This document shows positions 1 through 38,366 of a stretch of 38,366 bases of DNA, in pieces. The translations under genes were made by a program, and so were the position numbers. Below the pieces are notes generated by a model. It saw only the letters and a list, made by a program, of their open reading frames with translations, was not told where the DNA came from and did no database searches. The number at the start of each line of letters is the position of its first letter. The first letter of the stretch is position 1. Origin of the DNA: Candidatus Kryptoniota bacterium (GTDB lineage Bacteria > Bacteroidota > Ignavibacteria > Kryptoniales > JAKASW01); the NCBI GenBank assembly GCA_036567965.1, contig DATCTN010000022.1, positions 1 to 38,366 of the forward strand, read 5' to 3'.

Positions 1-53
1 ATCTTTATGAAGGAGAAAGGAAAGTGGCTCATCGAACTATGGCGGACAGCTGA

Positions 54-164
54 TTAGAGTCGGCGCTTATTGGAAACATAATTGCCGTTATCATCATTAC
101 CTTCTTTCTTGGGAAACCGAATCCCGAAACGGCGGCCAACATGCCGCATCACGACCCTAATCTG
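54..164 (+). pseudogene. C-terminal remnant of a small membrane protein
   Basis: Reading frame 3 runs open from an in-frame stop at 51-53 to a TGA at 162-164. It encodes one hydrophobic helix (IGNIIAVIIITFFLG) followed by a short polar tail rich in Pro, Asn and His. No ATG, GTG or TTG precedes the helix in this frame. A different frame is open before it (ending at a TAG at 55-57). A gene broken by a small indel or stop is therefore plausible, with its 5' part outside the window. The composition looks protein-like, but the family is not recognised and the call is weak. Confidence 0.3.
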
Positions 165-167
165 TGA

Positions 168-313
168 GGGAGTTAGACTCCCGAACTGAAGGACATGCAG
201 GAGTTGTACTCCGTTTGAGTGGATAAGTTGACTTCATGAGAGGATACGATAATCGGTGTTGAGTGCTTCGCCTGAACATGCCGGCTTGCGTGCTGGGCCT
301 GGAGTACAACTCC
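168..313. repeat. Cluster of three short GGAGT/ACTCC hairpins
   Basis: Three small palindromes lie at 168-182 (GGGAGT, 3-nt loop, ACTCCC), 200-212 (GGAGT...ACTCC) and 301-313 (GGAGT...ACTCC, inverse loop of the second). They share the GGAGTT/AACTCC core of the larger palindromes at 2741-2763 and 6309-6331. They lie in gene-free DNA and are probably decayed members of the same repeat family. No gene is seen between 165 and 454. Confidence 0.45.
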
Positions 314-358
314 CTCCCAGAAGCGTCTTGAGACCCTACGCTCCACACCTCTCCTGTT

Positions 359-406
359 CTGTCATCCTGAGTCCCGACGTTTTGCAATCGGGACGAGGGA
401 TCTCGG
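359..406 (+). repeat. TGTCATCCTGAG hairpin repeat, left copy
   Basis: The unit starts TGTCATCCTGAG, forms a 7-bp hairpin (GTCCCGA at 371-377, TCGGGAC at 388-394) and ends GAGGGATCTCG. It matches the reverse complement of 790-836 almost base for base, with a compensatory C-G to G-C swap in the stem. Repeats starting TGTCATYCTGAG are a widespread class of small bacterial dispersed repeat. It lies about 50 bp upstream of the GIY-YIG gene start. Confidence 0.75.
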
Positions 407-454
407 ATACACCAATCAATCGGGACTACATGGCAATGGAGAAAGGTATATGAC

Positions 455-745
455 ATGAGCAAGACTTACTACGTCTACATTCTCGCGAGCAAATCCCGAG
501 TCCTTTACACAGGCATTACGAATGACTTGGTCAGGCGTGTGTACGAGCACAAGCATAAGATGAACGAGGGCTTCACCAAGAAGTATCATGTGGACCGGTT
601 GGTGTACTTCGAGGAGACTGACGATGTGACGGCGGCAATAGCAAGGGAGAAACAATTAAAGAGGTACACCAGAAAGAGGAAGATCGAACTCATCCGATCT
701 ATGAATCAAGAGTGGAATGACCTCAGCGAAGGGTGGTACGATTGA
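455..745 (+). CDS. GIY-YIG nuclease superfamily protein (UPF0213/YhbQ-like)
   Basis: A 96-residue single-domain protein. The N-terminus YYVYILAS and the following VLYTGITNDLVRRVYEHK form the GIY-YIG core: the Y-x-Y-I-L strand, the Y-T-G strand, then the catalytic-type Arg in the first helix. EEPxx-type Glu residues and a basic C-terminal helix (REKQLKRYTRKRK) follow. The ending NQEWNDLSEGWYD is typical of this small stand-alone subfamily. A GGAGAAAGG ribosome-binding site at 438-446 sits 8 bases before the ATG. The family makes single- or double-strand DNA cuts. The role of these short members is not settled; DNA repair and mobile-element mobilisation have both been considered. The gene is bracketed by inverted copies of a hairpin repeat (359-406 and 790-836), which suggests the protein and the repeat travel together. 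Confidence 0.9.
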   Translation: MSKTYYVYILASKSRVLYTGITNDLVRRVYEHKHKMNEGFTKKYHVDRLVYFEETDDVTAAIAREKQLKRYTRKRKIELIRSMNQEWNDLSEGWYD

Positions 746-789
746 GCAACCGCGCCATCGTTTCAAGCACACTGGGGCATTCATCAATT

Positions 790-836
790 CGAGATTCCTC
801 GTGCCGATGGCGGAGCATCGGCACTCAGAATGACAA
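790..836 (-). repeat. TGTCATTCTGAG hairpin repeat, right inverted copy
   Basis: Read on the minus strand, this starts TGTCATTCTGAG, forms the hairpin GTGCCGA...TCGGCAC (plus-strand arms at 801-808 and 817-824) and ends GAGGAATCTCG. It is the mirror copy of the repeat at 359-406. Loop bases differ, but the stem is kept through a paired change. It starts 45 bp after the GIY-YIG stop codon. Confidence 0.75.
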
Positions 837-1096
837 AGTGGAAGGAGTTGCGGAAGCATGAGGGCGAAGAAGACACTCTCCCATTCTCTTGTCCTGATTT
901 ATCATGACTCATCAGGATTGGTAAGTGCCTTGCATCGCTCGCGACGCCCTCATAGTTTTCCATTCGTAAGGGAGGCAGTAAAGTTGGGAACCAGCCGTTA
1001 AATATTTCGGGCCGACAGAGAGGCCATAATGATAGATACTACAACACTTTCAAACAGTGTTTGCGCAAGACCACGGCTAATGGCAGGAGGATCTGG
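837..1096. other. Gene-free spacer
   Basis: I see no coding region, RNA or clear repeat here. The short open frames have no ribosome-binding site and no protein-like composition. The promoter of the following lipoprotein gene is probably in the AT-rich part around 990-1060, but no confident -35/-10 pair can be named. Confidence 0.4.
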
Positions 1097-1603
1097 ATGA
1101 AATCTTTGAGAGCATTCGGAGGCGATGGACTGACCATTATCTCGAAGGTTTGGCCGCGAAAACTTCTCCTCGTCTTTGCGGGATTGTTACTAATTCTCTC
1201 CTCGTCGTGCAATAAGGAATCTACAAATCAGCCCCCATGGAAAACTCCCTACGAGCTGTGGCAGTTGCGCAATCCCCACGGCTATACGATCGACCAAAGA
1301 CGATCGTGCTTTTGTCCTTATAGTGGTATTCTTGTGCGAGTCTGGGTCGTAGCTGATACGGTTTTCAGAGTGACTACAATCCCTGATACCGCGATTGTAT
1401 CGTATCCGTTCTACAGGTCTGTTGATTCTCTGTTCAGTCTAATTCGAAATTCCACGAACGATTCGCTCGTCATCCGTTATAATGCCGATTACGGATATCC
1501 GGAATACCTGGATGTCAATCCGCAATCCCATCCGGTTGATGGCGGGTTTACTTACGAAAATTCGAACCTGCAGCCAATGGGGTTGCGTGTAACCAAGAGA
1601 TAG
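1097..1603 (+). CDS. Putative lipoprotein with DUF6174-like domain
   Basis: A 168-residue exported protein. The ATG at 1097 is preferred over the upstream TTG at 1061 because a perfect AGGAGG lies at 1085-1090, 6 bases ahead. Residues about 18-38 form a hydrophobic signal segment ending LSSSC, a usable lipobox, so the mature protein would be lipid-anchored. The body reads YELWQLRNPHGY, then a CFCPYSG motif with close cysteines, V-rich strands, VDSLFSLI, and a C-terminal RYNADYGYPEYLDVN. This order (YxL...CFCP...V.V...FxxI...YdxxyGyP.yi.vd) is that of DUF6174, whose function is unknown. The gene stands alone and the product probably sits on the periplasmic face of a membrane. The domain call comes from recalled pattern only. 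Confidence 0.7.
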   Translation: MKSLRAFGGDGLTIISKVWPRKLLLVFAGLLLILSSSCNKESTNQPPWKTPYELWQLRNPHGYTIDQRRSCFCPYSGILVRVWVVADTVFRVTTIPDTAIVSYPFYRSVDSLFSLIRNSTNDSLVIRYNADYGYPEYLDVNPQSHPVDGGFTYENSNLQPMGLRVTKR

Positions 1604-1762
1604 GGGAAGCACCGGCCACATTGTTTCTTCCTGTCGCCTGCGATATATTTTCTTCATCGCAACCATTGAGGGCACTCACAGACGTCCAATTCATTGCACT
1701 CTGATAGATTATCGGGGCTTACCATTGTGTTTCAAAAATAAAATTACAAATAGGAGAAGATC

Positions 1763-2686
1763 ATGACTACTCTATTCCTCACAGTGTTGTTCGTTGTCGT
1801 CGGGTTTGCGCTGCTGACGGCAAAGTCGTCAGACCCCCGATTCGGGGCGAACATCAAAAGACTCGGCTTCCTGAGTTTTGGATTGGCAGTGATAGTATTT
1901 CTTGCGGCATCATTCACAGTCATCGAGCCGGGTTATGTCGGCGTGCCTGTATTATTCGGCAATGTCGGCTCACAATCTCTTTCGGCTGGTTTTCATCCGA
2001 TATTCTTTTTGACTGATGTTTATAAAATGTCTATCCAGACGAAAGACTATACTATGTCTTCAGCCAATAGCGAAGGCAACAGAACTGGTGATGATGCTGT
2101 TGCTACGCTATCGCGTGATCAACTTATTCTGAAATTCGATGTCACAGTTTGGTATCATTTAGATCCATCGCAGGCAAATAATGTTTACAGTAATATCGGT
2201 CTGAATTACGAAGAAGTGATCGTGAGGCCGGCCATCAGAACTGCGCTGGTAAATGCCGCTACCAAGTTTGATGCGAGCGATGTTATGTCTCTCCAAAGAG
2301 ACGCTTATACCAAGATGGTTACTGAATTATTATTGCAGGAACTGACCGGTAAGGGCGTAATTTTGGACAACGTGCTCATCAGAAACGTAGAACCGCCGGC
2401 AACCGTTAGCGATGCTATTGCAGCAAAACTTAAAGCCTCTCAGCAAGCGCAGCAAATGGAATACACCATACAGTATGCTCAGAAGGAAGCGCAGCGAAAA
2501 GCGATCGAGGCTCAGGGCATTGCGGATGCTCAAAGAATAATCAACAATGGACTGACGCAGAATTATCTGCAGTGGTATTACATCAGTCAGCTCAAGGAAC
2601 TGGTGAACAGTCCCAACAACTCGACAATCATTCTGCCGTACGACCAGAGGCTGACGCCGTTATTGAATATTCAGAACAAGAAGTAG
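1763..2686 (+). CDS. SPFH/Band 7 (prohibitin-family) membrane protein
   Basis: A 307-residue protein with a ribosome-binding site AGGAGA at 1752-1757. Two hydrophobic segments lie at about 2-19 and 34-52. The SPFH domain follows (about 53-230): the GYVGVPVLFGNV strand, the central ALVNAATKFDASDV segment and VLIRNVEPPATVSDAIAAKL. A coiled-coil tail rich in Ala, Gln and Glu (about 225-262, QQAQQMEYTIQYAQKEAQRK) precedes a short C-terminus (LKELVNSPNNSTIILPYDQR), as in prohibitin/HflK-type proteins. Such proteins form large membrane rings that organise membrane domains and can control FtsH-type proteases. No protease gene is adjacent, so the partner is unknown. It is monocistronic by spacing. 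Confidence 0.88.
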   Translation: MTTLFLTVLFVVVGFALLTAKSSDPRFGANIKRLGFLSFGLAVIVFLAASFTVIEPGYVGVPVLFGNVGSQSLSAGFHPIFFLTDVYKMSIQTKDYTMSSANSEGNRTGDDAVATLSRDQLILKFDVTVWYHLDPSQANNVYSNIGLNYEEVIVRPAIRTALVNAATKFDASDVMSLQRDAYTKMVTELLLQELTGKGVILDNVLIRNVEPPATVSDAIAAKLKASQQAQQMEYTIQYAQKEAQRKAIEAQGIADAQRIINNGLTQNYLQWYYISQLKELVNSPNNSTIILPYDQRLTPLLNIQNKK

Positions 2687-2701
2687 GGCGGAACTGCAAT
2701 A

Positions 2702-2798
2702 CTTCCGCTGTGCGACAGTTGAAATATCTCACATGGTCCGGTTCCGGAGTTCAACTCCGGAACAACTTAAAAGTTCCCGCAGCAGAGCGATGGAACCA
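2702..2798 (+). repeat. Composite hairpin repeat (CCGCTGT...GAGCGATGGAACCA), copy 1
   Basis: The copy runs CCGCTGTGCGACAGTT, then a palindrome with 11-bp arms (GTTCCGGAGTT) at 2741-2763, and ends CAGAGCGATGGAACCA (2783-2798). The same three blocks in the same order occur at 6270-6388. The internal CGACAGTT palindrome is decayed here but intact in the other copy. It starts 16 bp after the SPFH gene and might serve as its transcript end, but there is no T-run. Confidence 0.7.
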
Positions 2799-3273
2799 GA
2801 TTTTCCAGTTTCCTTTTCTTCTTCCACCGCTCGTGACTGCGGATTGTTGGATATTCCTGACTGAGACATTACATTCTTCTCGAAGGGCATATGGATCAAT
2901 GGCAGAACGTCAGGGCTCGGCTAAATCAAGCTTCTACCATCAGCAACCAGTACAGGGCAATCAAAAACCTCCATCCTACACCCGCTGGCGATTTCATTCA
3001 ATCCGGCATTAGACGCCCTTCGTCGGTACAACAGTATAACTGAAATATCCAGTCTTCATTCGGTAATGCCAGATTCGGAATGGAGAGACACCCTCAGCTT
3101 TAATTGTCTCATCTCCGATCTCTCCTGAATAATTTTATCCAGGCATCTCTCTTCATTTCATGATTCAGACGACACTTGCAGAGGTCGTCGTGGATCCGGA
3201 TGAAGGGCTCGAAGCAGCAGACGATGGCTGCCTATACAGTCCTGCAAACTTTCATCACATTGCTGGAGGATAT
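2799..3273. other. Gene-free spacer before the beta-propeller gene
   Basis: Nothing coding is supported in these 475 bases. An open frame spanning 2572-3012 runs through the SPFH 3' end and the hairpin repeat and is not protein-like. The in-frame extension of the next gene back to 3160 lacks a signal peptide at its start and a ribosome-binding site, so it is treated as untranslated. Confidence 0.5.
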
Positions 3274-5421
3274 ATGAAAACCAAACTACTGTTTCTCATC
3301 ATGACCGTCTCCGTCATATTCAATGTGGAGCTCTCGAATGCTCAGTGGAATTGGGTATGGCGTAATCCGCAGCCGACAGGGAACGCCATCTTCGATGTGT
3401 GGCCGTTTTCGACGACCGAATATCTGGCCGTAGGAGGCGGCGGGCTGATTATGCGGTCGACAGACGCAGGATTGACCTGGACGACCATCGGGTCAGGTGT
3501 ACCTAACTATCTTTACGCCGTATATTTCGCGGATGCGAACAACGGCTGGATCTGCGGGCAAGATGGTGTGGTTCTCCGTACCACCGACCACGGCGCAACC
3601 TGGGGAGTTACTCAAACAGGCGCGGGCTCTCTCTGGGATATTTGCTTTTGGGGGACAAGCACAGGCTGGGCTTGCGGGGATAACGGAATGATAATCAAAA
3701 CTACCGATGGTGGAACTTCATGGGATTCGAAGAACAGTGGAACCACAGAGTGGTTGACCAGCATCTGCTTCACAAGCGCCACCGAGGGATATATTGCAGG
3801 CGCCGGAGGAACAATTCTGAAGACAGTTAACGGCGGATCCATCTGGGGCTCCAAGACCACAAATACAACAAACGATCTCCACACGATCTTTGAAGTTGGA
3901 TCGGTGATGTATTCATTCGGACTCAGCGGCACTGTAATAAAGAGTAACGATGGAGGAAGCACCTGGCCGTCGGCGAGCAGCGGACTTTTAGGAGACATTA
4001 GGTACGCCTGCGCCGTTGATGCAAACAACATGTGGGTAGTAGGTCAGGGAAACGTGGTCAGCAAGACCACTGATGGCGGCGCAACATGGAACAGCAAAAA
4101 TCCTTGGATAGGAGGAAACCCCGATAACGGACCGACTATCACCGGCGATTTCTATTGTGCCTATTTTTCATCTTCGACTACCGGCATAGTGTGCGGCAGC
4201 AACGGAGTTATTTACCGAACGACCGACGACGGAGCCACGTGGACATCGCGATCGATCTCTTTCACAGGGAAAGACGCAGTCGATATAACCTTTTCCGATT
4301 CGCAGCGCGGATTCTTTCTCGTGAACCCGAACGACGCGACATCGAACTCGTTGTTCCGCACCACCGATGGAGGCGCGTCATGGTCCGAAGTGTCAAACAC
4401 TAACCCGGTCAACTTTGTCAGGATATTCAGCGGCGGCAGCGGCATACGTTATGCCGGAGACACAAGAGGTCTCGAGACCACCACCGACTACGGAGCAACA
4501 TGGGCGTCGAACGGAGGCAGCGCGCCCGCAGGAAGTTCATACCCGAAGTTCGAATTCGCAAACACTTCGGTCGGCTGGTCGGGATCATTCACCTCGCCGT
4601 TCAGCTACAAAACTACAGATGGAGGAAAAAACTGGACGACCGTTACCCGCCCGTACGTCGATGTTATCGGCGGTTACTCTGTTCCCGACGCGAATACGAT
4701 CTGGATAGCGGAATGGTCCGACGGAGTGAACATAATTTTGAGCACCGATGGTGGAGCTACATGGGCCAATCCGGCAGGGAGCGTCAGCGGGAACCGAACA
4801 TGCGTCTTTGCTTTCGATGCGAGCAAGGCATGGGTCGGCAGCTCGAACGGAAAGATCTATAAAACGACAAACGGCGCCGGCTCATTCACAGAAGTAGACC
4901 CGATGATGGGCGGGAACGCGGTATCAGACGTCAAGTTTCTAACAGCGGATACAGGCTTCGTTGTCGGGGCAGCCGGAAACTTCAGCGTCACGTATGACGG
5001 CGGCGCGTCGTGGACTCCGGGAAATAATGGTACGGACTGGACGAAGATCGGAGTTGCAAGCCACAGAGATATTCTCTTCGTCGGCAAGCTAGGCACGGTT
5101 CTTCAGGGGATGTACGGGCCCGCAACAGGAGTATCCATTTCTGGAAAAACCAATCCTGAGGCGTTTGCGCTAAGTCAGAATTTTCCCAACCCATTTAATC
5201 CTTCGACGGCAATATCATTTGACATTCCATCGAAGAGTTTCGTGACATTGAAAATATTCGACCTCCTCGGAAGAGAAGTGGCAACAATAGTCTCGGAAGA
5301 GATGACTCCCGGACATTATCAGAGGATGTGGGATGCTTCCCGAATGCCGAGTGGAATTTATTTTTGCAGATTACAATCCGGTTCGTTCACGGAAACAAGA
5401 AAACTTGTAGTGCTTAAGTAA
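3274..5421 (+). CDS. Secreted Asp-box (BNR/Ycf48-like) beta-propeller protein with T9SS sorting domain
   Basis: A 715-residue protein starting MKTKLLFLIMTVS, a Sec signal peptide ending near SNAQ. The ATG at 3274 has GGAGGA just upstream (3265-3270). The body is a run of about eleven Asp-box repeats (pattern S/T-x-D-x-G-x-T/S-W: STDAGLTW, TTDHGATW, TTDGGTSW, SNDGGSTW, TTDDGATW and others) spaced 40-60 residues apart, as in BNR/sialidase-like and Ycf48-like propellers. The last 80 residues are the type IX sorting domain: NFPNPFNPSTAISFDIP, FDLLGREVATIV, MPSGIYFCRLQSG and a terminal KLVVLK. The product is therefore exported, crosses the outer membrane through the T9SS, and is attached or released at the surface. 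The ligand is unknown. No catalytic residues of true sialidases were identified. Confidence 0.88.
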   Translation: MKTKLLFLIMTVSVIFNVELSNAQWNWVWRNPQPTGNAIFDVWPFSTTEYLAVGGGGLIMRSTDAGLTWTTIGSGVPNYLYAVYFADANNGWICGQDGVVLRTTDHGATWGVTQTGAGSLWDICFWGTSTGWACGDNGMIIKTTDGGTSWDSKNSGTTEWLTSICFTSATEGYIAGAGGTILKTVNGGSIWGSKTTNTTNDLHTIFEVGSVMYSFGLSGTVIKSNDGGSTWPSASSGLLGDIRYACAVDANNMWVVGQGNVVSKTTDGGATWNSKNPWIGGNPDNGPTITGDFYCAYFSSSTTGIVCGSNGVIYRTTDDGATWTSRSISFTGKDAVDITFSDSQRGFFLVNPNDATSNSLFRTTDGGASWSEVSNTNPVNFVRIFSGGSGIRYAGDTRGLETTTDYGATWASNGGSAPAGSSYPKFEFANTSVGWSGSFTSPFSYKTTDGGKNWTTVTRPYVDVIGGYSVPDANTIWIAEWSDGVNIILSTDGGATWANPAGSVSGNRTCVFAFDASKAWVGSSNGKIYKTTNGAGSFTEVDPMMGGNAVSDVKFLTADTGFVVGAAGNFSVTYDGGASWTPGNNGTDWTKIGVASHRDILFVGKLGTVLQGMYGPATGVSISGKTNPEAFALSQNFPNPFNPSTAISFDIPSKSFVTLKIFDLLGREVATIVSEEMTPGHYQRMWDASRMPSGIYFCRLQSGSFTETRKLVVLK

Positions 5422-5433
5422 ATCATTCCTTTT

Positions 5434-5480
5434 GGGGAACCTGCACGGAGGTCTGCGAAGGCTTTCTCTGCGGGTTCCCC
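5434..5480 (+). terminator. Possible transcript-end hairpin after the propeller gene
   Basis: GGGGAACC at 5434-5441 pairs with GGTTCCCC at 5473-5480 across a 31-base loop, starting 13 bases after the stop codon. The 8-bp arms are perfect, with TGC/GCG flanks partly extending them. No T-run follows, so an ordinary intrinsic terminator is uncertain. Confidence 0.4.
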
Positions 5481-5574
5481 GATTCAATTCACATTTCCCT
5501 TCGTTGTAACTCCACGATGCGGTGCTGCGCAAAGAATTGGGTACTGCCAGATGGACTCGATTTAGGATCCGTTG

Positions 5575-5590
5575 CAGAGCGATTGAACCA
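5575..5590 (+). repeat. CAGAGCGATTGAACCA repeat fragment
   Basis: This 16-bp block differs by one base from CAGAGCGATGGAACCA at 2783-2798, 6244-6259 and 6373-6388. It is an isolated fragment of the composite hairpin repeat family, 139 bp before the YciI-like gene. Nothing else is seen in the gap 5481-5728. Confidence 0.6.
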
Positions 5591-5728
5591 GGTGAATGGA
5601 ATTTCCTGCATTGCCGGATTGTTCAGGTGGAGAGCACCGAAGCGTCCCAGCATCCGTACAACCTGATCTGAGACGCTATATGCACGATGCTGCAACTGAT
5701 CAATCAACTCACGCGAGAGAGAGGGACG

Positions 5729-6112
5729 ATGATGCAGGAATTCATTTTCTTCATTCGTAAACGGAACCGAAGCGAGCTAACTCTTGCCCCCGATCAACAC
5801 CAGAAATTCCTGAAAGCGTGCGAGAGTTACATCGGGCGTCTGAAGAAAGAAGGGAAATTGCTTTCCGCGCAACCGATTGAATGGGGCGGAAACATTGTGT
5901 CACGTTCGGAGGGCGAATGGAAGCATGGGAATTTCAACGAGTCGGGAGAATACATAGGCGGATACTACCATCTCCGTGCGAAAAACCTGGACGAAGCGAT
6001 CTCTATCGCGAAGGCGAATCCGGAATTTGAATACAACCCCAACACGAGAATCGAAGTGCGTCCAATAAAGATGAAGGAAGAAAGCACGGGCTTCGTTTAT
6101 CCGAAGGAGTAA
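5729..6112 (+). CDS. YciI-like (YCII-related/DGPF) protein
   Basis: A 127-residue protein starting MMQEFIFFIRKRN. The ATG pair at 5729/5732 follows a GAGAGAGGG ribosome-binding site, so the upstream in-frame ATG at 5687 is rejected. The fold signature is an N-terminal strand (EFIFFIR), a helical LKACESYIGRLKKEGKLLSAQPI, a mid-region GGYYHLRAKNLDEAISIAKANPEF and a last strand RIEVRPIKM. This matches the YCII-related dimeric alpha-beta barrel. Members are small cytoplasmic proteins, some acting as dehydrochlorinases or muconolactone-isomerase-like enzymes and some fused to sigma factors. No activity can be assigned here. The gene stands alone between hairpin repeats. Confidence 0.75.
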   Translation: MMQEFIFFIRKRNRSELTLAPDQHQKFLKACESYIGRLKKEGKLLSAQPIEWGGNIVSRSEGEWKHGNFNESGEYIGGYYHLRAKNLDEAISIAKANPEFEYNPNTRIEVRPIKMKEESTGFVYPKE

Positions 6113-6238
6113 CAAAAGGACGCCCGAGGCTCCGCGGACAAGGGCAATTTGTGTTCGTTGTGTGCGTACGATTATTCCAAATGTTACCGACTGCCGCTAC
6201 CTTGACTCATTAGGGAATCAGTAACGGCTTTACAGCTG

Positions 6239-6388
6239 GGTTCCAGAGCGATGGAACCAGGATAAAAAGCCTCCGCTGTACGACAGTTCAACTGTCTCAC
6301 CCTGTCCAGTTCCGGAGTTAAACTCCGGAACAACGAAAACTCAATACTCGGCTGAGGGTTTTGGCTTCACCACAGAGCGATGGAACCA
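6239..6388 (+). repeat. Composite hairpin repeat, copy 2 plus extra terminal unit
   Basis: In order: a hairpin GGTTCCA-GAGCGA-TGGAACC (6239-6258), CCGCTGTACGACAGTT containing the palindrome GACAGTT/AACTGTC (6282-6296), the palindrome with 11-bp GTTCCGGAGTT arms (6309-6331), and CAGAGCGATGGAACCA again (6373-6388). The last three blocks repeat 2702-2798 in the same order and spacing class. The repeat fills most of the 373-bp gap before the GH35-GH53 gene. Confidence 0.75.
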
Positions 6389-6485
6389 CGTTATCAATAT
6401 CTATATGCACTCTTCTTCCACACGCTTGCAATTCCAGCGTGATTGTCTGATTTTTGAAGCGACCAAGAATAATAAAGAGGATGCC

Positions 6486-9400
6486 ATGCCTCACTCTGAC
6501 TGGTTCAAGTTCACGTTGCCTGCCGCCGCAGTGATTATGTTTACGTTGTTCTCACCGTTATCCCGGGCATGCGCTCAGACTCTGCCGCAATCGGAGAGAG
6601 TCTTTACGATCAATGCGACGGATCGCATCGCGCCTCCGGAAACAGGTTACCTCGAGATGGGAAGCAGCGATGCCGGTAACTCGCCTGACGGCAGCACGCT
6701 GTCCGTAAACAGCCGCTACCTTGTGCTTGACGGCAAGCCCTGGCTTCCGGTGATGGGTGAATTCCATTACAGCCGTTTTCCTGAACGATATTGGGAAGAA
6801 GAGCTTCTGAAAATGAAGGCGGGCGGCGTCCAGATTGTTTCCACATATGTTTTTTGGATCCACCACGAAGAAGTCGAAGGACAATTTGACTGGTCGGGCC
6901 GGCGTGATCTTCGAAAGTTTGTGGAGCTCTGCTCAAAGTTAGGACTTTATGTTTACCCAAGAATCGGTCCGTGGGCGCATGGCGAAGTGAGAAATGGAGG
7001 GTTTCCAGATTGGCTCATTGCAAAGGGTCCGATACGCGTAAACGACTCGACCTTTCTCTCTTACGTGAAAATATTTTACAAGGAAATCGGAAATCAGCTG
7101 AAAGGTTTGCTCTGGAAAGATGGAGGTCCGGTAATCGGAATCCAGATCGAGAATGAGTACGCGAACCGCGCCCCAAACGGGGGCGATGCGTACCTGTTGA
7201 AACTGAAGAGCATGGCTATTGAAGCCGGCCTTGATGTACCACTATATACCGTTACAGGCTGGGACAACGCTGTAATTCCTCCTCATGCATTTATTCCGGT
7301 GTACGGCGGTTATCCCGACGAGCCGTGGTCCGGAGCCAGAGGGGAAATGCGGCCTGATCCGCAGGGCGTCTTCCAATTTCATGTCGCAACACCCATCGGG
7401 ACTGCCGGAATCATGCAGGGTGTACCGTCCGGAGCCGAAGAAGTGCAGTATTCACATTATCCGAGATTCACCGCTGAGATAGGTGGAGGGATGGAAGATA
7501 CGTATCATCGGCGGGTGGTGGTCTCGCCTGACGACATAGCTGCGATGTCACTCAGTGCGCTCGGATCAGGCGTGAACCTATTAGGCTACTACATGTACCA
7601 TGGCGGCGCGAACCCGCAGGGAAAACTGACGGCACTTCAGGAATCGCAATCGACCGGCTATCCGAATGACGTGCCTGTAATATCTTACGATTTCCAGGCG
7701 CCGCTCGGCGAGTTCGGGCAGATGAACGGCACCTTCCGCAGGCTCAAAGCTCTTCACCAGTTCATTCACGACTTCGGAACGGAACTTGCCCCGATGGCGG
7801 GAGTTATGCCTGACGTTGTTCCATCCGGTCCGCGCGACACGACCACTTTGCGGATCGCCGCCCGCACATTCGGCGGCAGGGGATTCTTGTTCTTCAACAA
7901 CTACCTCCGGAGTTACCCGCTCCCTGAACAGAAAGGGGTGAAGGTCCGTCTTGAACTACCTGGAGAAACAATTTCAGTTCCTGACGCGCCGGTCGATATC
8001 CCGTCGCAATCCTTTTTCTTCTGGCCCGTCAATCTCGACTTGGGTGGAGCGCTTTTGAAATATGCGACCGCCCAACCTTTCGCAAAGTTCTCCGACGATA
8101 ATGACTCGTACTATTTCTTCATGGCATCTCCGTTTCGTAAAGCAGAATTTGTCTTCGCTGAATCGAATGTAAGTTCATTGCATTCGCCTGCGGGCTCAGT
8201 CCTCCGTAAGGATTCGCTCATGCATGTCGATGGGGTTGGTCCGTCGACAGCAGATGCGATTACGATCAAGACTTCTTCCGGACATATTGTCCATGTTGTC
8301 CTCCTTTCTCAGGAAGAAGCATACGATTCGTGGGAGCTGCGGCTCGATGGTCGTAAACATCTGCTCATCACATCTGCGGAGGTCTTCGCATGCGGCGACA
8401 CGATCCACCTGCGATCGCGTGATCCCAACGCCTTCTCCGTATTGGTTTTCCCCAAGATCAGCAATACGCTTGCCTCAAATTTTCCTCTCATCGAGAAGAG
8501 GGATGTAGGCATATTCAGCCACTTTATCGCGTCGATCAAGCAGGCGAAAAATCCGGCGGGACTCAAACAAATCCGCAAGGCAGGAAATGTTCCGCCAGTG
8601 AAAATGGGAAGAGCGTTCGATTGGCGTAATGGCGCGGTGGCAGCTTCACCGGACGATTCGACGTTCGAACAGGCCGCTGTATGGAGAGTGACATTGCCAA
8701 AAGTCATGCCTCCGGGTATCAGCGATCTGTTTCTGAAAATCAGGTACACTGGAGATGTGGGTAGACTCTACTCGGGAGACCTGATGCTTGATGACAATTT
8801 CTTTAACGGCACAACATGGGAAATCGGATTGAAACGGTTCGGTCCTGACGTATTCGCACATGGACTCGATCTAAAAATACTCCCTCTTCGGAAGGATGCG
8901 CCGATATATATTCCGGAGAATATGTGGCCATCATTCGATGGAGCGGCCCAGGTTGCCGGCGTGAAATCTGTCACGGCTTCACCGGAATATGAAGTGACAC
9001 TCGCTCCGGAGAATAAGAAGATCGGGCAGGCGGGCAAGTTTGTCCTGGGCGCAGACATTTCTTTCCTCGACGCACCGGGCTTCGGGAGATACGCGAAGTT
9101 GCCGGCTTACCAGGAGAATGGAAAACCGGGCGACGAATTGACGATCTTGTCCAACCATGGTTGGAACGCGTTTCGTCTTCGCGTCTTTGTGTCACCTGTG
9201 AGAAAAGCGCCCGACAATTCGCTTGCGAATACTATCCCGCTTGCGAGACGAATAAAAGCTTCCGGTGCGCTGTTGCTCCTGGATTTTCATTTCTCCGACA
9301 CGTGGGCCGATCCACAACACCAGGAAATTCCTGTCGCATGGCAGGGACTCAGTTTCGATTCGCTTGTTGATCGAGTGGAATCGTATGCAAAGGATGTCAT

Positions 9401-10082
9401 CACCCGGCTGAAGAATGCCGGCGCGATGCCCGATTGGGTGCAAGTCGGGAACGAGATTACCAGGGGAACGTTGTGGCCGGTGGCGCAAGTCCAGATTCCT
9501 GGATCCACTCAATACAACCCACCTGAACCGTACGACGCTTCAAAGCAGTGGGATCACCTGACTCGAATTCTTAAGGCAGGAATACGAGGAGTGATGTCTG
9601 CGGCGGGCAACACGCCGCCCCGTATCGCGATTCATATCGATCAGGGAGGAAATTGGCCTGTGACAAAATGGTTCTTCGATCATTTGGAAGCAGCTCACGT
9701 TGACTACGACATAATTTCAGAGAGCTTTTACCCTCCGTGGCACCATGGTACACTTGAAGGCCTGCGATCCAACATGGTCAATTGTGCGAATCGATATAAT
9801 AAAGACTTCGCTGTGGTCGAAACCGGTTACGACAGTTCGAGGGTTCAAAATAATGAAGACATGTTGTGGCCAATTAATTCGGAAGGACGGCTGCAATTCA
9901 TGGTGGATCTGGTTAATACAGTGAGGAAATCGCCTCGTGGAGTTGGAGTTATGTACTGGGCACCGGAAAGAGACGCGTGGAACAAAGATGGGACTCCTGG
10001 CCCCGTCGTATTCGTTCTCGATTCACTGGCATCGCTCGCAAAACCTCCTTTTAGCCATGCGCCACTTTCCATCGAGAAGTAA
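6486..10082 (+). CDS. GH35 beta-galactosidase / GH53 endo-beta-1,4-galactanase fusion
   Basis: A 1198-residue secreted enzyme. The ATG at 6486 follows AGAGG (6476-6480) and opens a Sec signal peptide ending near RACAQ. The N-terminal half (about 60-500) is a GH35 domain: GEFHYSRFP, WEEELLKMKAGGVQIVSTYVFW, IQIENEY with predicted acid/base E224, and FTAEIGGGMED with predicted nucleophile E331, then YYMYHGGAN. A region of beta domains (about 500-850) follows. The C-terminal half (about 855-1190) is a GH53 domain: GADISFLD, WVQVGNEIT (predicted acid/base E990), SESFYPPWHHG and AVVETGYDS (predicted nucleophile E1112). GH53 cuts beta-1,4-galactan internally and GH35 removes terminal galactose, so one chain could take galactan side chains of rhamnogalacturonan I to galactose. 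Both halves keep their catalytic residues. It heads the pectin cluster. Confidence 0.9.
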   Translation: MPHSDWFKFTLPAAAVIMFTLFSPLSRACAQTLPQSERVFTINATDRIAPPETGYLEMGSSDAGNSPDGSTLSVNSRYLVLDGKPWLPVMGEFHYSRFPERYWEEELLKMKAGGVQIVSTYVFWIHHEEVEGQFDWSGRRDLRKFVELCSKLGLYVYPRIGPWAHGEVRNGGFPDWLIAKGPIRVNDSTFLSYVKIFYKEIGNQLKGLLWKDGGPVIGIQIENEYANRAPNGGDAYLLKLKSMAIEAGLDVPLYTVTGWDNAVIPPHAFIPVYGGYPDEPWSGARGEMRPDPQGVFQFHVATPIGTAGIMQGVPSGAEEVQYSHYPRFTAEIGGGMEDTYHRRVVVSPDDIAAMSLSALGSGVNLLGYYMYHGGANPQGKLTALQESQSTGYPNDVPVISYDFQAPLGEFGQMNGTFRRLKALHQFIHDFGTELAPMAGVMPDVVPSGPRDTTTLRIAARTFGGRGFLFFNNYLRSYPLPEQKGVKVRLELPGETISVPDAPVDIPSQSFFFWPVNLDLGGALLKYATAQPFAKFSDDNDSYYFFMASPFRKAEFVFAESNVSSLHSPAGSVLRKDSLMHVDGVGPSTADAITIKTSSGHIVHVVLLSQEEAYDSWELRLDGRKHLLITSAEVFACGDTIHLRSRDPNAFSVLVFPKISNTLASNFPLIEKRDVGIFSHFIASIKQAKNPAGLKQIRKAGNVPPVKMGRAFDWRNGAVAASPDDSTFEQAAVWRVTLPKVMPPGISDLFLKIRYTGDVGRLYSGDLMLDDNFFNGTTWEIGLKRFGPDVFAHGLDLKILPLRKDAPIYIPENMWPSFDGAAQVAGVKSVTASPEYEVTLAPENKKIGQAGKFVLGADISFLDAPGFGRYAKLPAYQENGKPGDELTILSNHGWNAFRLRVFVSPVRKAPDNSLANTIPLARRIKASGALLLLDFHFSDTWADPQHQEIPVAWQGLSFDSLVDRVESYAKDVITRLKNAGAMPDWVQVGNEITRGTLWPVAQVQIPGSTQYNPPEPYDASKQWDHLTRILKAGIRGVMSAAGNTPPRIAIHIDQGGNWPVTKWFFDHLEAAHVDYDIISESFYPPWHHGTLEGLRSNMVNCANRYNKDFAVVETGYDSSRVQNNEDMLWPINSEGRLQFMVDLVNTVRKSPRGVGVMYWAPERDAWNKDGTPGPVVFVLDSLASLAKPPFSHAPLSIEK

Positions 10083-10114
10083 AATCAGGTCACGCGTTTT
10101 TGAATTGATCGAGG

Positions 10115-10489
10115 ATGATATTGGCTCAGGTTGATTATATTTCTCGTGGCGGCAAAAGGATCATGATGGTCGATCTTTCCCACTTGAGCGATTATGGCAG
10201 TGTTCCAGGTTTGGCGGATCTTGCAATTCAGCTGGCACACTCGAACCAACCAGAATCTGTTCTGGCGTTAATCGATTTGTCGGGGACGAAAATAAATGAA
10301 GTCGTCATCTCGTCGCTGAAGAAGATGTCTGCGAATAACGGGCCATATATGAAAGCAATCGCGTTTGTGGGATTCGGCAGGTTCAAGTCAACTGCAATGT
10401 CGCTGCTTCTCCTGACAACGCGGAGACGAAACCATAAGGTGATTAGAGATCGGGAATCCGCATTGCGCTGGCTTTGTGAGCAAGAATGA
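10115..10489 (+). CDS. STAS/SpoIIAA-like domain protein
   Basis: A 124-residue cytoplasmic protein. The pattern is strand YISRGGKRIMMVDLSHL, helix PGLADLAIQLA, strand SVLALIDLSGTKIN, helix VISSLKKMSANN, strand KAIAFVGF and a C-terminal ESALRWLCEQ. It resembles the stand-alone STAS/SEC14-like proteins whose consensus is GKxIlyvDy...vlvLiDltg...PYvKaaAvvG...AldWL. The ATG at 10115 is chosen because the first strand is needed for the fold. Its GAGG is very close, and ATG 10163/10166 with AAAGGA is the alternative. The function of this subfamily is unknown; STAS domains usually bind proteins or small ligands in signalling. It is the only non-secreted, non-nuclease gene in the glycan cluster. Confidence 0.6.
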   Translation: MILAQVDYISRGGKRIMMVDLSHLSDYGSVPGLADLAIQLAHSNQPESVLALIDLSGTKINEVVISSLKKMSANNGPYMKAIAFVGFGRFKSTAMSLLLLTTRRRNHKVIRDRESALRWLCEQE

Positions 10490-10570
10490 CTCCTCCATTT
10501 GGGACAGCTTTTGCATGAGGAGACAAAGTGAAAAGCACTTGTACTAAAATCATAAGGGGACATACCGAAC

Positions 10571-11767
10571 TTGAGAAATCTGATTTTTGATTGCGCAGTC
10601 TGGGTACTATTGATTATAATTCCTTCAAGAATGTCTTTCTCCCAGCAGACAAAAGTCCCCGACGGCAATCCTCGGGGCATGTACGATGAATCCCGGGTCC
10701 CGCGGTACAACCTTCCTGATCCGCTTATTCTCTCTAATGGTGAGGGTGTCCACGATACAATTGCATGGATTGAGAAACGCAGACCCGAGTTGTTGAACCT
10801 GTTCGAGACATATGTCTACGGGAAACCTGCAGTTGGAAGGCCGGAACATTTTCATTGGATTGTGAATCCGGATAGCGAGGTAACCGATTCATCCATCACG
10901 AAGAGAGTCACTCTTTATTTCTCTGAGAATGATCTCTGGCCGAAACTCGATGTTGAAATCGTTCTTCCGAGGACCGGGAAACCTGTTCCTGTTTTCGTCG
11001 TTTCCACATGGTATCCGGACGCGCCGCTCCTTCTCAGTAGAGGCTATGGACTGGTGAGATATGACGCGCGCGAAATTGAACCTGACGATAAAGACAGCGC
11101 TTACACAAAGGGCATCAGGAAGTTCTTCGATCCTCCTGATCGCAAACAAGCGACCGCGGATGAGTGGGGAACTATTGCCGCATGGTCGTGGGTCGCGAGC
11201 AGAGTAATGGATTATCTGGTAACGGACAAGAATATTGATTCAAATAAGATTTGCATCCTGGGATTTTCCAGGTTCGGCAAAGCAGCGATGTGGGCAGGCG
11301 CGCTCGACACGCGATTCGCGATTGTCTTTTCGTGCGAGTCAGGCTGCGGCGGTGCAACGATCGTCCGTCGTGGTTTTGGTGAAACCGTCCGGCTGATTAA
11401 CGAGCAGTTTCCCCACTGGTTCAACGGCAACTTCAAGAAATTCAATGATCGTGTGAGCGATTTGCCCGTCGACTGGCATATGCTGATTGCCCTTATGGCA
11501 CCGAGACCTGTTTATCTCTCCACGGCTGAAGACGATTGGTGGGGCGATCCGCGCGGAACGTTTCTCGCGGCAAAAGCCGCCGAGTCTGTTTTTGCACTCT
11601 TCGGAGAAAAGGGAATGAACGTGTCAGAAATGCCGCCGCCCGAGAGCCAGGTCGGGAGTTTCATCGGATATCATATGAGAAAAGGTAGACATGGTTTGAC
11701 GTCGTACGACATGGATCTGTTCATGAGATTTGCCGATTCTCATTTTGAATCCAATGCTTCGAAGTGA
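10571..11767 (+). CDS. CE15-like glucuronoyl esterase (alpha/beta hydrolase)
   Basis: A 398-residue secreted esterase. The TTG start gives a hydrophobic signal (MRNLIFDCAVWVLLIIIPSR, then SFSQQ). The only nearby ATG falls inside that signal, and the frame is closed by a TAA at 10553. AAGGGGA lies 10 bases upstream. The catalytic-serine motif is ILGFSRFGKAAMWAG (S233), followed by SCESGCGGA (E256, the likely acid), PHWFNGNFKKFND, the region AEDDWWGDPRG, and RKGRHGLTSYDM (H374, the likely catalytic His). This series matches bacterial CE15 4-O-methyl-glucuronoyl methylesterases, which break ester links between glucuronate and alcohols. Related pectin methylesterases (CE19) and acetylxylan esterases are alternatives. 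With its neighbours it would deesterify uronic acids in plant polysaccharide. Confidence 0.82.
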   Translation: MRNLIFDCAVWVLLIIIPSRMSFSQQTKVPDGNPRGMYDESRVPRYNLPDPLILSNGEGVHDTIAWIEKRRPELLNLFETYVYGKPAVGRPEHFHWIVNPDSEVTDSSITKRVTLYFSENDLWPKLDVEIVLPRTGKPVPVFVVSTWYPDAPLLLSRGYGLVRYDAREIEPDDKDSAYTKGIRKFFDPPDRKQATADEWGTIAAWSWVASRVMDYLVTDKNIDSNKICILGFSRFGKAAMWAGALDTRFAIVFSCESGCGGATIVRRGFGETVRLINEQFPHWFNGNFKKFNDRVSDLPVDWHMLIALMAPRPVYLSTAEDDWWGDPRGTFLAAKAAESVFALFGEKGMNVSEMPPPESQVGSFIGYHMRKGRHGLTSYDMDLFMRFADSHFESNASK

Positions 11768-11815
11768 TCGTCTGCTGCATCTTTCAAATGTGTAATTCAT
11801 TTTCATGGTGATGTC

Positions 11816-13210
11816 GTGAAAATCCATCATGCCACACTGATCACGTTAACAATTCTTCTCTGCGCTGAGGTCGCAGCGTACTGCGCTCTCCCTGATTTTC
11901 CTCTGAGGTTGAGTGCGAATGGGCGATACCTTGTCGACCAAAACGACAAACCATTTCTGATTAAGGAAATCTCAGCGTGGGGATTGATACAATCATTGTC
12001 GGAAGCCGACGAGGCTGCTTTCATGGACAGCGTCGGGAGCAAGGGCTTCAACACTCTTCTTGTCAGCGTGATCTCATACGATACCAGGTTTGCCGGTAAG
12101 CCGCCTGACTGGAACGGGATCTCGCCCTTTAAGGTCCACTGGGACTTTTCGACGTACGATACCGTGTACTTCAGTCACGTCGATCGAGTGCTGAACATGG
12201 CAGGGAAAAGAGGAATGGTTGTTCTTCTCGTGGCGTGTTACCTCGGCTGGAGCGGAGATCCTAATCAGGGTTGGTGGGACGAGTTGCGAGACAAGAACAA
12301 CAGCCCGGACAAGAGCCGGATTTACGGTCGATTCCTGGGGAATCGTTACAAGAATTTTGCCAACATTATCTGGGTCGCCGGAGGCGATAACGATGCCGAC
12401 GGTCCTTCGTACGAGCACATGAAAAACATAATCGAGGGGATAAAAGAAAACGATCATCATCTCTGGACCGCTCACTGGTCTGCAAATCACTGGTCGTTCG
12501 ACAATAAACCTTACGCGTCGTATTTGGACCTCAACGGAATGTATAACTGGACGGAACGATTCCTCGGGAGTGCAGGTCCCCAGTACAGGACAGAGCTCGA
12601 AAAGTATGGATCGGGAAAAATGATATTCCAACTTGACCAGAGTTATGAGAACGACGTTCCCGACACGATAGACAATCTCGATCACCAGTGGATCCGCAGA
12701 AAAAATTACGACGGGATTCTTTGTGGGTGCAGGGGAACGAGTTTCAGCCCGGGCGCGATTGACAACCAGTGCTACATATTCAAGAACTGGAAACCGTTGA
12801 TGAATACCCAGGGGATGTGGGAAGCGAAGTATTGTTTCAATCTTTTTGAATCACGATCGTGGCAGGACCTTATTCCTGACTCGAGTTGTGATGTTTCGGG
12901 GCGCGGAGCGTTCGGTGATATTACTTACGCGTGCGCAGCCAGGACTTCCACGGGCGGAACGATGATCGTCTATATTCCCACAGCACGCGAGATTATGGTC
13001 GATCTCGGCAGAATATCCGGTAAATCGGTCCGCGCATGGTGGTACAGTCCCGGGAGCGGGCGGGGAATTAAGATCGGTGAGTACCCAACAGCTGGCTTCC
13101 AGAAATTCAATCCTCCGGCGGCTGGAGATTGGGTACTCGTGATAGATGACGCTTCCCTAGACTTGAACGGGCCCGGAACAGCAGCTGCGGAAGGCATCCG
13201 CGGAGAATAA
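11816..13210 (+). CDS. DUF4038/GH140-like apiosidase-type glycoside hydrolase
   Basis: A 464-residue protein from a GTG start, with a signal peptide (KIHHATLITLTILLCAEVAAYCA). The TIM-barrel (about 28-375) begins LRLSANGRYLVDQNDKPFLI, the usual DUF4038 opening. It contains SAWGLIQSLSEADEAAFMD, GWWDELRDKN, and IIWVAGGDND, whose D191 matches the conserved GGD acid. The second acidic motif, normally GEPxYE, reads LDQSYE, so Asp274 appears in place of Glu. The C-terminal part (about 375-450; MIVYIPTAREIMVDLG, WWYSPGSGRGIKIGE) is the associated beta domain ('collagen-binding' type). Characterised GH140 enzymes release apiose from rhamnogalacturonan II. The family includes other activities, so the substrate is a context-based guess. 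It lies 48 bp after the esterase, in the same direction. Confidence 0.75.
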   Translation: MKIHHATLITLTILLCAEVAAYCALPDFPLRLSANGRYLVDQNDKPFLIKEISAWGLIQSLSEADEAAFMDSVGSKGFNTLLVSVISYDTRFAGKPPDWNGISPFKVHWDFSTYDTVYFSHVDRVLNMAGKRGMVVLLVACYLGWSGDPNQGWWDELRDKNNSPDKSRIYGRFLGNRYKNFANIIWVAGGDNDADGPSYEHMKNIIEGIKENDHHLWTAHWSANHWSFDNKPYASYLDLNGMYNWTERFLGSAGPQYRTELEKYGSGKMIFQLDQSYENDVPDTIDNLDHQWIRRKNYDGILCGCRGTSFSPGAIDNQCYIFKNWKPLMNTQGMWEAKYCFNLFESRSWQDLIPDSSCDVSGRGAFGDITYACAARTSTGGTMIVYIPTAREIMVDLGRISGKSVRAWWYSPGSGRGIKIGEYPTAGFQKFNPPAAGDWVLVIDDASLDLNGPGTAAAEGIRGE

Positions 13211-13326
13211 CCATTATCGGAATCCAATCAGAGCTGCCATTCTCGAAGATGATCCCTTTTCATTATGCCTGTCTTCCAGGTTTACAAAGGGTTATTTTAT
13301 GAAACACAGAATGACGAGAACAACTT

Positions 13327-13686
13327 ATGAATAAGAAAGAGATAAGACGGCAATACAAGGAAACATTGCAGCCGATGGGAATGTACCAGATAAAGAATCT
13401 TTTCGACGGCAAAATCTTCATCGGCAGCAGCAAGAACCTCCATGGAAAATTGAACGGCAGTAGGTTCCAGCTCAGACTTGGTTCACACATGAACAGAGCC
13501 CTCCAGGAACATTTCGCGAAACTCGGAGAAGAAAAGTTCTCATTTGAAATCGTCGATTTCCTTAAATCTAAAGACGAACCGCGGTACGATTACTCCGATG
13601 AGCTTGCAGTACTTGAGGATTGGTGGTTGGAGAAACTCGGACCGTACCACGATAAAGGATATAACAAAAGGGAAAAAGTCAGTTAA
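13327..13686 (+). CDS. GIY-YIG nuclease family protein
   Basis: A 119-residue protein with the core GMYQIKNLFDGKIFIGSSKNL (a variant GIY...YIG). The LGSHMNRALQEHFAKLGEEKFSFEIV helix-strand follows, then ELAVLEDWWLEKLGPYHDKGYN with the acidic residue expected late in the domain. The leading MNKKEIRRQYKETLQPMG is also typical of a small family found in many bacteria, distinct from the UPF0213-like protein at 455-745. The ribosome-binding site is weak. The gene sits between two secreted glycoside hydrolases (116 bp after one, 42 bp before the other), where a DNA nuclease has no obvious metabolic role. It looks like an insertion into the cluster. Confidence 0.82.
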   Translation: MNKKEIRRQYKETLQPMGMYQIKNLFDGKIFIGSSKNLHGKLNGSRFQLRLGSHMNRALQEHFAKLGEEKFSFEIVDFLKSKDEPRYDYSDELAVLEDWWLEKLGPYHDKGYNKREKVS

Positions 13687-13728
13687 GTGCCGCGCAAAAG
13701 TCTTCGGCAAGAAACCGAAAGGGAAGTC

Positions 13729-15747
13729 ATGAACACTCGCATCAGCAAAATTGTTCTCGTAATGTTCAGCTTATTACTGGCAATAATGTGTCTTGATAGT
13801 GGTACAATAGCGGCGTCTCCTCTTCAAGCTGACAGTGTTACCAATGGGGCTCGACTGGATTGGTGGCGCGAGGCGCGGTTTGGAATGTTTATTCACTGGG
13901 GCATTTATTCCGTCCCGGCTCAAGGCGAGTGGTACATGACCAACGCACAAGTCCCACGGTCAGAATATGAAAAGTATGCCGCGAGATTCGATCCGACCAA
14001 ATTCGATGCCGACAAATGGGCCGAGATAGCTCACGACGCAGGCATGAAATACCTCGTCATCACTTCGAAACATCACGACGGATTTTCGATGTTCAAGACG
14101 GCCGCGACGAAGTATAACGTTGTCGACGCGACACCGTGGGGAAAGGATCCTCTCAAAGCTCTAAGTGCCGCCTGCCGCAGACATGGAATCAAGTTTTGCG
14201 TGTACTATTCGATTATGGACTGGCATTCTCCTTTCCAGGGTGCCGACAAACCTGATTCGCTTCACCCGTCGTACAACCCGACGCACTTCAATCCTGGAGA
14301 GAAAGAAAAATATGTCGGGTATATGAAAATGCAGCTCAAGGAGCTCATGACACAATATCATCCCGCAGTGCTTTGGTTCGATGGGGGATGGATGAATGGA
14401 TGGACGAGCAAAGATGGAGTCGAGCTGTATCAGTACTTGAGGAAATTGGATCCGCGACTGATCATCAACAATCGTGTTATCGGCGCCGGGGACTATGAAA
14501 CCCCGGAACAGGAAATTCCGCCGAACGGTATTCCCGGACACGATTGGGAAACGTGCATGACCATCAATGACAGCTGGGGATTCAACTCGAGCGATTCGAA
14601 CTTCAAGTCAACAAGTGAATTGCTTCACAACCTCATCGATATCGCGAGCAAGGGAGGCAACTACCTGTTAAATGTCGGGCCGACTGACCTTGGAATAATT
14701 CCTTCACAGGAAGTCGAGCGACTTGAGGCAATGGGTAAGTGGCTTAAGGTGAACGGCGAGGCGATATATGGGACATCTGCCGGTCCATTCACGACTCAGC
14801 TTCCGTGGGGCCGCTGTACAGAAAAGAAAAACAATCTATACCTGACCGTATTCAATTGGCCTGCAGATGGAAAGCTGGTATTCGACGGGCTTTATTCAAA
14901 ACCGAGAACCAGCTATTTACTTTCCGACGAGCACCAGCACGCATTAAAAGTCATTCAGGCCGGAGATTCAATTGTTATTAGTGTCCCCACACAATCTCCT
15001 GATCAGGTCGCGAGTGTAGTCGTGCTAAACTTTTCCGGAAAGCCTGTCGTATTCAACCCGCCGCTTATTGAATCTGAGCACGACATCTTCATAGATACAG
15101 TCAAAGTAGTGTTGTCATCCGGCGGAGAAAACGCGGACGTTCGCTACACGATCGATGGAACTTTCCCGGTCAATTCGTCTCCTCTCGCGAACAGACCGAT
15201 ACTGCTATCATCTACGGCATTGATCACTGCCGCATGCTTTCACGGAGGGCGGCAGGTGAGCGAGGTGTCGACGAAGACATTTACGAGAGTCTCTCCGGAA
15301 CCAGCGATCGCGGTTGACTCGCTCTCGCCAGGAGTGAGCTATAAATACTTTGAAGGGAGCTGGGAGAAGCTTCCGGATTTTTCAAAGCTTGTTCCGGTAC
15401 GTGAAGGGAATATGCCCAACTTTGGGCTTCCGCCTCAGAGAGCGCTTGTCAACTATGGTGCGACTTACTCAGGCTATGTCAAGATCCCGCAGGACGGAGT
15501 CTACACTTTTTTTACGGCTTCGGACGACGGAAGCAGATTATTCATTGATAACCGGCTTGTCGTCGACAATGATCAACTGCACGGCGTGATACAAAAATCC
15601 GGCGTCGTTCCGCTTGCGGCGGGATACCATTCGATTAAAGTTGAATTCTTCCAGGCATCGGGCGGAGACGAGTTGGACGTGTACTTCAGGACTCAAGGCT
15701 TGCCGATGACCACTATTCCTGATTCACTCCTGTTCCAAAGACGGTGA
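13729..15747 (+). CDS. GH29 alpha-L-fucosidase with chitobiase-like and PA14 domains
   Basis: A 672-residue secreted enzyme. The ATG at 13729 has AAAGGG just upstream and opens a signal peptide (ISKIVLVMFSLLLAIMCLD...). This is preferred over the in-frame GTG at 13687, which would put basic residues before it. The GH29 domain (about 35-450) contains WWREARFGMFIHWGIYSVPA, ITSKHHDGFSMF, and LWFDGGWMNG with D218 as the predicted nucleophile. An Ig-like CHB_HEX_C-type domain follows (about 455-530; VRYTIDGTFPVNSSPL). The last 140 residues are a PA14 carbohydrate-binding domain (FTASDDGSRLFIDNRLVVDN...). The enzyme removes alpha-L-fucose outside the cell. Fucose occurs on xyloglucan and rhamnogalacturonan side chains, consistent with the neighbours. 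The stop codon overlaps the start of the next gene. Confidence 0.9.
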   Translation: MNTRISKIVLVMFSLLLAIMCLDSGTIAASPLQADSVTNGARLDWWREARFGMFIHWGIYSVPAQGEWYMTNAQVPRSEYEKYAARFDPTKFDADKWAEIAHDAGMKYLVITSKHHDGFSMFKTAATKYNVVDATPWGKDPLKALSAACRRHGIKFCVYYSIMDWHSPFQGADKPDSLHPSYNPTHFNPGEKEKYVGYMKMQLKELMTQYHPAVLWFDGGWMNGWTSKDGVELYQYLRKLDPRLIINNRVIGAGDYETPEQEIPPNGIPGHDWETCMTINDSWGFNSSDSNFKSTSELLHNLIDIASKGGNYLLNVGPTDLGIIPSQEVERLEAMGKWLKVNGEAIYGTSAGPFTTQLPWGRCTEKKNNLYLTVFNWPADGKLVFDGLYSKPRTSYLLSDEHQHALKVIQAGDSIVISVPTQSPDQVASVVVLNFSGKPVVFNPPLIESEHDIFIDTVKVVLSSGGENADVRYTIDGTFPVNSSPLANRPILLSSTALITAACFHGGRQVSEVSTKTFTRVSPEPAIAVDSLSPGVSYKYFEGSWEKLPDFSKLVPVREGNMPNFGLPPQRALVNYGATYSGYVKIPQDGVYTFFTASDDGSRLFIDNRLVVDNDQLHGVIQKSGVVPLAAGYHSIKVEFFQASGGDELDVYFRTQGLPMTTIPDSLLFQRR

Positions 15748-16424
15748 GCAGCCCCAGAAGAAATAAATTGGATAAGCTCGGAGTATTGATTTGCATACCG
15801 CTCTTGTCACTAGTTATGGGCTGTGCGGAGGTAGTACCATTACTTCATGATTCGTCGCAGGGAAGCGAAGTCTATTCAAATTTGGGAACGGTAAAGGTTA
15901 ACGTATTTAATGACGCAAAACCGGAAGATGAAGAAAATAGATCGCTCGAGTTCACGCCCTCGATCAGCGCTTTCGTTTTGTCCACTATAAAAACAAAAGT
16001 AGTCCAAAGCAATCTTTTCACCCTATCTGATAATGCTGTTTACGAGCTCTCTGGAAGAATAAATAGATTCCAAAGTGCTTCGGTGCCCAGTGCAGCGAGA
16101 TTGATATTTGGTTGTTTGGGTCTCACAACTTATTTCGGTGGGGCTATCCTTGCGATAGCTAGGAATGATGCTACTTATTTTTATGTCGGAACCGCTCTGA
16201 CAGTTCCTCTAATTGGAAGTTCACGATTCTTTAGTTCTTATTATGTGGCTTCCGTTGGATTTGAATACACAGTCACAAAAAGTGGGCATGAAATATATCG
16301 GGATACGATATCAGCGGACTCAACTCTTGAAAATCCCGAATGTTCACGGATGGTGTTGCTCGATCAATTGTTCGATAGATGTGTTAATCAGATGCTGAAG
16401 CGAATAAGTGAAAATGTCAAGTGA
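15744..16424 (+). CDS. Putative lipoprotein of unknown function
   Basis: A 226-residue protein beginning at a GTG whose last bases form the TGA of the fucosidase (GTGA overlap), so the two are probably translated together. Residues about 12-27 form a signal with lipobox LVMGC. The body has VKVNVFNDAKPEDEENRSLEF, a region resembling the beta-sandwich of lipoproteins that assemble in the envelope, then a hydrophobic stretch (about 125-165) that could cross the membrane. The C-terminus is SRMVLLDQLFDRCVNQMLKRI. I do not recognise the family. Its codon use is visibly more AT-rich than that of the glycoside hydrolases before it, so it may have a different history. Confidence 0.65.
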   Translation: MSSPRRNKLDKLGVLICIPLLSLVMGCAEVVPLLHDSSQGSEVYSNLGTVKVNVFNDAKPEDEENRSLEFTPSISAFVLSTIKTKVVQSNLFTLSDNAVYELSGRINRFQSASVPSAARLIFGCLGLTTYFGGAILAIARNDATYFYVGTALTVPLIGSSRFFSSYYVASVGFEYTVTKSGHEIYRDTISADSTLENPECSRMVLLDQLFDRCVNQMLKRISENVK

Positions 16425-16716
16425 AGGTTAACGGTCGGTGACTTTCCAAACGTTCCGATGAGCGTATTCTACATGCACATAAATAACGATATCGGGATAA
16501 TTGAGCAGAAGTCTCAAAGATGACGGGCTTTTTCTGCTTCAGCTTGTTGATAATTTGCAATAAGTGGAGAGTACGGATCCCTGGATCCACAAGTACATAT
16601 TTCCGAGCGGAATGCTTCCTTCTGTCGCACAATTTGGGAAAGCATCGTAAGGCCTCTTTATAAAAGAGGACTGGCACGTGAATCGGGGGCAAGTCAGCTC
16701 CGACCTCTTCCCGTTG
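16425..16716. other. Gene-free spacer
   Basis: I see no supported gene. A 91-codon open frame on the minus strand (16417-16692) has no start signal and no recognisable domain. A small inverted repeat GGATCC...GGATCC occurs near 16576-16589. Confidence 0.4.
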
Positions 16717-16933
16717 GGTAGTGTCTCAGCTTGAAATCCTGGATTGCGCGCCGCCGTGTCAGGAGTACCGACGATCCAACAGTCATGTCATTCCCGTCAC
16801 CGCCTTGCGGGATCCCGATATATAGAATATTTCGGTCGGGACATGCTTATAGCGGGAATCCAGTCAGGCTCTGTCCTGGATTCCCGATAGGAACATTCGG
16901 GAATGACACGTGAGGGTAAGTTGAGACACTACC
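16717..16933. mobile_element. 217-bp MITE-like element with 16-bp terminal inverted repeats
   Basis: Ends are GGTAGTGTCTCAGCTT (16717-16732) and AAGTTGAGACACTACC (16918-16933), inverted repeats matching at 15 of 16 positions. Inside is a nested unit bounded by TGTCATTCCCG (16786-16796) and CGGGAATGACA (16898-16908). Within that is a perfect 11-bp hairpin CGGGAATCCAG (16853-16863) / CTGGATTCCCG (16876-16886). It holds no gene. No clear target-site duplication is visible. The layout suggests a non-autonomous element into which, or with which, a TGTCATTCCCG repeat moved. Confidence 0.65.
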
Positions 16934-17120
16934 TCCCCTTGACTTTTCAGATACGCGACCGTAAAATCTAATAAGCAACATCACCTACCTAATTCGAGGA
17001 CCTGATGCCGGATCATAAGGTCAAATGCGGGTCAGTGAGTAAGCGACATCTTCAGATAGATTAGTAATCAAGCGCCGTTCGTTCAGAGATTCTGACCTTG
17101 GTCAGGGCGATAACGTTCTG

Positions 17121-17143
17121 CTGTGACGACCGCGTTGTCACAG
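17121..17143 (+). promoter_or_regulatory. Inverted repeat upstream of the radical SAM gene
   Basis: CTGTGAC (17121-17127) and GTCACAG (17137-17143) form a perfect 7-bp dyad with a 9-base centre, 45 bp before the start codon. It resembles a CRP/FNR half-site pair, but the spacing is 5 bases too long for that family. It could be an operator for another regulator or an RNA hairpin in the leader. Confidence 0.35.
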
Positions 17144-17188
17144 GAAAATGCGCACGCACAAAATCAAAGACATCAGGAGGGTGCCATA

Positions 17189-18445
17189 ATGGAATCGATC
17201 GTGGTAGACCACAGACAACTATATCGTGTGCCGTGGACTTTGCCGGACAATGCAATCTCGTGGCTGGAACCGACATCGCAGTGTAACCTTTCATGCGAAG
17301 GATGTTACAGGGAGAACGTGACCTCTTCACACAAAACGCTGGAGCAGGTCCGGAACGAAATAGACACGTTCACAAAGTTCAGGAAGACTGACGGTATCTC
17401 AATTGCCGGGGGAGACCCTCTCATGCATCCCCAGATAATTGATATTGTCAGAGAAATTGCTGCACGCGGCATAAAACCCATAATCAACACAAATGGTCTT
17501 GCGCTCAATATCGATCTCGCCCGCGAGCTCAAAAAAGCCGGCGTGTATGGCTTCACATTTCACATTGACAGCAAGCAGAATCGTCCGGGATGGAAGAACA
17601 AGAGTGAATTGGAGCTCAATGAACTCAGGCTCAAGTACGCCGAAATGCTGGCTGAGGTAGGAGGGATTTCATGCGCATTCAACTCAACCGTCTATGAGGA
17701 TACTCTCAAGTATGTTCCGGACCTGGTTGAATGGGCGGCAAGTCACATCGACATAGTCAACGTGATTGTCTTCATCATATTCCGCCAGGCAGTCCCGCAG
17801 ATTCCGATGGACTGGTATGCGGGCGGCACTAAGATAAACATGAACGAATTGCTTTATTCGTCCGTGGAGCGACTCAAGGTGGACATCATGGCGCCAGACG
17901 TGGTTCTTGAGATTAGAAAGAGATTCCCGGAGTTCGAACCATGCGGATACCTGAACGGAACAGAAAAGGCTGATTCTTTCAAGTGGCTTTTTACTCTCCG
18001 AGCGGGCTCGAAACGCAGAGTGTTTGGTTACATGGGACGAAGGTTCATGGAGTTTGTCCAGACTTTCAATCATTTCATACACGGGAAGTACCTCGCCTAC
18101 GGCAGTCCGTCAACATTAAGACGGGGAAGATCTGCCATGACTGCAGCATCATTATTTGACAAGGGAGCCAGGAAGTCCCTCGGGAAATATCTCCGATTCC
18201 TTTTGAAGAATCCGTTTCGCGTTTTCAGTCGAGTTCACTTCCAATCGGTCATGATAATCCAACCGATAGATGTGATGGAGGACGGCGGACAGAACATGTG
18301 CGACGGCTGTCCGGACATCACTGTACTCGACGGAAAGCTGGTTTGGTCGTGCCGGCTCGAGGAACCAAAACATTTCGGCTGCTTCGTGAGAACAGTACCC
18401 AAAGACGGTTACCGCAGGATTGCCCCTGAGAAGACACGGGCATGA
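17189..18445 (+). CDS. Radical SAM protein with cysteine-rich C-terminus
   Basis: A 418-residue cytoplasmic enzyme. The ATG at 17189 follows AGGAGG (ending at 17180), so the longer frame from 17123 is rejected. The iron-sulfur motif is CNLSCEGC (C32, C36, C39; CxxxCxxC). The ISIAGGDPLMHP motif and IKPIINTNG strand follow, as in radical SAM TIM barrels. A mid-domain of about 100 residues rich in Arg, Lys and Phe (FMEFVQTFNHFIHGKYLAYG) is unusual. The C-terminus carries MCDGCPDITVLDG, WSCRLEE and HFGCFV, a set of Cys that may bind an auxiliary cluster as in SPASM-type enzymes. The substrate is unknown; neither neighbour suggests one. It is monocistronic. Confidence 0.8.
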   Translation: MESIVVDHRQLYRVPWTLPDNAISWLEPTSQCNLSCEGCYRENVTSSHKTLEQVRNEIDTFTKFRKTDGISIAGGDPLMHPQIIDIVREIAARGIKPIINTNGLALNIDLARELKKAGVYGFTFHIDSKQNRPGWKNKSELELNELRLKYAEMLAEVGGISCAFNSTVYEDTLKYVPDLVEWAASHIDIVNVIVFIIFRQAVPQIPMDWYAGGTKINMNELLYSSVERLKVDIMAPDVVLEIRKRFPEFEPCGYLNGTEKADSFKWLFTLRAGSKRRVFGYMGRRFMEFVQTFNHFIHGKYLAYGSPSTLRRGRSAMTAASLFDKGARKSLGKYLRFLLKNPFRVFSRVHFQSVMIIQPIDVMEDGGQNMCDGCPDITVLDGKLVWSCRLEEPKHFGCFVRTVPKDGYRRIAPEKTRA

Positions 18446-18725
18446 TTCTAAAACTCTCAACTCTCCAGTTGCACTGCCGTCTGATTATCTCCGATGGATT
18501 TGGCTAAGATCAGGTGTTCGGGTAAATTCGTGCGAGCCATTAGGGCAAAGTCGGGTGAGTGATCGGAACTTGACAGCTTGAATCAGATGGGGGATTCGTC
18601 AGGCGCGCAAATCAAGGATGTTTAAGCAAGACTTCACTTAAATGCCTAAGCCCAATTTCATTTCTAACCGAGGTAATTAGTGGATGACTGCATTGTTCTG
18701 TACGACAAAAGGAAGAGGTGTTGCC
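18446..18725. other. Gene-free spacer and leader of the next gene
   Basis: No gene, tRNA or clear repeat is seen. GGAAGAGG at 18711-18718 is the ribosome-binding site of the following gene. Confidence 0.4.
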
Positions 18726-20111
18726 ATGAAAAATTCTGCCACAGCATTCGTCGTTTTTCTTCTCTTAGCAGGAAATACCATTGCCCAGACTGACACGACC
18801 AAACCTTCAGGAGGATTTGCCCAACATGGCGCCGTTACCGGAATCGCACTCTTAGGATCAGGCTTTTATGAGGCTGTTTATGATAGCGGAGTGTTTCCGA
18901 TTTCCGGTCCTTCGCTTTCAGCACAGATACAGGGAAGCGATAACGTGGTAATCAGCTTCACCTCGGGTGGCAATACGTTGATTGCCGGTATTGATGCTCT
19001 AGACAGCACCGACGTGAATCACAGAGGTACAGACGGCGGGGTTTGGCAGTACAACGGATCATGGTCAAAAATTGGCATCCCTGGCAATTACAACAACTCC
19101 AACGGACTTCCATCGCACTCAGTCATTTCGGTTGCATGGGACAGTACATATGTATTCGTCGCTCTTCCTGGTAGTGACCTCAAAAGTCAGAGTCCTAGCT
19201 TTGGTGGAGTCTGGCGCGCTATCCCCGGCGGTAATTGGGATTCGTGCTACTCCGGTGCTATGACGGATTCTTCATTTGTCACATCGCTCCTTGTGAGTGG
19301 ATCAACACTCCATGCAGGGACTCTGTCTAGTGATATGCCTATAGAAGGCACAAGGGGACTAGGAAGCGGAGGGATTTTCAAGTCGACCGACCACGGTACG
19401 ACCTGGACAGACATTAGTTACGATTTACCCAATAGGGATATTCTGTGCATTGCCCAATTGGACACGATGCTCTACGTCAGTACTCTATATCATGGCGTTT
19501 TTCGTAAAGCGCATAGTGCAAAAAGTTGGACCCAGGTCGTATTTAATACTGCCACAAATCCGGTCTCATGCTTTGCAACCGATGGTTCGAATCTTTATGC
19601 GGGCACATATTGTATCGACACTCTTAACGCCGAGCATGGTGTTTATTACATCAACAACAATTCAACAAGTTGGAATGCTCTCTCAGTCCCAGGATTAAGG
19701 GATTCCACGATCATATCAGCGCTTGGAGTGTATGGCGGTCATCTTTACGTCGGTAGCGGAGGCACATTTGGAATGACTTCGAAATATTATGGAACCTTCG
19801 TTGTCTCTCTTGTTCCGGTAGCGGTGCGACCATCTAGTGAAGCCCCTCACCGGTTTATGCTGAGCCAGAATTACCCGAACCCATTTAATCCTAGCACCAT
19901 AATCAGTTACCAGTTGCCGGCAAACATCTTTGTGTCATTAAAGATCTATGATGTGCTCGGAAGGGAAGTAAAGACTTTCGTCAATGAACGTCAAAACGCA
20001 GGCACTCACAACGTAACTTTCAACGCAGGCAACCTGCCGAGCGGAGTATATTTCTATCGCTTAACAGCCGGATCATTTTCTGAAATTAAGAAATTACTGT
20101 TGGTTAAATGA
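18726..20111 (+). CDS. Secreted T9SS-sorted repeat protein
   Basis: A 461-residue protein beginning MKNSATAFVVFLLLAG, a Sec signal ending near TIAQ. GGAAGAGG stands 7 bases before the ATG, so the longer frame from 18684 is rejected. The body is propeller-like, with repeated V/I-x-G-x-x-L strands and a single clear Asp box (STDHGTTW). Other blades read LYVSTLYHGVFRK, LYAGTYCIDTL and LYVGSGG. The last 85 residues form the T9SS sorting domain: NYPNPFNPSTIISYQLP, VLGREVKTFV, LPSGVYFYRLTAGSF and a terminal KLLLVK. The product is exported to the surface by the same route as the 3274-5421 protein. The ligand is unknown. Both proteins probably belong to a large paralogous surface family. Confidence 0.85.
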   Translation: MKNSATAFVVFLLLAGNTIAQTDTTKPSGGFAQHGAVTGIALLGSGFYEAVYDSGVFPISGPSLSAQIQGSDNVVISFTSGGNTLIAGIDALDSTDVNHRGTDGGVWQYNGSWSKIGIPGNYNNSNGLPSHSVISVAWDSTYVFVALPGSDLKSQSPSFGGVWRAIPGGNWDSCYSGAMTDSSFVTSLLVSGSTLHAGTLSSDMPIEGTRGLGSGGIFKSTDHGTTWTDISYDLPNRDILCIAQLDTMLYVSTLYHGVFRKAHSAKSWTQVVFNTATNPVSCFATDGSNLYAGTYCIDTLNAEHGVYYINNNSTSWNALSVPGLRDSTIISALGVYGGHLYVGSGGTFGMTSKYYGTFVVSLVPVAVRPSSEAPHRFMLSQNYPNPFNPSTIISYQLPANIFVSLKIYDVLGREVKTFVNERQNAGTHNVTFNAGNLPSGVYFYRLTAGSFSEIKKLLLVK

Positions 20112-20146
20112 ACTGGCAACTGTGCCTGCCAACCCGAAGCATCGAC

Positions 20147-20180
20147 GCCTGCCTGCACGAAGCGTTTCGCGCAGGCAGGC
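20147..20180. repeat. GCCTGCCTGC hairpin repeat
   Basis: GCCTGCCTGC (20147-20156) and GCAGGCAGGC (20171-20180) are perfect 10-bp arms around ACGAAGCGTTTCGC. This is a common kind of dispersed bacterial palindrome. It starts 36 bases after the end of the T9SS-sorted gene and could stop its transcript, though no T-run follows. The rest of 20181-20381 holds no supported gene. Confidence 0.6.
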
Positions 20181-20381
20181 TCGATTTGCAACTCTACGCC
20201 GTCTATTTCGCGGAAGGCGCATCAGGCTCCGGCTGAATTACGTATCATGGTACTTGACCGTCTCGGAGGGCGAACCGGCATCTCGACCACGTCTCGAAAC
20301 GAGCAGGGCTTCCGGCTCCATGCCGCACTCACTTGTAGGTTCTCTATCCGCGGCACGACTTCTTTTTGAGACCGCGAATGC

Positions 20382-20444
20382 TGTACTGGCAAGGGAACCC
20401 ATGACCTTCTGATCCACAGGCAGGCGCTCTAACTAACCGAGCTT
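20382..20444 (-). pseudogene. Degenerate partial copy of tRNA-His (putative att end)
   Basis: On the minus strand this matches the D arm, anticodon arm (GTG), variable region and 3' end of the tRNA at 21890-21963. Identity includes CTGATCCACAG and CAGGCGCTCTAA. About six bases of the T arm are deleted, several substitutions break the stems, and the 5' acceptor half is missing. Similarity continues a few bases past the 3' end (GAATKCTGTACTGGC). It has the same orientation as the intact tRNA. A tRNA 3' fragment in this position is the usual mark of site-specific integration at a tRNA gene. Confidence 0.75.
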
Positions 20445-20557
20445 GTGAATTCGCGCCGCTTTCGGAAATTGTACATCGGATCATACATGCCGGTTAGCAC
20501 TTTGAGAGTCAAAAAGAAAAGCCCGAGCGATGAAACTATTAGGCTATGGCTGTCTGT

Positions 20558-20575
20558 GAAGTCCGCCCGGACTTC
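20558..20575. repeat. Perfect short palindrome after the response regulator
   Basis: GAAGTCCG, CC, CGGACTTC: 8-bp arms with a 2-base centre, about 75 bases beyond the response-regulator stop codon on its transcript side. It could act as a transcription end, but no T-run is present. No gene is supported in 20445-20649. Confidence 0.35.
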
Positions 20576-20649
20576 TCGAAAACAAACAGCCTCTCCGTTG
20601 GGAGAAACAAGCGAGTTAATGAAACTGTACCATGGCGTATATCAGCAAG

Positions 20650-21105
20650 TCAAGTGGGCCCAGCTTTCCCTCCAGATGAGCCAGGCTCGTGTTTGAGGAC
20701 TCGACGAAGCGAATCAAGTATTTTGCCTAATTCATATGGTTTGGATATATAGTCACTTGCGCCAAGTTTTAACATCTGAGTTCTGTCGGGAGGATCCGGC
20801 GAGCCAGATGCTGCTATGATCGGAATATGCTTTGTCAAGGGGTTTTCCTTAGCCTCCTTGATGAATTCAAATCCGTCCATGCCCGGTGAGAAAATGTCGG
20901 TAATTACAGCGTCCGGCTTAATCACATTTAGTTTATTTAACAACTCTCGTTTGTCTTCAAGGGCGATAACATCATATCCCTCGGCCTCAAGTTCACTTGC
21001 CAGTAAGAGGAGGAGCGTAGGCTCATCATCGCTTATGGCAATGAGAGGTCCCTTCCTTCTGCGCCTAAATTGTCCGGGCTTCCGTTCCCAAGATTTCTGT
21101 TTCAT
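20650..21105 (-). CDS. Stand-alone response regulator receiver protein
   Basis: A 151-residue CheY-like protein. After a basic N-terminus (about 1-20, RRRRK), the receiver domain has PLIAISDDEPT with acidic pair D26/D27, VITDIFSPGMDGFE with phospho-acceptor D70, IIAASG with S100, and DYISKPYE with K122. All active-site positions are present. There is no output domain. The last 15 residues are a short Gly/Lys tail. The start at 21105 has AGGAG about 12 bases upstream, a little far. No kinase gene lies beside it. It sits between the tRNA-His gene with its recombinase remnant and the partial tRNA copy, so it may be cargo of a former integrative element. Confidence 0.85.
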   Translation of the reverse strand: MKQKSWERKPGQFRRRRKGPLIAISDDEPTLLLLLASELEAEGYDVIALEDKRELLNKLNVIKPDAVITDIFSPGMDGFEFIKEAKENPLTKHIPIIAASGSPDPPDRTQMLKLGASDYISKPYELGKILDSLRRVLKHEPGSSGGKAGPT

Positions 21106-21458
21106 ATTTTTGTCAGTCTCCTCTAAGTGTCCTAATTCATTTTTCCAATTCCTTGGAGGTTCGTCCTCGAACGGATCGGGAAATTGTAGGCCGTTTCAAG
21201 TGGGTCATAAGAACGTTGCTTTCCATTAAACAAGTTAAATAACTTCCTCTTTCCCCTTCCGAAAAGCATCCGAGGGATTGTAACTGTACCATGACGTTTA
21301 TCAGAAGAATCCTCTTCGAAACAATACCTACAAATCGGCAACCGTACTGGTTAGATGAAACTGTCGCTACTACTCGCAAGTTTTGCCTCTGGCACTATTT
21401 TACCAGAGTACCAGGACGAATGCAAACGCTGGGCGAAATAGAAGGCAATCGAGTGCGT

Positions 21459-21723
21459 TTACAGCGTTTTGCTCGATTCAGAATCAACGTCCAGCATCTT
21501 GACAGCATTCGCCAGGGCCTCACGGCGAACATGGTCGTAAATCATTGTTGTCGAAATGTCGCTGTGTCCTAAGAGATCTTTCACGGCCACAATCGGAACT
21601 CCCCGCTTGACAAGATTCGATGCGAGTGAATGTCGCAAGGAATGGAAGTGACCGGGCTTTCAGCTTCCTGTTGAACTCAGTAAGGAATTGGAGGGCTTCC
21701 CGATACCGTCTTGTCTCTGTCAA
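21459..21723 (-). pseudogene. Tyrosine recombinase (integrase) C-terminal remnant, frameshifted
   Basis: On the minus strand, the frame ending at the TAA 21459-21461 encodes GHFHSLRHSLASNLVKRG, then VKDLLGHSDIS and TTMIYDHVRREAL. These are the HxxR, LLGH and catalytic-Tyr motifs of a tyrosine recombinase C-terminus. This frame is closed by a TGA at 21660-21662. The upstream sequence continues in another frame (RYREALQFLTEFNRKLK), which is a natural lead-in to HSLRH, so a small indel near 21660 broke the gene. The first catalytic Arg region and the N-terminal arm-binding domain are gone. It ends about 165 bp from the 3' end of tRNA-His, the usual place for an integrase of an element inserted there. 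Confidence 0.82.
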
Positions 21724-21889
21724 GATTCTGCGAGCACGGTTCTCAACTTCATCGAAGTAATCCAGTTAGTAAATACCTCTGCGTCTTAACGGATGCACGT
21801 TGCACCCTGACTCTTTGTGCTGTACAGTAAATTGTACGGTTCGAAATGCACGAAAAGGGGGGATGCGTTTCTGGCGGGTCTGAATTCTG

Positions 21890-21963
21890 TACTGGCGAGG
21901 GGACTCGAACCCATGACCTCCTGATCCACAGTCAGGCGCTCTAACCAACTGAGCTACGCCAGC
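21890..21963 (-). tRNA. tRNA-His (GTG)
   Basis: A 74-nt cloverleaf on the minus strand: acceptor GCTGGCG/CGCCAGT, D arm GCTC-AGTTGGTTA-GAGC, anticodon stem CCTGA/TCAGG around loop CTGTGGA (anticodon GTG), and T arm with loop TTCGAGT. CCA is not encoded. Odd points: the base before position 1 is C, the first acceptor pair is G1-U72 and the discriminator is A73. The G-1:C73 pair that marks most bacterial tRNA-His is therefore absent. One T-stem pair is also mismatched. A degenerate partial copy lies at 20382-20444. Confidence 0.85.
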
Positions 21964-22059
21964 GTAATGAATTTCTTTGCGAACGGCATCAATTTAATAG
22001 ATTTTGATCTTTTATCAAAGATGGGGCGTGCGGAGTAGTGACTCATTTTCATTCCTCTC

Positions 22060-22128
22060 TGTCACCCCGAACTCGTTTCGGGATCCAGGAAAAGATGTTG
22101 AACCGAATTCAGGATGACGGGGTTCGAC
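22060..22128. repeat. GTCACCCCGAA / GGATGACGGGGTT hairpin repeat
   Basis: The left end is TGTCACCCCGAACTCGTTTCGGGA, split here as TGTCACCCCGAA (22060-22071) and CGTTTCGGGATCC. The right end is CCGAATTCAGGATGACGG. The CCCGAA...TTCGGG part folds as a small hairpin. It belongs to the same broad class as the TGTCAT repeats in this window but is a different subfamily. It lies in the 245-bp gap between tRNA-His and the PBP4 gene, which holds no gene. Confidence 0.6.
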
Positions 22129-22177
22129 AAATTGATTCACCACCAAGTACCCAATTCAGGGGCAGGTGATTAATTCG

Positions 22178-22202
22178 GATCCCAAGGTATCTGCCTGGGA
22201 TC
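22178..22202 (-). terminator. Possible terminator hairpin of the kinase-regulator-PBP4 operon
   Basis: GATCCCA (22178-22184) and TGGGATC (22196-22202) form a 7-bp stem with an 11-base loop, 6 bases beyond the PBP4 stop codon. The downstream side on the minus strand is AT-rich (CGAATTAATC) but lacks a true T-run. Confidence 0.4.
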
Positions 22203-22208
22203 TTTGAG

Positions 22209-23771
22209 CTATAGATGAGGTGCTTTACTCGTCGCCTGAGAACGCGCCATTCTTTTGTGGATCGGGAGATTCTCATACGTGCCGAGCCGATGTTTCCTCA
22301 GCGCGCGGACGAAGGAGCGAGAGCTTCCGTTGTAGTAGAATAGAATATTGCACAACTGATCTTGCAGGTCGCGCACTGCTTTCGAGGCGCCGATGTAGCT
22401 CTCCATCATCATGGAGAACACGAGAGTATCTCTTGGTATTACCGCGTACCCTGACAGCGTGCTTACCCCGTTGATTGAGCCCGTCTTTGCCAATATCCTG
22501 TGAGACGAGCTGTCGAACGGCATTCTGTCCGAAAGAGTGCCATCAACTCCTCCAATCGGCAGACTGCGAACAAAGATGTCCCTGACGGAATCTGGCGGAT
22601 TAAGCATGAGCCGAAGTACCTTAACGATTGCAGCGGGTGTGATGAGGTTGTAATGTGACACACCTGACCCATCGACGATGTAATGTTGGCTCGAGTCTAT
22701 TCCGCAGTCACTGAGAAAATCCGTCTCCTGCTTGATTCCGTTCTCGGCACTGCCGGTTTCTCCAAATCTGTCTGCCGCTATCAACCGAATCAAGCATTCA
22801 GCTCCGAGATTGTCCGATTCTTTATTGATGTACGTGATTACGGTATCCATCGAGTGTTCGATGCTGAATAAGGGCTTGACTCCGGTAACTTGCGGAGTAT
22901 ACCTGGTTACCGACATACTACCCGCGATTGTCACTCCAGCTCGGGTCAGTGCGTCTTTGAACAGCGTTCCGAAGAACTCTGTCGGATGTCGCACGGAGAA
23001 CTCGTACTTGGTGGGGCGGAATCGAGATGAATACCTACCGCCTACAATGATAGTATTTTTACCCTTGATCGTTCTCCGTGTGGCTGTCACGCTGTCAATG
23101 GTATCCCGCGTCGCAGTACATATCACATCGACGAAGTCTGATCTGGGTTGGAGAGCGATGGAAATGTTTCCAGTCAGGCTGTCACGACTTAGAAGAGCCG
23201 ATATCACATTATGGTCTACGGATGCGGGAGTAATAAACATCGCGAACGGTTCCGGCTCGTCGTCCCACATCCAGCCCTCGCCCCACTCGAGGGAGTCGAA
23301 TTTGGAAACATCGATAACGAGATTGCCTGTGACGTAAGTGATGCTGTCTCGCCTGATCGCAGCCGCAGCAACGCTCAAGTCGCTATCGCTGAGGATAGGA
23401 TCTCCGCCTCCGATCGCGACAATATTTCCGTCGACCGTCCCGTTTGTGTGAGAGCCCTGGTACCCGAAGATGGTCCGGAATTTATATCCTACGTCGAGAC
23501 TGTCCAGCGCGAAGGCTGTGGTAATGATTTTCAAATTGCTCGCAGGATGAATGAGAAGTCGGGAATTCGAGTTGAATATGATCTTCCTCGACCGTCTCGA
23601 ATATACTTCTATCGCCATGATGGTCCTCGGCATCTTGGATTTGCGGACCAAGTAGTTGATTTGTCTATTCAGGATCCTTTCGGAGCGCGACGATCTCGCC
23701 GGAGCGTTGATTGGAAGAACCAGTGAAATGGCAAGAACGGCCAGGAAAATCTTAGAGACGGGACGGCTCAC
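22209..23771 (-). CDS. dacB: D-alanyl-D-alanine carboxypeptidase/endopeptidase, PBP4 type (peptidase S13)
   Basis: A 520-residue periplasmic enzyme with a signal peptide (MSRPVSKIFLAVLAISLVLP...). Catalytic motifs are SxxK in HPASNLKII (S78, K81), DGSGVSHYN (about 368-375), and KTG in LAKTGSINGVSTLSGY (K429-G431). The large insert between the first two motifs (about 95-310) is typical of class C penicillin-binding proteins, and the length fits the family. It trims or cuts peptide cross-links of peptidoglycan. The GTG start overlaps the TGA of the upstream sigma-54 response regulator (GTGA), so translation is probably coupled and cell-wall trimming is likely linked to this two-component system. 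The C-terminal 40 residues are basic and unusual. Confidence 0.9.
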   Translation of the reverse strand: MSRPVSKIFLAVLAISLVLPINAPARSSRSERILNRQINYLVRKSKMPRTIMAIEVYSRRSRKIIFNSNSRLLIHPASNLKIITTAFALDSLDVGYKFRTIFGYQGSHTNGTVDGNIVAIGGGDPILSDSDLSVAAAAIRRDSITYVTGNLVIDVSKFDSLEWGEGWMWDDEPEPFAMFITPASVDHNVISALLSRDSLTGNISIALQPRSDFVDVICTATRDTIDSVTATRRTIKGKNTIIVGGRYSSRFRPTKYEFSVRHPTEFFGTLFKDALTRAGVTIAGSMSVTRYTPQVTGVKPLFSIEHSMDTVITYINKESDNLGAECLIRLIAADRFGETGSAENGIKQETDFLSDCGIDSSQHYIVDGSGVSHYNLITPAAIVKVLRLMLNPPDSVRDIFVRSLPIGGVDGTLSDRMPFDSSSHRILAKTGSINGVSTLSGYAVIPRDTLVFSMMMESYIGASKAVRDLQDQLCNILFYYNGSSRSFVRALRKHRLGTYENLPIHKRMARSQATSKAPHL

Positions 23772-25111
23772 TTCCTTGGTTTGCCGAGCTTTCTGTACAA
23801 CGTACTCTTGTTTATCTTGAGGATGCGCGCCGTTTGGACATAATCGTTATCGTGTTGTTCAAGTACCTTTCGCATGTACTGAATTTCCAGATCGTCAAGT
23901 GAGATATCGGAAGGAAGTTTATCCGTCCACGATTGGGACTGAATTCTGATTTCAGGGAGGTCAGTTTCCGAAAGGGAGAGGACCGGTCCTGTCGACAGAG
24001 CGATAGCGCGGTCTATGAAATTCTCGAGCTCCCTCACGTTTCCGGGCCAGGGGTATTCGTAGATTCCTGCCATCAACTCATCGGATACGCCCGTCACTCT
24101 TTTGTTATGCTGGCGATTGTATTTGTTTATGAAGTGCTGGACAAGAAGCGGTATGTCTTCTCGCCGCTCCCGGAGCGGTGGGAGTTCGATCCTGATGACG
24201 CTGAGGCGGTAGAACAAGTCTTCTCTGAAAAGTTTTTCCGCAACCAACTCCGAAAGATTCCTGTTGGTTGCAGCGATTATCCTTACATCGACTATTCGTG
24301 AAACGGAGCTGCCGATCCTCCTCACTTCATGTTCCTGCAAAACGCGGAGGAGTTTTGGCTGAAGTTGCAGTGGAATTTCGCCGACTTCATCGAGGAAGAG
24401 TGTTCCGCCTTCCGCCTCTGTAAAGAGACCGTCTCTGGCGAAGAGCGCTCCCGTAAAAGCCCCTTTTTCATGCCCGAAAAGTTCGGCTTCCAGCAGTTGC
24501 TCCGGAATCGCCGCAACACTTATCGGGATAAATGGTTTCTCCGCGCGCGGACTATTCATGTGCACCGATCTCGCCACAATTTCTTTTCCGGTGCCGCTCT
24601 CACCCTGGATAAGAATACTTGAGTTGGTCGGAGCAGCTCTGCCGATAATTTTGAAGACCTTAAGCATGTTCTCGCTGCGACCGACAACGTTAGAGGTCTT
24701 TACCTCGCTGGCCCCTTCATCGGGAAATTTTTTCCCTTTTCTGGTCACATGAAAGTGTGAGACGGCATTGGAAACGACCAGCCTGATCTCATTCAAGTTG
24801 AGCGGCTTACTTAGATAGTCGAACGCCCCGCTTTTGATTGTATTCGCCGCACCTTCGAGAGTCCCGAACGCGGTGATCAACACGACGGGCAGGTCAGGCG
24901 ATGTTTGAACGAGCTTCCCGAGAAGTTCGACCCCGTTCAGTTTTGGCATCATGACGTCCGTAACGACAGCAGAGAATTCACCGGAAGTAATTTGCCTGAG
25001 TGCCATCACCGGATCTGAAAATGTCTCGACATCGTATTGAGGGGAGAGCGCCTCTCGCAATAGCTCCAGTGAGTCGGCATGGTCGTCAATGACAGCAATC
25101 TTATCCTTCAT
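23768..25111 (-). CDS. NtrC-family sigma-54-dependent response regulator
   Basis: A 447-residue transcription activator. The ATG at 25111 is chosen because AGGAGG lies 5 bases upstream and the receiver domain begins at once (MKDKIAVIDDH). Receiver: D9/D10, phospho-acceptor D52 in VVTDVMMPK, T80, K102 in YLSKPL. AAA+ domain: Walker A GESGTGKE (169-176) and the sigma-54-contacting GAFTGA (216-221), followed by GGTLFLDEVGEIP. The C-terminal Fis-type helix-turn-helix reads YVQTARILKINKSTLYRKLGK. It would bind enhancers and drive RNA polymerase with sigma-54 when phosphorylated by the adjacent kinase, whose gene it overlaps by 11 bases. No convincing -24/-12 promoter was found in the window, so its targets lie elsewhere or upstream of its own operon. 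Confidence 0.93.
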   Translation of the reverse strand: MKDKIAVIDDHADSLELLREALSPQYDVETFSDPVMALRQITSGEFSAVVTDVMMPKLNGVELLGKLVQTSPDLPVVLITAFGTLEGAANTIKSGAFDYLSKPLNLNEIRLVVSNAVSHFHVTRKGKKFPDEGASEVKTSNVVGRSENMLKVFKIIGRAAPTNSSILIQGESGTGKEIVARSVHMNSPRAEKPFIPISVAAIPEQLLEAELFGHEKGAFTGALFARDGLFTEAEGGTLFLDEVGEIPLQLQPKLLRVLQEHEVRRIGSSVSRIVDVRIIAATNRNLSELVAEKLFREDLFYRLSVIRIELPPLRERREDIPLLVQHFINKYNRQHNKRVTGVSDELMAGIYEYPWPGNVRELENFIDRAIALSTGPVLSLSETDLPEIRIQSQSWTDKLPSDISLDDLEIQYMRKVLEQHDNDYVQTARILKINKSTLYRKLGKPRK

Positions 25112-26681
25112 TTGCGCCTCCTGGAAGGAGAACTGAGAATGTCGATCCAGTCTCGGATGTGCGCGCGAGGAAGATCTTTCCCCCATGACTCTCGACTATT
25201 TCTTTGCATATCACAAGTCCTATTCCGTTGCCGTTCGGCTTCTTACTGTTTATGAAGTCGACGAACAATTGTCCAACAATATCCTGAGACACGCCGCCCC
25301 CATTGTCTTCGACGTCGATTCGGATCTGCGATCCGCCCTGGGCCTTTTCTTCATACACTCTGAGACCTATCGTCTCCTGACGGCCGTTTCTTCTTTTAGC
25401 GGTGATCGCTTCGATTGAATTGTTGATGAGGTTGATGAGCACCTGTTGAATCTGCACGGGGTCGGCATTAAGCACCAGTTCGGGCGTGTCGAGCCTGACG
25501 TCAAGCCTGATGGAAGTCTCTCTCAACTTAGATTCCATGACGGACTTGACCTCGTCGATTAAACTCCTTACCGGCGATTTTATCTTCGCGGGGACCGCAA
25601 TCTTCCTTGCCTGTAGAGCTCGATTGATGATGGAAATCATATTTTCGACCTGCCGCTGGATCACACCGAGCTTTCGTCTTTCTTCGGATGAAATATCATT
25701 CTCGAGAAGGAGCTGGACCGACGCGTAGATTGCGTTCAGGGGACTTCCGACTTCATGTGCAAGTTTTGTTGCGAGCTTCCCGAGCGCCGCCTGTGATTCG
25801 AATGACCGAAGTCGTTCCTGAAGTGAAATTATCTCCGTCGTCTTCTGTTTCAGTTCGTTCGTAGCAAGTTCAATCTCTTTCTGAAGCCTGATGTTATATT
25901 CTTCTTTTTCAAGCATCTTAGTCCGGTTTATCTCGTGGGCTTTCTTGAGATCTCCGATCATATTGTTGAAGATTCTTGAGATTGTCTTGAACTCCTCTCC
26001 GGAGGAGGGAATGAATCGCGCGTCCATGTTGCCGCCCGCTACGTCGCGCATCGCCCCGGCAAGGTCTCCAAACGGCTTCAGGAAAGTGAGTCTCATGGCG
26101 AAAAGCAAAAGTATCGAAGCGAGCACACTCACAAGGAGCGTTATGATCGCACCCGTCTCCTGATTTCGTCTTACCACCTGCCTCACCTTGCTCAATGTGA
26201 TTTCAGTAAGCGCGTATCCCCAGATCTGATCTTTACCGAACCGCAGAATCGAGTACGAGAATAGAGAACTCCCGGTTCTGACCGCCGATAGCGGAGGTTT
26301 TACATTTCCGCTCTTGAGAAAAGTCGTCCGGAGAAATTCCAACTCCGCTTTCGTGAGTGTCCGTCCCGCGTTGGCTGCAAGAACTATTGAATCCGGTCCG
26401 ACTTTCTTGAAAAATCCGATGAACTCTGCGTCGGGAAGCAGCCTGAGAGCGAGTCGTGCGTTGGCGGTAAGAATGGACGGCTCTACTTCTGTAGATGTGC
26501 TTGTGGCCAGATTAAATTCAGCCGCGATGAGCTCGGCGCTGTCCTCCGCGTCAAGGAACAACATTCGCTCGGTTGTAACCGAGTTGAAATAAGTTATCAG
26601 GAGCCCCGCCGCGAAAAGTATAAGCACCACCAGGGCGGTGAGTCTTGTTCGTAAGGAAAACGCCGGTATTTGTAGTCTCAC
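25101..26681 (-). CDS. Membrane sensor histidine kinase
   Basis: A 526-residue kinase from a GTG start with no clear ribosome-binding site. Transmembrane helices lie at about 13-32 and 177-199, enclosing a 145-residue periplasmic sensor. A HAMP linker (200-250) and coiled coil (250-295) follow. The HisKA box is LATKLAHEVGSPLNAI with H309. The ATPase domain has the N-box NLINNSIEAI (417-426), DNGGG (459-463) and GNGIGL (484-489). The sensor is not recognised as a known domain. As first gene of the operon kinase-regulator-PBP4, it probably senses an envelope signal and controls the sigma-54 activator that follows. Divergent from uvrA across a 152-bp gap. Confidence 0.92.
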   Translation of the reverse strand: MRLQIPAFSLRTRLTALVVLILFAAGLLITYFNSVTTERMLFLDAEDSAELIAAEFNLATSTSTEVEPSILTANARLALRLLPDAEFIGFFKKVGPDSIVLAANAGRTLTKAELEFLRTTFLKSGNVKPPLSAVRTGSSLFSYSILRFGKDQIWGYALTEITLSKVRQVVRRNQETGAIITLLVSVLASILLLFAMRLTFLKPFGDLAGAMRDVAGGNMDARFIPSSGEEFKTISRIFNNMIGDLKKAHEINRTKMLEKEEYNIRLQKEIELATNELKQKTTEIISLQERLRSFESQAALGKLATKLAHEVGSPLNAIYASVQLLLENDISSEERRKLGVIQRQVENMISIINRALQARKIAVPAKIKSPVRSLIDEVKSVMESKLRETSIRLDVRLDTPELVLNADPVQIQQVLINLINNSIEAITAKRRNGRQETIGLRVYEEKAQGGSQIRIDVEDNGGGVSQDIVGQLFVDFINSKKPNGNGIGLVICKEIVESHGGKIFLARTSETGSTFSVLLPGGANEG

Positions 26682-26833
26682 GTGAAAAATATACTTTTCA
26701 ATGCGGTCGAGTTCAAGCTTTCATAGTCAATGTGACCACTCGTCTCGCGAGCTATCGAGCGAACGTGAAAGTGGGGAAGATTGTTTGTATTAGTTAAATT
26801 GAAACAAAGTTGAGGTTGATAGAGAGTACCACG
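26682..26833. promoter_or_regulatory. Divergent promoter gap between kinase operon and uvrA
   Basis: These 152 bases must hold the promoters of two divergent units. The AT-rich part near 26781-26805 (GTTTGTATTAGTTAAATT) is a likely uvrA promoter region. No LexA-like palindrome was recognised and no -24/-12 element is evident. Confidence 0.4.
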
Positions 26834-29695
26834 ATGCCTAATGCGCGGAAAACCCGTATTGATGCCGGATCCGGTCATCACGAGCTTCAAGTCGAAAGGC
26901 CCACCGGTTATCTCACGTTGACGGGGGTAAGAACGCACAATTTGAAGAACTTGAACGTCCGTATCCCGAAGGGAAAGATTACCGTTATGACAGGACCGTC
27001 CGGCAGCGGGAAATCAAGTCTGGCGTTCGATACAATTTATGCTGAAGGACAGCGCAGGTACATTGAAAGCCTTTCTGCGTATGTGCGGCAATTCCTGGAA
27101 AGGATGGAGAAGCCCGACGTCGATTCAGTACAGGGAATTGCCCCGACTGTCGCTATTGAGCAACGGCGGCTTTCACGAAATCCCAGATCGACTGTTGCTA
27201 CGATGACGGAAATTTACGACTACCTCAGACTTCTCTTCGGCCGAGCGGGAACAGTCGTCTGCTCGAATTGTCACATACCCGTGGTCAAATACACACCACA
27301 ATTGATACTCAATGCTATTGATAACTCCCTCAGGAATAAAAAGATATATTTGTTCTTTGGTGCGAAACCAAATGATCGCAAAGCATCTTATGATGATTTC
27401 AAGCGCAGAGGTTTCTACCGTTTAGCAGCCCTGAGTGAGCCGGGGAAAGTCATCGATCTGAACGAAGCCAAATTTGAAAATGACGGCCAGGAGTTCCTGG
27501 TTCTCCTGGACAGAATTTCGGTGGGTAGCGAGGGCTATAAGGACCGCGTTATCGAAGCTTGTGAGCAAGGCTTCCTAAACGGATCAGGAAGCATCTATGT
27601 CTACGACCTCGAGACCGGCGCCTTGCATCATTTCTCGAGCAAGTTCCAATGCTCATCGTGTGGGAGAGCTTATCTGGAGCCGGAGCCGCGGCTCTTCTCC
27701 TTCAACAATCCTTATGGAGCTTGCCCGGTGTGTCAGGGATTCGGTACCGTCATAGGCTATGATTGGGACAAAACCATTGCAAATCCGTTCATGAGTATCC
27801 TGAAAGGAGGAATCAGTTTAATCTCTGCGCCCGCTTTTGATGTTTACAGACGATCTCTTATAAAGTCTGCAAGTGCTGGCAGGATAAGGCTTGATGTTCC
27901 AGTAAATGATCTGACGCGTAAAGAGTGGAGCTTCCTGGTCGAGGGGGATAAATCGTTTGTCGGACTGCGGGGATTCGTGAAGCATCTTGAGAAAAAGTCC
28001 CACTCGTTTTCTGTAAAATATTTTCTCGACAAATATCGTGGGTATGTGACCTGTCCGACCTGCGGTGGGGCGCGTCTCCGGCAGGAAGCACTTGTCGTTG
28101 AAATCGACGGCCACAACATCGCCGGGGTTGTCTCGATGATGGTCGGGCGCGCACGAAAGTTTTTTGAACTTCTGAAACTCACAGGTGAGAATGCGGTCAT
28201 AGCTGAACAGGTGCTCGAAGAAATCCGGAAGCGGATCGGCTATCTCTATGAAATCGGTCTCGAATATCTGACACTTGACCGGCTGTCATCTACGCTTTCA
28301 GGAGGGGAGGCGCAGAGAGTAAATCTGGCGACAAGTCTGGCTTCGACTCTTGTCGCGACAACATATGTCCTTGACGAACCGAGCATCGGGTTGCATGCGA
28401 GGGATATGGACAGGCTGGTGGGCATTTTGAAAAACCTGAAATCCTATGACAACACCGTCATCGTCGTTGAGCATGATGCCGAGATGATGAGGAATGCCGA
28501 CTTCGTCATCGACCTCGGTCCAGGATCGGGTGCGGCAGGCGGTGAGATCATGTTTGAGGGCTCATTCGATGGCCTCGTCAGGTCGAAAAACTCAATTACG
28601 GGGAAGTACCTGCGCGGCGAAAGGAAGATCCAGCTGCCTAAACGCCGTAAACCTCTTGATAAGTTCATCAGAATCCAGGGGGCCTCATTGCACAACCTGG
28701 ACAATCTCAATGTCGACATCCCGCTGTATGGAATTGTTTGTGTTACAGGAGTCAGTGGATCAGGTAAAAGCACACTCGTCTATGAAGTGCTCCATGATGC
28801 ACTAAAGGAGCATTTCGCGCAGGAAGGGTTGGTAACTACGCGCGAGAAAATCGACGTGTCGACGAATCATGCGAAGAGAATTACATTCGACTACCTGCCG
28901 CAATCTGTCGAGCTGGTGGATCAGAGCGCGGTCGGTCGAGTATCCCGCTCCAACGTTGCAACGTACAGCGGAGCTTTTGACTCAATAAGATCTATCTTTG
29001 CGGAGACGCCACTTGCTAGAGAAAGGGGACAAAGCGCGAGCTACTTCTCGTTCAATGTCGAGTCCGGAGGAAGGTGCGAGGCATGCAACGGCGAGGGGAT
29101 ACAGGTGGTGGAGATGCAGTTCCTTGCAGACGTCACCCTGGATTGTGAGGTCTGCGGTGGGAAGCGATATGGCAGTGAGGCGCTTGAAATAAAATATCGC
29201 GGCAAAAATATTGCTGACGTTCTCGACCTTACTGTCTCCCAGGCGCTTGAGTTTTTCTCTGAAAGGAAAGAGGTCGTCAAACCTTTGAAGCTGCTGGACC
29301 GGGTCGGACTCAGCTATTTAAAGCTCGGTCAGCGTTTGTCGACGTTGTCGGGAGGTGAAGCCCAGCGCCTTAAGATTTCCACTTACCTCTCTGCAAGCAG
29401 CGACAGTGAGGTATTGTTCATACTCGACGAACCTACTACCGGCCTCCACTTCGAGGAGATTTCCAAACTGATCGATGTCCTGATCGATCTGCGCGACCGC
29501 GGGAACAGCATTATAGTTGTCGAGCATAATCTTGATGTAATCAAATGCGCCGATTACGTGATAGACCTGGGACCTGAGGCAGGGGAAAACGGGGGAAGAC
29601 TCGTAGCAGCAGGCACACCTGAAGAGATTTGCGCGGTCAAAGAATCGCGCACGGGATCAGTCTTGAAGAGCTTTCTAGTTCAGGATCAGAATTGA
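26834..29695 (+). CDS. uvrA: UvrABC excinuclease subunit A
   Basis: A 953-residue ATPase that finds bulky DNA damage and loads UvrB in nucleotide excision repair. The ATG at 26834 is preferred over the TTG at 26810. Two ABC modules are intact: Walker A GPSGSGKSS (from 54) and GVSGSGKST (from 639), with signatures LSGGEAQR at 488-495 and 838-845. Zinc motifs CSSCG...CPVC (after FSFNNPYGA) and CEAC...CEVC (after FSFNVESGG) are present. The UvrB-interaction region between the first zinc pair and the first module is retained in length. The second module is divergent: VELVDQSAVGRVSRSNVATYSG replaces the usual IDQSPIGRTPRSNPATYTG-type run (split here to short parts), so this may be a paralogous UvrA. 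Its 3' end overlaps the convergent gene by 10 bases. Confidence 0.95.
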   Translation: MPNARKTRIDAGSGHHELQVERPTGYLTLTGVRTHNLKNLNVRIPKGKITVMTGPSGSGKSSLAFDTIYAEGQRRYIESLSAYVRQFLERMEKPDVDSVQGIAPTVAIEQRRLSRNPRSTVATMTEIYDYLRLLFGRAGTVVCSNCHIPVVKYTPQLILNAIDNSLRNKKIYLFFGAKPNDRKASYDDFKRRGFYRLAALSEPGKVIDLNEAKFENDGQEFLVLLDRISVGSEGYKDRVIEACEQGFLNGSGSIYVYDLETGALHHFSSKFQCSSCGRAYLEPEPRLFSFNNPYGACPVCQGFGTVIGYDWDKTIANPFMSILKGGISLISAPAFDVYRRSLIKSASAGRIRLDVPVNDLTRKEWSFLVEGDKSFVGLRGFVKHLEKKSHSFSVKYFLDKYRGYVTCPTCGGARLRQEALVVEIDGHNIAGVVSMMVGRARKFFELLKLTGENAVIAEQVLEEIRKRIGYLYEIGLEYLTLDRLSSTLSGGEAQRVNLATSLASTLVATTYVLDEPSIGLHARDMDRLVGILKNLKSYDNTVIVVEHDAEMMRNADFVIDLGPGSGAAGGEIMFEGSFDGLVRSKNSITGKYLRGERKIQLPKRRKPLDKFIRIQGASLHNLDNLNVDIPLYGIVCVTGVSGSGKSTLVYEVLHDALKEHFAQEGLVTTREKIDVSTNHAKRITFDYLPQSVELVDQSAVGRVSRSNVATYSGAFDSIRSIFAETPLARERGQSASYFSFNVESGGRCEACNGEGIQVVEMQFLADVTLDCEVCGGKRYGSEALEIKYRGKNIADVLDLTVSQALEFFSERKEVVKPLKLLDRVGLSYLKLGQRLSTLSGGEAQRLKISTYLSASSDSEVLFILDEPTTGLHFEEISKLIDVLIDLRDRGNSIIVVEHNLDVIKCADYVIDLGPEAGENGGRLVAAGTPEEICAVKESRTGSVLKSFLVQDQN

Positions 29696-30381
29696 GTGGC
29701 GATGTTAAATGCCAGAAAGAAAGTGCTGAAGTTAGACATCGGCTGACCCTGCAGACTCTCTATCCCTCTCGACATCGGAAGAATGTAGTAACGGACGCTG
29801 ACTCCGAACAGGCTGTTTTGATCGAGCCCGAAGTAAGCACCCCCGCCCACATATCCTCCCAATCCGAAATACGAATGCGCTCCGGCGACGCTTCTGGAGA
29901 ACGGCTGGTCATACGGCATCGACAACACCACGTTCGGTCCGACACCGGCGAGAACGTACGGACGAAATGAATCCGTTATGTCGTCCTTGAAAAGCCTGTA
30001 CTGAAGTCCGATCATCGCGGGGAAAACGAAAAGTTGATTGACTTTCCCGATGACTGTCTTTTGAATATTTCCATAAAAATCATAGTAATACGTCTCCGTT
30101 TCGTTCGGGGCTTTAGCCTCCGAGCCGCTTATGGAGATCGTCCAGGATAGCGGCCCGCCGATGGATTGCCTATAGAAAAAGCCGAGACCGAAGCCGCTGT
30201 TGCCCAGCATGATGTCCGCTCCCAACGCGTTTGCCTTCTCAGCAGTGTCGGGCGCGACATCCTTTATCGGGAGGAACGCGTATTCCGAATCCGGATTCGA
30301 CGTTGCTGTCGATTGCTGCGCGAAAGCCTGCGCTTCGAAAAGGAGAAGGAAGAATGCAAGACATCCACTCAACTTGATCAT
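29686..30381 (-). CDS. Outer-membrane beta-barrel protein
   Basis: A 231-residue protein. The ATG at 30381 opens a signal peptide (IKLSGCLAFFLLLFEAQAFAQ) and is preferred over the TTG at 30405. The mature part alternates polar and hydrophobic residues (FGLGFFYRQSIGG, WTISISGSEA, YVLAGVGPNVVLSMP, YVGGGAYFGLDQNS) with many Gly and Tyr, and ends NFSTFFLAFNIATQF with a terminal Phe. These are the marks of an 8- to 10-strand outer-membrane barrel. The function is unknown. Convergent with uvrA, ends overlapping by 10 bases. Confidence 0.75.
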   Translation of the reverse strand: MIKLSGCLAFFLLLFEAQAFAQQSTATSNPDSEYAFLPIKDVAPDTAEKANALGADIMLGNSGFGLGFFYRQSIGGPLSWTISISGSEAKAPNETETYYYDFYGNIQKTVIGKVNQLFVFPAMIGLQYRLFKDDITDSFRPYVLAGVGPNVVLSMPYDQPFSRSVAGAHSYFGLGGYVGGGAYFGLDQNSLFGVSVRYYILPMSRGIESLQGQPMSNFSTFFLAFNIATQF

Positions 30382-30489
30382 GTTATTCTCGGGTTTGGAC
30401 TTCAATGTACATCGTTTTGACGCCAGCCATCTATCTAAAGATTAAACCAAAAAACGGTTCAATCAAGTTCCACAAAAATTGCGGACACG

Positions 30490-31659
30490 TCAACGCACTT
30501 CGTATGCGTCAAATTTGAGGTATTCAGTCTCCGGCATCGAGGGCAAAACCGGGTGATCTGGCGCTGCACCGGCACGATGAAGGAGCTGGAGGGTTCGTCC
30601 GCACCTCAGAGCGGCGTCGTTGACTATCTCCTCGAATGTCTCTCTGTACACGTGGTGAGAACATGAGCTCGTGAGAAGAGTACCGTTCTTCACTAAGAGC
30701 CCGAATATCTTTTCGTGCAGACGCCTGTATGCCACCTTGGCTGCGGTCACACTTTTCCTATTGTGCGTGAAACTTGGGGGATCACAGACTACCACATCGA
30801 AAGTACCTCCTGACGATGCCACACCACTCATGAACTCATTTACATCTGCCGTTTCTACGGAAACGTTCTTGAGCCCATTAAGTTCGGAATTGATTCGGAG
30901 TGCCAAAGTTGCCTGCTGAGAGGAATCGACCGCGAGGACCGATTCCGCGCCATGGTGAGCGAGATTCAATGCGAAACCGCCCTCGTTCGAGAAAAGATCG
31001 AGTACGCGAGCACCTTGAGCAAATCTTCGTGAGAAGATTCTGTTGAGTCGTTGGTCAAAATAGAATCCCGTCTTCTGTCCCCGGAACGGGTTGATCCGAA
31101 AGACAACACCCTCCTCGTCATAATCGGCGGTCTGCTCCACACCATGAAGAATCGATCTGGTCTGGGGAAGCCCTTCGAGCTCACGAGTGGGGCTTTCGTT
31201 TCGTTCATAAATTGCAGCGGGGGAAAAGAGCCCATGAAGCGCATCCAAAATAAACGGCATTCGCTTTTCCATCGCGGCCGAAGAGATTTGAATACTGAAT
31301 AAGCCATTAAAGCGGTCGATGATCAATCCCGGCAGGAAATCGCTCTCTCCATAAACAAGCCGGTAGTACGGCACATTGAAGAGCCGGTCGCGGATGCCAA
31401 GTGCGTCTTTTATCCGATCCACAAAAAAAGTCTTGTCGGGTTCTCTGAATTCTTTCGTGAACATCCGAACCGAGATCAACGTATTCGGATTGTAGAATCC
31501 AAAACCAAGCGACTTTTCTCTGGAACTCTTCACCTCCACTACGTCACCGACCTGGGGATCGCCTGTCACCTCCGCGATTTCATTGCTGAACACCCAGCAG
31601 TGGCCGGCTGCGATCCTTCCGTCTTCCTTCGGCTTCAGCCGCACAGCGGCGTGCTTCAT
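30490..31659 (-). CDS. rlmI: Class I SAM-dependent rRNA (cytosine-C5) methyltransferase, RlmI-like
   Basis: A 389-residue enzyme. The N-terminal PUA-like domain (about 1-75) begins VRLKPKEDGRIAAGHCWVFSNEI. The EEI-type middle domain (about 75-190) carries YGESDFLPGLIIDRF. The Rossmann methyltransferase (about 195-389) has FRGQKTGFYFDQRLNR, SAM motif VLDLFSNEGGFALNLA, VVCDPPSF and LLTSSCSHH, whose Cys is the likely catalytic residue. RlmI methylates C1962 of 23S rRNA to m5C. The exact site is inferred from family. The ATG overlaps the TGA of the aminotransferase (ATGA), so it ends the operon begun by hrcA. Confidence 0.85.
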   Translation of the reverse strand: MKHAAVRLKPKEDGRIAAGHCWVFSNEIAEVTGDPQVGDVVEVKSSREKSLGFGFYNPNTLISVRMFTKEFREPDKTFFVDRIKDALGIRDRLFNVPYYRLVYGESDFLPGLIIDRFNGLFSIQISSAAMEKRMPFILDALHGLFSPAAIYERNESPTRELEGLPQTRSILHGVEQTADYDEEGVVFRINPFRGQKTGFYFDQRLNRIFSRRFAQGARVLDLFSNEGGFALNLAHHGAESVLAVDSSQQATLALRINSELNGLKNVSVETADVNEFMSGVASSGGTFDVVVCDPPSFTHNRKSVTAAKVAYRRLHEKIFGLLVKNGTLLTSSCSHHVYRETFEEIVNDAALRCGRTLQLLHRAGAAPDHPVLPSMPETEYLKFDAYEVR

Positions 31660-32849
31660 CTGAGCCTTCTGATCGCTGCAGCGATCCGATCCGCGGCTTC
31701 GACGAGTTCTCGCTCAGAATATGCATAGGAGATCCTGATGTGCTTATCTGAACCGAACGCAGCGCCCGGCACGACTGCAACCTGCGCCTCGGCGAGAAGG
31801 AAGTGTGAGATATCGAACGAGTTAGCCAGAGTAGTCTGAGCGTACTTTCTTCCGAACAATCCTTCCACGGAAGGGAAGAAGTAGAATGCTCCCTTGGGTT
31901 TGGTAAGAGAAAGGCCGTCAATTTCCCGAAGCTTGTCGAAGAGAAGGTCTCGTCTCCTCTGGAATGACTGCCTCATCATTTCGATCTCCGATTGATTTCC
32001 CTTTATGGCTTCGAGTGCGGCAGCCTGCGAGATTGAAGAAGCATTCGACGTCATCTGGCTCTGGATCTTTGATGAGCGGCGAATTATTTCTTCATTCGCG
32101 GCGAGAAACCCGATTCTCCAGCCGGTCATTGAGTACGCTTTCGAAACGCCTCCTATCGTGATGACCTTGTCGCGCACTTCAGGAATGGATCCGACTGAAA
32201 AATGTTTCTCTCCATCGTACACTATCTTTGCGTAGATCTCGTCGGAGAGAATGAAGAAGTCCCTTTCAACGGCAAGTCTCGCGATGCCATGAAGGATCTT
32301 CTCTGTCAACATGCTCCCTGTGGGATTTGATGGTGTATTCAGGATGATCGCCTTGGTCTTATCAGTGACAAGCGGCCTGATGTCTTCGGAGGTGAATGTA
32401 AAATCTCTTTCCTCTCTTGATTCAAGGATCACCGGAACGGCGTCTGCGAGTTTCACCATCTCAGGGAAACTCACCCAATACGGTGAAGGGATTATCACTT
32501 CGTCGCCCGGGTTGCAGATTGCCTGGAGCGCGTTGTAGATAGAGTGCTTTCCTCCGCTCGAGATAAGAATGTTTGACGCATTCACCTCGATATTATTCTC
32601 GCTCCGGAATCTTTCCGCCACAGCTTTCCGGAGCTCGGGCGTTCCTTCGTTCTGCGTGTACTTTGTAAAATTATCATTGATCGCTTTGATCGCCGCTTGC
32701 TTGATGTTTTCCGGAGTAGGGAAGTCGGGTTCCCCTGCGCTGAGGCTGATTACATTCTTCCCCTCGGCCCTCAGCTTTTTTGCAAGCGAGGTTATGGCGA
32801 TCGTCTGTGACTCCTCGATCCTGTCGATCTTTCGCGAGAAAGACGGCAT
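31656..32849 (-). CDS. Pyridoxal-phosphate aminotransferase, class I (aspartate aminotransferase-like)
   Basis: A 397-residue fold-type I enzyme starting MPSFSRKIDRIEESQTIAI. SLSAGEPDFPTPENIK is the family's substrate-gate motif, ILNTPSNPTGSM holds the conserved Asn, and FILSDEIYAKIVYDG holds the PLP Asp and Tyr. GGVSKAYSMTGWRIGF holds the Schiff-base lysine, and the final Arg (HIRISYAYSE) binds the substrate carboxylate. It is cytoplasmic and probably uses aspartate/glutamate with 2-oxoglutarate. Some members also transaminate prephenate or aromatic acids. The ATG overlaps the TGA of coaD (ATGA). The TTG at 32852 would add one residue. Confidence 0.9.
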   Translation of the reverse strand: MPSFSRKIDRIEESQTIAITSLAKKLRAEGKNVISLSAGEPDFPTPENIKQAAIKAINDNFTKYTQNEGTPELRKAVAERFRSENNIEVNASNILISSGGKHSIYNALQAICNPGDEVIIPSPYWVSFPEMVKLADAVPVILESREERDFTFTSEDIRPLVTDKTKAIILNTPSNPTGSMLTEKILHGIARLAVERDFFILSDEIYAKIVYDGEKHFSVGSIPEVRDKVITIGGVSKAYSMTGWRIGFLAANEEIIRRSSKIQSQMTSNASSISQAAALEAIKGNQSEIEMMRQSFQRRRDLLFDKLREIDGLSLTKPKGAFYFFPSVEGLFGRKYAQTTLANSFDISHFLLAEAQVAVVPGAAFGSDKHIRISYAYSERELVEAADRIAAAIRRLR

Positions 32850-33358
32850 CAACTCTTTTTCCTTCCTGGTTTGGATTTGGCATCGCTGTTCTTTTCTATT
32901 AAAAGCCGATTGACGTGGGGAGGCACAAACTCGCTTACATTGCCGCCGAAGCTTGCGATCTCCCGCACTATCGTGCTGTTCAGGTACGTGTACTTTTCAT
33001 GAGGCATCAGAAACACTGTATCTACTTCCGAGCTCAGCTTCCTGTTTGTCAGCGCCATCTGGAATTCGAACTCGAAGTCGGACACCGCCCGCAGACCGCG
33101 GACTATTGCTATGGCTTTCTTCTTCCGAGCGTAGTCGACCAGAAGACCGTCGAATTCCTCGACCTCGATGTTCTCGATATTCTTGACAGCCTCTTTGACC
33201 AATTCCACGCGCTGTGGACCGCTGAAGAGCGGAATCTTCAGAGTGTTGACTGCCACACACATGATAACCTTGTCGAATAATCGGGCTGCGCGGGCAGCAA
33301 CATCGACGTGCCCGTTGGTTACCGGGTCGAACGTCCCGGGATAAATCGCGATTCTCAT
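32849..33358 (-). CDS. coaD: Phosphopantetheine adenylyltransferase
   Basis: A 169-residue enzyme that transfers AMP from ATP to 4'-phosphopantetheine, the next-to-last step of coenzyme A synthesis. The start at 33358 gives MRIAIYPGTFDPVTNGHVDV, with the T/H of GxFDPxTxGH. PLFSGPQRVELV, IVRGLRAVSDFEFEFQMA and YTYLNSTIVREIASFGG follow, the complete set for CoaD. The C-terminus has about 10 extra basic residues. The longer open frame to 33460 lies inside rsmD and is not used. The ATG overlaps the rsmD stop (ATGA). Confidence 0.95.
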   Translation of the reverse strand: MRIAIYPGTFDPVTNGHVDVAARAARLFDKVIMCVAVNTLKIPLFSGPQRVELVKEAVKNIENIEVEEFDGLLVDYARKKKAIAIVRGLRAVSDFEFEFQMALTNRKLSSEVDTVFLMPHEKYTYLNSTIVREIASFGGNVSEFVPPHVNRLLIEKNSDAKSKPGRKKS

Positions 33359-33900
33359 TTTTCCTCCGGTGCTATGAAAGATAGTATTGTGGAGCCGAAT
33401 ATCTTCTGTCTCATTAGTTTCGACCGCGGCGGCGTGTAAGCTCTCGAGTGTTCGACACAAATTATTCCGGATGCTCTGACCATTCCCCTCGATATGATAT
33501 CATCGATTATGTCGCAAGTCGCGTTGTTTATTTTGTAGGGGGGATCGACATATGCCACGTCGAACTTCTCGCTGCATTGTTTCACGAATTCTTCGGCCTT
33601 CATCCGTACGATTTCACAGGCGTTTTCGACGCCAAGCTCGTGCGCATTCCGGGAAATCAATTCTGCAGTGTTCCTGTCGCTTTCCACGAACACAACCCTG
33701 GCTGCGCCTCTGCTTATCGCTTCGAACCCAACACATCCCGTGCCAGCATACAGATCGAGAGCAACCCCTCCAGTCAGGTCGATCATGTTAGCGAGAATAT
33801 TGAACATTGTTACCCGAAGTCTGTCAGTAGCGGGTCTTAGATTTTGGGACCGGATCGAAATGATTTTTCTACTCCGGAGCCGGCCGCCCGTGATTCTCAT
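33355..33900 (-). CDS. rsmD: 16S rRNA (guanine966-N2)-methyltransferase
   Basis: A 181-residue enzyme starting MRITGGRLRSRKI. LRPATDRLRVTMFNIL, SAM motif LDLYAGTGCVGFEAISRGA, FVESD and catalytic VDPPY (the D/NPPY type of N-methyltransferases) are in order. It methylates G966 of 16S rRNA before assembly is complete. The pairing rsmD-coaD is one of the most conserved bacterial gene pairs, which supports both calls. It starts 5 bases after the stop of the PilM-like gene. Confidence 0.95.
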   Translation of the reverse strand: MRITGGRLRSRKIISIRSQNLRPATDRLRVTMFNILANMIDLTGGVALDLYAGTGCVGFEAISRGAARVVFVESDRNTAELISRNAHELGVENACEIVRMKAEEFVKQCSEKFDVAYVDPPYKINNATCDIIDDIISRGMVRASGIICVEHSRAYTPPRSKLMRQKIFGSTILSFIAPEEK

Positions 33901-33905
33901 CTGTG

Positions 33906-34775
33906 TTATTTCAGAGCGGCGCCGATTACGGACGCGAAATGGTGAGGCGACGCCGCCATGTCTTCGTTAGATGCCACAAGAGGCGAAAGCAGTATTTTTT
34001 CTCCCAGTGAGAAAAGCTCGAACCGCGAGTCGGAACTCTTCTTCAGGAGATCGATCATGAACGAGTCGGCTTTGTGTCCGGAGACAATGAACTTCTCAGC
34101 GTACTTGTCTGCCAACGATTCAAGGTCCTGCGCCATTTTTGTGATGAAATAAAATGGCTCACCGGAATAATAAGTGTATTTGTAGTAAGTGCGCTGGCCC
34201 TCACTGCAAAAACTTCCTTCTACCTGGCCTTCTTTGACAGTCACAACAATAAAATTCTTCATTTGTTGAGCGAGCTTGATTATCGCTACTTCCGTACACG
34301 AGTGGTCAAGATCTACAAACTGGAGCGCGAGTCCGCACCGCGTGCACGCGTCCTTCACTGCAACCAGAATGCCTTTATCAATCGCCGCGTAGAAAATCTC
34401 GTTGTGCCCTTCGTCGGTTGACCTGAGAACCTGATACGCTGGACGGTAGTCCACTTCTTGAAAGTTGTGGTGGAAGCTGATCTCGGACTTGAGGAGGTTT
34501 GAGATTTCCTCCTGGTTCAGGTCGGAATCGACTGTGATGGTGTCTCGCTCGAAAAGTGTTGTATCAAGCGCCACCGATGCGACCCGGCTGAGGATCCCTT
34601 CTTCATTTACAAATGCTGAAAGTTCCCTGACCAGCTCGTCCACACCAATGCCGCTGATCTTTCGGTCACAGATCCTGGATACGAAAAATGCCTCATCCCT
34701 GTGCTCGACTTCAGCTGCGCGAAGATAATCTCTTCCGAGATCGATGCCGAGTACTATTCGATATGGATCTTTCAA
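33906..34775 (-). CDS. PilM-like actin-fold ATPase domain protein
   Basis: A 289-residue cytoplasmic protein. The opening RIVLGIDLGRDYLRAAEVEHR matches the phosphate-1 loop of PilM/FtsA-type actin-like proteins. A helical 1C-like region (VDELVRELSAFVN) and VDSDLNQEEISNLLKSEI follow. In the place of phosphate-2, where DIG is usual, this protein reads IVVTVKEGQVEGSF, so the second nucleotide loop is missing or altered. A C-terminal KFIVSGHKADSFMIDLL follows. The TTG start overlaps the comEA stop (TTGA). PilM normally organises the inner-membrane platform of type IV pili. No pil genes lie beside it, but comEA does, which fits DNA uptake through pili. It may be a degenerate or divergent PilM paralogue. 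Confidence 0.65.
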   Translation of the reverse strand: MKDPYRIVLGIDLGRDYLRAAEVEHRDEAFFVSRICDRKISGIGVDELVRELSAFVNEEGILSRVASVALDTTLFERDTITVDSDLNQEEISNLLKSEISFHHNFQEVDYRPAYQVLRSTDEGHNEIFYAAIDKGILVAVKDACTRCGLALQFVDLDHSCTEVAIIKLAQQMKNFIVVTVKEGQVEGSFCSEGQRTYYKYTYYSGEPFYFITKMAQDLESLADKYAEKFIVSGHKADSFMIDLLKKSSDSRFELFSLGEKILLSPLVASNEDMAASPHHFASVIGAALK

Positions 34776-35278
34776 AGTACTCTCACGTATGGTTTCAACT
34801 TTGCAAATTTCGCCTGTCCTATCCCTTTGACGTTCAACAAGTCGTCTATCGATTTGAATTTGCCGACCGTCTTGCGATAGTCGACGATCCTTCCTGCAGT
34901 TACCTTGCCGACACCGGGAAGGAGAATCAACTCCTCGGCCGATGCCTTGTTGATGTCGATCGGTGAACTGGGCGAAAGGGAAGTCTTCTTGCCTGCCCGT
35001 CTCGCCGGACGGGTTGTGTCTTCATCTGCCGCGATGATTGAATCTATTTTTGCGGAAGCGGATGAAAAAAAAGAGTCTGAAGATTTAAAATCGTACTTTG
35101 CGGTCGGCTTGTCGAGATTCAAAATTTTTGCGGTCCCACCCAATAAGAGCCCGAATGAAAGAAATAGGATTATGCCGGCCTCACTTTTTGTCAGACCCAG
35201 CTTTTCCTGGACTATCCTCGTTAGCTTGATTAGCAATTCTGTTCTACGGTCGCGCTTTCTAGAAATATTGAGAAACAC
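34772..35278 (-). CDS. comEA: ComEA-family helix-hairpin-helix DNA-binding protein
   Basis: A 168-residue protein. A membrane anchor lies at about 38-55 (AGIILFLSFGLLLGGTA), then a low-complexity linker (about 56-105) rich in Ser, Asp and Lys. A tandem helix-hairpin-helix (about 108-168) follows: INKASAEELILLPGVGKVTAGRIVDYR and IDDLLNVKGIGQAKFAKLKPYV. This is the architecture of ComEA, which binds double-stranded DNA at the membrane in natural competence. Similar stand-alone HhH proteins occur in non-competent bacteria. The start is a GTG with a weak ribosome-binding site, 48 bases after dnaJ. Confidence 0.85.
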   Translation of the reverse strand: MFLNISRKRDRRTELLIKLTRIVQEKLGLTKSEAGIILFLSFGLLLGGTAKILNLDKPTAKYDFKSSDSFFSSASAKIDSIIAADEDTTRPARRAGKKTSLSPSSPIDINKASAEELILLPGVGKVTAGRIVDYRKTVGKFKSIDDLLNVKGIGQAKFAKLKPYVRVL

Positions 35279-35326
35279 TCGGCAAAATTCAACTTGCCGA
35301 CGTAACTTCCGAAGACTGTCCCGAAT

Positions 35327-36472
35327 CTATTTGGAGCTATTTCCGTTTCTGGAAGGAGGCTTGACGTTGGTAGACTGTGCTAACTCTTTCAGTAATTCCT
35401 TCTCTCTCTGACTAAGCTTGGTGGGGGTGTAAATATTGATCTCCACGAGCTGATCGCCTCGACCGTAGCTGTTCAGATGCGGTAGACCTTTTTCACGCAT
35501 CCTGAGGATCTTGCCCGACTGGACGCCCGGATCTATTTTCAGTTTTGCCCGCCCGCTCAGTGTGGGGACTTCGACTTCGCTTCCGAGAGCTGCTTCGGGA
35601 TAGCTGAGGTCGAGCTCGAATACCACATCGTCACCGTTGCGTTTGAAGTGCGCGTGCTGTGCCTCCTCGACGATTACGATCAGGTCTCCGCTTGGTCCGC
35701 CCCTTTTGCCGGCGTTTCCTTCTCCACGCAAGGTAAGATAGTTCCCGTCGCTGACACCGGCAGGTATTTTCACTTTGATGGTGGATTCGCCGATCACTCT
35801 TCCCGCCCCGCTACAGGTTGGGCAGGGATCCTTTACAATCCTGCCGCTCCCTCCGCAAGTGGAGCACTGAACAATGTTTACAAACTGGCCGAACATCGTT
35901 CTGGTACCTCTGCGTATCTCTCCACTTCCGCCGCAGGTCGGACACGTTGTCGTTCCCAATCCGCTCTTTGCGCCGGTGCCGTCGCAAGTTTGGCACTTCT
36001 CCTGCCGCCTGATCTTTATCTTCTTCTCAACTCCTGTGGCGATTTCTTCAAGGGTGAGCTTCACCGAAATCTTGAGGTCGCTGCCTCTTTCTCCAACGCT
36101 GCTGCCGCCGCGTGTTCTGCTGCGGGTGCCGCCGCCAAATAAGTCATCGAAGATAGATCCTCCGAATCCGCCGCCGAAAATGTCGTTGAAGACGGTGAAT
36201 ATGTCGTTCGCGTTTGAATTTGTCCAGTCGTGGAAGTCCGCGCCTCGCCTGACACCTTCGTGACCGAACCTGTCGTACCGCGACCGCTTGTCCTGATCGC
36301 TCAAGACTTCGTAAGCTTCGGTCGCTTCCTTGAACTTCTCTTCAGCTTCTTTGTTGCCCGGATTACGGTCCGGGTGATGCTCCATCGCTAGCTTTCGGTA
36401 CGCCTTCTTTATATCGTCAACGGACGAGCCTCTGTCAACTCCCAGAATCTCGTAGTAATCTCTTTTTGCCAT
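35327..36472 (-). CDS. dnaJ: Chaperone DnaJ (Hsp40)
   Basis: A 381-residue co-chaperone that stimulates DnaK ATPase. The J domain (1-70) has HPD at 33-35. The Gly/Phe-rich linker (about 73-130) follows. Four CxxCxGxG zinc motifs lie at residues 160, 177, 203 and 217, and the C-terminal peptide-binding domains (about 225-350) complete it. It is full length. AGGGGAG stands before the ATG, 18 bases after the grpE stop. dnaK is not in the operon here and must lie elsewhere. Confidence 0.97.
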
Positions 36473-36490
36473 CTTACTCCCCTAACCGCA

Positions 36491-37123
36491 TTATTCGTCC
36501 TCTTCAGAATCGGTCTTGTCCTGAACTTCAGCCGCTATGATCACCTTCGCGTGTTTGATCACTTTTCCGTGAAGGGTGTATCCGCGCTCGACTTCTTCCA
36601 CGATCGTATGCGGCTTGACGTCCGGTCTTGGGACCTGCATGAGGACATCATGGTACGATACATCGAACTCTTTTCCGACCGACTCTATCGCCCGGAGTCC
36701 CTTTTCTTCGAGCGTTTTCGAAAATTTCTGGTAGATCAGCTCGATGCCCTTATAGAATGACTCTAAATCGGAATTCTTCTTCCCGGTGGCAAGGGCCCGT
36801 CCAAAATCGTCGAGGATTGGCAGAAGATCTTTTATGATCCTTTCATTTGAGAACTTTATGAAGTCAGCCTTATCGAGCTCGGTACGCTTCCTGTAATTTT
36901 CGAACTCGGCCGCCAGTCTCAGGAGCTGATCTTTATATGAACCGAGAAGCTTTTCCGAATCGACCAGCTGCTTTTGAAGCGAGTCCAGATCGTTTTGGAT
37001 TTCATGTTCAGCGTCGGCGGCATCAGAAAACTCGCCCCGCTTCGCGGACCCTTCCTGGTTCCCGTTCAAACTCTCTTCGGCTTCTTTCTTACCGTTGTAT
37101 TTTTGATCGCGTGAATCTTGCAT
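36491..37123 (-). CDS. grpE: Nucleotide exchange factor GrpE
   Basis: A 210-residue protein that releases ADP from DnaK. The N-terminal 40 residues are acidic and disordered. A long coiled coil (about 45-105; SLQKQLVDSEKLLGSYKDQLLRL) contains AAEFENYRKRTE. The C-terminal beta domain (about 150-200) has PHTIVEEVERGYTLHGKVIKHAKVIIA, given here only as its key parts IVEEVERGYTLHG. It lies 7 bases after the hrcA stop. Confidence 0.97.
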   Translation of the reverse strand: MQDSRDQKYNGKKEAEESLNGNQEGSAKRGEFSDAADAEHEIQNDLDSLQKQLVDSEKLLGSYKDQLLRLAAEFENYRKRTELDKADFIKFSNERIIKDLLPILDDFGRALATGKKNSDLESFYKGIELIYQKFSKTLEEKGLRAIESVGKEFDVSYHDVLMQVPRPDVKPHTIVEEVERGYTLHGKVIKHAKVIIAAEVQDKTDSEEDE

Positions 37124-37130
37124 TGCGTTT

Positions 37131-38153
37131 TTATGAACCTAGTTTATTTGAAATTACTTTTGCAACAAAATCGACAAGCGGTATTAATCTGGAGTACTGC
37201 ATCCTCCTCGGTCCCACGACGCCAACCGTACCTTTGATCCCTCCAACTTCATACCTTGCGGTAATCAAGCTGTAGTCTTTAAGCTTCTCGTCCGCATTTT
37301 CTTTTCCAACCTTTACCGTAACCTGCTCGTTCGATTCTCCCTTTTCTAGAATATGGAGAATCACATTCTCATCTCCGAGTATCTCGAGGATTCCCCTGAT
37401 GTTTTCAGGAAGTTCAAATTCCGGATGAGAAAGGATTTCCTGAGGCATCCCGATGTGAAACTTCTCAGTCTCGGTAGCCACAGTGAAAATCCTCTCACTC
37501 ATCTTTGTGAACCTGCTTACGAGCGCTTCGTCCGCGTAATCTCCAACACGCTCGCTTATGGTCTCACGGATTTCGGAGAGCTTCAAGCCGCCGAGGCGTT
37601 CGTTAAGAAGGGAACTCACCTTGCTTAGTTTCTGAGGACTGACTTGCGATTCCACCTCAAGGACAATCGTCTTTATCAAACCGGACTCGAGTGAGATAAC
37701 AACCAGAATCTTGGCGGAATTCAAAGAGACCAAATCGATCTTCGTGAGGAGCGCGTCACCCAGATAAGGGGCGGAAACCAGACTTAATTGTCTGGACACT
37801 TTCCCGAGGAGCTTTGAAGCTTCGTTCAGGAGATCACTTGAATCGAGGGAGCCGCTCAACCCCGATGCAATTTCCACGCGTTCCGATTCATGAATAGTGT
37901 CATACGCAATCAAAGAGTCAATATAAAGCCTGTAGCCCTCATCAGTTGGTACTCTTCCGGCAGATGTGTGCGGGTGACCGAGATATCCGTACTCCTCCAG
38001 CTGAGACATCACGTGCCGGATAGTTGCCGGGCTAAGTCTCATGTCTTCTTTTTGCGAAATATACTTCGAACCCACAGGCATCGCGGTGAGTATGAAGTTG
38101 TGTACAACTTCGCGAAGTACCTCTTTTTCTCTTTGAGTAAGTTCTTTTGTCAT
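37131..38153 (-). CDS. hrcA: Heat-inducible transcription repressor HrcA
   Basis: A 340-residue repressor. The winged-helix N-terminus (about 1-75) reads LTQREKEVLREVVHNFI, then AMPVGSKYI, LSPATIRHVMSQLEEYGYL and HTSAGRVPTDEGYR. The remaining 250 residues are the GAF-like and dimerisation domains ending GPRRMQYSRLIPLVDFV. HrcA binds CIRCE inverted repeats at groE and dnaK operons. It heads hrcA-grpE-dnaJ and the genes behind it. No CIRCE (TTAGCACTC-N9-GAGTGCTAA) is visible in the 213 bases upstream within the window, so autoregulation is not shown. Confidence 0.96.
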   Translation of the reverse strand: MTKELTQREKEVLREVVHNFILTAMPVGSKYISQKEDMRLSPATIRHVMSQLEEYGYLGHPHTSAGRVPTDEGYRLYIDSLIAYDTIHESERVEIASGLSGSLDSSDLLNEASKLLGKVSRQLSLVSAPYLGDALLTKIDLVSLNSAKILVVISLESGLIKTIVLEVESQVSPQKLSKVSSLLNERLGGLKLSEIRETISERVGDYADEALVSRFTKMSERIFTVATETEKFHIGMPQEILSHPEFELPENIRGILEILGDENVILHILEKGESNEQVTVKVGKENADEKLKDYSLITARYEVGGIKGTVGVVGPRRMQYSRLIPLVDFVAKVISNKLGS

Positions 38154-38181
38154 TGGTGGTTAGACGCCTTCAATCATCATT

Positions 38182-38210
38182 AAATTAACAGTTGCGGGTT
38201 ATCTAATCAA
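38182..38210 (-). promoter_or_regulatory. Possible hrcA promoter
   Basis: On the minus strand TTGATT (38205-38210) and TAATTT (38182-38187) are 17 bases apart, about 30 bases before the hrcA ATG. The fit is only fair and the promoter of a heat-shock operon may instead be further upstream. Confidence 0.3.
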
Positions 38211-38273
38211 GGTTACGTAATTCCCAGCAGTGGGCTACTTTCAAAGTGAAGTGACATTGACAAATTCTCTTAC

Positions 38274-38366
38274 TGTCATTCCCGTCCGACCGCAGGATCG
38301 GCGGCCGGATCGTGGGGACGTGCTCTTAGCGGGAATCTATCTCCATTCTCAACCATGGATTCCCGA
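38274..38366 (+). repeat. TGTCATTCCCG repeat, truncated by window end
   Basis: Starts TGTCATTCCCG and contains GACGTGCTCTTAGCGGGAATC, almost the same as GACATGCTTATAGCGGGAATC inside the 16786-16908 repeat (shortened here to the shared core AGCGGGAATC). It ends GGATTCCCGA at the window edge. It is a second copy of the repeat nested in the MITE-like element. Confidence 0.65.

Follow-up and report, generated by a model that had tools for sequence, protein, structure and literature searches.

Why would a GH35 enzyme of the beta-galactosidase type and a GH53 galactanase be built into one polypeptide chain, how did such a gene arise, and what could the joining bring to the cell? The gene that raises these questions lies in the window, by which we mean the whole stretch of 38,366 nucleotides analysed here, from a Candidatus Kryptoniota bacterium (Table 1). 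The reading that we favour, with a probability of roughly 0.68, is that it encodes a periplasmic, bifunctional saccharifier of galactan oligosaccharides which came about by the recent fusion of two neighbouring genes.

Table 1. Fused gene, its parts and the enzyme genes downstream of it (positions in the window)
Feature	Position	Strand	Evidence
Fused GH35-GH53 protein, 1198 aa	6486..10082	+	Open frame, 1198 codons and stop
Predicted signal peptide, residues 1-31, ...SRACAQ	6486..6578	+	Sequence inspection; comparable one in aligned relatives
GH35 catalytic module, residues 79-425	6720..7760	+	PF01301; E224 at 7155-7157, E331 at 7476-7478
GH35 accessory C-terminal region, residues 426-840	7761..9005	+	Full-length matches to stand-alone relatives
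Fusion junction, residues 838-848	8997..9029	+	Comparison with G004, G008 and G499
GH53 module, residues 855-1161	9048..9968	+	PF07745; E990 at 9453-9455, E1112 at 9819-9821
Glucuronyl-esterase-like gene	10571..11767	+	PF22244
Apiosidase-like gene	11816..13210	+	PF13204
Alpha-L-fucosidase gene with PA14	13687..15747	+	PF01120

Two catalytic modules in one chain

The fusion is real. The frame is open from end to end, and both Pfam matches lie far above their cut-offs (GH35, 205 bits against 27; GH53, 242 bits against 24), which confirms the claim of the initial annotation that the two families share one chain of 1198 residues. The list of open reading frames holds a longer ATG frame for this gene, starting at 6405. 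On inspection, an AAAGAGG-like ribosome site lies just upstream of the ATG at 6486, and a typical signal peptide begins there.

All four catalytic glutamates are at the positions given earlier and align with the catalytic residues of their families. In an alignment with 16 other GH35 proteins, among them the two canonical ones of the window's own genome, E224 (in QIEN-E-Y) and E331 fall on conserved glutamates. E990 and E1112 do so in comparison with 14 other GH53 domains and also with the solved fungal galactanase 1hjs. Both modules had been called apparently active; the glutamates are indeed intact in both, and the activities themselves are predictions. The GH53 half is a predicted endo-beta-1,4-galactanase, and the GH35 half is a predicted exo-beta-galactosidase whose specificity we infer from its neighbours. 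An AlphaFold2 model of the full protein, computed from the single sequence, had a mean pLDDT of 34, too low for use. In the GH53 module an insertion (AQVQIPGSTQYNPPEPYDASKQW; residues ~997-1020, window ~9474-9545) follows the acid/base residue. It is common to the GH53 proteins of the congeners, has a longer form in Gemmatirosa, is absent or shorter in most other GH53 proteins and may shape the substrate cleft.

The GH35 half belongs to a clade distinct from canonical GH35, with full-length matches at 30 to 60% identity within the clade and matches of ~25 to 30%, mostly partial, outside it; our search for a characterised member of this clade found none. Matches to solved GH35 enzymes fall mainly within the first half of the GH35 module. 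The module is matched by 3w5f, which we take to be the structure of the tomato GH35 beta-galactosidase/exo-galactanase TBG4, but this is a plant enzyme without a GH53 module and is distant in sequence. Silencing of TBG4 lowered the exo-galactanase activity on lupin galactan, according to the passage of PMC4737064 that cites this work.

The architecture had been described as GH35-linker-GH53, a description that we have to revise. Stand-alone relatives of ~800 to 850 aa align along the full length of the GH35 half (G499, a genome from another family of the same class, 851 aa and ~60% identity; the congener G004, 847 aa and ~48-49%; Paraburkholderia, 812 aa and 44%; Sphingobium, 797 aa and 39%). 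Because these relatives match over their full length, residues 426 to 840 belong to the GH35 protein as its accessory domains. There is thus no long linker, and the true join measures about 10 residues.

Rarity and origin of the fusion

The GH35-GH53 fusion is apparently rare. Within the family it was present in 1 of 13 genomes, all of one genus, and this one is the window's own. Searches found no further GH35-GH53 fusion in a class sample of 391 genomes, in a phylum sample of 395 genomes or in a plasmid collection that samples other phyla. A peptide-pattern scan of genome contigs returned three distant GH35-like loci only, and a viral scan returned no match. In the titles and abstracts listed by our searches of an open-access library, we found no description of a GH35-GH53 or GH2-GH53 fusion. 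Among the long frames of the phylum search, those scanned for domains turned out to be GH2-GH53 proteins or GH53 proteins with a T9SS tail; the four other frames, of 711 to 733 aa, could not accommodate both a complete GH35 protein of this clade and a GH53. A long frame in G249 proved to be separate genes.

In two congeners, G004 and G008, the orthologous modules are encoded by two separate, adjacent genes in the same order and on the same strand as in the fusion, GH35 followed by GH53. The GH35 half is 48% identical to its counterpart in G004 and 45% in G008, where the copy is cut by the contig end; the GH53 half is 68% and 66% identical, respectively. The GH53 proteins of both congeners have their own signal peptides, whereas the fusion has neither the GH35 stop nor the GH53 signal peptide, and we therefore regard it as a recent fusion of neighbours. 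The sequences around the join make this more precise. The GH35 protein of G499 ends in ...ASPEYELKIVYGNNIK-stop, the fusion reads ...ASPEYEVTLAPENKK-IGQAG-KFVLGADIS, and the congener GH53 proteins continue directly after their signal peptides (...THAQEP-KFVLGADIS and ...TLAQGS-KFVLGADIS). The tail of GH35 has therefore been set straight on the start of mature GH53. On the simplest reading, the fusion would have arisen when the GH35 stop was deleted together with the spacer and the signal peptide of GH53.

As the join is read from the assembly, an assembly or sequencing error could be thought to have brought the two genes together. However, the whole intergenic stretch and the signal peptide are absent while the frame is kept, which a point error would not achieve, and genome completeness is 100%, with contamination at 0.39%. 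We find such an error scarcely credible.

In the GH53 tree, the fusion half is sister to the congener GH53 proteins with a support of 100. In the GH35 tree, the fusion half groups with G499, and the congeners join this pair with weaker support (83/92). The closeness to G499, and the fact that the separate pair is shown by two congeners only, would fit with the opposite history, in which the fusion is ancestral and was split in G004 and G008. That history is very improbable, as GH35 genes are separate in G499, Sphingobium and others, the congener GH53 proteins carry complete signal peptides, and such a peptide is harder to gain than to lose. We thus keep to a recent fusion. The patchy spread suggests transfer between lineages.

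GH35, GH2 and GH53 as partners

Teamwork between GH35 and GH53 is itself ordinary, and what appears to be rare is the joining in one chain. In Sphingobium RAC03, the clade GH35 and GH53 genes overlap by four bases and are followed by a GH43, and the pair sits in a rhamnogalacturonan locus with a rhamnogalacturonan acetylesterase. In G129 the two genes are separated by eight bases within a SusC/SusD locus, in G020 they adjoin and are convergent, in G015 they adjoin by coordinates, and in G499 one small gene lies between them. The G499 GH53 gene (L115:11819-13472) is interrupted close to an undetermined base, which probably reflects a flaw of the assembly. A GH53 gene lies within 3 kb of the clade GH35 in three of six Bacteroidota lineages, compared to 0.016 expected (P, ~3e-7), a value from a simple random-placement model that is rough because enzyme genes cluster in general. 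Against this, clade GH35 genes without a nearby GH53 are found in Paraburkholderia, G249, G213, G033 and G293. As clade GH35 genes stand repeatedly beside GH53, in Sphingobium and in three other Bacteroidota lineages, the partnership is old, and since the GH53 partners come from different branches of the GH53 tree, the pairing arose more than once.

Endo- and exo-acting enzymes for one polymer had been said to be normally separate. This is true for the separate genes of the congeners, but GH2-GH53 proteins occur in the same phylum. Three Bacteroidota proteins of 1119 to 1157 aa (L076:3463-6822, L077:4408-7848 and L079:3399-6872) are GH2-GH53 by Pfam, and a protein of 1151 aa in G401 (L078:2914-6369) is GH2-GH53-like by its length and GH53 sequence. 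Like the fusion, the three have an N-terminal module of the beta-galactosidase type and a C-terminal GH53, but their exo module is GH2 instead of GH35, and the tree indicates separate origins. In the GH53 tree the GH2-GH53 proteins branch at two points, and both GH53 glutamates are retained in them. The galactan locus BT4667-BT4673 of Bacteroides thetaiotaomicron encodes a GH2 and an extracellular GH53 (BT4668) that work on pectic galactan (PMC5238430); compared to the fusion, these are separate genes, with GH2 and not GH35, and with the GH53 outside the cell.

Location and possible role

The initial annotation called the protein secreted. Its apparent Sec signal peptide indicates export, but Pfam found no match to a C-terminal T9SS sorting domain (Por_Secre_tail) in the fusion, although window neighbours do match. 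The organism does use T9SS, and its other GH53 has a T9SS tail; the gene for it lies on contig C25, with a TonB receptor and a galactokinase close by. With a signal peptide and without this tail, the fusion is therefore probably periplasmic, where it would finish imported galactan oligosaccharides. T9SS-tailed proteins are encoded in the window at 3160-5421 and 18684-20111, one of them with BNR/sortilin-like repeats.

Against the favoured reading stands the position of the fusion gene, which lies outside the C25 galactan locus and has esterase, apiosidase-like and fucosidase genes as neighbours. The same-strand genes from 10571 to 15747 may form a complex-pectin cluster with it. Between these enzyme genes, a small open reading frame at 13327-13686 has a sub-threshold match to a GIY-YIG nuclease. 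Promoter and terminator scans gave results at or below chance. In G004, the GH35/GH53 pair shares one locus with a TonB receptor, a T9SS GH53, two GH2 genes and a galactokinase, and in G499, too, a galactokinase lies near the GH35/GH53 genes. The proposal that both halves serve the same polymer is supported by this context, as the Sphingobium locus and the galactokinase, TonB and GH2 neighbours point to galactan use.

Alternatively, the target of the GH35 half could be a different beta-galactoside, such as a rhamnogalacturonan or arabinogalactan side branch or a beta-1,2, beta-1,3 or beta-1,6 link, whose hydrolysis would give access to GH53 or a further enzyme. The distinctness of the clade from canonical GH35 and the complex pectin suggested by the window neighbours would agree with this, and a paper dealing with GH35 (PMC11739564) reports a beta-1,2-galactosidase of Bacteroides xylanisolvens. 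Set against the repeated pairing with GH53, a beta-1,4-galactan family, and the galactokinase genes close by, this possibility deserves some weight but is on balance rather unlikely.

For the galactan saccharifier that we prefer, family functions and sorting tags suggest the following scheme. The surface GH53 would cut galactan, the TonB receptor would import the fragments and the fusion would finish them in the periplasm. There, its GH53 half would cut internal beta-1,4-galactosyl bonds of the imported fragments and its GH35 half would take galactose off their non-reducing ends. Each site probably works as an independent module. The gains from fusion would be one signal peptide, equal amounts of both enzymes and closeness. 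We infer the periplasmic location, the substrate and any benefit of closeness in the fusion.

Closeness may be under selection, since fusions of exo- and endo-acting enzymes also exist as GH2-GH53. This, like the short join of ~10 residues, speaks for the earlier idea that the fusion lets the GH53 site hand galactan fragments straight to the GH35 site. However, in the congeners the two enzymes function as unlinked proteins, and two exposed barrels in one chain make no channel by themselves, which makes direct handing quite improbable. Whether fusion of an exo-galactosidase with GH53 was selected several times (GH35-GH53 once and GH2-GH53 at two tree positions), with closeness speeding the complete periplasmic breakdown of galactan and with some direct passing of products, is a broader proposal that we consider unlikely.

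Together, the fusion and the repeated pairing provide a lead to the function of a GH35 clade for which no characterised member was found. Moreover, the same two enzymes are separate in the congeners and are joined in one chain here. This is a natural before-and-after pair and opens the way to a clean test of what the tethering of exo- and endo-acting enzymes brings.
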